The notes below the pieces were generated by a model. The model searched no databases. It saw only the letters and a list, made by a program, of their open reading frames with translations, and had not been told where the DNA came from. The position numbers were made by a program, and so were the translations under genes. Of a stretch of 50,118 nucleotides of DNA, positions 1 through 50,118 are shown piece after piece. The first letter of the stretch is position 1. The number at the start of each line of letters is the position of its first letter. This DNA comes from an uncultured Bacilli bacterium (GTDB lineage: Bacteria; Bacillota_I; Bacilli_A; RF39; UBA660): NCBI GenBank assembly GCA_947626695.1, contig CANQTE010000004.1, positions 1 to 50,118 on the forward strand, written 5' to 3'.

Positions 1-71
1 AATTTACTTACCTATTTAAATGGTGGAAATACACACATTTCTGATATCCTATCTTTCAACTAGCACAATGC

Positions 72-100
72 GTTATATTATATTTTTATATAAAAGTAAA
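72..100 (-). promoter_or_regulatory. Leftward promoter, copy 1 of a repeated element
   Basis: On the minus strand TTTACT and TATAAC are separated by exactly 17 bases. The element, with flanking AT-rich sequence, is repeated at 410-438. It would drive a transcript leftward out of the window. By analogy with the second copy it may start another antisense RNA; this is inference. Confidence 0.4.
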
Positions 101-152
101 TATTTTTCTACCTGTTTACAAAAAAACATGGTTGTATGCCTCTATGTGAAAT

Positions 153-181
153 TTGACATATATTAAATTTTATGATAATCT
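153..181 (+). promoter_or_regulatory. Promoter of the 22-aa membrane peptide
   Basis: A perfect TTGACA (153-158), a 17-base spacer and TAATCT (176-181) predict a start near 188. This gives a leader of about 55 bases before the peptide start at 244. The leader contains CCTC-GATG-GAGG (about 225-236), a small hairpin that would hide the Shine-Dalgarno sequence. Confidence 0.55.
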
Positions 182-243
182 TAATATGCGAGATACCTTA
201 CTGGGGGTCTTGGAGGGGATAAGCCTCGATGGAGGTGATTATT

Positions 244-312
244 ATGAACAAGAAAGATTTTTTAATTTTTTCTTTATTAATAATAATAGTTTTATTAATT
301 ATTTTCAAATAA
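244..312 (+). CDS. Small hydrophobic peptide, candidate type I toxin
   Basis: A 22-codon reading frame encodes a peptide with a charged start (MNKKD), one hydrophobic segment rich in Leu/Ile (residues 6-20) and a final Lys. GGAGGTGATT lies at the right distance upstream, but CCTC just before it can pair with GAGG and close the site. A consensus promoter lies at 153-181, and an opposing promoter at 410-438 reads toward its 3' end. Single-helix peptide, sequestered ribosome site and convergent antisense promoter together match the plan of type I toxin-antitoxin loci such as txpA/ratA or fst. I do not recognise the peptide itself, and it could be an unrelated small membrane protein. Confidence 0.45.
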   Translation: MNKKDFLIFSLLIIIVLLIIFK

Positions 313-332
313 AAAAATATTTTTAAAATTAA

Positions 333-361
333 CACCACAAACTTTCCATAAGTAAGTGGTG
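333..361 (-). ncRNA. Hairpin within a candidate antisense RNA
   Basis: CACCAC (333-338) pairs with GTGGTG (356-361), and ACTT (341-344) with AAGT (350-353) across a 2x2 internal loop. On the minus strand the hairpin is followed by a T-rich stretch. It lies between the toxin-like frame and the leftward promoter at 410-438, so a transcript from that promoter would fold here and could overlap the toxin mRNA 3' end. The RNA ends are not defined. Confidence 0.35.
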
Positions 362-409
362 CATTGACAATTAATTTTGGCAAGCACTAATCGTGTCTCG
401 CTTAAATTA

Positions 410-438
410 AGTATATTATATTTTTAAACAAAAGTAAA
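410..438 (-). promoter_or_regulatory. Leftward promoter of candidate antitoxin RNA
   Basis: Minus-strand TTTACT (438-433), a 17-base spacer and TATACT (415-410). The spacer and flanks resemble the element at 72-100. Transcription would start near 403 and run toward the 22-aa peptide gene. Confidence 0.45.
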
Positions 439-446
439 TCTTTTTC

Positions 447-475
447 TTGCAATATTTATCTCTATCATTTATAAT
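447..475 (+). promoter_or_regulatory. Promoter of the 402-aa protein gene
   Basis: TTGCAA (447-452), a 17-base spacer and a perfect TATAAT (470-475), 21 bases before the ATG at 497. Confidence 0.6.
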
Positions 476-496
476 AACCAACTGTGGTGATAAAAC

Positions 497-1705
497 ATGG
501 ACACTTTACATCCAAAATTAATTATGATGGCTATTATAACTTTTTATAATACTATAACAAATGAAGAAAGTATTGACATAGAAGATTTAGAATCAGCATT
601 TTCTCATATATTAACAAGAATTAATGAAATAGAAGATACTAACTTTACCTTTAATTTTTATGATTGTTTAGAGGATTTTGTCGATACATATCCCGATTTT
701 TTAGAAATAGAAAATAATCATTTACTAGTTGACGATTTAGATATTTTAGAAGAAAAAATCGCTGATAATATTGATATATCTTTTTATGACGATTTAATTT
801 ATGATATCACAGAAACAGCATCTATATGTAATATTTTAAACATACCTATTCCTCATAAAGAAACAAAAGAATATTTTGACTTAAACTCCAAAATTATGCA
901 AATATATTTAAATATTGCTAAATATGAAACCATGGGTATATCTTTTACACCTTTAATAAAATGTTTAGAAAACTACATAACTAATCTAAAAAATAAAATA
1001 TATGAATTAGACGAACAAGAATTATTAAATATCTCTATTTGTATATCTGATTTTAATTCTAATCTTATTGAAGATGGTTTATTTACTACAACAGGTTGGC
1101 ATATTGCTCTATTCTCTAACAACCCATCTAACATTCAAAAACTAAGATATGAACGATTATCATTTTTAATAGAAGAAGCTAGATTTGCTAACACTGAAAT
1201 AGAAGCATTAGACTATGAAATACCTACATTTTTAACATATTTTTTAATCTTACTAAATAATTTTATGCAAAATAATATTTCTGTATCTCTTAAAAATGAA
1301 TTAATAATCAAAAAATATTTATTATTATCTACTCCTGAACTTCATAATATTGAAAATTATTATTTAAAAAATAATACAATTAATGACTTAGACTATTTTA
1401 CCCTTCCCAAAAATTACCCCGAAACTGCCTTTAATATCTTAAATGATACTGTAAAAAGATGTATCTTAAGCTTAGATATTAGTGATAAAGACTTAATAAA
1501 TAACCCTTATAATTTAACTAATCTTATAGTTAATCTATTATTTATTAAAACATTCTTAGAATTATCTCAAAATAATACTTTAAAAATAGAAAATATTAAT
1601 TTAATTAAAGACAGCAAAATATATGCTAGCCCTAAACAATTTAGTATAGTTATTGATTATATTAATAGCATAATCTTTACAAAACAATCAAAATTAATAA
1701 AATAG
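497..1705 (+). CDS. Hypothetical protein, 402 aa
   Basis: I do not recognise a family. The protein is acidic, rich in Asn, Ile, Leu and Asp, has no signal peptide or clear membrane segment, and looks largely helical, so a cytoplasmic location is likely. A stretch of Asp/Glu-rich sequence lies around residues 60-95. The ATG follows a good promoter at 447-475 and a weak GGTGAT ribosome site. It is followed by typA on the same strand after 75 bases, but typA has its own promoter signal, so the two may be independent units. Base composition matches the neighbouring chromosome. Confidence 0.7.
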   Translation: MDTLHPKLIMMAIITFYNTITNEESIDIEDLESAFSHILTRINEIEDTNFTFNFYDCLEDFVDTYPDFLEIENNHLLVDDLDILEEKIADNIDISFYDDLIYDITETASICNILNIPIPHKETKEYFDLNSKIMQIYLNIAKYETMGISFTPLIKCLENYITNLKNKIYELDEQELLNISICISDFNSNLIEDGLFTTTGWHIALFSNNPSNIQKLRYERLSFLIEEARFANTEIEALDYEIPTFLTYFLILLNNFMQNNISVSLKNELIIKKYLLLSTPELHNIENYYLKNNTINDLDYFTLPKNYPETAFNILNDTVKRCILSLDISDKDLINNPYNLTNLIVNLLFIKTFLELSQNNTLKIENINLIKDSKIYASPKQFSIVIDYINSIIFTKQSKLIK

Positions 1706-1718
1706 ATTAAACTTTTAC

Positions 1719-1747
1719 TTGTTAATTTCTATCAAGTGTGGTAAACT
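1719..1747 (+). promoter_or_regulatory. Promoter of typA
   Basis: TTGTTA (1719-1724), a 17-base spacer and TAAACT (1742-1747), with TG one base before the -10 (extended -10). The predicted start is about 25 bases before the ribosome site of typA. Confidence 0.45.
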
Positions 1748-1780
1748 AGTGCTTGCTTAAAAAAGAAAGAAGGAGTTTAT

Positions 1781-3580
1781 ATGGAAAAAATCATAAATAT
1801 CGCCGTCGTAGCCCATGTTGATGCTGGCAAAAGTACTTTAGTAGATGCCTTATTAGAGCAAAATGGTGTTTTTAGTGAACATGAAGAAATAACCGAAAGA
1901 GTGATGGACTCTAATGACTTAGAAAAAGAAAGAGGTATTACTATCTATTCTAAAAACTGTGCTATTAAGTATAAAGATTATAAAATAAATATTGTCGATA
2001 CTCCAGGTCATGCTGATTTTGGTGGTGAAGTAGAAAGAGTAATTAAAACTGTTGATACTGTTGTTTTATTAGTAGATTCAGCCGAAGGACCTATGCCTCA
2101 AACTAGATTTGTTTTAAATAAAGCTTTAGAACAAAACTTAAAACCAATTTTATTCATAAATAAGATTGATAAAAAAGATGCTCGTCCTGAAGAAGTTGTT
2201 GATATGACTTTTAATTTATTCATGGAATTAAATGCAACAGACGAACAATTAGACTTTCCTATCATATATGGTATTGCTAAAAATGGAACATGCTCTACAA
2301 GCCTAGATACACCAGGAACAGATATATCACCTTTATTAGAAACTATTGTAAATCATGTTGAACCATTTAAAGGAAGTATAGAAGATGCACTTCAACTTCA
2401 AATATCTAACCTCGATTATGATGATTATATAGGACGTTTAGGTATAGGACGTATTAATAAAGGTAAAATTAAAAATGGTGAGGTCGTTACATTAATTAAA
2501 AATGATGGCCAAGTTGAATCTTTTCGTATTAGTAAATTATTTGTTAACAATGGTATTAAAAAAGTTGAAAAAGATATCGCTTACTATGGAGATATAGTTA
2601 CTATCGCTGGTTGCCCTCATATTTCTATTGGCGATACTATTTGTGAAAAAGGTACTATTAACCCTTTACCTCCAATAATTATTGAAAAACCTACCCTATC
2701 TATGAATTTCCTTGTTAATTCTTCTCCTTTCGCCGGTAAAAGTGGTAAATTTTTAACTACAAGACATTTAAAAGAAAGATTAGAAAAAGAATTAGAAACC
2801 AATGTTGGATTACAAGTTGAAGAATTAGAAGGAACAGATGGCTATAAAGTAAGTGGTCGTGGTGAATTACATTTATCTATTTTAATAGAGAAAATGCGTC
2901 GTGAAGGTTATGAATTATCCGTATCTAAACCAGTTGTATTATTTGAAGAAAAAGATGGTCAAAAATTAGAACCATTTGAAAAAGTTATCATAAATGTTCC
3001 AAGTGATTATTCTGGTACTGTCATAAATGATATGCAAGAAAGAAAAGCAACTTTAGAATTAATTAATAATTCTCCTGATAACTATGTTCATTTAGAATTT
3101 AGTGCCCCAACAAGAGGTTTAATTGGTTATCGTAGTAATTTTATTACCAATACTAAAGGCGAAGGTGTTATGATACGTTCTTTTGATAAATATAAACCAT
3201 ATGTAGGTCCTATTACTCACCGTAAAAATGGTGTCTTAGTCTCAATGGAAAATGGAAAAGCTCTAGGTTATTCTCTTTGGAATCTTGAAGACCGTGGAAC
3301 ACTTATTATCGAACCTGCAACAGATGTTTATGTTGGTATGATAATAGGTATTCATAATCGTGATAATGACTTAGATGTTAATCCATGTAAAAATAAAAAC
3401 TTAACTAATACTCGTTCTAGTGGTAGTGACGAAGCAATAAATTTAACTAAACCTAAAAAATTCACTTTAGAAGAAGCTTTAGAGTTTATCGAGGATGACG
3501 AATATGTTGAAGTTACTCCAACTGATATTAGATTAAGAAAAAAGATACTAGACCCTAAAGAAAGATATAAAAATAAGTAA
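1781..3580 (+). CDS. typA: GTP-binding ribosome-associated protein TypA/BipA
   Basis: This is a translational GTPase of the EF-G-like family that binds the ribosome and helps growth and ribosome assembly under stress or cold. All G motifs are visible: AHVDAGKST near residue 11, the switch I region RGITI, DTPGHADFGGEV near residue 73, and NKID near residue 127. The beta-barrel domain, an EF-G domain V-like segment and the TypA-specific C-terminal domain follow. At 599 aa the length is normal for the family. A strong AGAAGGAG ribosome site precedes the ATG. The stop codon lies inside its own terminator hairpin. Confidence 0.97.
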   Translation: MEKIINIAVVAHVDAGKSTLVDALLEQNGVFSEHEEITERVMDSNDLEKERGITIYSKNCAIKYKDYKINIVDTPGHADFGGEVERVIKTVDTVVLLVDSAEGPMPQTRFVLNKALEQNLKPILFINKIDKKDARPEEVVDMTFNLFMELNATDEQLDFPIIYGIAKNGTCSTSLDTPGTDISPLLETIVNHVEPFKGSIEDALQLQISNLDYDDYIGRLGIGRINKGKIKNGEVVTLIKNDGQVESFRISKLFVNNGIKKVEKDIAYYGDIVTIAGCPHISIGDTICEKGTINPLPPIIIEKPTLSMNFLVNSSPFAGKSGKFLTTRHLKERLEKELETNVGLQVEELEGTDGYKVSGRGELHLSILIEKMRREGYELSVSKPVVLFEEKDGQKLEPFEKVIINVPSDYSGTVINDMQERKATLELINNSPDNYVHLEFSAPTRGLIGYRSNFITNTKGEGVMIRSFDKYKPYVGPITHRKNGVLVSMENGKALGYSLWNLEDRGTLIIEPATDVYVGMIIGIHNRDNDLDVNPCKNKNLTNTRSSGSDEAINLTKPKKFTLEEALEFIEDDEYVEVTPTDIRLRKKILDPKERYKNK

Positions 3581-3598
3581 TTTAAACTTATTTTTTTT
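3571..3598 (+). terminator. Intrinsic terminator of typA
   Basis: AAATAAGT (3571-3578) pairs with ACTTATTT (3586-3593), loop of 7, followed by a T run. The stem includes the typA stop codon. Confidence 0.7.
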
Positions 3599-3605
3599 AC
3601 TTAAA

Positions 3606-3631
3606 AAGATAACTTACTTAAAAGCTATCTT
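3606..3631 (-). terminator. Terminator of the surface protein gene
   Basis: AAGATA-a-CTT (3606-3615) pairs with AAG-c-TATCTT (3622-3631), one mismatch. On the minus strand it is followed by a short T run, and it overlaps the stop of the gene ending at 3630. Confidence 0.5.
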
Positions 3632-5264
3632 ATTTAAAATTAAAGTCATTTCTTAAATACTTTCTTGAATTATCAGACTTAATTATATACTGTGTTACTT
3701 TAGTTCCTATTCTTACAGTTACTGTTATTTGATAACCAACAAGTCCTGTACCTGCCTTATTTTTTACTAAATCATACTTAGCACTATAAGCATTTTCTAG
3801 TGTTTTTGATGGATAATTAAGTAGTGGATAATCTTGATTAACTAATCTATTATAATCTATACCACTAGCTACTTCATTATATGTAATATTTGGATTTACA
3901 GCACATTTATCAGATGCAAGTCTAACAGATAATGTATATTTACTTGTATCATAGTCTACTCCCCCATATTGACAAGTATTAGGTATTACTGTATTACTCT
4001 TAACTATAACTTTAACTGTTGCACTCTTACCACCAGCACTCGCCGTGATTGTCGCATTACCAGCCTTTACACCAGTTATAACACCTTTACTATCTACTTT
4101 AGCAATTTTATTATTACTACTTGACCAAGTAACAGTTCTATTCGTCGCATTACTAGGCTTTACGGTAGCCCCAACAGTTTTACTTCCTCCAACATCAACA
4201 ACTATTTGTAAATAATTTAATGATACACTTGTAACATTTACTACTCCCGGAACTGTTGGAACAGATGGCGTAGGTGGTTTACCTGTATTACCCGGATTAG
4301 GATTATCAGACTGTGTTTCAAGTTTTTGCCATTTAGCTTCTAAAACTAAATCACTAGTTATTTCACTACTAAAATCATATCTATCTTCATTTATATACCA
4401 CCCTAAGAATAAATAACCTTCTCTTGTTGGGTTATCAGGTTCTTCAATAGTTTTTCCATCTTCAACTTTTGTCGCAGGTAAAGCAGTCCCACCTCTTGAA
4501 TCAAATACAACCATCCGAACTTCTTTTTCAGGTTCTACTATCTTTAAATTAGCTTCTACTGGTTCTGTTTCATTAAAATAATTATCTCTTGCTATTAACT
4601 TAACTTTATACTCTCCAGGCTCAGTAAACCCACTATAATCAATAATTTTACCATCATCATCTAAATCTAACCCATAATAACTATAATTACAAGTATCTGT
4701 TGCATCATAACAATTATCAATAAAGTCCTCTATCTCGTATTTTTCCCCCTTTAATATTTCTACATCTTTAGTCTTTAAAACTGGAGCAGTCGTATCTTCT
4801 ATAACTAAATTAACAGTATATTCTTTTTCTAATATATTAAGAGTTATACCATAAGTAGTTGGTGATTTTAATATAGGTACTGCACACTCAAAATCTTCAA
4901 TATCTCCCTCTCCCGTAATTTCCTCTAACTCTTCTTCTGAACAATCATCCATATTATAACTTATCTCAAATTCTTCTGGATAACTTATCTTTATATCGTC
5001 ATCATCTAAATTCTCTAATTTACTAAAATAATCTAATACATCTGGTAAAGTACTTCCTGACTCTAAAACTATCTCTTTTCTAAGCTCAAAACTAGGAATA
5101 GCAACCTGTGTAGGTTCATGTCTATTATTTCTATTAATAAGTAAAACTATCATAATAACACTTAATATAACTAAAATACCTAGTCCTATAATTAACCATC
5201 TTGTTTGATTTCTTTTAGTATATCTCTTAATATAATTTTCATCAAAAATAAATCTTTTCTTCAT
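3630..5264 (-). CDS. Membrane-anchored surface protein with Ig-like and InlB-type repeats
   Basis: A 544-aa extracellular protein held by one N-terminal membrane helix (residues about 23-44) after a basic cytoplasmic start. After an acidic linker come a DUF5011/HYR-like beta domain (about 160-245, beginning DTTAPVLK), an InlB B-type/Flg_new repeat (about 250-312, with GYLFLGWY), a Pro/Thr-rich linker, and a BIG2-type bacterial Ig-like domain (about 340-425, with WSSSNNKIAKVDSKG). The C-terminal 110 residues hold two cysteines and an unassigned beta-rich region. No LPXTG motif is present. Adhesion or envelope interaction is the usual role of such proteins; the ligand is unknown. Confidence 0.8.
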   Translation of the reverse strand: MKKRFIFDENYIKRYTKRNQTRWLIIGLGILVILSVIMIVLLINRNNRHEPTQVAIPSFELRKEIVLESGSTLPDVLDYFSKLENLDDDDIKISYPEEFEISYNMDDCSEEELEEITGEGDIEDFECAVPILKSPTTYGITLNILEKEYTVNLVIEDTTAPVLKTKDVEILKGEKYEIEDFIDNCYDATDTCNYSYYGLDLDDDGKIIDYSGFTEPGEYKVKLIARDNYFNETEPVEANLKIVEPEKEVRMVVFDSRGGTALPATKVEDGKTIEEPDNPTREGYLFLGWYINEDRYDFSSEITSDLVLEAKWQKLETQSDNPNPGNTGKPPTPSVPTVPGVVNVTSVSLNYLQIVVDVGGSKTVGATVKPSNATNRTVTWSSSNNKIAKVDSKGVITGVKAGNATITASAGGKSATVKVIVKSNTVIPNTCQYGGVDYDTSKYTLSVRLASDKCAVNPNITYNEVASGIDYNRLVNQDYPLLNYPSKTLENAYSAKYDLVKNKAGTGLVGYQITVTVRIGTKVTQYIIKSDNSRKYLRNDFNFK

Positions 5265-5436
5265 AATAAATTCTTCCCTTATATTAACTAATATAATATT
5301 ATCATGTTTTTTAAAATAATGCTATAATAAATTTATTTTTCTGATATAAAAATATGTAATACTTTTAATATAACTTTTTTTAATATTTAAATATATAAAA
5401 GATTAATATAAAATATATATAGAAAGAGGTATTATC

Positions 5437-5625
5437 ATGTTTAATTTAAATATTGAACGTAAAGAATCTATTAATAAATGTGTTAGATTTCCCACGAAAA
5501 TAATAAATGAAATAGAAAAAGTAACTAATAAAAATAATGTTTCTTTCTCTAAATTCGTAATAGAAGCTTGTCTATATGCCCTTAATGACATTAAAGAACA
5601 AGAAAAACAAAAACAAGAAAGTTAA
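5437..5625 (+). CDS. Ribbon-helix-helix DNA-binding protein
   Basis: A 62-aa protein with an MetJ/Arc/CopG-like layout: a short basic strand (residues 12-20, KCVRFPTKI) followed by two helices (IINEIEKVTNKNN and SFSKFVIEACLYALND). Such proteins dimerise through the strand and bind short operators, often as small repressors or antitoxins. No toxin gene adjoins it; it stands alone between the divergent surface protein gene and a terminator. AGAAAGAGG precedes the ATG at a good distance. Confidence 0.75.
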   Translation: MFNLNIERKESINKCVRFPTKIINEIEKVTNKNNVSFSKFVIEACLYALNDIKEQEKQKQES

Positions 5626-5634
5626 TAATTTAAA

Positions 5635-5670
5635 AAATCGATAACTTAAACTTTGCTATCGGTTTTTATT
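5635..5670 (+). terminator. Intrinsic terminator of the RHH gene
   Basis: AAATCGATA (5635-5643) pairs with TATCGGTTT (5657-5665), nine pairs with one G-T, followed by T-rich sequence. Confidence 0.8.
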
Positions 5671-5680
5671 ATTGTTTTCA

Positions 5681-5709
5681 AATTAAAAAGAGCGACACAA
5701 TTATCACTC
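5681..5709 (-). terminator. Intrinsic terminator of the tilS-ftsH unit
   Basis: On the minus strand GAGTGATA (5709-5702) pairs with TGTCGCTC (5697-5690) around a 4-base loop and is followed by TTTTTAATTT. Confidence 0.85.
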
Positions 5710-5721
5710 CTAAAATCCATT

Positions 5722-7608
5722 TTAATTTTCTTCTTTCTCTTCTTCTTTTTCTTTAAATAAATCTGGACTATATTTACCATTTTTAACTATTAAGTCAATT
5801 TCTTCTTTAGTTAAAGTTTCTTTATCTACTAAAGCTTCTGCTAAAATACTTACTAAATCTTTATTTTCTTTAAGAATTTTTTTAGCCTTTTGATAACATT
5901 CTTCAATTATCTTACGTACTTCTTCGTCTATTTCATGTGCTACTTTATCAGAGAAATTCTTAGTTTTTCCATAATCTCTACCTAAGAATACTCCTTCTGT
6001 TTTTTGCTCATATTGAACAGGTCCTAAATCACTCATACCATATTCCGTAACCATAGCTCTTGCAATATTAGTAGCTTTCTTAAAGTCGTCAGATGCACCA
6101 GTTGTAACTTCGTCTAAGAATAATTCTTCACTAACACGTCCTCCAAGTAAACCAACAATTTGTGCTTCTAATTCTTTTTTACTCATAATTGCTATTTTCT
6201 CTTCTCGAGGTAACATCATAGTATAACCACCTGCAACACCTCTTGGAATAATAGTAATTTTATGTACTTCATTCGCATCTTCAAGTTTAATACCAATTAC
6301 CGCATGACCAGATTCATGATAAGCAACTAATTTTTTCTCTTTATCTGTTATTTTACGACTAACTTTGGCCGGACCCATTAAAACTCTATCTGTTGCTTCG
6401 TCTATTTCATCCATAGTAATAGCATCTTTATTTCTTCTAACTGTAAGTAATGCTGCTTCATTAAGTAAATTCTCTAAATCTGCTCCACTAAAACCTGGTG
6501 TTCTTAAACTTAAATTCTTTATATTAACTTCGTCTGCTAATATTTTATTACGTGCATGTACTTTTAATATTTCTTCTCTTTCATTGGCATCTGGTAAACT
6601 TACTGTAACTTGTCTATCAAATCTTCCTGGACGTAATAATGCTGGGTCAAGAACATCTGGTCTATTTGTCGCCGCCATGATAATTATACCTTCATTTTCA
6701 CCAAAACCGTCCATTTCTGTTAATAATTGATTTAATGTTTGCTCACGTTCATCATGACCACCACCTAAACCAGTTCCTCTTTCTCTACCTACAGCATCTA
6801 TTTCATCAATAAATATTAAGCATGGTGCCGTTCTTTTTGCATCTTTAAACATTTCACGAACTCTACTTGCTCCAACACCGACAAATAACTCTACAAAATC
6901 GCTACCACTTATATAGAAAAATGGAACATTTGCTTCACCTGCAACCGCTCTTGCAAGTAAAGTTTTACCAGTACCAGGAGGCCCAACTAATAATACTCCT
7001 TTAGGTATTCTAGCCCCCATTTTTTGAAATTTCTTTGGATTTTTTAAGAAATCAATAAGTTCTCTAACCTCTTCTTTTTCTTCTTTTAAACCTGCAACAT
7101 CACTAAATTTAGCTTGATGTTTATCGTCACTTAACTTAGCTCTACTTTTACCAAAGTCCATAGACCCTTTATTAGTACTTGCTAATTTTGAAAATAATAC
7201 ATAAGAAATAACTACTAAAACAACTAAAGGAAGTACATTAACTATAATATATAATACAGGACTAGAACCAGGGTCTGCCTCTGTAACATATTCCTCTATA
7301 TCTTCCGCATAATCAGTAATATCAGCCATCTCAGCATCTACTACTTTAGCTTTAAAAGATTCATTTTTCTTATAATCTTTTAATTTACCCTCAACATAAT
7401 ATATAGACTCACTACTCTTAGGTGTTATCTTAATCTCTGTTACTTCTTCATCCTTTAATGCTTTTAATAACTCTCCTGTTGTAAGTTCATTAACCTTTAC
7501 TCCTCCCATATTAAGTAATAGGAATGTTGCTCCAATAATAAGCGCTAATACTAAATATGGAAATAAATTTCTAAACGTATTATTTTTTCTAACTTCTCTT
7601 ATATTCAT
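5722..7608 (-). CDS. ftsH: ATP-dependent zinc metalloprotease FtsH
   Basis: A membrane-bound AAA+ protease that extracts and degrades membrane and regulatory proteins. Two membrane helices (about residues 14-33 and 118-140) flank an extracytoplasmic domain. Then come the AAA module with Walker A GPPGTGKT (about 206), Walker B IFIDEID and the second region of homology [17 protein letters not shown], and the zinc site HESGH (about 431). The length of 628 aa and the acidic Glu/Lys tail are normal. Its ATG overlaps the stop of tilS by one base (TAATG), so translation is probably coupled, an order seen in many Bacillota. Confidence 0.98.
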
Positions 7609-8924
7609 TATTTTTCCTCCTCATATGCAAGTATTATATCATAAATTTCATATCTTTCTACATCAAATTTTGATTTTTTTAATCCAGGTAGCCAAATAAT
7701 TGTATTTTCACTATCTGTAACTATTGGAAAATTACGTCTTTTCTTTAAACTAACTTTCTCATCTATAAAAATATCTTTAATTTTTTTACTACCTTTCATA
7801 TTCTTAACTTCCATTTTATCGCCATCTTCTCTTGAACGAACAATAATAGGTAGTTTAATATCTTTACTATTTAATCTTATTACATAATTACTCTTTTCAC
7901 TTGTTTCTTTCACTCTCTTAATAATTCCCGTAGGTACCAAAACTTCTTTATCTAATATATATCTATAAGTAACTTCTTTTTTATTTTGCTCTATTTTTAA
8001 ATAATTATAGTCTTTAATTGCAATATAATTATTAGGCAAAAATACATAACCATTTTTCTTACCCTTAATTAATTTAATAATATCACGAGTATTTTTATCA
8101 CTTACTAAAAATAAGTCATTTACATATATTAAACTAAACTCATATTCAATTACTTTTCTTATTATAAAATCATCTAATTTAAGTAATTTACTAATATCTA
8201 TTCCTTTATTAGTCTTTATATCTAAACTTTTAATATAATTATCTAAAAATAAACTCACACTTAAAAGCTCATCGCTAAACTTTAAAAACTTCTCATGAAC
8301 ATTTTCTTGCTCTTTCTTTAAAAAAGGAAGTACTACCTGTCTATATCTATTTCTTGTATATTCTAAAGAATAATTACTCTTATCAATAAAATATTTTAAA
8401 TGATTATTATCCATATATTTTATAATATCATCTTTTGTTACAAATATTAAAGGCCTAACTATTTTATAACTTCCTAAATCTGTTATCTCTTTAAAACCAG
8501 CATAACCCCTAATACTACTACCACGTACTAATCTCATTAAAATAGTCTCAATTAAATCATCTCCATGATGGGCAGTCATTAAATATTTTGCATGGTATTT
8601 ATTAACTAAATTCTTAAAAAATTCATATCTTTTTTGTCTTGCCGTATTCTCTAAATTATCATGATTATATTCTTTTATCTCCATATATTCAAAAGTAAGA
8701 TTATTATTTTCTGCATATTCCCTCACAAATAATGCTTCATCTTCACTTTCACACCTTAACTTATGATTTACATGAGCAACAATTAAATTAAGCTTTAACT
8801 TAACATTTAAAGTTACTAATAAATGTAATAAACACATAGAATCTGGTCCACCTGAAGTTGCAACAATAATTGTATCATTTTCTGTTAATATATTTTCTAG
8901 ATAAAAGAGTACTTTCCTCATCAT
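7608..8924 (-). CDS. tilS: tRNA(Ile)-lysidine synthase TilS
   Basis: An essential enzyme that attaches lysine to C34 of the CAU-anticodon tRNA-Ile so that it reads AUA, a codon this AT-rich genome uses very often. The N-terminal PP-loop SGGPDS (residues 25-30) binds ATP, and AHHGDD (about 118) and the region around TRNRYR are family motifs. The C-terminal TilS domain with RSREDGDKM (about 366) follows. The 438-aa length is usual. Two adjacent ATG codons start the frame after GGTGAGGC; the first is used here. It ends overlapping ftsH by one base. Confidence 0.95.
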
Positions 8925-8962
8925 GCCTCACCATGCCTTCTTATTTTATCTCATATTTCCAT

Positions 8963-9721
8963 TTATATCAAGTCTTTTTCTGCATGATTAAGTATAGCTC
9001 TTATATTTTCTTCTAAAGCTTTAATATTAAACTTAAATTTTTCATCTTCTTCTATATTACCTCTTTTTATAATATAATCTAAAAAATCTAAATCACTAAC
9101 TCTTTCTAAATTATTTTCACTCTTAACTAACATAAAGTATTCTGATAAGATAATACTAACTGTTTCATTATAACTTATAATTCCATTATCTTTAACTATT
9201 CCAAGACCATCAATATTAGGAATAAAAGGATTAGAATTCTCTAATAAATCACTTAATATAAAATTAGTACTACAATAATTAATAAATGGTAAAACATCTT
9301 TAGATTCATAAAACTTAATAACTATATTCTCATTAGTTGCTTTAACATGAAATTTAATCTGTGCTTTTATACTATTTCTAATTATATATAAAAAGACACT
9401 TTTTAAAACACTTATCATATATTCATATTTAACTGGAAAATAAACTTTAATTGCATCTAAACTTGCCTTCTTATCTATATAAAACCCTATATAATTAGTT
9501 ATATTTTCCTCATTTCCACATTTTTTAATTTCAAACTTAACTAAAGAACTCTTTAAATGATTTAAAAACTCTTGATAAAAAGCCTCAATATCTAAAGCTA
9601 AACTAATATCTCTTTTAATACCTACATATTTTAATATATAATAAAAATCTTCTTTTTTATATTCTCGCCCATTACTTTCTATATCTCGTGCTATTTTTTT
9701 TAAAAAATCATTAATACCCAT
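8963..9721 (-). CDS. Hypothetical protein, 252 aa
   Basis: I do not recognise this family. It has no signal peptide or membrane helix, and a mixed helix/strand pattern. It is three bases downstream of the acetyltransferase gene and 38 bases upstream of tilS on the same strand, so it is probably part of that operon. AAAGGGT precedes the ATG. Its position would suit a housekeeping factor in tRNA or membrane quality control, but nothing in the sequence shows that. Confidence 0.65.
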   Translation of the reverse strand: MGINDFLKKIARDIESNGREYKKEDFYYILKYVGIKRDISLALDIEAFYQEFLNHLKSSLVKFEIKKCGNEENITNYIGFYIDKKASLDAIKVYFPVKYEYMISVLKSVFLYIIRNSIKAQIKFHVKATNENIVIKFYESKDVLPFINYCSTNFILSDLLENSNPFIPNIDGLGIVKDNGIISYNETVSIILSEYFMLVKSENNLERVSDLDFLDYIIKRGNIEEDEKFKFNIKALEENIRAILNHAEKDLI

Positions 9722-9723
9722 AT

Positions 9724-10125
9724 TTAAACCCTTTCTAACTCTATAATATCGTCATGTTCTTGTTTTAAAATATACCCATTTTTTTGATAAAACTTTAACC
9801 CTAAGCTATTTCTCTTTCTTAAAATTATTCTTTTAATATCACCTCTAAATCTCTTCAACACTTTACTTCCTATTCCTTTATTTCTATATTTAGCTTTAAT
9901 ATATAGCATATCTAACTCTTCATTATCTATTAATATAGCCCCAATAACTTTAAAATTATTAACTATATACTTACACTTAATATAATTATCTTTCATATAA
10001 TTATTAACATAACTAATTACTCTTAATTTATCATTAGGATTACTTAAATACGGTAAAATAGTTTGTAATTTAAACTCTATTAACCTATCTAAATCTTTTT
10101 TCTTAACCTTAACATATCTAATCAT
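9724..10125 (-). CDS. GNAT-family N-acetyltransferase
   Basis: A 133-aa protein whose central segment KYRNKGIGSKVLKRF (about residues 84-98) is the acetyl-CoA-binding motif A of GNAT enzymes, followed by a strand and SLGLKFYQKNGY, the usual motif B. The acceptor substrate cannot be read from sequence. It opens the leftward unit that continues to ftsH. TATAAT lies at 10137-10132, only six bases before the ATG, and no Shine-Dalgarno sequence is visible, which suggests a leaderless mRNA. Confidence 0.8.
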   Translation of the reverse strand: MIRYVKVKKKDLDRLIEFKLQTILPYLSNPNDKLRVISYVNNYMKDNYIKCKYIVNNFKVIGAILIDNEELDMLYIKAKYRNKGIGSKVLKRFRGDIKRIILRKRNSLGLKFYQKNGYILKQEHDDIIELERV

Positions 10126-10131
10126 ATTCTA

Positions 10132-10137
10132 ATTATA
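10132..10137 (-). promoter_or_regulatory. -10 box of the GNAT-to-ftsH unit
   Basis: A perfect TATAAT on the minus strand with a weak TGTACA 18 bases upstream. The start would fall at or next to the ATG at 10125. Confidence 0.4.
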
Positions 10138-10161
10138 ACCTATTTTTTATACTTTGTACAG

Positions 10162-10183
10162 AAAAAACATTCTAAAAAGAATG
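10162..10183 (-). terminator. Intrinsic terminator of the ftsEX-pcsB unit
   Basis: On the minus strand CATTCT (10183-10178) pairs with AGAATG (10173-10168) around a 4-base loop, then TTTTTT. It follows the stop codon of the hydrolase gene by two bases. Confidence 0.85.
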
Positions 10184-10185
10184 CC

Positions 10186-11379
10186 TTAACCTTTATAAAA
10201 ATCTGTTCTTGATGTAAATCTATAACCTTCTCTATTAGGGAAACCCGGAGGTGTTATAACATAACCACTTCCCACATGATATGGATACCACCCCTTTGCT
10301 ACTCCAAAATGAAGATGAGCACCTGTTGTACATGTATCATATCCTCCATATGCTGAAGAAGTACTTCTTCCTCCACCAACTGTACCAATCACGGTATTTT
10401 GGTCTACTATATCTCCTACTTTAACGTTTATTTTAAGTAAATGATAATAAAATGTTGTATATTTAACTCCATTAACAGTTACATAAACATAAACACGATT
10501 ACCACCACAACTAGTTCTATTCATAATACTAGCAACTTGTCCTGCTGCCGCAGCATATATCGCTGTTCCCTCAGAGTTACCACCAATATCAATTGCATTA
10601 TGATAACTTCCCCATCTATAACCAATTGTACTTGTTATTACCCCATATTTAAGAGGCTTTAACCAAGTACCATTAACAGGAACCTTTGAACAGTCTGATA
10701 ATTTAACAGAATCGTCAGTTTTGCCTAAATTTTCTTTACATATTTTTACATTTTCGTCTAATATTTTCTTTGCCGATACCAATTTTTCGTCTATACTATT
10801 AGAATATTTATCAAACTCCGCGGCATTAGCCACTAATTTTTTAACTGTTTCTTCATAACTTACTATCTGTTTATCTAATTTAGCTTGTTTATCTTTTAAA
10901 GTTCTAACTAATTCTTCATTTTTCTTTATTTCTTCTTCTAAATTATCTACAGTATCTTGAATATAACCACTAACTTGTTTTACAGCTTCAATTCTTGTAA
11001 TCATCTCTGTCATACTAGTAGCACCCGTTACATATTCAACATATGCATTCTGCCCTTGTACTTGCTGCATATACTGTAAAACTTTTTCACTTTCCTTTTT
11101 TAAAGCTTCTATCTTTAAATTAGATTCTTCTATATCAGCTTGAGCTTCATTTTGTTCCATCTCTGCCATAGCTAAATCTTTCTGTGCTTGTTTTATCGCT
11201 GCCTCTTTTTCAGCTTGTTCTCTTTTAGCCGCGGCACTTTTATTATCACTTTGTTGCTTTTCATATAATAAATCATTATATGCTTTTCTTAAATCTCCAA
11301 GTGTTTCAGCATCTTTTGCCCAAACATCTTCTATACCTATAGATAGTACTATTAATATTACTAATATTATTTTTTTCAT
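10186..11379 (-). CDS. PcsB/EnvC-like murein hydrolase or activator, M23 domain
   Basis: A secreted 397-aa cell-division protein. A signal peptide (residues 1-21, cut near VWA-KD) is followed by a long coiled coil (about 25-235) and a C-terminal LytM/M23 domain. The zinc-site elements are visible: H in YHNAIDIG (about 264), and HLHFG near residue 355. In EnvC and PcsB the coiled coil is moved by FtsX to open or activate the hydrolase at the septum. The gene follows ftsX with a 4-base overlap, exactly the context of that complex. Confidence 0.9.
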   Translation of the reverse strand: MKKIILVILIVLSIGIEDVWAKDAETLGDLRKAYNDLLYEKQQSDNKSAAAKREQAEKEAAIKQAQKDLAMAEMEQNEAQADIEESNLKIEALKKESEKVLQYMQQVQGQNAYVEYVTGATSMTEMITRIEAVKQVSGYIQDTVDNLEEEIKKNEELVRTLKDKQAKLDKQIVSYEETVKKLVANAAEFDKYSNSIDEKLVSAKKILDENVKICKENLGKTDDSVKLSDCSKVPVNGTWLKPLKYGVITSTIGYRWGSYHNAIDIGGNSEGTAIYAAAAGQVASIMNRTSCGGNRVYVYVTVNGVKYTTFYYHLLKINVKVGDIVDQNTVIGTVGGGRSTSSAYGGYDTCTTGAHLHFGVAKGWYPYHVGSGYVITPPGFPNREGYRFTSRTDFYKG

Positions 11380-12269
11380 ATCTTTAAATACTTCCTAACT
11401 GCTCTAGAAGAACCAAACATACCTACAACAGAACCTATTATTACTAATACTAAAGATGTATAAAAAACAAATGGCATAGGCTTAACTAATTCTATTAACC
11501 CAAAAGAAACTGTTCCTCCTAACTTCTCATAAGCAATAATATACCCATATATTAATATAATAATTGGTATTAAAGAACCTACTATACCAAGTAAAAAACC
11601 TTCAATAATAAATGGTAACTTAATAGATGTATTACTACTTCCAACAAGCCTCATAATCTCTATCTCATTTCTTCTTGAAAATATTGTTAATTTAATTGTA
11701 TTACTAATTAAGAACGCTGTAACTATTACAAGTGCTATAACTATTGCAAAAGTAACATTTTTAATTACATCAAATACTGATATAATACCTTCTACCATTC
11801 CTTCTCCATAATTAGCATTTTGAATACCTGTAATATTTCTAATTTCTTTCGCCGTCGGTGCTAAATCTTTAACATCTACAACTGTTACTATAAAAGAATC
11901 TAATAAAGGATTAGTCTCTAAATAATCAAGAGTAACCTCTAAAGTTGAAGAATAACCCTTCATTTCTAATCTCCATTCTTCTTTACTTTTATAAACTACT
12001 TCTTTTATTCCCTCAATCTGTTTAATTTTATTTTCTATTTGCTTTACTTCATCACTACCTACATCTTTTTTAACATACGCAACAACAGTAAGTTCTTCTT
12101 CCATACTTTTAGTTACATGATTAACATTTACTGTTACAATAATAGCTAAAGCCACTAATATAAGAGTTATTGTTGTACATATAACACTTGCCATACTTAA
12201 ACTAAAATTCCTAAAAATACTCTTAAAAGAATCTCTAATACTTCTAATAATAATTCTAAATGGTTTCAC
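11376..12269 (-). CDS. ftsX: Cell-division ABC transporter permease FtsX
   Basis: Membrane partner of FtsE. 297 aa with four membrane helices (about 25-48, 173-193, 225-247, 268-290) and the extracellular loop of about 120 residues between helices 1 and 2 that in other species touches the murein hydrolase. The start is GTG. It lies 14 bases after ftsE and overlaps the hydrolase gene by ATGA. FtsEX does not transport a solute; it couples ATP hydrolysis to peptidoglycan cleavage at the septum. Confidence 0.95.
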   Translation of the reverse strand: MKPFRIIIRSIRDSFKSIFRNFSLSMASVICTTITLILVALAIIVTVNVNHVTKSMEEELTVVAYVKKDVGSDEVKQIENKIKQIEGIKEVVYKSKEEWRLEMKGYSSTLEVTLDYLETNPLLDSFIVTVVDVKDLAPTAKEIRNITGIQNANYGEGMVEGIISVFDVIKNVTFAIVIALVIVTAFLISNTIKLTIFSRRNEIEIMRLVGSSNTSIKLPFIIEGFLLGIVGSLIPIIILIYGYIIAYEKLGGTVSFGLIELVKPMPFVFYTSLVLVIIGSVVGMFGSSRAVRKYLKI

Positions 12270-12283
12270 TCCAAACTTCCTCT

Positions 12284-12985
12284 CTAAATAACTTCTTTTG
12301 TTTTATATGTTCCTATCGCATGGTCCTCTGCTAAAACACCATTATCAAGAATAATAACTCTTTTCTTCATTCTGTTAACTATATCTTTATCATGAGTAGC
12401 CATAATAATTGTTGTTCCTAAATCTTTATTAATAGCATCTAAAACTGTCATAATTTCTTTTGAAGTTTTAGCATCTAAATTTCCTGTTGGCTCATCACAA
12501 ATAAGTAATTTAGGGTTATTAACTATTGCTCTTGCTATACATACTCTTTGTTGCTCTCCTCCTGATAATTCATTAGGAAAACACCTAAGTTTGTCTTTTA
12601 ACCCAACATGGTCTAACGCTTTAACAACTTTTGGTCTAATATCTTTCCCTTTCATTCCTATACACTCTAAAGCAAAAGCAACATTTTCATATACTGTAAG
12701 TTTAGGTAATAATTTAAAATCTTGAAATACTATTCCAAGTTTTCTTCTTAATTTATAAACAGTTCTATTTCTTAATTTAGCAACATTAATACCACCAATT
12801 TCTACAATACCTTTTGTTGGTCTTTCTTCTCTATAAAGCATTTTAATAAGAGTTGATTTACCAGAACCACTAGCTCCAATAACGAAAACAAACTCTCCTT
12901 TATCTATATCTAAAGTTAAATCAGCAATCGCTGCAACACCATTTTTATATACTTTATAACAATTTTTAATGCGTATAAACTTCAT
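12284..12985 (-). CDS. ftsE: Cell-division ATP-binding protein FtsE
   Basis: The ABC ATPase of the FtsEX complex, 233 aa, usual length. Walker A GASGSGKST (about 37-45), Q-loop in FQDFKLLP, signature LSGGEQQR (about 140), Walker B LLICDEPTGNLD (about 159) and the switch His in MATHD are all present. AAAGGAG precedes the ATG. It is the first gene of the ftsE-ftsX-hydrolase operon, read from the promoter at 13015-13043. Confidence 0.97.
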   Translation of the reverse strand: MKFIRIKNCYKVYKNGVAAIADLTLDIDKGEFVFVIGASGSGKSTLIKMLYREERPTKGIVEIGGINVAKLRNRTVYKLRRKLGIVFQDFKLLPKLTVYENVAFALECIGMKGKDIRPKVVKALDHVGLKDKLRCFPNELSGGEQQRVCIARAIVNNPKLLICDEPTGNLDAKTSKEIMTVLDAINKDLGTTIIMATHDKDIVNRMKKRVIILDNGVLAEDHAIGTYKTKEVI

Positions 12986-13014
12986 TAAAATTCTCCTTTA
13001 CTAGCATACTCAAC

Positions 13015-13043
13015 ATTATATCATATCTTAGCAATTATTTAAA
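13015..13043 (-). promoter_or_regulatory. Promoter of the ftsEX operon
   Basis: Minus-strand TTTAAA (13043-13038), a 17-base spacer and a perfect TATAAT (13020-13015) with TG one base upstream (extended -10). Confidence 0.5.
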
Positions 13044-13139
13044 CACCAAAAAATGGAAAATATTTATGTCAAAATCTATGCTATCTTAAAATTAACTGCT
13101 ATAATTAAAATTCATTACATATCAAATTTATTTAAAATA

Positions 13140-13958
13140 TTAACCTAAATTGTTAATCTCAACTAACTTAATTTTCTTTTCTTTTTCTAATTCTTTAAGA
13201 CTTTTTTCAGGTGTAGGTAAATCTTCCGGCATTGCACCACCGTTCTTACTTATAACTTCTCTAATATTTTTACCAATAGTATAATGTACTTGATTGGCAT
13301 CATTTTCTGTTTTAATATTATCTCTTTTTAATTTTGCCTCTGTTTGAGAAATTCTAAATAAATTAGCTATTAGTTCTTCACTACCCATATTATCTAATAT
13401 ATCTTCTCTATATCTTAACCCTTTTCTTCTTGCTATATCGTCTGCTGTCTCTCCATTATATAAGCCTTTATACCCAGCATTATGAAACTTATCAAAATTC
13501 TTTACTCCAGCTTTTTTAGCAACTTGATTTAATGAATAATTACCTTTTCCTTTCTCATCTTCTGATAAATTACTATACTCTGTTTCTAAAATCTCTTGCT
13601 TTCTCGTTTGAACAGCAAAATAAGCTTGCCCAAGTGCAACATTTTCTTTTCTACTATCTCCATTTTGAACAATTAAATAACAAGCATATCTTGATAATTT
13701 ATAATCATTTTGTTTTCTTTCCGCACCAGAACCTATAGACACCATTTTTCCCACTTGGGAAAAATGGTCCTCAACAAAATTATGGCTTTTTTCACAAGCT
13801 ACCATAGCACTATCTATAACATTATTAAATTTATCCCATCTTTTATATTCAAGTGCTACCATTAATTCTCTCGCATACCAATATTCATTTCCAAATTCGT
13901 CAACATGTTTAATACTCTCAAAAATATTTTCTTGATATTTTTTTAAATTATTTTCCAT
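13140..13958 (-). CDS. dinD: DinD-like DNA-damage-inducible protein
   Basis: A 272-aa homologue of E. coli DinD, with the BRO/KilA-N-like N-terminal region (EYWYARELMVALEYKRW, about residues 25-41) and the conserved YKLSRYACYLIVQNGD segment (about 86-101). In E. coli DinD is SOS-induced and limits RecA filament function. It stands alone with its own promoter. The ATG at 13958 is chosen because GGAGG lies ten bases before it, while the in-frame TTG three codons upstream abuts GGAGG. Such genes are often mobile. Confidence 0.85.
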   Translation of the reverse strand: MENNLKKYQENIFESIKHVDEFGNEYWYARELMVALEYKRWDKFNNVIDSAMVACEKSHNFVEDHFSQVGKMVSIGSGAERKQNDYKLSRYACYLIVQNGDSRKENVALGQAYFAVQTRKQEILETEYSNLSEDEKGKGNYSLNQVAKKAGVKNFDKFHNAGYKGLYNGETADDIARRKGLRYREDILDNMGSEELIANLFRISQTEAKLKRDNIKTENDANQVHYTIGKNIREVISKNGGAMPEDLPTPEKSLKELEKEKKIKLVEINNLG

Positions 13959-13984
13959 TTTCTTCAACCTCCACCCAATTTAGA

Positions 13985-14046
13985 AAACAAAACATTTGTT
14001 TACCTTAACGTATTAACAATATATCATATAATTTTATCTATGTCAA
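13985..14046 (-). promoter_or_regulatory. dinD promoter with putative operator
   Basis: Perfect TTGACA (14046-14041), 17-base spacer and TATATT (14023-14018) on the minus strand. Just downstream lie AAACAAA-aca-TTTGTTT (13985-14001), a 7-bp inverted repeat, and TTAA-cgta-TTAA (about 14005-14016). A repressor bound there would block the start. Neither matches the usual Gram-positive LexA box exactly. Confidence 0.6.
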
Positions 14047-14081
14047 CTTATTTTATAACAAGAATTTCGCAAATAATATTA

Positions 14082-14112
14082 CAAAAAAATGATAACCTCA
14101 TTTTAAGTTATC
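14082..14112 (-). terminator. Terminator of the SipW-type protein gene
   Basis: Minus-strand GATAAC pairs with GTTATC (14112-14107 with 14096-14091), then a T-rich run over 14089-14082. Confidence 0.75.
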
Positions 14113-14133
14113 ACTCACATTTATTATTCTTAA

Positions 14134-14760
14134 TTAAACTGCACTTCTCGCTGTGAAAGCAACTTTAGCACTTAAACTACCATTTAATAAACCATTTTGC
14201 TGTGCACTAGGATTATTATGTAGCCAAACATATAAACGATATTTCTTGGTTGCACCTTTATTTATAGTAAGACCAGCTTTCAACGTTAAATTATTAGCTG
14301 TTACACCACTAAAACTACCAGTCGCGCTTCCACCAGTCATAGTTCCAAGTGAACTAGGAACTCCATCTGTAACATCCACTAAAGCCCATTTAACATCAGC
14401 ACTTTGAAAATTACTAGTCAAATTAAGCTCTGTTAAATAAATATCATAGCTAGCTTTATCAATATTAGTAGCATCATTTGGTAACGCAATTGTAAACTCT
14501 GTATAATTTGCAGAACTTGCAAGTACAGCATCATCATTTAATAAACCAGAATTATTAATCTTAATATATTTATCAGAAACAGTGGCAAACGTCATTACAA
14601 GATTTCCACTTGTAACAGTAACATTATTATTACCTCCACCATCTTTAACACCATTAACAAAATACGCATAAGAACCACTTATTCCCACAACTATAAAAGA
14701 TATAGTAATAATTAAAGCTGCGAGCATATTATTTATTTTTGCAACACTTTCATTATTCAT
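14134..14760 (-). CDS. Secreted TasA/CotN-like protein with SipW-type signal
   Basis: A 208-aa protein with an N-terminal hydrophobic segment ending SGSYAYF (about residues 11-34), the pattern of SipW-processed TasA, TapA and camelysin-like proteins. The remainder is beta-rich and Thr/Ser/Asn-rich. In Bacillus such proteins form biofilm fibres; here the function is inference. The start at ATG 14760 is preferred because AGGTGAG precedes it; a GTG three codons earlier overlaps that site. It is a single-gene unit between terminators, and no signal peptidase gene is beside it. Confidence 0.65.
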   Translation of the reverse strand: MNNESVAKINNMLAALIITISFIVVGISGSYAYFVNGVKDGGGNNNVTVTSGNLVMTFATVSDKYIKINNSGLLNDDAVLASSANYTEFTIALPNDATNIDKASYDIYLTELNLTSNFQSADVKWALVDVTDGVPSSLGTMTGGSATGSFSGVTANNLTLKAGLTINKGATKKYRLYVWLHNNPSAQQNGLLNGSLSAKVAFTARSAV

Positions 14761-14783
14761 TATTCTCACCTATTCTCTAATTA

Positions 14784-14812
14784 ATTGTACCAAAAAAAAA
14801 TCATTTAGACAA
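14784..14812 (-). promoter_or_regulatory. Promoter of the SipW-type protein gene
   Basis: Minus-strand TTGTCT (14812-14807), 17-base spacer and TACAAT (14789-14784), about 24 bases before the ATG. It overlaps the bidirectional hairpin at 14792-14830. Confidence 0.45.
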
Positions 14813-14830
14813 TACTAAATGATAAAAAAA
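14792..14830. terminator. Bidirectional intrinsic terminator
   Basis: ATCATTTAG (14800-14808) pairs perfectly with CTAAATGAT (14815-14823), six-base loop. A runs lie on the left (14792-14799) and right (14824-14830), so each strand has a T tail. Confidence 0.7.
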
Positions 14831-14855
14831 TTACCGACTTAAACTTTTTCTTATC

Positions 14856-14899
14856 TTGACATCAAAAACTATACTAATATAATGTCTATCTTATGTCAA
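14856..14899. promoter_or_regulatory. Overlapping opposed promoters in an inverted repeat
   Basis: Rightward: TTGACA (14856-14861), 16-base spacer, TATAAT (14878-14883). Leftward: TTGACA (14899-14894), 17-base spacer, TAGTAT (14876-14871). The two -35 boxes are the arms of an inverted repeat TTGACAT/ATGTCAA. Each would run into a terminator hairpin within 20-75 bases. Confidence 0.45.
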
Positions 14900-14901
14900 G
14901 T

Positions 14902-14923
14902 AAAAAAGTCTTAACGACTTTTT
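14902..14923. terminator. Terminator after the 120-aa gene
   Basis: AAAAAGTC (14903-14910) pairs with GACTTTTT (14916-14923), loop of five. It includes the stop codon of the gene ending at 14911 and can act in both directions. Confidence 0.7.
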
Positions 14924-15273
14924 CCTTTTTCTTTTTCTTCTTTTAACTTAGCATCTATATGTATTGCAAGATTTACAAGTTGATAAGAATGTAAATATTC
15001 TGTTACACCACGCATATAAACTACTTTTCTAACATCACTTGGAAGATTATCTTTATAATATATAGCTAAATATGGAGTAACATATTCTACCATAGCATTT
15101 ATAAGTTTATATCTATAAGTTGCATCACAAAGTATTCTACGAGCTAAATCTAAATTTGCTCTTTCTCTACTAAATCTATTAGGAATATCTTCAGAATATT
15201 TTACTAATAAAAACTTATCGATATTTTCATTAATATATTGTACTAAGTCCTCTTCATACTCATTTCTATTCAC
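14911..15273 (-). CDS. Hypothetical protein, 120 aa
   Basis: Unrecognised. The protein is helical and charged, ends in a Lys/Glu-rich tail and has no membrane segment. I start it at GTG 15273, preceded by GAGGTG at the right distance. A longer frame from TTG 15345 is unlikely because that TTG is the first triplet of a perfect -35 box (15345-15340) whose -10 box follows at the correct distance. It lies just after pheT with its own promoter and ends in a terminator. Confidence 0.6.
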   Translation of the reverse strand: MNRNEYEEDLVQYINENIDKFLLVKYSEDIPNRFSRERANLDLARRILCDATYRYKLINAMVEYVTPYLAIYYKDNLPSDVRKVVYMRGVTEYLHSYQLVNLAIHIDAKLKEEKEKGKSR

Positions 15274-15316
15274 TTTTTTCACCTCAAATATCCCCCTTTC
15301 TTTAAATATGTTTGCT

Positions 15317-15345
15317 ATACTAACATATTTTCCCAAACTTGTCAA
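15317..15345 (-). promoter_or_regulatory. Promoter downstream of pheT
   Basis: Perfect TTGACA (15345-15340), 17-base spacer and TAGTAT (15322-15317) on the minus strand, four bases after the pheT stop. It serves the 120-aa gene. Confidence 0.7.
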
Positions 15346-15348
15346 GTA

Positions 15349-17670
15349 CTATTCTTCTATTATTAATTCCTTATTCTTTACATATTCCATAAATCTCTCT
15401 TTAAAGTTTTGAATATCTTTTTGTTCCAATGTTTTATTTTTGCTTCCTATTACATATCTAATTGTATATTTATCTTGATATATTCCCATAAGTTCATAAC
15501 TTTGTATTAAATTACTCTTAAACTCTTTTAAAATACTTTCTAAATATTCATATTTTTTATTATCTAACTTAATTGTATAATCTAAACTTACAGTTGGATA
15601 TTTACTTATTTCTTTTGCTAAAATATTATTCTTATCTAAATTAACAAATAAATCAAAATCAATATCTGCCATCACAACTATCTTTTTCTTAGCTATTTTA
15701 CTAACTAAACTCTTATTTAAAACATTAATTTCTCCTATTATTTTATTATCTACAAATACTATTTTACTCAAAACTTTATTATAGTATTCTTTAACACTTT
15801 CATTTTCTTTAAAACTAATATCTTTATTTTTATATACTTTAAATAAATATTTAATAACCATCTTAAGTTTATTATAAATACTCTCTAAATTCTTATCTTC
15901 ATCCGCTAAAATAATACTCAAAACTCTTTTATTTTCATTATTAACAATTATCGTACCTATCTCAAATATTTGAAAACTATTATAATTTTTAAAATTCTCT
16001 TTCACTATATCGATTAAAGATAAAGATAAATCATCTCTAAGTATATTATTAGTATCTTTTCCTAATATCTTAACATTATCTTTAACTATTCCTAAATCTT
16101 TTAAAAGCCCACTGTCAAACCATATATAACTATGTACTTCATTCATATCAAACTTAGTAGCAAGTATTTTCTTAACATCTATTTCTTCATTAAAAATATT
16201 ATCTAATTCTTTACTAATTAAATCTAATTTTAATGGTTTAGGTTGAAACTTTTCAAGTCCATATAATCTTTCTATTTCCTCAATTAAATCTTCTTTAATT
16301 TTAATATCTTTCGTCGCTCTAAAAGTAGGAACAGTAACTAAATAATTATCTTTATTTACTTTAACTTTAAAACCTAAAGATTCTAAAATATTAACTACTT
16401 CTTTATCACTTAATGTAAATCCCATATAAGTCTCTAATGTTTTTTTATCTAAAAGAATTTCTTCTTCTTTTAATTTTTCAGGATAAATATCTGTTAAATT
16501 AGAAGTTATAATCATATCTTTATTTTCTTGTTTTAAAAGGTACGCTAGTCTTTTTAAAGCAAAATCAGTCATATTTGGGTCTAAACTTTTCTCATAACGC
16601 GCACTAGCTTCTGTTCTAAGTCCTAACTTTACTGCTCCTCTTCTTATAACTCCAGCATTAAAATTAGCACTTTCTAAAAATACTTCTGTTGTATCAGGTA
16701 ATATTTCACTATCTAAACCACCCATAATTCCTGCAATACCAAAATATTTATCACCATTTTTAATCATTAATATATCTGAAGTTAAAGTCCTTTCTACTCC
16801 ATCTAAAGTAGTAAACGTATCATTATCATTTGCAAGTCCTACTTCAATATTTTTAACAACTCTCGCATCAAAAGCATGCATAGGTTGTCCTAATTCTAAC
16901 ATCAAATAATTTGTTAAATCAACTAATAAAGAAATAGAACGCATACCTACATAATATAAAAATATTTGCATATCTAAAGGTGTTTTATTATTAGTAATAT
17001 TCTTAATTTTTAACCCACAATAACGACTACAAAAAGTACTATTAATTTTAATATCTAAATCTTCTTTATCATTTTTAATTTCTAAAGTATCTATTGGTAA
17101 AAGCTTATTTCCTGTTATTGCACAAATTTCTCTTGCTATTCCTAAATGTCCCCATAAATCTGGTCTATTAGTTAAACTTTTATTATCTATTTCCACAATT
17201 ATATCTTGAATAGGAAGTAAATCTTTTATATCAGAACCATTTTTAAAATCTTGAGGAAGTTCTATAATACCATCATGATTATCACTTATTTGTAATTCTC
17301 TTCCACTACAACACATACCATTAGACATAACTCCCCTTAAAGGACGAGCTTTAATTTCCCTGCCATCTATATGTCCTCCCACTTTAACATAAGCAGTTTT
17401 AAGCCCTACTCTTACATTCGGAGCTCCACATACAACTTGTATATAATCTTTATCTCCAATATCTACTTTTAATATATGCATATGGTCACTATCAGGATGA
17501 TTTTCGCATTCCATAATCTCTGCTACAACTACATTATCAAAACTATTCCCAACTTCTTTAACACTTTCTACTTCTGCTGTTCTTATTGTAAAAATATCCC
17601 ATATTTTTAACCAATCTATTTTAGCATCTTTATTTATATAACTTTTAAGTTTATTACATGATATTAACAT
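15349..17670 (-). CDS. pheT: Phenylalanyl-tRNA synthetase beta subunit
   Basis: The beta chain of the (alpha-beta)2 enzyme that charges tRNA-Phe; it also edits mischarged Tyr. Domains in order: an EMAP-II-like tRNA-binding domain (about residues 40-150), the B3/B4 editing domain (about 200-380), B5 (about 400-470), the core catalytic-like module, and a C-terminal FDX-ACB anticodon domain (about 680-773, starting KEISKYPTVSLDYTIKL). The length of 773 aa is normal. AAAGGAGG precedes the ATG, 21 bases after pheS, in the same T-box-controlled operon. Confidence 0.97.
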   Translation of the reverse strand: MLISCNKLKSYINKDAKIDWLKIWDIFTIRTAEVESVKEVGNSFDNVVVAEIMECENHPDSDHMHILKVDIGDKDYIQVVCGAPNVRVGLKTAYVKVGGHIDGREIKARPLRGVMSNGMCCSGRELQISDNHDGIIELPQDFKNGSDIKDLLPIQDIIVEIDNKSLTNRPDLWGHLGIAREICAITGNKLLPIDTLEIKNDKEDLDIKINSTFCSRYCGLKIKNITNNKTPLDMQIFLYYVGMRSISLLVDLTNYLMLELGQPMHAFDARVVKNIEVGLANDNDTFTTLDGVERTLTSDILMIKNGDKYFGIAGIMGGLDSEILPDTTEVFLESANFNAGVIRRGAVKLGLRTEASARYEKSLDPNMTDFALKRLAYLLKQENKDMIITSNLTDIYPEKLKEEEILLDKKTLETYMGFTLSDKEVVNILESLGFKVKVNKDNYLVTVPTFRATKDIKIKEDLIEEIERLYGLEKFQPKPLKLDLISKELDNIFNEEIDVKKILATKFDMNEVHSYIWFDSGLLKDLGIVKDNVKILGKDTNNILRDDLSLSLIDIVKENFKNYNSFQIFEIGTIIVNNENKRVLSIILADEDKNLESIYNKLKMVIKYLFKVYKNKDISFKENESVKEYYNKVLSKIVFVDNKIIGEINVLNKSLVSKIAKKKIVVMADIDFDLFVNLDKNNILAKEISKYPTVSLDYTIKLDNKKYEYLESILKEFKSNLIQSYELMGIYQDKYTIRYVIGSKNKTLEQKDIQNFKERFMEYVKNKELIIEE

Positions 17671-17691
17671 ATTTTTATCCTCCTTCTCTAT

Positions 17692-18696
17692 TTATATCTT
17701 AAATTCCTTTAAATATCTTATATCTCCACTATTTAAATATCTTATATCATTTATTTTATATTTCATCATTGCCAGTCTTGTAAGCCCTATTCCAAAAGCA
17801 AAACCAGTATAAACATCTGGGTCTATTCCTCCTGCTCTTAAAACATTAGGATGGACCATACCACAACCAATTAATTCAATCCAACCTTCATTTTTACAAG
17901 TAGGACAACCTTTTCCTCCACACATAACACAAGATATATCCATCTCATAACTAGGCTCTGTAAATGGGAAAAAACCTGGTCTAAGTCTAACCTTAACATC
18001 AGTTTTAAACACTTCACTTAAAACACACTCCATAACATACATTAAATTTGGTGTAGAAACTCCTTTATCTATTACCATACCTTCAATTTGAAAGAAAGTA
18101 TTTTCATGATTAGCATCTAAATCTTCATTTCTAAATGTTCTTCCTGGGGCACAAATTCTAAGTGGTGCTCCATATTTTTCCATCGCATGTATTTGATTAT
18201 CACTAGTTTGTGTTCTAAGAAGCATACCATTATCTAAATAATATGTATCTTGCATATCTCTTGCAGGATGGTCTTTAGGTATATTTAAAGCTTCAAAATT
18301 ATAATATTCTGTTTCCATCTCTGGTCCACTTACTACTGTAAAACCCATTCTCTTTAATATATCTGTAACTTCTTTAGCAACAATAGTAACAGGATGTAAA
18401 GAACCTGTTTTAACTTCATAATCAACTGTATCGTCAAAAGATATATCAAGTTTATTTTCCATATCTTCTAACTTTTTATTAATTAATTCTTCTAATTCTT
18501 TCTTAGTACTATTAATTAAACTACCATACTTTCTTTTATCTTCTACACTCATATCTTTTAATGATGCTAATAACTCTTGTATCTCACTTTTTTTACCAAC
18601 ATACATAGATTTAATATTAAGAATATCTGCTTCTTTTAAATCTTTTTTTAACTCTTGTTTTAAGTTTTCCTTAATTTTTGCTATTTTTTCTTCCAT
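17692..18696 (-). CDS. pheS: Phenylalanyl-tRNA synthetase alpha subunit
   Basis: The catalytic class II subunit. An N-terminal coiled coil (about residues 1-85) binds tRNA, followed by motif 2 (FRNEDLDANHENTFFQIEG, about 195-213) and motif 3 (FGIGLTRLAMM, about 308-318). A small Cys cluster CVMCGGKGCPTC lies in the middle. I start at ATG 18696, which follows AGGAGGAAAG. A longer frame upstream would translate the T-box antiterminator, so it is rejected. Length 334 aa is typical. Confidence 0.97.
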   Translation of the reverse strand: MEEKIAKIKENLKQELKKDLKEADILNIKSMYVGKKSEIQELLASLKDMSVEDKRKYGSLINSTKKELEELINKKLEDMENKLDISFDDTVDYEVKTGSLHPVTIVAKEVTDILKRMGFTVVSGPEMETEYYNFEALNIPKDHPARDMQDTYYLDNGMLLRTQTSDNQIHAMEKYGAPLRICAPGRTFRNEDLDANHENTFFQIEGMVIDKGVSTPNLMYVMECVLSEVFKTDVKVRLRPGFFPFTEPSYEMDISCVMCGGKGCPTCKNEGWIELIGCGMVHPNVLRAGGIDPDVYTGFAFGIGLTRLAMMKYKINDIRYLNSGDIRYLKEFKI

Positions 18697-18717
18697 TTTA
18701 TCTTTCCTCCTATACAT

Positions 18718-18945
18718 AAAAAAATCTAGTCTATTGGGGCGAATTATCGCGGTACCACCCAACTTCCTAGATTTACTAGCTTATTTTTCGTTTATAGCAC
18801 GACATACTATTAAAACTCCTAAGTATGAATTTCTTTACTTCTCTTATCTTTAAGTACTTTCAGCCTCGATACTTAATCTCTATTTAAGAACTAGAAGTAA
18901 ATACTAATTACTTAATCAACATTTATATCACATATTTTAACACTT
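18718..18945 (-). promoter_or_regulatory. T-box riboswitch of pheST
   Basis: The minus strand carries the T-box core GGGTGGTACCGCG (18760-18748), which pairs with the free CCA end of uncharged tRNA. AAATCTAG (18774-18767) can pair with CTAGATTT (18729-18722), followed by a T run, giving the competing terminator. Upstream, about 170 bases of paired, AGTA- and GAGG-containing leader would form stem I. A Phe specifier (TTC) is present in the leader, but I cannot place it with certainty. The 5' limit is approximate. Confidence 0.93.
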
Positions 18946-18977
18946 AAATAAATAAAATGCAATATGCTTAGTATAAA

Positions 18978-19250
18978 TTAAGTTACCACAACATATGGAT
19001 TGGTAGAAGTACCATTTCCGCCACCTTTAAACAGTGTATCAGACCTCAGATTTATTACTGGGCGCACACCAATCGCAGTATCGTTCAAATAGGCAGTGCT
19101 GAGGCCGCCATCGCTAAACACAATGAGCATGCGAACGCCGCCATAAGAGTAATACGGAGACATTGTCCAGTATTTACTATTTGTGTATAAATAATAACCT
19201 GAATTAGCTGTAACTCCAATTCCTCCAGCAAAGCTTGCTTCATTAGAACA
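18978..19250 (-). pseudogene. C-terminal fragment of a C-type-lectin-fold, DGR-type variable protein
   Basis: An open frame of 90 residues runs from the junction at 19250 to a TAA stop. It reads YWTMSPYYSYGGVRMLIVFS, later GVRPVINLRSD and NGTSTNPYVV. The layout (YW-SP, variable stretch, GVRP) parallels YWLRSP...GVAPAF at the end of the prophage DGR target. A stop codon (TAG, 19253-19251) lies immediately upstream, where homology ends, and no start exists. Bases about 19050-19135 are about 57% G+C by hand count, against about 30% around them. Of 28 codons there, 22 end in C or T, as expected if AAY template codons were mutagenised. I infer the rest of the gene was cut off by prophage insertion. 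Confidence 0.7.
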
Positions 19251-19256
19251 CTAATG
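19241..19256. other. Inverted repeat at the left prophage junction (possible attL core)
   Basis: CATTAG-aaca-CTAATG, exactly where the chromosomal lectin-type frame stops matching. It is the best candidate for the attachment core. No second copy is found near the right edge of the window, so attR must lie beyond 50118. Confidence 0.4.
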
Positions 19257-19281
19257 ATATACCCTATAAGGAGGTGAGAGT

Positions 19282-19395
19282 ATGGTTACAATTGAAAAAG
19301 TTGATATGAGCCTTGAAACAGCATATCAACTTTACGAACTAGGAATTGCTGTTTTATACAAAAACGGCATAATCCTATTAATGAAAGAGGATTAA
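19282..19395 (+). CDS. Small protein at the prophage edge, 37 aa
   Basis: Unrecognised. The ATG follows a near-perfect AAGGAGGTGAGAG ribosome site. The peptide is half charged (MVTIEKVDMSLETAYQLYEL), with a hydrophobic C-terminal half and a KED end. It is one of two rightward prophage genes. A weak TTGCTT/TATACC promoter overlaps the junction repeat. A hairpin AAAGAGG-attaa-CCTCTTT (19384-19402) spans the stop. ATACCCTATAAGG just upstream resembles the immunity operators near 49,4xx, so repressor control is possible but unproven. Confidence 0.5.
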   Translation: MVTIEKVDMSLETAYQLYELGIAVLYKNGIILLMKED

Positions 19396-19455
19396 CCTCT
19401 TTCGTATGATATTATATCTAAAAAATAATCAAAAAACAATTAATTATTGCAAAAT

Positions 19456-19488
19456 AAAAAAAGGTAGAGATTTGAACCCTACCTTTTT
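19456..19488 (-). terminator. Terminator of the lysis module
   Basis: AAAAAGGTAG (19458-19467) pairs with CTACCTTTTT (19479-19488) and has a T run on the minus strand. It stands 20 bases after the endolysin stop and can also stop rightward transcription. Confidence 0.8.
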
Positions 19489-19507
19489 GTTGATGGCGAC
19501 AATATGG

Positions 19508-20437
19508 TTAATATAATTTAATATTATCCCAATTAGTCGTTTTGTTTTGATAGTTAAGATTTACTTGTCTTTGAACTTCGGCATAGTTATTTCCTAATGC
19601 TTTTTTTCGATCATCACCATTTCCAAAATCACCACGAATAGTTTTCTTAACTAAATCTAATATATTGACACTTGGATTTGGTGTAGTTGAATTTGCTTTA
19701 TTGCCTGATACAATTTCATTAACTTTTGATTGAACTTTTGAATAGTCATATCCTGCTTCTGTTAAACGTCTTTTACGATCAGGGTTATTTCCCCATTTGC
19801 CATCAATAACTTCCTTTGCTAGTTCATCAATTGTTTTTGATGGATTAGGTTCTGGTTTAACATTTTCTGTATTAGAACTTGCTTGATTATAATCAATAAA
19901 GTTTAACTTCCCATGATTAACCCAAGTTCTTTTATTATAGCCACTTTTTGCACCAATATTACCAACTGCGGTTATTTGCACTCCATCTTTCCATATTGGT
20001 GTACATTCAACAGCTAATCCATCTCCAATATAAATTCCTACATGCCCTGACATGTGTACTACTTCTCCAATTTGAATATTTGAGAAATTAGTTGATACAT
20101 CGGTGCAATATTTCATAATAGTATCAGCACCAACATCAGGAACACCATTAGAGGCATAACTAGCACCGCCATAGGTTTTATTAACATTACCTTTCCAACC
20201 CCATAAAATACCTTTAATTAAACAAACACAATCAAATCCAAATGTATCGGCACTTGCATTCTTAATTTTGTTAGTTCTTGCACTTTGTTTATTATAAGAA
20301 TGATTATTGCAATATCTATTCTTATTTGTATTATTCATAGGTGCACCAAAACAACCCATAATATATAATGTTTTAAAATTAGTTGCTATTTCTTTTGCTT
20401 TATTCGCAAAATCAATATTATTCATAACTTTTCCCAT
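19508..20437 (-). CDS. Phage endolysin: NlpC/P60-like peptidase with two CW_7 repeats
   Basis: The lytic enzyme of the prophage, 309 aa. The N-terminal catalytic domain has a Cys nucleophile context FGFDCVCLIKG (about residues 67-77) and the His in GHVGIYIGDG (about 131), as in NlpC/P60 and CHAP-like peptidases. Two CW_7 (Cpl-7-type) wall-binding repeats follow (about 200-245 and 255-295), with DGKWGNNPDRKRRL and GDFGNGDDRKKAL. There is no signal peptide, so release depends on the holin. Its ATG overlaps the preceding small gene by one base. Confidence 0.9.
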   Translation of the reverse strand: MGKVMNNIDFANKAKEIATNFKTLYIMGCFGAPMNNTNKNRYCNNHSYNKQSARTNKIKNASADTFGFDCVCLIKGILWGWKGNVNKTYGGASYASNGVPDVGADTIMKYCTDVSTNFSNIQIGEVVHMSGHVGIYIGDGLAVECTPIWKDGVQITAVGNIGAKSGYNKRTWVNHGKLNFIDYNQASSNTENVKPEPNPSKTIDELAKEVIDGKWGNNPDRKRRLTEAGYDYSKVQSKVNEIVSGNKANSTTPNPSVNILDLVKKTIRGDFGNGDDRKKALGNNYAEVQRQVNLNYQNKTTNWDNIKLY

Positions 20438-20541
20438 TATTTAACATCCTCCTCTTTTTCGTTATAAACTTCTTCTGTATCGCCTACAACTTCGATGTAT
20501 TCTTCTTCTGTTTCTACAACATTTTTTTCTTCATTTTCCAT
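20437..20541 (-). CDS. Very acidic small protein, 34 aa
   Basis: A short gene between holin and endolysin. It starts at ATG 20541 after AAAGGAGG and ends TAATG with the endolysin start. Nearly half the residues are Glu or Asp, and no membrane segment exists. Function unknown; similar tiny acidic frames are common in lysis cassettes. Confidence 0.6.
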   Translation of the reverse strand: MENEEKNVVETEEEYIEVVGDTEEVYNEKEEDVK

Positions 20542-20589
20542 AACTTATTCCTCCTTTTAAGAAAATAATGTTTAAAAAAAGAAACTTTT

Positions 20590-20787
20590 TCAGTTTTCTT
20601 TTTTATATTTAGCATTTGATATCATTAAAATTGTACCTAAAAAGGTATCTATCGCTGTAATAGTTCCGACAACTTGTTCTCCATAAGGCAAGCCCCAAAT
20701 ACTCGCTAATGCGAAGTATAAAGTGCCTATTGCTGGCAAAACTATTTGTGCGATATATTTTAGAATATCATAAGTTTTATTACTCAT
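20590..20787 (-). CDS. Phage holin, r1t-like
   Basis: A 65-aa membrane protein with two hydrophobic segments (about residues 9-30 and 38-57) separated by GLPYGEQV. The pattern LYFALASIWGLPYGEQVVG followed by IDTFLGTILMIS is typical of holins of the phage r1t family. It would form membrane lesions at the end of the lytic cycle and release the endolysin. It sits directly upstream of the lysis enzyme. Confidence 0.88.
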   Translation of the reverse strand: MSNKTYDILKYIAQIVLPAIGTLYFALASIWGLPYGEQVVGTITAIDTFLGTILMISNAKYKKEN

Positions 20788-20797
20788 TTTAATCGCC

Positions 20798-21142
20798 TCA
20801 CTTTCTTTCTTTCAAAATAATATTTGTTTCATTCATTAACTTATTAGATTCTCGAACTTCTTCAGCTAAAAGATCCAATTTGTTTTCTAATTTATGAGCA
20901 TTATCTGTATAATTTTTAATTGTTGTTGAATTTAATTTAATAACTTCCGAGTTATTATTAATAACTTGCGAATTATTTTCAACAACTGATTTGAACGAAT
21001 CTAACATATAATCTTTTTCTTCTAGTCTTTTTAACTTTATTTCTAAATATTTTGGAGCATATTTAACTAATAAAAAAAGAACAACGATAAGTATTGCTCC
21101 TATTAGACCATAATCAAATAAAATCTTCGCAACCTCTTCCAT
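20798..21142 (-). CDS. Membrane-anchored coiled-coil protein of the lysis module
   Basis: 114 aa from ATG 21142 (GGAAAGGAG precedes it). One N-terminal membrane helix (about residues 7-27), then a basic stretch and a coiled coil with Asn-rich heptads. Frames like this precede holins in many Bacillota phages and are called holin-like or BhlA/XhlA-like; the exact role is not shown. A longer start at 21193 is rejected because it would run through the terminator at 21159-21181. Confidence 0.7.
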   Translation of the reverse strand: MEEVAKILFDYGLIGAILIVVLFLLVKYAPKYLEIKLKRLEEKDYMLDSFKSVVENNSQVINNNSEVIKLNSTTIKNYTDNAHKLENKLDLLAEEVRESNKLMNETNIILKERK

Positions 21143-21158
21143 TCTTACTCCTTTCCAT

Positions 21159-21181
21159 AAAAAAATCTCTAATATAGAGAT
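21159..21181 (-). terminator. Terminator of the DGR unit
   Basis: Minus-strand ATCTCTA pairs with TAGAGAT (21181-21175 with 21171-21165), loop of three, then seven T. It separates the reverse transcriptase gene from the lysis genes. Confidence 0.85.
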
Positions 21182-21189
21182 CATTTTAT

Positions 21190-22314
21190 TCATTCATAAT
21201 ATTTTTTCATTAATTTTTGAAATAATAATTTGTAATTTTCAGTTACATAGTAATTTTTATAGCCTTTTGACATTCCATACCAAGATCTATATGATTCTAA
21301 AATAAATTGTAATCCCTCCGGACTGCCATTATACTTTTTAAACATTTTTGTTAATCTTCTTCTTGCCTGATGGATGCTTTTCTTTCCTAATCTTATAATT
21401 ACTTTACCACTATCAGTTAAGTTAATCCTTTTTTTAAGAAAAATAAAGGTGGACGATAATTTAGTGACTGATACTTTCTTATTATTTATTGTTATATCAA
21501 GTATTTTTGCCATTTTATATAGACCTTCACGGCATTTTTTCACTTCTTTAAGATCCTTACATATAGCATAGCCATCATCCATATATCTACCATAGCCTTT
21601 TATCTTTAAAACTTCTTTGAAGTACCTATCTAATAAAGTAGGATAATAAATAGCACATATTTGCGATACTTGACTGCCTAACCCTAATCCTTTATCTCCA
21701 AAGCTTTTTATATCATTTTTGACCATTGATAATATATCTTTATCTTTTATGTCTTTTGATAATAGTTTTAATAATACATCATGATTTATATTATCAAAAA
21801 ATTTAGAAAAATCAAATTGAAATATATATCCATTATTCCCATATTTTTTGTAATGTCTTAATAAATGCGCTTTTAAACGATCCAAAGCAAAATCTGTTCC
21901 TTTACCTTTTAGACTTGCTCCATTATCAAATATTAATTTGGAGGATAATACTGGGACAAGATATTTATCACATAATGTTCTCTCTATACATCGCTCATCT
22001 ATATCGACAGCACGTATATGCCTTATTTTTCCACGCTCACAGATGTCAAACTCCAAAAATTTTAGAGGTTTGAATTCTCTTGATTGAAGTTTGTTGCGTA
22101 TTTCTAATGTTTTTAATGGCAATAAAGATTCTTGCTTTTGAATACTGCTTTTCCATCTAACACCATTCCTACACAAATAGAAAGCTTTATATAGATTAAT
22201 ATAAGTAAATATATCATCATAATTACCTATCTGTTGCTCTTTTTTCCTCTCTCTTTCTAACCTATGAACGTGTCGTCTTTGGAATCTTCTTTCGTGTCTT
22301 TCTTCACTTCTCAT
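21190..22314 (-). CDS. Reverse transcriptase of a diversity-generating retroelement
   Basis: A 374-aa group II-intron-like reverse transcriptase. A basic N-terminus is followed by palm motifs FQFDFSKFFDNINHD (about 151-165), GLGLGSQVSQICAIYYPTLL (about 204-223) and the catalytic YMDD (about 238-241). The SQ-containing motif 4 is typical of DGR enzymes, and no endonuclease or maturase domain is present. It copies the TR RNA into cDNA with errors at adenines; the cDNA then replaces the VR. The ATG follows AGGAGG. TR, avd and target gene lie just upstream in the canonical order. Confidence 0.96.
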   Translation of the reverse strand: MRSEERHERRFQRRHVHRLERERKKEQQIGNYDDIFTYINLYKAFYLCRNGVRWKSSIQKQESLLPLKTLEIRNKLQSREFKPLKFLEFDICERGKIRHIRAVDIDERCIERTLCDKYLVPVLSSKLIFDNGASLKGKGTDFALDRLKAHLLRHYKKYGNNGYIFQFDFSKFFDNINHDVLLKLLSKDIKDKDILSMVKNDIKSFGDKGLGLGSQVSQICAIYYPTLLDRYFKEVLKIKGYGRYMDDGYAICKDLKEVKKCREGLYKMAKILDITINNKKVSVTKLSSTFIFLKKRINLTDSGKVIIRLGKKSIHQARRRLTKMFKKYNGSPEGLQFILESYRSWYGMSKGYKNYYVTENYKLLFQKLMKKYYE

Positions 22315-22672
22315 AAATTCCTCCTGTATAAGGCAATAAAATTATTTACACATCTTTAATTATTGGTTTAAGTAGATGTACTATACCGATAACAGCCATG
22401 AAATTAATGATACCAATAAACATTAACCATGCAAGAAGCGTCCGACTGGGTATGCTAAATAATGTATTTAGTGCTAATAAGCACAGGGTTATAAATTCCT
22501 TTATATATTCTTATCTGGGCATTGATTTCACTAATATTTCAAGTTACTTTATACTAACCAATTAATCTATATAAATCGGGGGCGACGCCATTTGTATTGT
22601 TACTATTGTTATTGTTAGCCGAACCATCACTATTAACATTTATCCAATTATCAGAACTATTAGAGCTGGTTT
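22315..22672 (-). ncRNA. DGR template RNA: TR plus downstream spacer
   Basis: This 383-base gene-free interval between avd and the RT gene (22315-22697) contains the template repeat and about 260 bases of downstream spacer. In the studied Bordetella DGR the spacer beyond TR is needed for cDNA priming. The spacer here is somewhat richer in G+C than its flanks. No start-bearing frame is present. The ends are approximate. Confidence 0.7.
22577..22672 (-). repeat. DGR template repeat (TR)
   Basis: Aligned without gaps to 23256-23351. All 61 non-adenine positions (read on the minus strand) are identical. Of 35 template adenines, 18 differ in the VR. Read in the target's frame the TR has 11 AAY codons, which cannot mutate to a stop at the A positions. 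The similarity can be stretched to 22568 if adenine substitutions are allowed. The end nearest the RT gene carries the GC-rich GGCGTCGCCCCCG, shared with the VR. Confidence 0.97.
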
Positions 22673-22697
22673 ATACAACTTATAACCCGTTAAACTA

Positions 22698-23117
22698 TTA
22701 ATTTTCTTTTATCAAATTCTTATATTTTACTCTATCGGCTTTTAATAAGCCTTTTAATAACATTATTTCGGTATTTATCATGTCCGCAATGTTCTCTACT
22801 AATTTAATCGATATTCCTGCATCTTTAAACAGAAAATACATTATTTCAATTTGTGATAGCATTGCTTGCGATTCAGCAATTGCTAATTTGAATTCTTGAC
22901 TTCTTAACATTACATCGTTTTGATTTTCAACATATATTGAATTACCTTTTTTTACGTGATTTAATAACTCAATAGCCATATCAATTAATTTATTATAGAA
23001 AAAACGATATTTCTTTGATTTATTAATCGTGCATTTTATGATATTTATTTCAATATCTCTTGCATTTTTCAGGAATTCCATGTTGGATGTACTTCTATCA
23101 CACGCTTTTACTGACAT
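22698..23117 (-). CDS. avd: Accessory variability determinant (Avd), four-helix bundle protein
   Basis: 139 aa, basic and helical. The N-terminal pattern MSV...TSNMEFLKNARDIE followed by KYRFFYNKLIDMAIELLNHVKKGNSIY is that of the Avd/four-helix-bundle (S23-like) family. In Bordetella phage BPP-1 Avd forms a pentamer that binds the reverse transcriptase and RNA and is needed for homing. It lies between target gene and TR. GGAGG is 15 bases from the chosen ATG, and a tiny out-of-frame ATG frame lies between them, so translation may be coupled. Confidence 0.9.
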   Translation of the reverse strand: MSVKACDRSTSNMEFLKNARDIEINIIKCTINKSKKYRFFYNKLIDMAIELLNHVKKGNSIYVENQNDVMLRSQEFKLAIAESQAMLSQIEIMYFLFKDAGISIKLVENIADMINTEIMLLKGLLKADRVKYKNLIKEN

Positions 23118-23206
23118 ATTGCATCTTATTATCCTCCAAATTCATTTTATCAAAATTATGTATATTTTTCTATCGATTTATTTATTTTTTATCGAAAATT
23201 TAATTT

Positions 23207-23237
23207 TAATCTAACTAGGACAAGCCTAGTTAGATTA
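23207..23237. other. 13-bp hairpin/cruciform after the VR
   Basis: TAATCTAACTAGG (23207-23219) and CCTAGTTAGATTA (23225-23237) are perfect inverted copies around a 5-base loop. It begins five bases beyond the target gene stop codon. There is no T run on the coding strand, so it is a poor terminator. A DNA hairpin at this place is required for efficient homing in characterised DGRs. Confidence 0.75.
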
Positions 23238-23241
23238 TAGA

Positions 23242-24465
23242 TCATAGACAAAAAGCGGGGGCGACGCCAAGTGTATAGCTACTATAGTCATCGCTAGCCG
23301 AACCATCACTATAAACACGTATCCAACGATCAGAACTAAAAGAGCTGGGACTTCTTAACCAATAAAGATTTGCTGTTCCACTTGAAGTTCCATTATTATT
23401 GTTATATTTTATTCTTTTAGCATTTGAATTATAATATGGATATTGTTGTCCCTCTAATGCTTGACTACCTTTATAATAACTATAACTAGCACTTCCAAAC
23501 ATTTCAGGATAAGATGGGAAGAATACTTTATCTTCTGTATCAGTTCCTGCTGTATTATTTGTATGGTTTGCTAAATTCTTTTTAATAACTGTTTTTAATA
23601 AAGATTGAATTCCACTTGGTAGAGCACCTGCAAATGTGTTATTTAACCATGTTCTACGAGGATTTGCTGACCATTGTCCTGTACCACCATAGTTTTGTCC
23701 ATTTTCAGCCGTTCCTTTGTTAGCCAAGACTTCTCGGCATTGTAAAGTAACCGCCGCTTTTGTACGAGTTCCTATTTGTTCTTTTAAATCGTCATGATTT
23801 ATTGCAACAATTACCATTGTCATATCTTGCTCGACATGGGCTTCTCCACCACTTCCACCAGCCATAGCAGATAAATGCATAACTCTTGTATCTCCAACAT
23901 TCCAGTAATCAGCAATATCAAGAAGTCCTTGATAATGAGCATTTAATATTGTTGCTAATTGCTCATCAGTTGCCGTGGCAAAGTCAACAGCTGTTGGTGT
24001 CGCCGTTATACAATTTACTTCATTAACATTGTAAACTTCTTTATCACTATACGGGAATAATCCGAATGAATATTTTTTATCAGTTACTAAATTATCAATT
24101 ATTAAATAATCATTTTGATATTTATTTTTTTCCTTTACATCTTCGACTAAAGTTCCATCTTCTTCATTTAATGGTATTTCTTCATCATCTCTTTTTATTA
24201 CTTTAACACCACCTAAAGAACAATATATGCCACCTCGATGGTCTTTCGTATCGTCAGGAGAATCAAATTTTAAACCGATGGATGTTGGCTCGATTTTGAT
24301 TTGCAAATTTTTTATATTGCGTGGAGATATTCCTCCACCAGTTTGCATATTTTCTATTTCTGTATCAAAGTTTTTAGCTGGAATAGGTGTCTCATCACCT
24401 TTTTTTGCTTTTATAGCATTACTAACATCAGTTAGAAAGTTACTTAAATTATCAGTTCTTGCCAT
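23242..24465 (-). CDS. DGR-diversified tail tip / receptor-binding protein
   Basis: 407 aa, last tail gene. The N-terminus (NLSNFLTDVSNAIKAKKGD, PIPAKNFDTEI) matches the short motif at the start of many Gram-positive phage tail fibres. A fibronectin-like beta region (about 48-155) follows, then a DUF6273/C-type-lectin-fold domain (about 190-407) with RRTWLNNTF, FFPSYPEMFG, YWLRSPSSF and a final GVAPAF. The last 32 codons are the VR; residues at the 11 AAY-derived codons read F,R,R,Y,S,D,D,Y,S,Y,L. Variation here would change receptor choice. Its ATG overlaps the previous stop (TAATG). Confidence 0.93.
   Translation of the reverse strand: MARTDNLSNFLTDVSNAIKAKKGDETPIPAKNFDTEIENMQTGGGISPRNIKNLQIKIEPTSIGLKFDSPDDTKDHRGGIYCSLGGVKVIKRDDEEIPLNEEDGTLVEDVKEKNKYQNDYLIIDNLVTDKKYSFGLFPYSDKEVYNVNEVNCITATPTAVDFATATDEQLATILNAHYQGLLDIADYWNVGDTRVMHLSAMAGGSGGEAHVEQDMTMVIVAINHDDLKEQIGTRTKAAVTLQCREVLANKGTAENGQNYGGTGQWSANPRRTWLNNTFAGALPSGIQSLLKTVIKKNLANHTNNTAGTDTEDKVFFPSYPEMFGSASYSYYKGSQALEGQQYPYYNSNAKRIKYNNNNGTSSGTANLYWLRSPSSFSSDRWIRVYSDGSASDDYSSYTLGVAPAFCL
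23256..23351 (-). repeat. DGR variable repeat (VR)
   Basis: The 3' end of the tail gene, 96 bases, ending at the GC-rich initiation-of-homing sequence GGCGTCGCCCCCG (23268-23256 on the minus strand), which is unchanged between TR and VR. All 18 differences from TR replace adenines, by C, G or T, and all 11 AAY codons have changed at least once. Confidence 0.97.
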
Positions 24466-25556
24466 TAGTAACTCGCCTCCAATGCTTTTGTAATATTACT
24501 AGAAATTTCTTGTTTAACATATTCTTTTACAAATTCTGTTTTTGCATAATCTGTTAAATCTATTGTCATTCCTAATTCATCCCACTCGCCGGCTTCTGTA
24601 TATGCATAGTTCATGCCCGTATCTTTTACATCCCAAACATCCCCTGCTTTAGCACCTGCTTTTTTACTTTCTAAATCCTCATAAGTATCAACAGATCCTT
24701 TTGGAGTATAAACAGAACTTATCTTTGCTTCAACGCCATCAACTCTTTCATCAACAGCATTAATAGCATTCATTAATGCACCAGCAACATCGGTGCTTAA
24801 TGTATCTTTAACTTTTTGAAACCATGAACTAAATTGAAGTTCATAATCTGTTAATTTTCCAGTAAGACTTGTATCATATTGATTAATTTTTCCATTAAAT
24901 GTAGTATCATATCCTTTTATTTTTGAATCAATATTTTTTTGTGTTGTTTGTAGGATACTATCTGAATCAGTTTTTAAATTTTTAACTATTAATTGTGCAT
25001 TTGCTAACTCTTTATCAAATGCTGTTTGAATTTGAATAAATAATTGTTCAGTATCAGGTGTTTTAATAGGTGATATTACATTTCCACAATCGCTAGTTAT
25101 AAATCTTGTATCTGTAACCATATCTTGTGTTATTGTTGTGGCTCCTGCTGGAACACTTATTTTTGCAATTCTTAAATCATAAATAACACTATCTCTTTGT
25201 AAATCAGGTGCTTGTGGTTCTTCGGCAAATGTCCCTTTTACAACTTGGGCGGTTATAGTTCTATTTGTTAAATCTAATCTTATAACAATATTATCTATAC
25301 GATTTAAAACACCATCAGCATTCTCAATTATTAAATTTTTAGCAATTTTATTATAATATCTATAACCATTTATAAAGCCCCTACCCACACTTACATCTAC
25401 TGACATATTGTTTTTATCTGCTATTACTTGACAGCCGTTATTAAAGATCCCATTTGTAAAAAATGGTATAAAATATTCAGCAAAATCCTCCGCATAATAA
25501 ACTCTGTCATTATCAACATCATTAAAAAATGAACTTGCTTCTGTATTAGTATTCAT
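24465..25556 (-). CDS. Tail/baseplate protein with coiled-coil centre
   Basis: 363 aa. The N-terminal half (about residues 1-160) is the structural domain seen in baseplate upper-type proteins: FAEYFIPFFTNGIFNNG, then VGRGFINGYRYYN. A central helical stretch (about 185-280) and a small C-terminal domain with the KGSVDTYEDLESKKAGAKAG motif common in phage neck or fibre proteins follow. It probably links the distal tail to the variable fibre encoded next. It overlaps that gene by one base. Confidence 0.75.
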   Translation of the reverse strand: MNTNTEASSFFNDVDNDRVYYAEDFAEYFIPFFTNGIFNNGCQVIADKNNMSVDVSVGRGFINGYRYYNKIAKNLIIENADGVLNRIDNIVIRLDLTNRTITAQVVKGTFAEEPQAPDLQRDSVIYDLRIAKISVPAGATTITQDMVTDTRFITSDCGNVISPIKTPDTEQLFIQIQTAFDKELANAQLIVKNLKTDSDSILQTTQKNIDSKIKGYDTTFNGKINQYDTSLTGKLTDYELQFSSWFQKVKDTLSTDVAGALMNAINAVDERVDGVEAKISSVYTPKGSVDTYEDLESKKAGAKAGDVWDVKDTGMNYAYTEAGEWDELGMTIDLTDYAKTEFVKEYVKQEISSNITKALEASY

Positions 25557-26610
25557 AACTTACCTCCTCCTCATCTGGCAATGCTTCCGCTAATGGACTT
25601 CCAAATGTTGCGAATATTTTATGGTTATCGTTTTCGATAACTTCTTCTATTTCGATAATCCTTTGTTTTAAGGAAACATTCCAATTTTCTTTAATTATAT
25701 TTACTATATCTCCTAAATCCCAGCCATTTTTATAATCGTTAGAATATGCCGTTACCTCGATAACTTCGGTTTCTCTTTTTAAGTTTTCTCTACCAATAGT
25801 TTTTAATTGTTCTTTGTAATCTTCTAAAGATGTACCCTCCGTCATTTGTTCTCCTGATGCATCTACAAAAACTTCTCTTAAATCTAAATCTGTAGCTTGA
25901 CCATTTGAAACTTCAACAAGAATTCTATCATCACCTTCGCCCGAACCACCAACTAATACATAATTTTTTTTATCTTTTGCATTATAGGTGTATTCTACAT
26001 TTTCAATGTTGGATTTATCATCACTAAACTCATATCTAGTATTAGCAATTTGACTTTCTGTACGATCTAATCCTTGATAATTTTCATAAATCAATTTTTT
26101 ATTTAAAAAATCAGGAATAATCCTGTGTGCTATTGTCGATGTTTTTGATAAATTAATTAAATATGAATAAACTTCTTTATATGTGCATTGAAATGTGATT
26201 TTTTCTGATTTTAATTCGGTTTCTTTTATTTCAAGATTAGAAAAGGGCGTCATTTCTGTTAACAATTTTCTTTCTCCATCTAAAAGTGAACCAGTAAAAT
26301 TAATTCTTTTTCTGATAATTCTTCTATCAAGGATGCTTGATAAAAAACGACCAATGATTGCAACTTCAACTACATCGCCACTATCGATTATTTGCCAATA
26401 TTCTATTATTCCTGCTTCTTTTGCATCAGTTCTTGCAATTATAAAATCTTCATGTAAAAATTCTTCTATTTTTTTACTAAATGCTACATGTAATTCAAAT
26501 TCGCCGGCTTCAAAATATTTTCTCCTCCAGCGAAGAGATATAAATTCATCTATTATACCTTTAAATGTTAGATTTTTATCATAAACATATAATTCAAATG
26601 CCTGAAACAT
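25546..26610 (-). CDS. Tail-tip protein, Gp37-like
   Basis: 354 aa, similar in layout to the siphovirus ReqiPepy6 Gp37-like family: N-terminal FELYVYDKNLTFKGIIDEF and SLRWRRKYFEAGEFELHV, a central hub-like region, and a C-terminal domain with YSNDYKNGWDLGDIVNI. These proteins take the place of the tail hub/Tal near the tip. It lies between the distal tail protein and the baseplate protein, with a 1-base and an 11-base overlap. Confidence 0.85.
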   Translation of the reverse strand: MFQAFELYVYDKNLTFKGIIDEFISLRWRRKYFEAGEFELHVAFSKKIEEFLHEDFIIARTDAKEAGIIEYWQIIDSGDVVEVAIIGRFLSSILDRRIIRKRINFTGSLLDGERKLLTEMTPFSNLEIKETELKSEKITFQCTYKEVYSYLINLSKTSTIAHRIIPDFLNKKLIYENYQGLDRTESQIANTRYEFSDDKSNIENVEYTYNAKDKKNYVLVGGSGEGDDRILVEVSNGQATDLDLREVFVDASGEQMTEGTSLEDYKEQLKTIGRENLKRETEVIEVTAYSNDYKNGWDLGDIVNIIKENWNVSLKQRIIEIEEVIENDNHKIFATFGSPLAEALPDEEEVSYEY

Positions 26611-27482
26611 TATATCGCCTCGTATTCATTCAAATATTTAATAACAGCTTCTAGGTTATCGACACCCTCGTCTGCATTATATCTAAAGGTATTTGTATTG
26701 ATATGAACTTGTAAGAATTTACTACCATAAACCATTAAATTATTAATGTTTTCTTCAATTCCTGTTGATGCTGGAATAAATATTATATTTTTATTCTGTC
26801 TATATGTTGTAATAACGATTTTATCGCCGGCTTCCATAGTTTTTTCGATTTTCATTTCTTCTCTGCTTTCAACATTAAAAATCGATGGATTAACAACTCG
26901 GTCATTTGCGTTAAATGTGATTGTTACTCCAAATTCTATATTGTTTCTATTAACTAATGTCGCCATTGAAGTAGTATTTTTTCTACCAAATTTAATGCCC
27001 TCATTTTTAGGTATTTTCAAAGCAAATTTAAAAGCTGGGCTCCAAGTTGCCATTTGTAAAAAACTCTCATTAATATCTGTAAAATAAGGACTAGGACATA
27101 ATAAAGAAATTTGAAACTTCCTGTACAATCCTGTTTCATCGATATTTACACTTTCAACATAATAATTTATTTTTCTTTTTAGATCTCCCTCATAATAATA
27201 AAATGTTCCTAGCGTTTTTAATGGGAAAGTATGATATAACTTATTTCTTTGACTTATTATATCGTCAAGTTTAGAACACCTAAATGCACCTTTTATTATA
27301 ATATTTCTTTTAGAAATACTTGTATCAACATAATTCTCTCCTATTGCAAAGGCACTTTTCATAGTCGAGATATTACCAACCATCTCATGAATTCCATCAA
27401 TACTTATAAGAAAAAAAGGGAAACTATGTGTAAATGTAATACTTTCCCCTAAACTTGATGTACATATAATCTTTTTTTGCAT
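26610..27482 (-). CDS. Distal tail protein (Dit-like)
   Basis: 290 aa from ATG 27482, preceded by GGAGGG. It has the Sipho_tail fold pattern: N-terminal beta domain with IKGAFRCSKLDDIISQRNKL (about residues 65-84), a PSPYFTDI segment (about 145), and a C-terminal galectin-like part. Dit forms the hexameric hub joining tail tube and tip. It follows the tape measure gene directly, the standard order. Confidence 0.85.
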   Translation of the reverse strand: MQKKIICTSSLGESITFTHSFPFFLISIDGIHEMVGNISTMKSAFAIGENYVDTSISKRNIIIKGAFRCSKLDDIISQRNKLYHTFPLKTLGTFYYYEGDLKRKINYYVESVNIDETGLYRKFQISLLCPSPYFTDINESFLQMATWSPAFKFALKIPKNEGIKFGRKNTTSMATLVNRNNIEFGVTITFNANDRVVNPSIFNVESREEMKIEKTMEAGDKIVITTYRQNKNIIFIPASTGIEENINNLMVYGSKFLQVHINTNTFRYNADEGVDNLEAVIKYLNEYEAI

Positions 27483-27492
27483 ATTTTCCCTC

Positions 27493-29889
27493 CTATCCAC
27501 TAACTAATTCTAAATAACTTTGTTGTTTTCTTATTTGGCGAGCATATTCGGCTGGAGAATCTTTAGGAGAATAGAAATTATAGTTGTTAGTTTGATAATT
27601 TGTTACCCCTGTAACGCCATTTAAACCATTAGAAGATGCTGTTCCATTTACTTTAACATTAGTTGCTAGATCAAATTCAGTAGGTATGGAACTTTTTATA
27701 GTATCATTAACATTTTTCATTTCATCTTCAAATCCTACAGCTATTCCCTTTGCTAAATTTATACCTACTTGATCTCTCATAACCTTTGATGGAGAACTAA
27801 TACCAAATAAACCTTTGATAAAGTCCATTACATTTCCAACCCAACCTTTTATTTTATTTTTAATCCAAGTGAATGAATTACTAATTCCATCCCAAAGTCC
27901 TGAAACTAAATTTTTTCCAACATCAAGCATACCTGATATTCCACTCGAAATACCATCCTTTACTTTTCCTAGTAGATCTTTACCTATGCTTAACATATTT
28001 CCAAAGAAATTAGAAATTCCACGAATTAATGAACTAATTATTTGTGGAATCTTTGCAACCAATTGTGGAATGGCTCTAATTAAGCCCTCTGCGAGTTTTA
28101 CAATAAGAGTAATACCCATTTCCAGTATTTTAGGCAAATTATCTGTAATAGCTGTAATAAGTTTATCTATTATTTCGGGGATTTTATCTATTAAAGTTGG
28201 CAATGCTTGTATTAAACCATCAGCAAGACCCATTATTAATTGAATTCCGGCATCAATTATTAAGTCGATATTATCGAGTAAAGTTTCAACCATAGATACA
28301 ACAGCATTTATCATTTGTGGTATCAAAGTTGGCAATTGCTGTGCTATACCTTGAACTAGTGAAACAATTAATTGAATTCCCATTTGTAATATTTGCGGTA
28401 GATTTTGAACTAATGCGTTAATTAAAGTAGATATTATCTGCATAACAGCATTAACAATTTTTGGCATATTTTGTTGAATTCCTGATATTAAAGAATTAAG
28501 TATATTAGTACCTGCTTCTAAAAATTCAGGAAGATACTCTATTATGTGATCTAATAATTCAGGCAATGCCTCCATAATACTATTAACTGCTTGCTCTGCT
28601 ACTGGCAAGATATTACCAAATGCTGTAGTAACACTATCAACAAAATTGCTAATTAAACCTTGTAAATCTGCATTCCCGTTCGCTAATCCGGCAACCAAGT
28701 TTCCCCATGCTGATTTCATTGCACTTGTAGAACCTGCTATTGTCTTACTAGCTTCTTCGGCTGTTGTGCCTGTAATACCCATTTCTGTTTGTACTACATG
28801 GATTGCTTCATATACATCGTTTAAATTACTAATATCATACTTTTGACCAGATAACTTCTCGGCATCAGCAAGTAACCTTTCCATTTCTGTTTTTGTTCCG
28901 CCATAGCCTAATTTAAGATTATCTAACATAGTATAATTTTGTTTAGCAAATCCTTGATATGCACTTTGAACCATTGATATATCTGTACCCATTTTATTTG
29001 CATTATCAGCCATATCTGTAATTGCTTGTTTTGATGCTTTGGCGGCGGCAACTGTATCGCCATCTAATGAACTTATTAAACTAGCACTAAACGAAGTAAC
29101 TGTTTCCATATATTCATTAGCACTCATCCCTGCATCTTTATAAGCATTATTAGCATCATCAAATACTTGTTGTTGGGCGGTTAATAAATTATTATATTCA
29201 TCTTGAACTTCTCCTACTGATTTTCCGACACTGTCTGCGTATTCTTCAACACTACCGGCTTCTGTACCAAATAATGTTTTTACACCACCCTCTAATTGCT
29301 CGAAATCAGCATAGCCTTTAACTGCTTGTGTACCAATATCAACAAAAGCTTTTCCAACCTCTTTAACAACACTCACTAATCCTTTAAATCCAGCAATTAT
29401 ACCCTCACTTATAAGATTAGCCTTAATTAAATCTCCTAATTTTAATGTGCTATTCCCTGCGTTGTCCTCTTCTTTGGCAAATTCCTTTAATTGGGATGTA
29501 TTAGTGACATTGGCTTTTTCCATAGCCTCAATTGATTTTTTATTTTCATTAATTTCTTTTGTAGTCTTATTTAGATCCGCTTGGGCTTCATTTAAAGCTG
29601 TTTGCCATTTTTTAGTTTCTTCACTATTATCTCCATATTGTGATTTTATTTCTTCTAGTCTTTGTTTTGTTTCATCAATCTTTTTTTGTTGCTCATTTAA
29701 CTTTTTATTTAGTACCTCATTAACTCGACTTAAATCGTTTACACTTGCATTATTTTTATCAAATGAAGTAGTAGCAACTTTTAACTCACTACCTAATAAT
29801 TTTAAATTAGAAGTAATTTCTTTCAATGCTTTTCTGTAATCACTCTCGCCAGTTAATTTAACAGTACCACCAAAACTAGTGCCTGCCAT
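27493..29889 (-). CDS. Tape measure protein
   Basis: 798 aa. An N-terminal coiled coil (about residues 20-145) is followed by a TP901-type core (about 190-420), a long run of hydrophobic helices with repeated segments such as LPEILQMGIQLI, LPTLIPQMI and IPEIIDKLI (about 430-640), and a C-terminal region ending SPKDSPAEYARQIRKQQ. Tape measure length sets tail length and the protein helps DNA pass the membrane. The internal 35-40-residue repeats are imperfect. GGAGGT precedes the ATG. Confidence 0.95.
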   Translation of the reverse strand: MAGTSFGGTVKLTGESDYRKALKEITSNLKLLGSELKVATTSFDKNNASVNDLSRVNEVLNKKLNEQQKKIDETKQRLEEIKSQYGDNSEETKKWQTALNEAQADLNKTTKEINENKKSIEAMEKANVTNTSQLKEFAKEEDNAGNSTLKLGDLIKANLISEGIIAGFKGLVSVVKEVGKAFVDIGTQAVKGYADFEQLEGGVKTLFGTEAGSVEEYADSVGKSVGEVQDEYNNLLTAQQQVFDDANNAYKDAGMSANEYMETVTSFSASLISSLDGDTVAAAKASKQAITDMADNANKMGTDISMVQSAYQGFAKQNYTMLDNLKLGYGGTKTEMERLLADAEKLSGQKYDISNLNDVYEAIHVVQTEMGITGTTAEEASKTIAGSTSAMKSAWGNLVAGLANGNADLQGLISNFVDSVTTAFGNILPVAEQAVNSIMEALPELLDHIIEYLPEFLEAGTNILNSLISGIQQNMPKIVNAVMQIISTLINALVQNLPQILQMGIQLIVSLVQGIAQQLPTLIPQMINAVVSMVETLLDNIDLIIDAGIQLIMGLADGLIQALPTLIDKIPEIIDKLITAITDNLPKILEMGITLIVKLAEGLIRAIPQLVAKIPQIISSLIRGISNFFGNMLSIGKDLLGKVKDGISSGISGMLDVGKNLVSGLWDGISNSFTWIKNKIKGWVGNVMDFIKGLFGISSPSKVMRDQVGINLAKGIAVGFEDEMKNVNDTIKSSIPTEFDLATNVKVNGTASSNGLNGVTGVTNYQTNNYNFYSPKDSPAEYARQIRKQQSYLELVSG

Positions 29890-29903
29890 TTTTTACCTCC
29901 CCT

Positions 29904-30130
29904 CTAATCCGGCAAAAACTCGCCGTCATGATCTGCCATATCTTCAAGTTCTTTATATGTTGTCTTACTTAACGTGAAATCATAATGATTTTTATAACAG
30001 GTATATAACTTATTAAATTTCCAATAAGTCATTCTCCCAATTTCTTTATCTGTATAACCTAATAAAACGTGACCTACAAAATAAATCCACGAGAAGTCGA
30101 TTTCGTCATCATATTCCTCGTGGATCACTC
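29904..30130 (-). CDS. Tail assembly chaperone, frameshifted C-terminal part
   Basis: This frame, about 75 residues (VIHEEYDDEIDFSW onward), lacks its own ribosome site; its only early start is a GTG inside the previous gene. It is in the -1 frame relative to the upstream chaperone and joins it through A_AAA_AAC. The product would be a 194-aa fusion, the gpG-gpGT plan in which the T part recruits tape measure and tube subunits. A frame matching the position and size of gp14-type proteins supports this. Confidence 0.85.
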
Positions 30131-30137
30131 GTTTTTT
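30085..30137 (-). promoter_or_regulatory. Programmed -1 frameshift signal
   Basis: Slippery AAAAAAC (30137-30131) in the phase A_AAA_AAC, a 5-base spacer, then ATCCACGAG (30125-30117) pairing perfectly with CTCGTGGAT (30093-30085) around a 23-base loop. The zero-frame stop TGA lies two codons after the slip site. Confidence 0.9.
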
Positions 30138-30487
30138 GAATTATCTCCAGAATCAGTAGATTTTGCCGATAAATTCATAATAATATTCGTTGTTTCTTCA
30201 AAACCTACCTCTGATATAATTCTTCCAACTTGTTTTTCATTAACTAATTCTTTGCGTTCTTCCATTGGCAAATCTTCGTTTTCTATATCGATTGCCTCAT
30301 TGATCATAAGCATAAGACCTTTTTTTAAATCTTTAATATTCATACTGTCTTTTTCTTTACTTTCAACTACATCGCCCCAAGCCGAAAGACTGCCATATTG
30401 ATCTTGTAAATCTTCCAACACATTTAAGTTAAAACAAATCGGATAAGTTCTCTTTGCTGTTTTAATATAACCAATTTTATCTTTCAT
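30125..30487 (-). CDS. Tail assembly chaperone, short form
   Basis: 120 aa, acidic and helical, placed between major tail protein and tape measure, as for the gp13/G-type chaperone. It begins at ATG 30487 after AAAGGGAC. Chaperones of this type coat the tape measure before the tube assembles. Ribosomes that slip at the penultimate codons make the long form. Confidence 0.85.
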   Translation of the reverse strand: MKDKIGYIKTAKRTYPICFNLNVLEDLQDQYGSLSAWGDVVESKEKDSMNIKDLKKGLMLMINEAIDIENEDLPMEERKELVNEKQVGRIISEVGFEETTNIIMNLSAKSTDSGDNSKNE

Positions 30488-30510
30488 TAAAATTTGTCCC
30501 TTTCTATGGC

Positions 30511-30543
30511 AAAAAACAGAAAATCAAATTTGACTTTCTGTTT
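30511..30543 (-). terminator. Terminator after the major tail transcript
   Basis: AAACAGAAA (30514-30522) pairs with TTTCTGTTT (30535-30543), with an inner TCAAATTTGA palindrome, and a T run on the minus strand. It probably limits read-through so that tube protein is made in excess. Confidence 0.8.
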
Positions 30544-30562
30544 CATTACCATTAATTTTTAA

Positions 30563-30944
30563 TTTTATTCTGCGGGACTTAATGTTAAACCGGTTAGATC
30601 TAACACCTTTGTTGTCTCGCCATTTTTTAATGTTATCTTTTGTGTATTTGAATGTAATTGAACTATTAGAACACCATCTTCATCTAATGTTCCACTGCCC
30701 TTTGTTTTTGCCTCTGATAATTCCCAATTAATGGTGTCGCCTTTTGTTGCTTCATCACATTTAATTGCTAAAAAATTACCTTTGGCATTTTTTGAAAATT
30801 TAGGGAAACTTTGAACATACTTTGATGTCCCAGTTACTTTATCTCCCTCAATTTGGGCATCTTGTAAATCAGTTACATTCATTCCTAATACTTCGCCCTC
30901 GGGTAGATTTATTGTTACCTTTTGTGAGGGCTCACTAGGGTGTA
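30563..30944. repeat. 382-bp direct repeat, tail copy
   Basis: Identical to 32991-33372 except at two positions (about 30590 and 30890). It starts just before the extension stop codon and ends inside the ACA CCC TAG context of the major tail gene. Confidence 0.97.
30565..30936 (-). CDS. +1 frame C-terminal extension of the major tail protein
   Basis: 123 sense codons in the +1 frame, open from the CCC-TAG at the end of the major tail gene. It starts SEPSQKVTINLPEGEVLG and then holds a beta-rich domain with LAIKCDEATKGDTINWEL. The first ATG (30882) has AGGA directly abutting it, so independent initiation is unlikely. The domain is probably displayed on the tube as a decoration; I cannot assign it to an Ig-like family with confidence. 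The sister copy follows the capsid gene. Confidence 0.85.
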   Translation of the reverse strand, partial: SEPSQKVTINLPEGEVLGMNVTDLQDAQIEGDKVTGTSKYVQSFPKFSKNAKGNFLAIKCDEATKGDTINWELSEAKTKGSGTLDEDGVLIVQLHSNTQKITLKNGETTKVLDLTGLTLSPAE

Positions 30945-31513
30945 TATGGTTTTAATAATCCATCGAGATATGTTTCTGCTTCTTGAACTGTATCGAATGT
31001 TTTATGTTTTTCCCAGTCTCCCTCTTTTAAACCATTAAAATCACTCTCTAGACGCATAACTTTTGCTGATACAGAAGATGTACTAAATTCAGGACTTGCT
31101 CCTTTTGTTTTATTATCACTAGTAATGCCTGTAAATTTAACTCTTGGGAAGAATTCAACTTTATATTTATGTACGTTATTATATAGTTTTGGAATAATAT
31201 GCCCGTATGCTAGTTCAGGAGCCATATCATCAATGTTTTGCGTAACTTCCCCATCTTCAGTAATACTATTTCCTAATATTTCTGAGACAAATTTATCTTC
31301 ATCATCTGCAATCGTAATATCTAGTGTACCATCAATGAATGAAGTATCTGATTCTGCTAAACCATCATTTGCATATAATTCAGCATTTGCGTAGTTTGGA
31401 GCAAATTTTTCATCTACTACTTTTTCAAATTCTGGTACTTTTTCTTTTACTTCTTTTAATTTATCACCATCATGAAAATTATATTTTGCTTTTCTAAAAC
31501 CTATCCTTGCCAT
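30935..31513 (-). CDS. Major tail protein, phi13 type
   Basis: 192 aa. The sequence pattern MARIGFRKAKYNFHDG, then LTEDD-like acidic segments and DMAPELAYGHIIPKLYNN, followed by VEFFPRVKF, is that of the phi13-family tube protein. It stacks as rings to form the tail tube. It ends PYTP with ACA CCC TAG TGA, the predicted +1 slip site, giving 192-aa and about 315-aa forms. AAAGGATG precedes the ATG. Confidence 0.9.
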   Translation of the reverse strand: MARIGFRKAKYNFHDGDKLKEVKEKVPEFEKVVDEKFAPNYANAELYANDGLAESDTSFIDGTLDITIADDEDKFVSEILGNSITEDGEVTQNIDDMAPELAYGHIIPKLYNNVHKYKVEFFPRVKFTGITSDNKTKGASPEFSTSSVSAKVMRLESDFNGLKEGDWEKHKTFDTVQEAETYLDGLLKPYTP

Positions 31514-31514
31514 T

Positions 31515-31859
31515 TTATATCATCCTTTCTTTTTCAAATGTACATGTTTTATAATAAAGCCCTGTGCTTTCATCAAACATCTCGGCACTATCACTATTCC
31601 ATGTCCATCCATTGGCTTTCATTAGTTTTTTTATTTCTTTTACTATTTTTAAAAAATTCTTATCGCTAAAAATATCAATGTCAACTGTTACTACACTTGC
31701 TAAAACATCATCGTTAGCTGACAATGCTGGCACTTCATAAATAATAGACCATACAATATAAGTGCTCTCATCCCCCGTATATTTAATTTGTGATACAGGG
31801 ATCTTTTGATCATCTATAATTAAAATATCGCCTAATATAGTTTGTAATTCACTATTCAT
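31515..31859 (-). CDS. Tail terminator / completion protein
   Basis: 114 aa at the place of the tail-terminator gene between the HK97 gp10-like protein and the tube protein. Mixed alpha/beta pattern with TWNSDSAEMFDESTGLYYKTC near the C-terminus, as in gpU/gp17-like proteins, which cap the tail tube and join it to the head. Assignment rests on position and size more than on motifs. Confidence 0.7.
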   Translation of the reverse strand: MNSELQTILGDILIIDDQKIPVSQIKYTGDESTYIVWSIIYEVPALSANDDVLASVVTVDIDIFSDKNFLKIVKEIKKLMKANGWTWNSDSAEMFDESTGLYYKTCTFEKERMI

Positions 31860-32287
31860 TATCCATCACCCTTTATATATTTATCTTGAACTTTAAGCAT
31901 CTCTGCTTCTATTTGTGATTTAATAAAAGACTTACGAAAAAAAGGCTTTTTCGCCTCTGTTGGTGTTCCATATTCACGAGCCATTGCTTTTAATGGTATG
32001 GGCTTGCCTTGTGGATATTTTTTTGTTGGTACTCCATCATATCCATAAAATCCAACTTTCGTATTAATTCCATCATCACTTGAAGTTTTATATACTTTTG
32101 TTATTTTTAATCCTTTTTCTAATGAATTAGTAGATTTAAAAACACTTCTCATATTAGATAAAACATTGCTATATACTTTTTTTGCACCAGCATTAGTCAT
32201 TTCTCCTAATATTGTATCTAAATTATCATCAAGATCAGAAAACTCTTTAATTAAATCGTTTGGCAATTCCATATCAAATCTTGCCAT
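31859..32287 (-). CDS. HK97 gp10-like head-tail joining protein
   Basis: 142 aa from ATG 32287 (GAGGCAAG precedes it). The pattern MTNAGAKKVYSNVLSNM, then GFYGYDGVPTKKYPQGKPI and PFFRKSF matches the gp10 family of minor capsid/tail-completion proteins. It sits between head closure and tail terminator, with overlaps on both sides. Confidence 0.85.
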   Translation of the reverse strand: MARFDMELPNDLIKEFSDLDDNLDTILGEMTNAGAKKVYSNVLSNMRSVFKSTNSLEKGLKITKVYKTSSDDGINTKVGFYGYDGVPTKKYPQGKPIPLKAMAREYGTPTEAKKPFFRKSFIKSQIEAEMLKVQDKYIKGDG

Positions 32288-32609
32288 CAACTTGCCTCTT
32301 TGTTAAATCAGTTACGGTTAATTCTAATATTTCAGATGAAATGGCATAAGCCCTTTTTATAGCATATCTTTTATTAGTATCAATATCTATTAATGTTTCT
32401 TGACTGCTATAATCAACTGCCATTATTTCGACCATCAAATCAGCATTATAACCTAATTTTTTAGAATGTTCTTCTTCTGCTCTAGTTACAGATTTAAAGT
32501 TTGCTGGAATAGGATTAGACTTAACTTCTTCTGTAATATCAAAGCCATCTTTATCTTTAGCCTTTTTATAAGAAATAAGTGATATTGCATGATTCCAATT
32601 ACTATTCAT
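32274..32609 (-). CDS. Head closure / head-tail adaptor protein
   Basis: 111 aa, beta-rich, position and size of SPP1 gp16-like head-closure proteins (HK97 gp9/gp7 slot). Motifs include IPANFKSVTRAEEEHSKKLG and DYSSQETLIDIDTNKRY. It overlaps both neighbours, as usual in this connector cluster. Confidence 0.8.
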   Translation of the reverse strand: MNSNWNHAISLISYKKAKDKDGFDITEEVKSNPIPANFKSVTRAEEEHSKKLGYNADLMVEIMAVDYSSQETLIDIDTNKRYAIKRAYAISSEILELTVTDLTKRQVDGKI

Positions 32610-32925
32610 TAGAACCTCCTGTATTATAATCTTTTAATAAAGACAGTTTATTCCTGATACTTTCATACATTTTTAGGTATTGATTGGTATCACTTCTATC
32701 ATTTCCTCGATGTGCTTTAACATAATTTGTAATGCAATTCACAACTAGATTATCGTAACTACCATCTTTGTTTTGATTAAATACATCTTTATGGACTCCA
32801 GTTTCAATGCAATCTAAAATACAAGCATTTATTAAAGAAGATATTTCTTCATCATAAATAGTTGCTGTAATATAACATCTTTTTTTTACTAATTCAAGTA
32901 ATTTTTTTCCCGTTTCGTTTTCCAT
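32602..32925 (-). CDS. Head-tail connector, gp6/gp15-like
   Basis: 107 aa, helical, with NACILDCIETGVHKDVF and NCITNYVKAHRGND, like the gp6-type adaptor that binds below the portal. It is the first gene of the connector cluster, after AAAGGGTG. Confidence 0.8.
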   Translation of the reverse strand: MENETGKKLLELVKKRCYITATIYDEEISSLINACILDCIETGVHKDVFNQNKDGSYDNLVVNCITNYVKAHRGNDRSDTNQYLKMYESIRNKLSLLKDYNTGGSNE

Positions 32926-32955
32926 ATAATATCACCCTTTCTAATATGTAAATTT

Positions 32956-32980
32956 AGGATTGATTTAAAAAATCAATCCT
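32956..32980 (-). terminator. Hairpin after the capsid transcript
   Basis: AGGATTGATTT (32956-32966) pairs perfectly with AAATCAATCCT (32970-32980) around three A. The tail on the minus strand is only moderately T-rich, so termination may be partial. Confidence 0.6.
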
Positions 32981-32990
32981 ATTTCTACAC

Positions 32991-33372
32991 TTTTATTCTG
33001 CGGGACTTAATGTTAAATCGGTTAGATCTAACACCTTTGTTGTCTCGCCATTTTTTAATGTTATCTTTTGTGTATTTGAATGTAATTGAACTATTAGAAC
33101 ACCATCTTCATCTAATGTTCCACTGCCCTTTGTTTTTGCCTCTGATAATTCCCAATTAATGGTGTCGCCTTTTGTTGCTTCATCACATTTAATTGCTAAA
33201 AAATTACCTTTGGCATTTTTTGAAAATTTAGGGAAACTTTGAACATACTTTGATGTCCCAGTTACTTTATCTCCCTCAATTTGGGCATCTTGTAAATCAG
33301 TTACATTCATTCCTAATATTTCGCCCTCGGGTAGATTTATTGTTACCTTTTGTGAGGGCTCACTAGGGTGTA
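32991..33372. repeat. 382-bp direct repeat, capsid copy
   Basis: Partner of 30563-30944, offset 2,428 bases, two mismatches. It spans the whole +1-frame extension plus the shared CCC TAG TGA context at the end of the capsid gene. Confidence 0.97.
32993..33364 (-). CDS. +1 frame C-terminal extension of the major capsid protein
   Basis: 123 codons open in the +1 frame from CCC-TAG of the capsid gene, encoding the same beta-rich domain as the tail copy. Two amino acids differ: one Ile/Val near the start and one Asp/Gly near the end. It lacks a proper ribosome site before its first ATG (33310). A 501-aa capsid-extension fusion is predicted alongside the 378-aa form. Confidence 0.85.
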   Translation of the reverse strand, partial: SEPSQKVTINLPEGEILGMNVTDLQDAQIEGDKVTGTSKYVQSFPKFSKNAKGNFLAIKCDEATKGDTINWELSEAKTKGSGTLDEDGVLIVQLHSNTQKITLKNGETTKVLDLTDLTLSPAE

Positions 33373-34499
33373 ACTTCCTTTTTAACTCTTACAAAGCCAT
33401 CTAATTTGATAGTATTACCACCAGCCATTACTGATGCTCTATAACAAGTGATGCCTTGTTTGAATTTATAGTCAGTTGATTTAGCAATTTCAGTATCACT
33501 AAATAATGTTACTTTATAATTCTTTAATGAACCATAAGCCATGCAATCGAAATTACCTTCTTCATCAGGTGCACTTACTGGATGGCATTGTGAACTAATA
33601 ATATAATGAATTTTATCAATTGTTTTATTGTGAATATCGATATCATGTAATTTTCTTCCATCAGTAGTTCTTAACATAGCGAATGCTTTTAAATCTTCTT
33701 TTGATAGGATTAATACTGCATCTTCTTCTACATCTTCTGTACCACCGTAAGAGAATACGATTTTATCTAATGTATCGTTATCAATTTTATCAATTTTAAC
33801 ATCGTTTTTACCAGTAATTTCTTTTGTATTTTTGAAAATACCCATAAATGACTTTGTACCAGTACCATTTAATAAGAATTCAATTAGTTTTTTCTTTAAT
33901 GCAATATTCATATTGTTTTCAACTTTTGCAACATAATCTTGTGCTGGTAGTTTTTCAGCTTCTTCTGTCATTTCAGCATAAGCCGTAACTTTTACTTTAT
34001 TTATATCAGCATAACCAAATTCAGGTTCAGCATCAACATAATTGCCTTCCTCATCTGTTTGACCACCGGTACCGTATGATTTAACGTAAGCTTCTTGATA
34101 TGATTCGCCACCATCTAATTTATCGATAGTAACTTCATCTATTAAAGTTGAAACTTCGTTAAACTTTTCATTGATTTCCTTTCCTTGATATTTTGGAGTT
34201 AATAATGAACTTGATGAAACAGTTATGCTTCTTTTTTCCTTTAAAGCGTTGGCTTTCTTTTCGATATCAGAAATTTCGGCTTTTCTTGCTTCTTCATCAT
34301 TAACTTTTCTTGCTTCAATAACATCATTATTGATTTTATCAGCTAATGCCTTTCTGTTTTCCATTTTATTAAGATCTTCTAATTTAGCTCTTAACCCTCT
34401 TGCTTCTTCTTCTAATGCTTCTGTATCAACCTCTGTATTTTCATCTTTTAAGGCTGTTACAATTTCTTCTAATCTTTTAATCATTTCTTCTTTTGTCAT
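33363..34499 (-). CDS. Major capsid protein, HK97 fold
   Basis: 378 aa. The N-terminal coiled-coil delta domain (about residues 1-100) is removed by the prohead protease; the HK97 shell domain follows, with SYQEAYVKSYG, AEMTEEAEKLPAQDYV, and ALKKKLIEFLLNGTG. The C-terminus reads GNTIKLDGFVRVKKEVTP. The final ACA CCC TAG TGA matches the major tail gene exactly and is the predicted +1 slip site. AGGGAGAG precedes the ATG. Confidence 0.95.
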   Translation of the reverse strand: MTKEEMIKRLEEIVTALKDENTEVDTEALEEEARGLRAKLEDLNKMENRKALADKINNDVIEARKVNDEEARKAEISDIEKKANALKEKRSITVSSSSLLTPKYQGKEINEKFNEVSTLIDEVTIDKLDGGESYQEAYVKSYGTGGQTDEEGNYVDAEPEFGYADINKVKVTAYAEMTEEAEKLPAQDYVAKVENNMNIALKKKLIEFLLNGTGTKSFMGIFKNTKEITGKNDVKIDKIDNDTLDKIVFSYGGTEDVEEDAVLILSKEDLKAFAMLRTTDGRKLHDIDIHNKTIDKIHYIISSQCHPVSAPDEEGNFDCMAYGSLKNYKVTLFSDTEIAKSTDYKFKQGITCYRASVMAGGNTIKLDGFVRVKKEVTP

Positions 34500-34519
34500 T
34501 TTTTCATCTCTCCCTTTCT

Positions 34520-35176
34520 TTAATGACTAATCAAATAATTTTCGATTTCCATTGCTAATGCAATTCTTTTTCGCTTCATGATCTTCTTTTCTTGCAAGAT
34601 GTCGTTTTCCAACTTTTCCATTTCAGATTTTTCCAAATCTAAAACTGATCTTGCTGATATAGAAGTACAGTTATATGCGGGAATATCCACCGCACTAACA
34701 TCATATAACTTCTTAATCGCTAACACCGTTCTAGTGTGAGTTTCGGTATCATAAGCTTCCTCCGAAACTGTATATGCATACGACATTTTGTCGATTAAGC
34801 CACTTTTAATATCACGATACAATTGCATGTGTCCCTCATCGTTGGGATTTAATCTAACTGTAACGTGTAATCCATCTTCTTTAACCTCTAAATGCAAAGA
34901 GTCGTTTCTTGTTCGTGCATAAACACGACCTCCATGATTATAATTGAAAATAACATCTGATATATCAGCATTTTTAAATGCATTTTTATCAACTTTTTCC
35001 TTATATTGAATATCGCCATCTTCAAATAACACAGTCTCTGTATCAAAAACACAAGCGACACCCTCTATACTTAAATCTTGTGAATTATCTTCTTCTTTTG
35101 CTCTTATTTCAAAATTTTGGAATTCTCTAAAATTCCAACCTTTATCAATAAATTTTTTAATTTTTTCATCATTCAT
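34520..35176 (-). CDS. HK97-type prohead protease
   Basis: 218 aa serine protease of the U35 family. The catalytic His lies in FNYNHGGRVYAR (about residue 77) and the Ser in IDKMSYAYTV (about 130). It processes scaffold/delta domains during maturation. The C-terminal tail is charged. I start at ATG 35176, whose ribosome site AAGGTGAT is inside the end of the portal gene; an upstream GTG would overlap that site. Confidence 0.93.
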   Translation of the reverse strand: MNDEKIKKFIDKGWNFREFQNFEIRAKEEDNSQDLSIEGVACVFDTETVLFEDGDIQYKEKVDKNAFKNADISDVIFNYNHGGRVYARTRNDSLHLEVKEDGLHVTVRLNPNDEGHMQLYRDIKSGLIDKMSYAYTVSEEAYDTETHTRTVLAIKKLYDVSAVDIPAYNCTSISARSVLDLEKSEMEKLENDILQEKKIMKRKRIALAMEIENYLISH

Positions 35177-36362
35177 TTGAATCACCTTCCGTTTCTTCTT
35201 TTTCTTCTTTGATTGGTGCTGTGTCTAATCTTCGTATAAATTCATCGCCAAATTCAGTAGCTCCTAAATTCATAACTTTTCGCCATTCATTAACATTCAT
35301 TGCACCTCTATCAACCATCTCTTTTAATTGTAATTTTGTTTTCATACTAGCAAATTCTAATGAGCTAGCCTCGAATATTATCTCGTTGCCACACTCTATC
35401 TCATGCTTTGTAAAAAGTTTATTTGTGAATTGATCACTTAACTCTTTTGCGACTGGTTCTATTTCAGCCTCATAAAATGCATTCCATTGATCCTCTGTAA
35501 AACTATTATTTATAATTTCATCATTGACACCAAAATAATTTTTTAATCTTTTCTCATATTTTTCCATTATCTCCCCATTTGGTATATAAGAATCTTCTTT
35601 TACTTGTTCTATCGTATATCTTGGGTCAACTGGAGCAATTGGAACTTCATTCTTTTCAATATCCAAATAATTATCCGCAAATTGTTTTATTTGTATATCT
35701 TGATCTTCTTTTCTTAATGCCTGTGTAAATTTCATCAGCCATTTTATAATTGAACTATTTTTAATAGACTTTACAATTCCTTTATCGGTAGTATCTAACA
35801 CTTGCATCAAATTACTTAAAGCACTATTACCACTTGAACCATAAAAATCATTGTCGCTATAATCTTTTCTTAAATGAATAACATCATCGTATGGAACGGT
35901 CATTCTTTTACCAGTAGAAAATTGAAACCTTAAAAAAAGAATACCATCGTATTCTAATAATTCCGCATTACTGGTTGGAATAGGAAATATTGCAATTGGT
36001 CGATTTAATGCATCTCTTTGAATAAACGCAAATGCATTATGAGTTAATTCCCTTTGATTAATCATTTTTTCGAGCAATTTTTGCATACTCATATATTCAT
36101 TAGGGAATCGAAGCAACATTTTTATTGCTGGATTAGGACTAATAACAATATCATTTTCAATTGTTCTTATGTGTAATGGTTTTAATTTTCCAACTGCTCT
36201 TTCTTTTGGTCTTATACATGAACGAACTATATCGTTGTTATATACATTACCATCCCATGGTATAAATGTCGATGTAGAGGATGACAATAATTTATATTGA
36301 CTATAATTTCTTGTCGGCTCTTTTTTAATAAACATTTTTTCAAATAAACCTCTTAATTCCAT
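35169..36362 (-). CDS. Portal protein, HK97 family
   Basis: 397 aa, full length. Typical segments: NDIVRSCIRPKERAVGKLKP (about 43), LLRFPNEYMSMQKLLEKMI (about 80), DVIHLRKDYSDNDFYGSSG (about 155), and FGVNDEIIN (about 278). It forms the dodecameric ring through which DNA enters. It follows terL by eight bases and ends in an acidic tail overlapping the protease gene. Confidence 0.95.
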   Translation of the reverse strand: MELRGLFEKMFIKKEPTRNYSQYKLLSSSTSTFIPWDGNVYNNDIVRSCIRPKERAVGKLKPLHIRTIENDIVISPNPAIKMLLRFPNEYMSMQKLLEKMINQRELTHNAFAFIQRDALNRPIAIFPIPTSNAELLEYDGILFLRFQFSTGKRMTVPYDDVIHLRKDYSDNDFYGSSGNSALSNLMQVLDTTDKGIVKSIKNSSIIKWLMKFTQALRKEDQDIQIKQFADNYLDIEKNEVPIAPVDPRYTIEQVKEDSYIPNGEIMEKYEKRLKNYFGVNDEIINNSFTEDQWNAFYEAEIEPVAKELSDQFTNKLFTKHEIECGNEIIFEASSLEFASMKTKLQLKEMVDRGAMNVNEWRKVMNLGATEFGDEFIRRLDTAPIKEEKEETEGDSNE

Positions 36363-36375
36363 CTTTATCCTCCTC

Positions 36376-38067
36376 TCAAATAATATTTAAAAATTCTTCT
36401 TTGTTTCTTTCATAAACTACATAAGCATCAATAAGAGCCATTGCCCCATCAATTCTTTTTCTCTGATTGCTCGGTTTTATTGGTCTTATGTTTTCATTTT
36501 CATCTTGCTTAATAACCGTGTTTGATAAACACCACTTATCTATTGGATTATTGTTATATATAATTTTTTGGGCTTGAAAATCTGCTTTCATATTTTTCAT
36601 TGGAATAGAAAAAGTCTTTGCACCTTGTATAACAGCTTCCATTGATTTTTCGCCAAATTCTGCTTTCATTTCATCAATCCAATATGTTGAACCCCATGGG
36701 TCATAACCACATTTATATAAATAAATTCCTAATTTATCCCTTAAATCTCTAAACCATTGTGTTATTGCCTTGTAATCAACTTTATTTCCCTCCGTTAATG
36801 TAATAAGCCCTCTATCATACCAAATACGATAGGGAACATTATCTCCCGCTTTTTCTGACAAAGAACATCTTTCATCGAATAATGCCTCCGGCAAAAAATA
36901 TTGTTGAATCACATAAATGTTAGGATCTCCTCTTTTCATACAAATCATTTTTGCTGATGTTAAATCGGTTGTTGATGATAAGTCAACACCTCCAATGCCA
37001 TATCTAAAATTCATATCTTTTGAATTAAATGTTTTATCATTAAATAAATCCTCCCAAGAAAGCCACGCATTTTCACTTGATGCTTTAAAATTAAAATCTT
37101 TTACCAATACCGTCCTTTTAAATTTATCATCAATCTTTGCTCTTTCAACAAAACCTCTCAATTCTTTTAATGATTTGATTTTTCCTAATCCGGGATTAGC
37201 TTTTATCCAACAATCCTCATCTAACCACTCATCAGGATCGTCTAATTCATATATAAAAGAAAGAATTGTGCCATCATACTTATAGCCGTTCTTCTCATAG
37301 AGAATATTATCATACATTTCATATTGATCATCATAAATAGTCTCACGATAAAAGCCATTAGTAGAAGTAATTAAAAGCAATGGTTGTTCTCTTGAACTCA
37401 TTGATTGCTTAATTACATCATATAAATTTCTGTCCTTAATAGCATGAAGCTCATCAATATTAGCAAATGAAGAGTTTAATCCATCTAGTGAATTAGAATC
37501 ACTTGATAATGGTTCCATGGTTGAAAAAGTTGTTGGGAAGTATAGATCTGTTCTTCTTTTTGTAATATGTTTTGATAAGCATTTATTTTGTTTAACCATA
37601 TTTGAAGCTTCGACAAATCCTTTTTTCGCTTGGTCTTTTTTTGTTGCGATAAAATAGACTTCTGCTCCACCTTCGCCATCAGCTATTAACGAATATAATG
37701 CCAAGCCTCCGTTTTCTGTTGTCTTGCCATTTTTTCTTCCCTCAATAGTCGCCGCCTCTCGACATCTTCTCATACCAGTTTTTTTGTCGATAAAACCATA
37801 TATTGCTTGAATTCTTGCTTTTTGAAATAATTCCAATTTTAATGGCTGTCCTATTTTTGTTCCTTGTGTTTGTTTACAAAATGTTTCGATAAACTCAATC
37901 GGATCTGTTGCTCTTTCAATGTCAAATGCCCAGTTGTTACCAAGCATTTTAGGATTATCTAATTCTTTAACTAATAATTCAAATTGTCTGATTACTTTTT
38001 TTGATGTTTTTATTTTTCCGGTCGATATTTTTTCATAATATTCTCTGATATAATTTCTTTTTCTCAT
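36376..38067 (-). CDS. terL: Terminase large subunit
   Basis: 563 aa packaging motor. The ATPase part has Walker A EGRKNGKTT (about residues 109-117) and Walker B in FANIDELHA (about 200). The RNase H-like nuclease has Asp residues in YGIGGVDLSSTTDL (about 353) and YDPWGSTYW. The family is the P27-associated, HK97-like terminase, often linked to cos packaging. It overlaps terS by ATGA. Confidence 0.97.
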   Translation of the reverse strand: MRKRNYIREYYEKISTGKIKTSKKVIRQFELLVKELDNPKMLGNNWAFDIERATDPIEFIETFCKQTQGTKIGQPLKLELFQKARIQAIYGFIDKKTGMRRCREAATIEGRKNGKTTENGGLALYSLIADGEGGAEVYFIATKKDQAKKGFVEASNMVKQNKCLSKHITKRRTDLYFPTTFSTMEPLSSDSNSLDGLNSSFANIDELHAIKDRNLYDVIKQSMSSREQPLLLITSTNGFYRETIYDDQYEMYDNILYEKNGYKYDGTILSFIYELDDPDEWLDEDCWIKANPGLGKIKSLKELRGFVERAKIDDKFKRTVLVKDFNFKASSENAWLSWEDLFNDKTFNSKDMNFRYGIGGVDLSSTTDLTSAKMICMKRGDPNIYVIQQYFLPEALFDERCSLSEKAGDNVPYRIWYDRGLITLTEGNKVDYKAITQWFRDLRDKLGIYLYKCGYDPWGSTYWIDEMKAEFGEKSMEAVIQGAKTFSIPMKNMKADFQAQKIIYNNNPIDKWCLSNTVIKQDENENIRPIKPSNQRKRIDGAMALIDAYVVYERNKEEFLNII

Positions 38068-38432
38068 TTTAATCGCTTATTTTTCTTTTTTAAATAAGCC
38101 ATGAGTTCGTCGCCATCATCAGGATCACCTGTTGGCTTTGTTTCTTCCGGCAATAAGGAGATTAATTGTTGTAAGCCTTTTATGTAATTAGCATACATTT
38201 TGTTATAAGATGATAATGCTGGATTTTCTTTATGAAATGTTTGTGTAGCATTTACTGTTTCAACAACAAGAGGCTCACTATTTACTTTTTCCATCAAGTC
38301 ATCAAGAGTTACAGCCATAAAAGCCAACTGTTCGATTAGCTTTAATATGCTTTTATACTCATTTTTTGGTATATTTTTGAATATCTCTTTAAGTCGGGTT
38401 ATTTCTTCCTGTATTCGCTCATCTTTTGTCAT
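38064..38432 (-). CDS. terS: Terminase small subunit, P27 family
   Basis: 122 aa with the family's helical layout: LIEQLAFMAVTLDDLMEKVN (about 45-64), then KENPALSSYNKMYANYIKGL (about 85-104) and a charged tail. It recognises the packaging site on DNA and recruits TerL. AAAAGGAGG precedes the ATG. The probable cos region is directly upstream. Confidence 0.9.
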   Translation of the reverse strand: MTKDERIQEEITRLKEIFKNIPKNEYKSILKLIEQLAFMAVTLDDLMEKVNSEPLVVETVNATQTFHKENPALSSYNKMYANYIKGLQQLISLLPEETKPTGDPDDGDELMAYLKKKNKRLK

Positions 38433-38447
38433 TTTATACCTCCTTTT

Positions 38448-38525
38448 TTGGATTTACCCCCCCTCACATGTGCGAACGCTCTCCAGTTTTTTGAACCTTG
38501 GCGTTCGGTCTAGGAGGCATTAGAC
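38448..38525. other. Probable cos / packaging site
   Basis: An 80-base GC-rich, gene-free island between HNH nuclease and terS. It contains a run of seven C (38457-38463), the palindrome CACATGTG (38465-38472), and CGAACGC (38473-38479) inverted as GCGTTCG (38501-38507). HNH-cos-terS-terL is the usual order in cohesive-end siphoviruses. Confidence 0.5.
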
Positions 38526-38526
38526 T

Positions 38527-38838
38527 TTATTTTTTAAACAGGGGGGTATCTACGGAAATTAAATCTCCATTAGAATCAAACTTTAAACCATGATTAACAT
38601 CTGCCTCCTTTTTTCGCTTCTTGTTGTGACATTCCTCACAAAGCAACTGCAAGTTGTTCTCGTTTAAGGTTATAGAAGCATCATTTATATTTTCGGGTGT
38701 TATCTCCTCGATGTGGTGTACTTGCGTGCCATACTCTCCGCATTCTTCACAAGTAAAGTGTCTTGAAACTCGGATATATTCACTTAATCTTTTCCAAGCA
38801 CTGGAGTTATAAAACTTCTTTGAATAATCTTTTGCCAT
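38527..38838 (-). CDS. HNH endonuclease of the packaging module
   Basis: 103 aa from ATG 38838. Zinc-binding pairs CEECG and CEECHNKK flank the HHIEEITP active-site motif (about residue 38) and the ENLQLLC strand. Phage HNH proteins next to terminase are needed for cos cleavage in HK97-like phages. A longer start at 38889 would cross the hairpin at 38855-38880 and is rejected. Confidence 0.92.
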   Translation of the reverse strand: MAKDYSKKFYNSSAWKRLSEYIRVSRHFTCEECGEYGTQVHHIEEITPENINDASITLNENNLQLLCEECHNKKRKKEADVNHGLKFDSNGDLISVDTPLFKK

Positions 38839-38850
38839 ATTACCACCCAT

Positions 38851-38880
38851 AAAAAAAGACAACCTTTGTTGATTGCCTTT
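38851..38880 (-). terminator. Terminator between late promoter and HNH gene
   Basis: Minus-strand AAAGGCAA pairs with TTGTCTTT (38880-38873 with 38862-38855), one G-T, then seven T. It lies in the leader of the packaging genes. Confidence 0.7.
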
Positions 38881-38901
38881 CAGGAACACTCCTACGATAG
38901 C

Positions 38902-38960
38902 ATTATAACATACCCAAATTATGTTTTTTTATGTTTTGTGTCCACTTTTCTACTTTTTTT
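38902..38960 (-). promoter_or_regulatory. Candidate late promoter with repeated A/T motif
   Basis: Minus-strand extended -10 TGTTATAAT (TATAAT at 38907-38902) without a good -35 box. Upstream lie repeated ATGTTTTTT-type elements (about 38922-38970), a possible site for the ArpU/RinA-like activator encoded just upstream. Confidence 0.45.
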
Positions 38961-39390
38961 TATGTTTTTTATCATACTCATAGATAAAAGACTTTATCTC
39001 GCCTAATAAGTTGTATATATAACTTCTAGCAAAATTTAATTGTCTTGATATTTCTTTCGGTCGTATATGATCTATATAATATTTAACATATACGATATCT
39101 TTTAAATCCTTGCTTTTTCTTAATTCCGATTCAGCATCATTTTTTTGTTTTTCTCTAGTTCTTAATAATTCTACCTGTAAATCTTCCTGACTTTCTAATT
39201 CTATTTTTTTAGCCGTTAATTGCAACATCTTATCATTGGTGTTGCTACCTTTACTAACATCATCTCGCATTTTTGATGTAGTTGATATTAAACAACTTAT
39301 AATATCAGCAATATTATTTTCTAATTTATGCAAATCATTTTTGGCTTGCCTGTAATTATAATATGTTTCGTAATATTCTTTATAATCCAT
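38950..39390 (-). CDS. ArpU/RinA-like late transcription regulator
   Basis: 146 aa. A long N-terminal coiled coil (about residues 15-95) precedes a sigma-70 region-4-like helix-turn-helix: IVYVKYYIDHIRPKEISRQL and FARSYIYNLLGEIKSFI. This is the plan of DUF1492/ArpU/RinA proteins that switch on late phage genes. It sits right before the packaging module, the usual place. The Lys-rich tail (KKHKKK) would bind DNA. Confidence 0.8.
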   Translation of the reverse strand: MDYKEYYETYYNYRQAKNDLHKLENNIADIISCLISTTSKMRDDVSKGSNTNDKMLQLTAKKIELESQEDLQVELLRTREKQKNDAESELRKSKDLKDIVYVKYYIDHIRPKEISRQLNFARSYIYNLLGEIKSFIYEYDKKHKKK

Positions 39391-39407
39391 TTTAAGCCTC
39401 CGACTTC

Positions 39408-39494
39408 CTATTTTTTCTTTTTAAAATAATCAATTATATAAATAACTACTAAAGTTATGCAAATAATCAAAGTTATAATAACAGAATTACTCAT
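39408..39494 (-). CDS. Single-pass membrane peptide, 28 aa
   Basis: A 28-codon frame with GAGG before its ATG and overlapping the previous gene by eight bases. Residues 4-22 are hydrophobic, followed by a Lys-rich end, so an N-out/C-in membrane peptide is likely. Function unknown. Confidence 0.5.
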   Translation of the reverse strand: MSNSVIITLIICITLVVIYIIDYFKKKK

Positions 39495-39690
39495 AATTTT
39501 CCTCCTCTAATTCAACTAATACTTTATAATTTTTAAATCGTGATTTTTCGTGTCTTTTTATATATGCTGGCGATTGATAAAATAAAACACTTTTTTCTTT
39601 AATTCCTAAATATTTAGCAATTTCTTTTATTGTACCTATCATTAATAATTCCTCTCCTTTATAAATTGCATATATTTTCTTTTTTTTCAT
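39487..39690 (-). CDS. Small phage protein with HTH-like segment, 67 aa
   Basis: Basic N-terminus (MKKKKIYAIYKGEELL), then IGTIKEIAKYLGIKEKSVLF, which reads like a helix-turn-helix used by many small phage proteins that sense or bind DNA. Its start overlaps the upstream gene by ATGA. Specific role unknown. Confidence 0.65.
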   Translation of the reverse strand: MKKKKIYAIYKGEELLMIGTIKEIAKYLGIKEKSVLFYQSPAYIKRHEKSRFKNYKVLVELEEENYE

Positions 39691-39947
39691 TCAATTACCT
39701 CATATCCTAAAACTTTTAACTCATCAGCTAAATCTTTGGTATTCAATATATTTTTATAAATGCAATCCATTATTTTTTCTCTCTCGTCCCAATTCATAGT
39801 TATTTTATTTAAAGTTTTAAAAATAGATCCTTCTTTATTTCTTATAATTCTATTATTAGGACAATCCCGATCTTCTTCCTCAAATATTTCCATTTCTAAT
39901 CTTTGAATTTTAACAATATCTTTTAATTTAATTTTCAATTTTACCAT
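39687..39947 (-). CDS. Hypothetical phage protein, 86 aa
   Basis: Charged, mixed helix/strand, no recognised domain. GAAAGGATG precedes its ATG, which lies inside the end of the small zinc-ribbon gene upstream, so translation is coupled. Confidence 0.6.
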   Translation of the reverse strand: MVKLKIKLKDIVKIQRLEMEIFEEEDRDCPNNRIIRNKEGSIFKTLNKITMNWDEREKIMDCIYKNILNTKDLADELKVLGYEVIE

Positions 39948-40077
39948 CCTTTCTTATATAATGCTTTAAATGATATTCCCAATAACATTTAGAACAACAA
40001 TATTTAATATTTTTCTTTTTTGGACGTTTAATTTTTATAAATTCTTTTCCACAATTTAGGCATTTACATATCTTCAT
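39928..40077 (-). CDS. Small zinc-ribbon protein, 49 aa
   Basis: ATG 40077 follows AGGAG. CKCLNCGKEF (residues 4-13) and YCCSKCYWEY (26-35) provide two Cys pairs for one zinc ion. The protein is very basic. Short zinc ribbons of this type are frequent among phage early genes. It overlaps genes on both sides by 14-20 bases. Confidence 0.65.
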   Translation of the reverse strand: MKICKCLNCGKEFIKIKRPKKKNIKYCCSKCYWEYHLKHYIRKDGKIEN

Positions 40078-40312
40078 TTGTTCTCCTAACTTCATCTATT
40101 AACTTGTACACTGTATCTCTATTTAAAAATTTATATTCTCTGTATCTTAACCCATCTAATTTATGGAACAAATGATTAGAAGTTAATAAAATCATTTCCA
40201 TATCTCCAAAATACATTTTAAATAGTGCTTTTGCTCTTGAATCAGGAAAGATTAACAACAAATTTTTACTTGTTTTATCAATTCCTAAATTTAATCTACT
40301 TCTTATGTCCAT
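40064..40312 (-). CDS. Hypothetical phage protein, 82 aa
   Basis: No family recognised. Soluble, helical, with FPDSRAKALFKMYFGDMEM. It begins one base beyond the recombinase stop (TAA-ATG), so it is translated with it. Confidence 0.6.
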   Translation of the reverse strand: MDIRSRLNLGIDKTSKNLLLIFPDSRAKALFKMYFGDMEMILLTSNHLFHKLDGLRYREYKFLNRDTVYKLIDEVRRTNEDM

Positions 40313-41173
40313 TTAATACTTAATCCTTTCTAACTTTTGCTTTTTTTCTTTCATTGATGTTTTAGTGTAGATGGCTGTCGTATTTATATTGCTGTGTCCT
40401 AAAATGTCCGCTAATTCATCTAAATCTATTCCATTCTGCTTACATTGAATTGCAAATAGATGTCGCCAAGCGTGGGCATGAATTTTTTTAGGATTTATTT
40501 TTGCTCTTCGTGCAATTTTCTTTAACCATCTCCAAATAGTTGAATTATCAGGCATTCTTTTTGGATCATTTTTATATTTTTCGTCTGTACTTCTAAAAAT
40601 ATAGCCTTCTTTTATTTTATTATCTTTACAATAATGCTTTAAATCTCTTCTTAATTCATTTGTTATTATTAAAAATCTTTCTTTCTTTTTGTTATAGACT
40701 TTTATATAATTACTATCTAAATTTTCAACAGTAAAGTATTTTAATTCACTTATTCTTGCTCCCGAATAAGCAAATACTTTCATAATATAATAAGCCTCCA
40801 TATTGTTAAGTTGTTTAGCCCATCTTAACATTCGCTTATGTTCTTGGGGTTCTATTTTATCTTCAAGATTAGATTTTTCTTGAATTTTGAATTGTTTAAC
40901 TGTGCAATCATCTAATTTTAAAAAAGAAAGAAATTTATTTATGACAACAATGAATTGATTACATGAATTTAATGAAAAGCCTTTTGATTGTAAATCGTTT
41001 TTCCAATTCATGATTAATCTTTTATTTATTTCAAATTCTCCAGTTGGAATAAAATCAATCAATTTATTAACCGCATTTCTATAACTTTTTAAAGTTTTAT
41101 CTGCTTTTTCATCTAAATCTAAACTATCTATAAATTCGTCTAGTTTATTCTTTAATTCTTCTTTAGTCGTCAT
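40313..41173 (-). CDS. Tyrosine recombinase / integrase
   Basis: 286 aa. An N-terminal SAM-like core-binding domain (about residues 1-105) is followed by a catalytic domain with R in YSGARISEL (about 152), HAWRHLF (about 232-238), GHSNINTTAIYTK with the His (about 258) and the Tyr nucleophile (about 266). It lacks the arm-binding domain of lambda Int, so it is XerC/D-sized. It could integrate the phage, but its place in the middle of the early operon is unusual; a second recombinase beyond the window is possible. Confidence 0.88.
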   Translation of the reverse strand: MTTKEELKNKLDEFIDSLDLDEKADKTLKSYRNAVNKLIDFIPTGEFEINKRLIMNWKNDLQSKGFSLNSCNQFIVVINKFLSFLKLDDCTVKQFKIQEKSNLEDKIEPQEHKRMLRWAKQLNNMEAYYIMKVFAYSGARISELKYFTVENLDSNYIKVYNKKKERFLIITNELRRDLKHYCKDNKIKEGYIFRSTDEKYKNDPKRMPDNSTIWRWLKKIARRAKINPKKIHAHAWRHLFAIQCKQNGIDLDELADILGHSNINTTAIYTKTSMKEKKQKLERIKY

Positions 41174-41196
41174 ATCGCACCTCTCTTTTCTTCTCT

Positions 41197-41214
41197 ATAT
41201 CGTTTGCAAGATAT
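41197..41214. promoter_or_regulatory. Inverted repeat before the recombinase gene
   Basis: ATATC (41197-41201) and GATAT (41210-41214) flank a TTTGCAA centre, 25-40 bases before the recombinase ATG. A TATAAT-like box lies just upstream at about 41221-41231. This may be an operator or a binding site of the recombinase itself. Confidence 0.3.
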
Positions 41215-41345
41215 GTATTATATTATATTGCACCTAAATATTATTGAATTTTGCTAGATTTTATAAGGCTTTAGCACCCATTTTTTATTTAAGATACTTT
41301 TTTGATTTTTTAATGGTGTTTTTTAGACTCTGAAACAACTATTAT

Positions 41346-41711
41346 TTACTTTCTAAAAACTATTAAATCTAATTCATCTGGTATTGTTGATAACAACTCT
41401 CTTATATGTTCTTCGTATTCATCATATTGTTGCAACCAACTACATAAAATAAATGCATTCCAACTATTCTTAAAAATAATATGACAACCATCTAATCCTT
41501 TTAAAAAAGTTGGAAATTCACACCATGTTCTTTGGGGACGTTGTTCGCTGCAGCCATTAATTATTATCATTATGTTATATGGTTTTTTATTAAAATATTC
41601 TTTTAAATCTTCTATTTCTTCTGGTGTTAATAGTTGATTTGTATTATACCAACAATAAGTATTATTATCTTCGTTATATGATCTTGTTATAAATTGTTTT
41701 ATTCGTTTCAC
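41346..41711 (-). CDS. Hypothetical phage protein, 121 aa
   Basis: Starts at GTG 41711 after AAGAGG. Contains TPEEIEDLKEYFNKKPYNIMI and several Trp/Cys residues; no family recognised. It is the last gene of the segment before a 170-base gap that precedes the recombinase gene. Confidence 0.6.
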   Translation of the reverse strand: MKRIKQFITRSYNEDNNTYCWYNTNQLLTPEEIEDLKEYFNKKPYNIMIIINGCSEQRPQRTWCEFPTFLKGLDGCHIIFKNSWNAFILCSWLQQYDEYEEHIRELLSTIPDELDLIVFRK

Positions 41712-41724
41712 TTGTTAATACCTC

Positions 41725-41856
41725 TTATCCTGCTATAAATCTAAATATCCACTTATAAACAAATAAACTAATTACAAAACATAAAACCAGTAATAATATA
41801 TATAAAATAGCACTTATAATCGTTATAAATATTTTATTACTTAACAATCTTTTCAT
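41725..41856 (-). CDS. Small membrane protein, 43 aa
   Basis: ATG 41856 with GGAG before it. A basic start (MKRLLSNK), then about 28 hydrophobic residues and YKWIFRFIAG. One or two membrane passes. Function unknown. Confidence 0.55.
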   Translation of the reverse strand: MKRLLSNKIFITIISAILYILLLVLCFVISLFVYKWIFRFIAG

Positions 41857-41862
41857 TATTTA

Positions 41863-42192
41863 TCACTCCTTTGGCATTTCATAAATAATATTATTAGTAG
41901 AATTAAAGACTTCATATAATGGTGTTTCAATAATTGCATCTGTTCTAAATGCTTTCTTTAAATGGTTCATATTGAATGGCGATAAATTAGCCTTTAATTT
42001 GATTAGATTTTTACCTACTAATATACTTTGTATTTTATCTAATACTTCTAATGCTCTTTCTTTTGAAACATAGTATCCTACAACATCGCAAGAATCTAAA
42101 GCCCACATATTTGTTTCATTATCATAATATACCCTGATATCACAACAATGTGTTAATCTTTCTCTGTCTTGACTTCTAATCTATAAATCCAT
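41863..42192 (-). pseudogene. Phage protein with an amber codon at position 4
   Basis: The strongest start is ATG 42192, ten bases after AAGGAGG, but it reads ATG GAT TTA TAG. The frame then continues open for 105 codons: IRSQDRERL, later WALDSCDVVGYYVSKERALEVLDKI. IRSQD at the start and SKERALEVLD in the middle are typical of a common small phage protein family, so the part before the later ATG (42108) looks coding. Either the gene has a nonsense mutation, or a shorter 81-aa form is made. Confidence 0.6.
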
Positions 42193-42195
42193 TAT

Positions 42196-43026
42196 TTAAT
42201 CCTCCTTATAATCACTATCAAAAATCGATTTTTGAATCATAATATTTGATAGCATTTTATCTTTAGCTTCTTTATAGAACTTTTTTTTTATTTCAAAACC
42301 ATAACAATTTCGATTTAATTCAGCACAGGCTCTTAAAGTAGAGCCACTACCGGCAACAGGATCTATTACTACATCTCCCTCATCTGTAAATATTTCCACT
42401 AATCGTTTTAATAAAGTTACTGGCTTTTGCGTTGGATGAATTTTAGGATAATCATTCCCACTATCCTTTTTCCATTCAAACCAATTAAATATCATCTTAT
42501 TATTACCAAAAACGTCTTTATTATTAAATTTAGGCAATTTATCTCTATATAAAACGATAGCATATTCTGTCGCCCCGACTATCTTCATATTTGCTTTTAA
42601 TACTTGACTTGAATAGTTTTTTATAAATACTAATGGATAACTTTTCATTAAACCATGTTTTTTTGCTTGTTCTATAACCATTGGTATTTGTTCAAATGCA
42701 CAGAATATAATCATTGCTGGTGCATTACTTTTTCCATTATCCCCTGTTTTTTTAGGTTCTTTTTTTAGATACCTAGTACAAAAATCAAAAAAATTATTTA
42801 TTTTAAAGTCGTTATCTGTATCAAAAAAACTTTTTCCTGCAAGATCACTTTCCCCGTTCTTATTATCGCCATCAACATACCATTGAGGATTACTTGCATA
42901 AGCATTATTACCTAAATTATACGGAATATCCGCAATAATTAATTGTGCATGCGGTATTCCATATCTTTTAGCATTTTCAAAGTGATCATTATATAATTCT
43001 ATTTTAGGCTTCCGTGGTTTCTCCAT
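42196..43026 (-). CDS. DNA methyltransferase (N4/N6 type), orphan
   Basis: 276 aa. Catalytic motif IV appears as ADIPYNLG (about residue 32), and the AdoMet motif I as DPVAGSGSTL (about 226), after HPTQKPVTLLKRLVE. Order IV-before-I indicates the beta-type class. No restriction enzyme is encoded nearby, so it probably protects phage DNA. The Ile in DIPY instead of DPPY is a tolerated variant. Confidence 0.9.
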   Translation of the reverse strand: MEKPRKPKIELYNDHFENAKRYGIPHAQLIIADIPYNLGNNAYASNPQWYVDGDNKNGESDLAGKSFFDTDNDFKINNFFDFCTRYLKKEPKKTGDNGKSNAPAMIIFCAFEQIPMVIEQAKKHGLMKSYPLVFIKNYSSQVLKANMKIVGATEYAIVLYRDKLPKFNNKDVFGNNKMIFNWFEWKKDSGNDYPKIHPTQKPVTLLKRLVEIFTDEGDVVIDPVAGSGSTLRACAELNRNCYGFEIKKKFYKEAKDKMLSNIMIQKSIFDSDYKED

Positions 43027-43225
43027 CTTTTTTTATTTTAGGCTTTTTATAAGTTAACCCTTTCCCATTTCCGTTCTTTGATACAAAGAAAACCTTACAT
43101 AATTTATTTCTAGCTCTAAAATATTTTTGCTTATCTTTAAAATTCAATTTTTTTAATTCTTCTTCACTTATATTTGTAATTTCTAATAATTCTTGTAATT
43201 TATCTTCATTTTTATTTGGCAACAT
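43004..43225 (-). CDS. Hypothetical phage protein, 73 aa
   Basis: Very basic C-terminal half, with NFKDKQKYFRARNKLCKVFF. No family recognised. GGAGGT lies before its ATG, and it overlaps the methyltransferase start by 23 bases. Confidence 0.6.
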   Translation of the reverse strand: MLPNKNEDKLQELLEITNISEEELKKLNFKDKQKYFRARNKLCKVFFVSKNGNGKGLTYKKPKIKKDGETTEA

Positions 43226-43226
43226 A

Positions 43227-43394
43227 CTATCTTACCTCCACTATAATATTTCTTAAATATATGCCTTTTTTTAATAAGTCGATTTTTAATTTTATAAATG
43301 TATTAACTGGTATAGCTTTATGAATAATCAAAATACAACTTATATGCTTATATTCGACATCATAATTGCTATATTTTTTTAAAATATAATCCAT
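43227..43394 (-). CDS. Hypothetical phage protein, 55 aa
   Basis: Frame from ATG 43394, ending one base before the next start and carrying that gene's GGAGGT. Strand-rich (ISCILIIHKAIPVNTFIKLK). Its own ribosome site is weak, so it may depend on coupling with the gene upstream. Confidence 0.5.
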   Translation of the reverse strand: MDYILKKYSNYDVEYKHISCILIIHKAIPVNTFIKLKIDLLKKGIYLRNIIVEVR

Positions 43395-43401
43395 AGAATC
43401 A

Positions 43402-43782
43402 CTAACTTTCTATTATTTCTTTTAATTCTTCGGATTGATAATTTTTATTTTTATATGGCTCATTCCAATTCTTATCATCCGTATAAACTTCTTTTAATAA
43501 CAATTTTCTATTATCTATGCCGTTAATAAGTTTTTGCTTTTGATTTGAAAATGTTTTATAAATAGACATATTTCTTTTTAATATTCTTCTTTCTGTTAAC
43601 ACTTCTTTAAGTTCTTTGCAAAATTTATAGCATTGCCTATAATTTAACTTTGCATTTTCTAAATAATGATATAGATCTGATATTTTTTTATCTAATAAAC
43701 TTAATTTATCATAAGACTCTTTATTGAAAGTATCTATTCTATCCAAAAGTTCACAAACTTTTAAAATATCATCTATAATCAT
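43402..43782 (-). CDS. Coiled-coil phage protein, 126 aa
   Basis: Almost wholly helical and basic, with several Lys/Leu heptads; no domain recognised. Starts with ATGA overlap from the upstream gene. Confidence 0.55.
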   Translation of the reverse strand: MIIDDILKVCELLDRIDTFNKESYDKLSLLDKKISDLYHYLENAKLNYRQCYKFCKELKEVLTERRILKRNMSIYKTFSNQKQKLINGIDNRKLLLKEVYTDDKNWNEPYKNKNYQSEELKEIIES

Positions 43783-44036
43783 TTTTTCCGCCTCTTCTTT
43801 TTAGTATCTTCTTTAAGCATTTCTTTATATATTTTTATTCTTTTACGAAGTTTTTTGTTTTCATCATGTAGCCTTTTAACTTCTAATGGCTCTCCTAATT
43901 TATCCATAAAAGTCTTATATAATTCATCCTTAATTGTGTTTTTTAATGTCTCGTTTTCATTTTCCAAAGTATTAATTTTTATATACATTTTCCCTGTTTT
44001 ATTTAGAGATAGGATACTTTTAATTATTTTATTCAT
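43779..44036 (-). CDS. Coiled-coil phage protein, 85 aa
   Basis: A helical protein with Asn/Glu/Lys heptads (residues 15-75) and a basic KKKRRKK tail. AAAGGTGG precedes the ATG. Unknown role. Confidence 0.55.
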   Translation of the reverse strand: MNKIIKSILSLNKTGKMYIKINTLENENETLKNTIKDELYKTFMDKLGEPLEVKRLHDENKKLRKRIKIYKEMLKEDTKKKRRKK

Positions 44037-44326
44037 TCTTTACCACCTTTCTTTTCATCCTGTCCTAAATATATTTTTCCTAAATATATAGCCATTGTTG
44101 GACTTTTTTCTGCTAATTTGAATTGTAAATTTCTTAACGATATTTTCCCTTTCGTTGATTTTACACGATATACATCGTTATAATCAGCATTATAAGTATT
44201 CTTACACCAAGTTCTTAATTGCTCTTCGCTACAATTACAGGCACCGCATATCTCTCTTGTATTGCATTGCAATGCACATAATCTTTCAAAAAAATCTTTA
44301 TTAATCTTTATCTCCTGATTATTCAT
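44033..44326 (-). CDS. Small phage HTH-like protein, 97 aa
   Basis: FFERLCALQCNTREICGACNCSEEQLRTWCKNTY (about residues 12-45) reads as a helix-turn-helix of the kind found in phage terminase-small-like and transposase-like proteins. The second half LQFKLAEKSPTMAIYLGKIYLGQ is common in proteins next to ParB-methylases. DNA binding is inferred. Confidence 0.65.
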   Translation of the reverse strand: MNNQEIKINKDFFERLCALQCNTREICGACNCSEEQLRTWCKNTYNADYNDVYRVKSTKGKISLRNLQFKLAEKSPTMAIYLGKIYLGQDEKKGGKE

Positions 44327-44328
44327 TA

Positions 44329-45489
44329 CTATTCCTCGCTGATTAATTCGGCTTTTTGATTAGTAAATTTTTCCCATCTATCAATTATTACATCACAATA
44401 TTTTGGATCGTATTCCATAATGTAGCATTTTCTTTCCAATTGCTCGCAAGCTATTAATGTTGATCCACTACCACCAAATAAATCTAATACTATCTCGTTT
44501 CTTTTACTTGAATTTTTAATTAAATATGCGATTAATTCAACTGGTTTCATTGTTGGATGTTCAGCATTTCTATTAGGCTTGTCAAACTCTAAAACTGTAC
44601 TCAAAGATCTGTCATCTATAAAATAATGTCCGCTACCTTGTTTCCACCCGTATAATATAGGTTCATGTCGCCATTGATAATCTTGCCTACCCATAACAAA
44701 GGTATTTTTAACCCAAATAAGACATTCAGCCAATTTATATCCAGCTTCTTTAAAAGCCTTTCTAAAATTTAATCCCTCTGTATCAGCATGAAAAACATAT
44801 ATAGCACCACCATCTTTAGTATGTAAATACAAATTATCAAATGCATTTTTTAAAAAATCATAAAATTTAGTATCTTCCATATTATCGTTTGCTATTTTTA
44901 AACTATCACTTGTTTTCCCCTCATAATTTACATTGTAAGGTGGATCAGTAACAATTAAATCCGCTAAAGCATTATTCATTAATTTATTAACATCATCATT
45001 ATTTGTACTATCTCCACACATTAAATAATGGTTTCCTAATTTGTATATATTTCCTATCTTTGATTTAGGTTCTTCCGGTAGTTCTATATCATAATCATCA
45101 TCAATAACATCTTTTAAATTTTTATCAATATTGAAATCAAATAATTCCATATCTATATCAAAAATATTACTTAATTCCATATTTAATAATTCTTTATCCC
45201 AAGATGCATATTCGGCTGACTTATTATCAACTAACCTAAAAGCTTTTATTTGCTCCTCACTTAAATCATCCGCAATTATACAAGGTATTTCCGTTATTCC
45301 TAATAATTTAGATGCTTTATATCTTGTATGCCCAGCAACTATAACATTGTTTTTATCAACAACAAGAGGAACTTTAAATCCAAATTCTTTTATAGAGTTT
45401 GCCACATACTCAACAGCTTTATCATTGTTTCTTGGATTATTCTCATACTCTTTAATATCGTTTATATTTTTATTTACTATTTGTTGCAT
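44329..45489 (-). CDS. ParB-like nuclease domain fused to DNA methyltransferase
   Basis: 386 aa from ATG 45489 (GGGAGG precedes). N-terminal ParB/Srx domain (about residues 1-110) with NPRNND and VAGHTRYKASKLLG. C-terminal methyltransferase with motif IV TDPPYNVNYEG (about 180) and motif I LDLFGGSGST (about 346). Such fusions are common in phages; the ParB part probably aids DNA contact, and the product modifies phage DNA. An upstream TTG would lie within the ribosome site. Confidence 0.92.
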   Translation of the reverse strand: MQQIVNKNINDIKEYENNPRNNDKAVEYVANSIKEFGFKVPLVVDKNNVIVAGHTRYKASKLLGITEIPCIIADDLSEEQIKAFRLVDNKSAEYASWDKELLNMELSNIFDIDMELFDFNIDKNLKDVIDDDYDIELPEEPKSKIGNIYKLGNHYLMCGDSTNNDDVNKLMNNALADLIVTDPPYNVNYEGKTSDSLKIANDNMEDTKFYDFLKNAFDNLYLHTKDGGAIYVFHADTEGLNFRKAFKEAGYKLAECLIWVKNTFVMGRQDYQWRHEPILYGWKQGSGHYFIDDRSLSTVLEFDKPNRNAEHPTMKPVELIAYLIKNSSKRNEIVLDLFGGSGSTLIACEQLERKCYIMEYDPKYCDVIIDRWEKFTNQKAELISEE

Positions 45490-45527
45490 AATTTTTCCTC
45501 CCAAAATTCCCCTTTTTATTCTTAAAA

Positions 45528-45761
45528 TTATTTTTGTAAATGTTCTAATAGGAATAATAAATCGCTTGTAAAGTCCTTATCGTAATTTAAGCAAAATATA
45601 TTTTTATTATCTGATTCATCATAATTAGTTAATAGCACACTTCCGTTCTCACTTATAACAATTCCGTAATGATAGTTATTTCCTTTATATTCTTTAGTTA
45701 AAGATACTCCCATATCAAGTAAGAATTCATTTTTAAAGCCTCTTTTGATTAATTCTTCCAT
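45528..45761 (-). CDS. Hypothetical phage protein, 77 aa
   Basis: From ATG 45761, after AAAGGAATTG. Strand-rich, with YHYGIVISENGSVLLTNYDES. No family recognised. Confidence 0.55.
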   Translation of the reverse strand: MEELIKRGFKNEFLLDMGVSLTKEYKGNNYHYGIVISENGSVLLTNYDESDNKNIFCLNYDKDFTSDLLFLLEHLQK

Positions 45762-45762
45762 A

Positions 45763-46059
45763 CTATCTAACAATTCCTTTCGTTGCCAAATAATCTTTTA
45801 CCAAATTATCATTAGAAGTCATTATAATATCATTTTTGTTGATATATTTAACATTAAAGCGACCTCCTCTACTTGTATATATTTCAAATTCTTTTACATC
45901 TTTAAAACTTGCCGAATCAACTATTTTAGATCTTGTTACTCTTGCATCAAACCAATTTAATTTATTAACTACAAATGATGCTAAATCTTGTCGCCATTGT
46001 TTTTGATTAAAATTAACAACTAATTTGCAAGGCTCCCAATTATTTCTATACGTTTTCAT
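45763..46059 (-). CDS. Hypothetical phage protein, 98 aa
   Basis: From ATG 46059 after GCGAGGC; an in-frame ATG at 46080 is also possible. Trp-rich first half (NNWEPCKLVVNFNQKQWRQDL), then VTRSKIVDSASFKDVKEFEI. No family recognised. Confidence 0.55.
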   Translation of the reverse strand: MKTYRNNWEPCKLVVNFNQKQWRQDLASFVVNKLNWFDARVTRSKIVDSASFKDVKEFEIYTSRGGRFNVKYINKNDIIMTSNDNLVKDYLATKGIVR

Positions 46060-46411
46060 TTGTTTTTGCCTCGCTTTCATTTTTAATTCTATCTAATTGC
46101 CTATCAATTTTATGTTTCATTATATTTACTATTTCTATATCGCTTATATTGAAGTTATATTGTATCTGTTTTAGCATAACCATTACATCAGCAATTTCTC
46201 CCTTTATATCTTTCAAAGTATCATCAGGTTTTCTATTACCAACAACCGCTAATAATGGTTCCATTGTATTTAATATTATATCTATTGGATTTCTTAAATG
46301 CTCTTGATGTCTAATAACCGCCTCATTAAGCTCATATACTTCGCTTTGCATATATTTTAGTTGTTCGTTTAAACCGTAATGATTTATAATTTTTAATAAA
46401 TCTTTTTTCAT
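46046..46411 (-). CDS. MazG-like nucleotide pyrophosphohydrolase family protein
   Basis: 121 aa, all helical. The metal-binding pattern is visible: SEVYELNEAV (about residues 23-32) and GEIADVMVML (about 91-100), the ExxE and ExxD motifs of MazG-type enzymes. Phage MazG proteins hydrolyse nucleotides such as dNTPs or alarmones to favour replication. It overlaps the following gene. Confidence 0.8.
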   Translation of the reverse strand: MKKDLLKIINHYGLNEQLKYMQSEVYELNEAVIRHQEHLRNPIDIILNTMEPLLAVVGNRKPDDTLKDIKGEIADVMVMLKQIQYNFNISDIEIVNIMKHKIDRQLDRIKNESEAKTNENV

Positions 46412-46421
46412 TTTATACCTC

Positions 46422-46580
46422 CTAATTTTTCCATAATTGCAATTGCAATATTTTTACTTTTTTATTTTCTTGATTTTCATTTTTTAATTTTGACATACAT
46501 TCTTGACAAAGAACTTGTCCTTTATAACCCTTGCAATAAGAGAACTTATTACATAAATCACATTTATCTTTAAATTTCAT
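46422..46580 (-). CDS. Small zinc-ribbon protein, 52 aa
   Basis: ATG 46580 after GAGG. CDLCNKFSYC and CQEC provide the Cys ligands; the C-terminal half is a charged helix. Its end carries the ribosome site of the MazG-like gene. Confidence 0.6.
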   Translation of the reverse strand: MKFKDKCDLCNKFSYCKGYKGQVLCQECMSKLKNENQENKKVKILQLQLWKN

Positions 46581-46582
46581 AT

Positions 46583-46909
46583 TTAACCTCGTTCTCTGAT
46601 AAAATTAGCGATTTCATTTAAAAGTATCTCTTCCCTATATACCGCATACAAACATGCAAATGTTGCTAATTCGGTTTTTGAATGTAGCGATTTAATATTA
46701 GAATAATCTCTTTCAAATTTTGCTTTTTTACTTAAAATATCGTTGTGTTTAATTCTTATAAAATCGCTTATTTCTTCTGTTTTTCTTTTATTTTTTATTA
46801 ATTGTCTACAATATATTTGATTTATCCTTTCTTGGTGTTTAATTATTACTAGACTTAATATTACAAATACTATGAGTAAGATTATATATAGACTAACTAT
46901 TATTTTCAT
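46583..46909 (-). CDS. Membrane-anchored helical phage protein, 108 aa
   Basis: An N-terminal membrane helix (about residues 3-24) and a long basic helical region. AAAGGGCGAT precedes the ATG. It overlaps spoVG by 17 bases. Function unknown. Confidence 0.6.
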   Translation of the reverse strand: MKIIVSLYIILLIVFVILSLVIIKHQERINQIYCRQLIKNKRKTEEISDFIRIKHNDILSKKAKFERDYSNIKSLHSKTELATFACLYAVYREEILLNEIANFIRERG

Positions 46910-47171
46910 TTGAATCGCCCTTTATATATTCTGCTAGTATAATATCTTCAAAATAGTTTCTTGTTTTTTGATTTAAAGGATGGCATATATCTGTAAAACT
47001 TCCACTTTGTTGTTTTCTACTTGGGAATGCTACAAGCATGCCTCGTTTACTTTTCATAATTCTTATATCATTTATAACAAAACAATCATCAATTACTATT
47101 TTTGCCAATCCTAATAGTTTTGGATTATCACTTTCTATTTTTTTTGTTTTAACACTTGTAATTTTAAACAT
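46893..47171 (-). CDS. spoVG: SpoVG family protein
   Basis: 92 aa with the family's signature: ITSVKTKKIES, LGLAKIVIDDCFVINDIRIM and RGMLVAFPSRKQ. SpoVG binds nucleic acids and alters gene expression and division in Bacillota; phage copies are common in early regions, with unknown targets. GGAGGAG precedes the ATG. Confidence 0.88.
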   Translation of the reverse strand: MFKITSVKTKKIESDNPKLLGLAKIVIDDCFVINDIRIMKSKRGMLVAFPSRKQQSGSFTDICHPLNQKTRNYFEDIILAEYIKGDSNENNS

Positions 47172-47184
47172 AATTTTTCTCCTC

Positions 47185-47580
47185 CTAATAATTTTTTTTA
47201 AAATATTTTCTCATTTCATCCAGTGTTGGTTTTTTCTTTAATTTCAAGATTTTTTGTCGTTCACTAATTAAGTTATTTATTAGTTCCATCATTTCTTTTT
47301 TTTCTTTTAAAGCAATATTTAATTTTCTTTTACAATTTCCTAATTTCCCCGATGACTTTCTTCGTTGCAACTCTTTTTTATCGCATTCATTTTTTAAAAT
47401 ATTAATTTCTTTATCGTAGTTCATTATAATTTCTTCATATTTAGCATTATTTTGCTGTAATTTATTGATAATTTCCTGTTTTGCATTTAATTTTTTATCA
47501 TATCTACTAATATCTAGTTCTAATTCTTTAATGACTTTTTGCGATAGTTCATATTTATTTTTACTTACAAATCCAAACAT
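47185..47580 (-). CDS. Coiled-coil phage protein, 131 aa
   Basis: Nearly the whole sequence is heptad-rich coiled coil with many Lys, Glu and Asn. The C-terminus (PTLDEMRKYF) is a short helix. AAAGGAATAG precedes the ATG. No known family. Confidence 0.55.
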   Translation of the reverse strand: MFGFVSKNKYELSQKVIKELELDISRYDKKLNAKQEIINKLQQNNAKYEEIIMNYDKEINILKNECDKKELQRRKSSGKLGNCKRKLNIALKEKKEMMELINNLISERQKILKLKKKPTLDEMRKYFKKNY

Positions 47581-47588
47581 TTAATTTC

Positions 47589-47666
47589 CTATTCCTTTCC
47601 ATTCTTTGAATATTTTTTAAATTTTTCTATTGACATTTTTAAAAAAGTAAGTATTATATTATGCAT
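47589..47666 (-). CDS. Possible 25-aa peptide
   Basis: A short frame whose ATG overlaps the end of the replication gene. Basic C-terminus (KFKKYSKNGKE). No clear ribosome site; it carries the site of the next gene. Weak candidate. Confidence 0.25.
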   Translation of the reverse strand: MHNIILTFLKMSIEKFKKYSKNGKE

Positions 47667-47673
47667 CTCGTTT

Positions 47674-48480
47674 TTATTCGCTATCTTCTAACCAGTTATA
47701 ATCAAATAACTCTGTCTCTTCATCTTTGGAATTACTTCCCGAGGATTTTTTAGAATATACCCCGCTAATACTATCTTCTTTAATTTCCTCTAAAGTTTTT
47801 AATCCTTTGCCTTTCCAATTCTTTAAAATTCCTTCTACATAAGCAAATGTCTTTTTCTGATTCATAACTGCGATTGTAATTGCGTATTTTAAAATATCGG
47901 TATTATACTCTGATATCCAATTATTGATTTTTTCAACTTCAATTCCTGACAACAACCGACCAAAGTTCTCTTCTATAAAAGAATATATAGTATTATCTGT
48001 TGTAGTTAAATCATTATTTATATTTCTTTTATTTTCTTTTATTTTCTTTTCTTTTATATAGTAATTCGTTTGTGATACGGTCGTATTACTATCGTAATTA
48101 AGTGGTATATCATCTGTATCGCTTTTTTCTCGTTCTTTTTGCCACCTTTTTAAAACATTTTGTCGATTAATATTTGATTTTTCGTTTATAGTTTCGAGCC
48201 TCGTCAGAACACTAGGCGAATAAAACCTATTCTTTTGTTTTTTAAACAAATCAAAATTTTCTATTAAGTTTAATATCAGCTCTTTTTCTATCCTTAACTC
48301 ATACGCTAATAAATCGAGATCTTCATCAAGAGTTAAATAACCGCCATTTTCATACAAATACTCAATAATACACCAATAAAGACCGATGCCTTGTAATCCA
48401 AGTTGCATATTTACTTTTTTAAGTTTAAGATCATTTCTAGCATTAAAATCGTGCGGGAAATAATTATTAACTTTTTTCAT
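47674..48480 (-). CDS. Phage replication initiator, Lin1244/DnaD-like
   Basis: 268 aa from ATG 48480 after GAGGCGGTG. N-terminal DUF4373/Lin1244-type winged domain (YFPHDFNARNDLKLKKVNMQ, LQGIGLYWCIIEYLYENGGY, about residues 4-50) and a C-terminal DnaD-like segment (about 190-245) with YAITIAVMNQKKTFAYVEGILKNW. Such proteins open the phage origin and load host helicase. No separate DnaC-type loader is seen in the window. A longer start at 48540 overlaps regulatory repeats. Confidence 0.85.
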   Translation of the reverse strand: MKKVNNYFPHDFNARNDLKLKKVNMQLGLQGIGLYWCIIEYLYENGGYLTLDEDLDLLAYELRIEKELILNLIENFDLFKKQKNRFYSPSVLTRLETINEKSNINRQNVLKRWQKEREKSDTDDIPLNYDSNTTVSQTNYYIKEKKIKENKRNINNDLTTTDNTIYSFIEENFGRLLSGIEVEKINNWISEYNTDILKYAITIAVMNQKKTFAYVEGILKNWKGKGLKTLEEIKEDSISGVYSKKSSGSNSKDEETELFDYNWLEDSE

Positions 48481-48515
48481 TGACACCGCCTCTCTTTTTT
48501 GCACCATACCCATGG

Positions 48516-48618
48516 ACTTACTCCCTATTTTTTGGTACAATAAGAGAGTAAGTTTATAGGTAAATTTACATTTTAAGAATTATGAAAAGTGCCTTTAAAA
48601 ATTCATAATTCTTTTTTT
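48516..48618 (+). ncRNA. Candidate rightward small RNA antisense to the replication-gene leader
   Basis: An extended -10 (TGGTACAAT, 48533-48541) on the + strand is followed after about 35 bases by a 12-bp hairpin, AAGAATTATGAA (48575-48586) with TTCATAATTCTT (48602-48613), and seven T. No + strand gene is near. ACTTACTC (48516-48523) and GAGTAAGT (48546-48553) form an inverted repeat around the -10. A 70-base RNA is predicted. Confidence 0.45.
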
Positions 48619-48871
48619 ATTCCGCATTTATATCACCGCTACAGATATTAATACCGAAGTTAAAACCTTTGCACACATTTCCGTTGGGTTTTGTATATAC
48701 AGGCGATACAATTATGCCTATAAAACTATAAATTAGATGAGCAATTAATATAATTCCTATAATAAATTTAATATTTAGTCTTAAATTGTTCTTTCTTAAA
48801 TAATTTCTTATATAAAGAGCAATTAATGTTAGAACTATACCAATTGTTATTCCTATAAGTATCTTTATCAT
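48617..48871 (-). CDS. Two-helix membrane protein, 84 aa
   Basis: Hydrophobic segments at about residues 3-21 and 36-56 flank a basic loop; the C-terminal part has two Cys (NVCKGFNFGINIC) and is probably outside. AAAGGAGG precedes the ATG. It may act in superinfection exclusion, but that is a guess from type and place. Confidence 0.6.
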   Translation of the reverse strand: MIKILIGITIGIVLTLIALYIRNYLRKNNLRLNIKFIIGIILIAHLIYSFIGIIVSPVYTKPNGNVCKGFNFGINICSGDINAE

Positions 48872-48899
48872 TTTTATTTGTCCTCCTTTGTGTTTTAGC

Positions 48900-49091
48900 C
48901 TATATAAAATTTTCAGGCTTTTTTAATTTAAGCTTGTTATATTCATCAATAGTCATAAAAGAACTTGATACATCGATGCCTCTCTCTCTTTGCTGTTTCC
49001 CTATTTTTGAAATAACATCATAAAGCTTTTTTAAATTATTCTTTTTTTCTTCTTCTGTAAGATTATTTTCAATTACAATAACTTCTTCCAT
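48900..49091 (-). CDS. Hypothetical phage protein, 63 aa
   Basis: From ATG 49091 with AGAGG before it. Acidic then basic helical sequence, IENNLTEEEKKNNLKKLYDV. No family recognised. Confidence 0.55.
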   Translation of the reverse strand: MEEVIVIENNLTEEEKKNNLKKLYDVISKIGKQQRERGIDVSSSFMTIDEYNKLKLKKPENFI

Positions 49092-49128
49092 ATACACCTC
49101 TGCTAGTCTTGTAGTTCATTTTGAACAT

Positions 49129-49371
49129 TTAATTATTAATTTTTGTGGCATTTTTTTCTGCATCAATTATTTCTATATCATCATCAAATAACTGATCCAA
49201 AGTATATGTAGGAAATAAATTCTTTTTAATAATTAACATCTCGCTTCGCTTAAATTCAGTGTTTCCCTTAAATCGATGTTGAACCGCTTTTAAAGTTAAA
49301 TTTAAAGCAACAGCAATATCTTTCTCATCAATATTATTGTTAATCATTAAAATCTGTAAATTCTTATACAT
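49129..49371 (-). CDS. Cro-like DNA-binding protein
   Basis: 80 aa from ATG 49371, after AAAGGAGGG. A helix-turn-helix is visible: NIDEKDIAVALNLTLKAVQHRFKG (about residues 13-37). It is the first gene of the leftward early operon and divergent from the repressor, the Cro position. It would bind the shared operators and repress the repressor promoter. Confidence 0.75.
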   Translation of the reverse strand: MYKNLQILMINNNIDEKDIAVALNLTLKAVQHRFKGNTEFKRSEMLIIKKNLFPTYTLDQLFDDDIEIIDAEKNATKINN

Positions 49372-49392
49372 AAATTCCCTCCTTTCGCTTTG

Positions 49393-49406
49393 TACCCTAT
49401 ACAACA
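49393..49406. promoter_or_regulatory. Immunity operator O1 (half-conserved)
   Basis: TACCCTATACAACA; the left half matches the other sites, the right half is degenerate. It lies in the leader of the Cro-like gene. Confidence 0.45.
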
Positions 49407-49423
49407 TATTTGACTTTCAAATA

Positions 49424-49437
49424 TACCCTACAGGATA
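49424..49437. promoter_or_regulatory. Immunity operator O2
   Basis: TACCCTACAGGATA, near-palindromic, located just downstream of the leftward promoter's -10 box. Confidence 0.7.
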
Positions 49438-49448
49438 ACTACAATACA

Positions 49449-49477
49449 AATATATACCCTGCAGGGCACATTGTCAA
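49449..49477 (-). promoter_or_regulatory. Leftward early promoter with operator O3 in its spacer
   Basis: Perfect TTGACA (49477-49472), 17-base spacer and TATATT (49454-49449). TACCCTGCAGGGCA (49455-49468) fills the spacer, so repressor binding would exclude RNA polymerase. Confidence 0.85.
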
Positions 49478-49505
49478 CCATTTTTTGGCAATTTTAACTT
49501 TTTTT

Positions 49506-49519
49506 TGTCCTATAGGACA
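49506..49519. promoter_or_regulatory. Immunity operator O4
   Basis: TGTCCTATAGGACA, a perfect palindrome, nine bases upstream of the repressor promoter's -35 box, a place suited to autoregulation. Confidence 0.75.
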
Positions 49520-49527
49520 TTTTTTTA

Positions 49528-49556
49528 TAGACAATATAAGAAAAAAAATATATAAT
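49528..49556 (+). promoter_or_regulatory. Repressor promoter
   Basis: TAGACA (49528-49533), 17-base spacer, TATAAT (49551-49556), then GGAGTGAT before the ATG at 49580. Confidence 0.75.
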
Positions 49557-49579
49557 ATAATCAGTTAGGAGTGATTGAA

Positions 49580-49978
49580 ATGACCTTTTTAAGTAAGTTA
49601 GAACATTTAATGACTAAAAAAAAGATTAAAAATCTGCATGACCTATCTACTAAATCCGGAATTCCTTATTCAACTTTAAGAGGATTTTATTCAAAAGGTA
49701 CAGACAATATCAAACTTCCTACTTTACGATCATTAGCAAAATTCTTTAATTGTTCTATTGATTATTTAGCTGATGATGACATCACAGATATTAAACCTTA
49801 TGGCGAGAGTAGTATTGATAACGATATTGAGGTTTTTCAAAAGACATTAAAAGAGCACCATTTATTAGATGAAAATGATGAGCTTACATCAGAGAAATTT
49901 AATAATATTATGGAAATTATTAAGGCAAATAAAAAATTCATCCTATTTTCGGATGAATCTGATAAGATAGATAAATAA
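49580..49978 (+). CDS. XRE-family phage repressor
   Basis: 132 aa. N-terminal XRE helix-turn-helix: LHDLSTKSGIPYSTLRGFYS (about residues 18-37) followed by LPTLRSLAKFFNCSIDYLADD. The C-terminal 60 residues are helical and lack a LexA/CI-type S24 peptidase, so induction is not by self-cleavage; an ImmR/ImmA-like mechanism with an outside protease is possible. It is the only clear rightward regulatory gene and holds the lysogenic state. Start at ATG 49580, not the GTG at 49571 that overlaps the ribosome site. Confidence 0.88.
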   Translation: MTFLSKLEHLMTKKKIKNLHDLSTKSGIPYSTLRGFYSKGTDNIKLPTLRSLAKFFNCSIDYLADDDITDIKPYGESSIDNDIEVFQKTLKEHHLLDENDELTSEKFNNIMEIIKANKKFILFSDESDKIDK

Positions 49979-50001
49979 CTCTTCATTTATCTTATGTTTC
50001 T
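49970..50001 (+). terminator. Terminator after the repressor
   Basis: GATAAAT (49970-49976) pairs with ATTTATC (49985-49991), loop of eight, followed by TTATGTTTCTT. Beyond it, to 50118, I see no gene, only a CCCC/GGGG mini-hairpin near 50040. Confidence 0.55.
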
Positions 50002-50118
50002 TAATAAAAATGTATAATTTTGCGATATTCATTGCAAATCCCCCTCTCGGGGTAATATTATAAATTAATTATTCTACTATTAATATATAATATATAAAAC
50101 TAGAAATGTCTTAAATGT

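Follow-up and report, generated by a model that had tools for sequence, protein, structure and literature searches.

A candidate portable +1 frameshift cassette on the capsid and major tail genes of a siphophage-type prophage

Programmed +1 frameshifting in virion genes is already known, both at a CCC codon followed by a stop at the end of tail genes and, in Listeria phage PSA, on a head gene and a tail gene. In the case of phage SPP1, the ribosome stalls at the rare CCC that precedes the stop, then re-pairs on CCU (PMC6316719), and the +1 shifty stop CCCUAA yields gp17.1 and gp17.1*, the form with an FN3 tail extension, in a ratio of 3:1 (PMC6316719, PMC8718954). In PSA, +1 frameshifting acts on the genes of the head protein Cps and the tail protein Tsh (PMC5009743), and the sites read in NC_003291 are ACA CCC TCC (cps) and ACA CCC TGA (tsh). 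The lactococcal 936 phage PhiC0139 makes an MTP-TpeX fusion at a CCC.UAG shifty stop, and the fusion was seen by Western blot (PMC4759559). Ig-like decoration domains of phages, as the work of Fraser et al. (2006, 2007) is cited in PMC5009743, are promiscuous, occurring on head or tail proteins through +1, −1 or in-frame decoding.

The window (the whole stretch of DNA analysed, 50,118 nucleotides) holds on its minus strand a siphophage-type prophage in which both the capsid gene and the major tail gene end in a site of this type. As in SPP1, a +1 slip from a rare CCC to CCU would take place at the stop of the tail-tube gene and would add a C-terminal beta-sandwich (a provisional assignment here, from a structural model). 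SPP1 has two documented frameshifts, both outside the capsid gene, whereas the window capsid carries the cassette of the tail gene; the window domain, moreover, resembles PHROG 31690, and a conserved 3' RNA stem follows the slip site. With PSA the locus shares a +1 site, ACA CCC, on both a head gene and a tail gene, but the PSA extensions are short and mutually different (about 24 aa on Tsh), while the window has a near-identical 124-aa domain on both. PhiC0139 likewise has CCC.UAG at the end of its major tail gene; its frameshift is described for the tail gene only and adds a different domain with a carbohydrate-binding part (PMC4759559). Like the Ig-like decoration domains, the window domain, provisionally a beta-sandwich, is found on head and tail and is decoded by +1, −1 or in frame; unlike them, the moving unit here appears to include the slip site and the RNA stem. 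The literature examined offered no case in which slip site, stem and domain are swapped together among unrelated head and tail genes, with near-identical copies in one phage.

The prophage was recognised by profile matches and by its gene order, which is canonical: large terminase, portal, protease, capsid, connectors, tail terminator, major tail protein, tail protein and tape measure. The major tail protein (30935..31513, minus strand; 192 aa in the 0 frame, ending Y-T-P-TAG) is assigned by PHROG 88 (E 5.7e-18) and by synteny, with the tail terminator upstream and the tail protein and tape measure downstream. The major capsid protein (33363..34499, minus strand; 378 aa in the 0 frame, ending V-T-P-TAG) matches Pfam PF05065 Phage_capsid (E 8.3e-26) and PHROG 10. 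The tail-gene slip site ACA CCC TAG, with CCC in the P site and UAG in the A site, lies at 30935..30943 (minus strand) and is of the same kind as those of SPP1, PSA and the lactococcal 936 phages; an exact motif search places its second copy, on the capsid gene, at 33363..33371 (minus strand). An earlier note on this DNA had stated that both genes end with the same ACA CCC TAG TGA, and they do: the 12-mer ACACCCTAGTGA closes both and occurs at exactly two places in the window, 30932-30943 and 33360-33371 on the minus strand (2 observed; shuffled expectation 0.00).

After the slip, the +1 frame reads CCT AGT GAG CCC... and is open for 124 codons in both copies, over 30939-30568 in the tail copy (stop to 30565) and 33367-32996 in the capsid copy. 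The tail extension (30565..30939, minus strand; 124 aa followed by TAA, predicted all-beta) matches PHROG 31690, a family annotated as of unknown function, whose profile covers residues 28-121 (E 1.1e-11). By alignment of the copies, the capsid extension (32993..33367, minus strand; 124 aa) is identical to it at 122/124 residues, the two differences being V/I and G/D. The same extension thus follows both genes, and the decoration module claimed for head and tail is present on each; 'identical' was too strong by those two residues, and the length of 123 aa given by the earlier note becomes 124 aa once the proline is counted. At the nucleotide level 380/382 positions agree, over a stretch that opens with the T preceding ACACCC and closes shortly after the extension stop; the alignment ends at those bounds, and the repeat starts at the slip site. 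The head-tail block has no nucleotide match among annotated phages, where the extension protein finds one weak match only (E 0.04). No match was obtained in a single-sequence search of viral_contigs or in an Rfam search over window positions 30500..33450, and comparison with PDB sequences gave no credible one.

Programmed +1 frameshifting at a shifty stop very likely produces both extensions, within a portable cassette of slip site, stem and domain. In the proposed mechanism, peptidyl-tRNA-Pro would sit on the rare CCC while UAG occupies the A site and an RNA stem follows closely, and a slip of one base would re-pair it from CCC to CCU. A minority of ribosomes would then read on for 124 codons, so that a fraction of the tail-tube and capsid subunits would gain an outward C-terminal beta-sandwich domain, and recombination would transplant the cassette to the 3' termini of virion genes that are unrelated to each other. 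In the window, CCC accounts for 18/331 proline codons. The only proline tRNA found is tRNA-Pro(UGG), among 25 tRNAs drawn from Rfam hits; this list is incomplete and does not prove the lack of tRNA-Pro(GGG). Reading the fused tail protein by a code in which CCCT stands for proline was discarded, as a second in-frame CCCT follows and blocks such translation.

The arrangement is retained in relatives. The degenerate pattern ACACCCTAGYNNNSCC, searched in 385 genomes of the order, has 19 sites, and the reversed pattern used as control has 0; the CCC-TAR phase is thus kept in related phages, where the earlier note had named its loss (as CCC-TAG) as part of what would refute the reading. At 15/19 of these sites the pattern lies at the end of a phage structural gene or of pieces of one split over two contigs, and the +1 extensions there run to 102-233 aa where complete. 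A profile search for the extension returned 61 genome loci and 13 viral loci, in which the domain stands in the +1 frame relative to the preceding gene in 49 and in the −1 frame in 14, the other 11 having it in frame or as a separate ORF. Among ORFs of at least 100 aa that end in CCC in the fetched loci, 63/65 are followed by 80 or more open codons in the +1 frame, compared with 37/146 for GAA-ended control ORFs, a result that supports the programmed +1 frameshift first postulated in the earlier note. Between related extension pairs, substitutions at codon positions 1:2:3 number 1636:926:4111, and this third-position bias indicates that the +1 frame is under coding (purifying) selection. The part conserved across relatives is ACA CCC TAG/TAA plus the 3' RNA stem, with TAA in place of TAG at 12 sites, and not the tandem TAG TGA; at real sites the 0 frame closes within 0-21 codons after the stop.

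Among the genome loci, the −1 cases mostly terminate in a stretch of lysines read from an A-run. Seven loci (L047, L050, L070, L083, L085, L086 and L087) reach the same domain family via −1 slippage at A-runs (lysine-lysine-lysine) rather than by +1 slippage at CCC, and such −1 cases are a natural swap of recoding direction. In L078 the slip site lacks one T (ACA CCC AGT), which puts the tail protein and the domain into a single frame; a minority stoichiometry is therefore not required universally. All of the genome_contigs matches (61/61) come from one 'Lapin'-labelled MAG set, covering Bacilli, Clostridia and Eubacteriaceae, and the few viral_contigs relatives mostly join the domain in frame or by −1. 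The genome that hosts the window prophage has two further prophage regions (G000:C3:29379-29774, loci L008/L024, and G000:C1:18345, locus L012) with ACA CCC TAG +1 extensions on unrelated capsid proteins. When three exact DNA patterns of slip site plus stem were searched in viral_contigs, two had no match and the third led to L128 and L129, in which a capsid-like gene ends in ACA CCC TAA with a GCCAC/GTGGC stem and is followed by a different, 45-aa extension. The latter resembles the short extension of Listeria PSA Cps.

On the 3' side of the tail-gene slip site, 6 nt after CCC, an RNA stem-loop GCCCUC...GGUA...UACC.GAGGGC is predicted at 30895..30931 (minus strand; MFE −12.2 kcal/mol, z −2.6), and the capsid copy has its counterpart at 33323..33359 (minus strand; z −3.5). 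At nearly every +1 site the 5' arm of a stem begins 6-7 nt beyond CCC, a feature that the earlier note does not mention. The window class is GCCCUC/GAGGGC, and elsewhere the arms are GCCCG/CGGGC, GCCCC/GGGGC, GCCACG/CGUGGC, GCCAC/GUGGC or the compact GCCC-GAAAA-GGGC. Stability was tested on 42 nt per site at 52 distinct sites, with synonymous, protein-preserving shuffles as the reference: the mean z is −2.66 at the slip site, and lies between −0.6 and +0.3 at 13 other extension positions and 5 upstream-gene positions. A clear stem is absent at two sites, L006/L010 and L054. Most −1 and in-frame homologues have no such stem at the corresponding place; a strong fold does lie close to the slip site of L037, a −1 homologue, and L078, L083 and L085 have weak structure nearby. 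Strong covariation within one stem class was not found, and one pair has a double change; the case for the stem is built on its localisation, on the protein-preserving control and on arms that pair with different partners across classes. Taken together, these features make the 3' stem a putative frameshift stimulator. The 52 distinct +1 sites, with their matched −1 and in-frame homologues, form a large natural data set on bacterial +1 stimulation.

The genes that precede the site belong to many BLAST clusters and match seven head families (PHROGs 10, 422, 267, 1328, 544, 212 and 909) and two tail families (PHROGs 88 and 3099/820). In 362 copy pairs on BLAST-unrelated genes, the starts of the DNA alignments peak at ACACCC, −7/−6 from the stop, suggesting that the transplanted unit includes the slip site. 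One such comparison, L031 with L033, has 97.6% identity over 370 nt behind different capsid proteins. The site may also be followed by something other than the window domain alone: by a cadherin/PKD-like domain, singly or in tandem with the window domain, or by a 45-aa piece. Slip site, stem and domain seem to move as one cassette among unrelated virion genes, and the recoding signal and its protein domain may spread together, as a plug-in for which the end of any virion gene suffices.

One site is present in 56 loci and two in 4. The two-site phages, all with a head and a tail site, are the window phage (99.5% nucleotide identity between copies), L071 (88%), L075 (83%) and L028, whose head and tail sites carry different domains. 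In the tree, the head and tail extensions of the window phage are sisters, with the L028 tail extension as the next branch (100/81, 98/85), a placement that favours copying from tail to head in the window phage. The tail cassette was probably copied onto the head gene recently. The L071 head and tail extensions are also sisters (95/86), and intragenomic copying has thus probably occurred at least twice. The tree label 'tail' of L054 is unsafe; its PHROG is a virion structural protein of the head and packaging category.

Structure prediction, which the earlier note had recommended for the domain, gave an all-beta AlphaFold2 model (pLDDT 86, pTM 0.73). Its likeness to Ig/FN3 domains is of intermediate strength (Z about 6), such domains being frequent among the structural matches of middle rank, the best of which reaches Z 6.5. 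A Foldseek search with the model found no PDB match at E<=0.001, and the Ig-like label is for this reason provisional; three BFVD entries match the model at E 0.001 or better. No Pfam family passes the cut-off on the extension, Big_9 reaching only E 0.13. As far as the model goes, the domain is all-beta and probably Ig-like.

Production of the extensions by frameshifting has to be set against other readings of the same DNA. One is that they are not expressed as fusions, being separate genes with internal starts or remnants of insertions at gene ends, and mechanical ORF calling does find an internal ATG ORF of 105 aa at 30565..30882. Its ATG, however, lies about 19 residues inside the conserved domain, at every complete site the +1 frame stays open as far as the CCC, and neither the long +1 runs behind 63/65 CCC-ended ORFs nor the third-position bias and the localised stem fit this reading, which is very improbable. 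Still less probable, to the point of being negligible, is readthrough of the stop in the 0 frame: UAG can be leaky, but TGA directly follows TAG in both window copies, the 0 frame closes within 0-21 codons, and 12 sites have TAA instead of TAG. The genome is a draft, and a duplication arising in sequencing or assembly would account for the 99.5% identity of the 382-nt copies; yet different, correct genes flank each copy, two nucleotides differ, and three other phages have two sites with lower identity or different domains, leaving an artefact of this kind a highly improbable source of the head-tail identity.

Given frameshifting, the question becomes what the domain would do. The same domain family is found on many unrelated head families and on tail tubes, making a shared outward-facing function the most economical reading, and the prevalence of single-site loci means that marking both head and tail is not required. 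Weak adhesion to the bacterial surface or to gut mucus glycans, close to the attachment suggested in the earlier note, has about an even chance of being that role, with a structural or neutral one as the alternative; Ig-like phage domains and epithelial adhesion provide a precedent (PMC13370021), as does the carbohydrate-binding domain in the 936 tail extension (PMC4759559). It is also conceivable, though unlikely, that the cassette is largely selfish or neutral, with out-of-frame landings tolerated at low dose and no adhesive function shared by head and tail. Its movement between unrelated genes, the viability of SPP1 without gp17.1* and the chance in-frame or out-of-frame landing by recombination proposed for phage Ig-like domains (PMC5009743) all speak for such a cassette; the strong purifying selection on the extension, the conserved stem and the −1 and in-frame solutions that retain the same domain speak against it. 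Somewhat favoured overall is a mobile recoding cassette, copied between tail and head within a phage, that would place the same adhesin on both halves of the particle at a low dose set by the ribosome. The locus points to a natural low-dose display system on the heads and tails of gut phages.

Two other features of the window may be recorded. The tail genes at 30125..30487 and 29904..30128 (minus strand) overlap by 4 nt and are placed as the G/GT tail chaperones are in lambda. A diversity-generating retroelement lies at 21190..23348 (minus strand): its reverse transcriptase (21190..22314) matches RVT_1, a template-like repeat is found at 22573-22669, and the variable repeat, at 23252-23348, lies at the 3' end of the ORF 23242..24465 (DUF6273). 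The differences between the two repeats, 16/16, fall at a template T on the plus strand, which is A on the coding strand.

Follow-up and report, generated by a model that had tools for sequence, protein, structure and literature searches.

A +1 shift of the ribosome at a CCC codon followed by a stop is a known route to the extension of phage tail proteins, described in SPP1, PhiC0139 and PSA. In SPP1, gp17.1 is lengthened into gp17.1* by an Ig-type (FN3) domain when ribosomes shift at CCCUAA, where the major tail gene stops; the two forms occur in tails at a ratio of 3:1, so that a quarter of the tail proteins are extended, and the extension is non-essential (PMC6316719). In the Lactococcus 936 phage PhiC0139, an MTP-TpeX fusion arising by a +1 shift at a CCC.UAG shifty stop was seen in virions by Western blot (PMC4759559). 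The capsid (cps) and tail (tsh) proteins of Listeria phage PSA are both extended by +1 shifting at CCC, as recounted in a later article (Zimmer 2003, via PMC5009743). The same article describes Ig-like domains as promiscuous additions to phage capsid and tail proteins, made in frame or by a +1 or -1 shift (Fraser 2006, via PMC5009743), and holds the frame of such extensions to be a matter of chance after recombination (PMC5009743).

The window, a stretch of 50,118 nucleotides, carries a prophage-like head-tail module on its minus strand (terminase, portal, protease, capsid, connectors, major tail protein and tape measure), in which the major capsid and major tail genes are both predicted to be extended by a +1 slip on CCC, as in PSA. 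The long forms of PSA gain only ~47 and 24 residues by their annotated ends, with different sequences, whereas the window prophage has one nearly identical 123-codon domain together with its slip signal on both genes, and the same arrangement lies behind the genes of other phages. SPP1 shares the CCC-stop +1 slip that adds an Ig-type domain, but on the tail only, and the consulted sections describe neither a stem nor a mobile cassette (PMC6316719). PhiC0139 shares the CCC.UAG shifty stop and the +1 direction; its extension is limited to the tail and is a larger, BppA-like carbohydrate-binding module (PMC6669499). What is new here is a putative self-contained mobile unit of slip site, hairpin and domain that is shared among many unrelated virion genes and present in two near-identical copies in one phage. 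It bears on an open point in recoding, namely whether frameshifted Ig-like phage extensions lie out of frame by chance or possess a frameshift signal of their own.

Results

Putative slip junctions at the ends of the capsid and tail genes

The HK97-type major capsid gene (minus strand, 33363..34499; PF05065, 8e-26; phrog_10, 1e-18) encodes 378 residues ending in VTP. Its terminus reads GTT ACA CCC TAG TGA, with ACA at 33371-33369, CCC at 33368-33366, TAG at 33365-33363 and TGA at 33362-33360, and the putative slip site T-ACA-CCC-TAG spans 33363..33372. The first-pass annotation had reported that the capsid frame ends ACA CCC TAG TGA and that the +1 frame is then open for 123 codons; the minus-strand sequence confirms both. 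If the T at 33365 is skipped, the +1 frame is open from AGT at 33364 to 32996 and stops at TAA (32995-32993), which gives an extension at 32993..33364 on the minus strand and a predicted long form of 378 + 123 = 501 residues. Stop readthrough was discarded as a route to the extension because the extension is not in frame 0.

The junction has the layout of a shifty stop, with a P-site CCC that overlaps a cognate codon in the +1 frame and a stop codon next to it; CCC TAG is found in this setting at 33368-33363 and again at 30940-30935. CCC is a rare codon, accounting for 15 of 11,539 codons (1.3 per 1000) in the 38 window ORFs, and the window has only two occurrences of ACACCCTAG, one where the capsid gene ends and the other where the major tail gene ends (30935).

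With the extension as query, a 98%-identical copy was found 2.4 kb downstream of the capsid copy, absent from the first-pass annotation and likewise placed in +1 after ACA CCC TAG TGA. It follows the major tail (tube) protein gene (30935..31513, minus strand; 192 residues ending in YTP; phrog_88, 6e-18), whose 3' end forms a second putative slip site, T-ACA-CCC-TAG, at 30935..30944 on the minus strand. The predicted tail extension again has 123 codons (30565..30936, minus strand). The two copies share a 0.38-kb block that runs from TACACCC to just past the extension's stop codon (30565-30944 for the tail copy) and contains 2 differences, both A/G; the DNA outside this block is unrelated between the two. 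A third relative lies elsewhere in the same genome (contig C3:29379-29774, L015), where a 42%-identical domain follows a different 380-codon ORF at ACACCC|TAG.

The extension domain

The AlphaFold model of the extension is an all-beta domain (pLDDT 83.5), and the sequence matches phrog_31690 (1e-10). Fold matches in the PDB were weak, with a best Z of 6.5 and no Foldseek hit at E<=0.001, and were mostly to Ig/FN3-type or sugar-related accessory domains, so that no ligand can be named from these beta-sandwich matches. Three phage proteins with no described function matched the extension by fold at E 1e-7 to 1e-8, and the domain reached no Pfam Ig family. The model and fold search make an Ig-like beta-sandwich probable. 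A decoration or adhesin role would fit the position and fold of the domain.

Relatives of the domain and their partner genes

One scan of 84,980 species genomes with two short peptide patterns, a search that could miss relatives from other habitats, found 58 loci, all on contigs of Bacilli and Clostridia MAGs from rabbit gut ('Lapin', taken from isolate names, being read as rabbit). The rabbit-only origin of these close relatives suggests that the domain has spread inside the gut of a single kind of animal. When 392 genomes of the phylum were searched with a profile, only a few distant relatives appeared besides the window's own copies; relatives overall are nearly all MAG contigs. No relatives of the domain were found in viral_contigs or the phage collection, and none of the capsid in viral_contigs; in the family scan the capsid itself was the sole match. 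A strict DNA pattern gave 7 matches in 370 genomes and 0 in the reversed control, and was too strict in that it missed the window's own site.

Among the 58 loci, the domain lies in +1 after CCC in 47 (46 of them CCC-TAG/TAA), in -1 after an A-run in 7 and in frame in 4. In 45 of the 58, the domain is in +1 and the ORF upstream of it ends in CCC|TAG or CCC|TAA; in L119 this junction lies at the edge of the contig, and in L102 the CCC comes one codon ahead of the stop. The in-frame fusions are L112, L113, L114 and L126. The seven -1 loci (L082, L092, L111, L125, L127, L128 and L130) have a run of 9-10 A; after this run there is an apparent -1 shift, by slippage of ribosome or polymerase, and the GCC hairpin described below is mostly lacking.

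The 47 +1 junctions that were analysed include the two window copies. Their upstream ORFs, mostly head or tail proteins, fall into 14 groups with no mutual blastp similarity, although most partner capsids have the HK97 fold and the groups are not all independent in deep history. Where tested, they were identified as major head proteins (phrog_10, 422, 1328, 544, 247 and 267), a head protein of ~112 residues (phrog 909, which also matches head decoration more weakly), a virion structural protein (phrog 2729) and major tail proteins (phrog 88; 3099/820). By these PHROG matches to major head, decoration and tail families, the domain would be attached to high-copy capsid and tail proteins. The partner group switches at least 27 times on the domain tree (51 labelled rows, with many forks poorly supported). 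Recurrence of the same junction type at these 47 places, behind many unrelated genes, argues that the capsid junction is more than chance.

The stops at the 47 junctions are TAG in 35, TAA in 12 and TGA in 0, against TAA 21, TGA 9 and TAG 8 in window genes, a bias that perhaps reflects an RF1-related preference. In the phage of the closest relative (L073 1-1000), the domain is on the tail gene and the capsid gene has a different, longer extension (PSEPEEGDINSVTV...), also after ACACCC|TAG, so the slip signal would serve more than one domain.

Cassette boundaries

Similarity from cassette to cassette runs from ACACCC to the extension's stop codon. In 69 pairs with unrelated upstream genes and cassettes at least 80% identical, identity at the 5' boundary is ~0.30 upstream, 0.62 at -7, 0.80 at -6 and ~0.87 thereafter; at the 3' boundary it drops to ~0.33 within 6 nt past the extension's stop codon. 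CCC and the following T were criteria for selecting junctions; ACA was not, and it precedes CCC in 30 of the 47. The slip signal thus seems to travel with the domain, as its 5' end, between unrelated capsid and tail genes. This differs from the view of Fraser 2006, as cited in PMC5009743, in that the slip signal would here form the 5' end of the moving unit.

A putative stimulatory hairpin downstream of the slip site

Six nucleotides after CCC at the capsid junction begins a putative stimulatory RNA hairpin (33323..33359, minus strand), in which GCCCTC (33359-33354) pairs with GAGGGC (33328-33323) and, further in, GGTA (33347-33344) with TACC (33333-33330). The tail junction folds in the same manner, with GCCCTC at 30931-30926 and GAGGGC at 30900-30895 (30895..30931, minus strand). 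A different hairpin, GTGA-gccc-TCAC, had been proposed as a possible aid; it is present, but among the 44 distinct junctions it occurs only in the two window copies, and the conserved element is GCCCTC/GAGGGC.

Folding of all distinct junctions placed a stem starting with GCC at 6 nt (18 cases) or 7 nt (26 cases) after CCC. Its forms include GCCCTC/GAGGGC, GCCCG/CGGGC, GCCACG/CGTGGC, GCCAC/GTGGC (up to 8 bp, in L109) and GCCC-gaaga-GGGC. A stem of at least 4 pairs, at least 3 of them G-C, is found at 43 of 44 distinct +1 junctions, whereas 300 rounds of synonymous shuffling gave 13.5 on average and never more than 21; shuffled junctions thus show such a stem in ~30% of cases, because the linker amino acids favour GCC. 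Folding energy at the junctions averages 2.5 standard deviations below that of synonymous shuffles. Compensatory changes are seen at pair 4 (C-G 22, A-U 21), pair 5 (C-G, U-A or G-C) and pair 6 (C-G, G-C, U-A or U-G). Within the window subfamily, stem pairing is 97% and falls to <48% when the strands are slid by 1-3 columns, with double changes at one pair only. The stem is absent from 4/4 in-frame copies and 6/7 -1 copies. This conservation and covariation across relatives are consistent with a stimulatory element. The standard stem is also missing from L097, from the diverged L010 and L060 and from L102 with its early CCC, so the stem may not be essential.

Selection on the +1 frame and the decoding tRNA

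In 19 independent pairs, differences over the first 18 codons after the slip fall 27/13/60 at codon positions 1/2/3, and codons 1-18 read in +1 show 50 synonymous against 31 non-synonymous changes. For the first 17 codons, the ratio of synonymous to non-synonymous changes is 45:29 in the +1 frame versus 16:61 and 1:72 in the other two. The codon-position bias and synonymous excess point to a conserved 123-codon +1 ORF under selection.

One in-frame copy resembles the product predicted for a slip. L117 uses the +1 cassette behind a tail gene that shares 68% identity with the tail gene of L114, and in L114 ACA CCC AGT AAA GCT is read in frame, exactly the kind of product (TP-S-K-A) that a slip would yield; the out-of-frame counterpart, ACACCC T AGTAAAGCC, is found at the diverged locus L010. 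The only tRNA-Pro found was UGG, both in the window's own genome (25 tRNAs, 94% complete) and in the examined loci of two family genomes, which is consistent with weak pairing on CCC.

Discussion

We favour, with a probability of roughly 90%, the reading that a self-contained mobile +1 recoding cassette accounts for the extensions of both the capsid and the tail protein. The cassette would consist, in order, of ACA-CCC-UAG, 3 nt, a stem-loop and, read in +1, the Ig-like domain, whose stop codon closes the cassette. At the end of a capsid or tail gene the ribosome would hold in its P site tRNA-Pro(UGG), a poor partner for CCC, while its A site faces a stop that is decoded slowly, and the downstream hairpin would lengthen the pause or increase the strain. 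Some of the ribosomes would slip from CCC to CCU and read on into the domain, and a minority of capsid and tail subunits might then bear it on the virion surface. The slip from CCC to CCU at a slow stop had been suggested by the first-pass annotation and is supported by the 47 CCC|TAR-type junctions behind unrelated genes, the third-position bias, the in-frame fusions and the single tRNA-Pro found. The basis at the level of sequence comprises the anatomy of the junctions, the duplication, the cassette boundaries, coding selection, stem covariation and spread over unrelated virion genes. From these we infer slippage and its rate, stimulation by the hairpin, entry of the long forms into virions and binding of the domain to something in the gut or on the host. 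We lean, by a little, towards a broader formulation in which the recoding signal is itself mobile: a portable dosage module (slip codon, stop and fixed-distance hairpin) with an adhesin domain, passing from one phage to another, unrelated one in the gut of one animal and kept near-identical downstream of two genes in a single phage, would give capsid and tail one and the same ligand-binding domain in a set proportion.

The extension could instead be a free protein, made by reinitiation at ATG 33310 or at some other internal start, that decorates the virion non-covalently. That ATG is codon 19, the PHROG match begins shortly past it, and most annotators call such ORFs separately. However, 39 of the 47 +1 junctions have no ATG within the first 45 codons, ATG 33310 has no Shine-Dalgarno sequence at usable spacing, and the 18 preceding codons show selection on the protein that they encode in +1. 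Together with the four relatives in which the domain is fused in frame, one of them a 68% match to a +1 user, these points make a free protein very improbable. It is equally hard to credit that the out-of-frame layout is decay or chance, whether an indel-broken fusion or the landing of a non-homologous recombination, with any slippage adventitious. The coexistence of +1, -1 and in-frame versions is what the published chance-landing view would expect (PMC5009743), but 13-14 unrelated gene groups are followed by CCC|TAR and, at a constant distance, a covarying hairpin, which move as the 5' end of the cassette, and the extension remains under selection.

A real frameshift might require the CCC-stop only, the hairpin being a by-product of linker coding or of DNA-level recombination, for instance as an inverted repeat through which cassettes are transferred. 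Descriptions of SPP1 and PhiC0139 give a shifty stop alone, shuffles do produce some stems, and cassettes do move. Such a dispensable hairpin is nevertheless unlikely in view of its near-universal presence at fixed spacing with compensatory changes, and of its loss from in-frame and most -1 copies. PSA argues in the same direction: at the cps site a strong hairpin folds at the same distance, ~7 nt on (z -4.3). The parallel with PSA, drawn in the first-pass annotation, is borne out by its deposited sequence, which has ACACCC|TCC in cps and ACACCC|TGA in tsh, with predicted 3' structure ~5-7 nt downstream.

Under the favoured reading of a mobile recoding cassette, standard gene callers would annotate the extensions as separate ORFs and miss decorated virion proteins. 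The dozens of natural variants, with in-frame and -1 versions beside them, offer material for testing how +1 slippage is tuned, and a short, portable signal through which a minority of capsid and tail subunits gain a domain would also be of use for display on laboratory phages.

The tsh gene of A118 (L139 4140-4230) reads CCC TGA followed by GCCC...GGGC, an arrangement that resembles the window hairpin.
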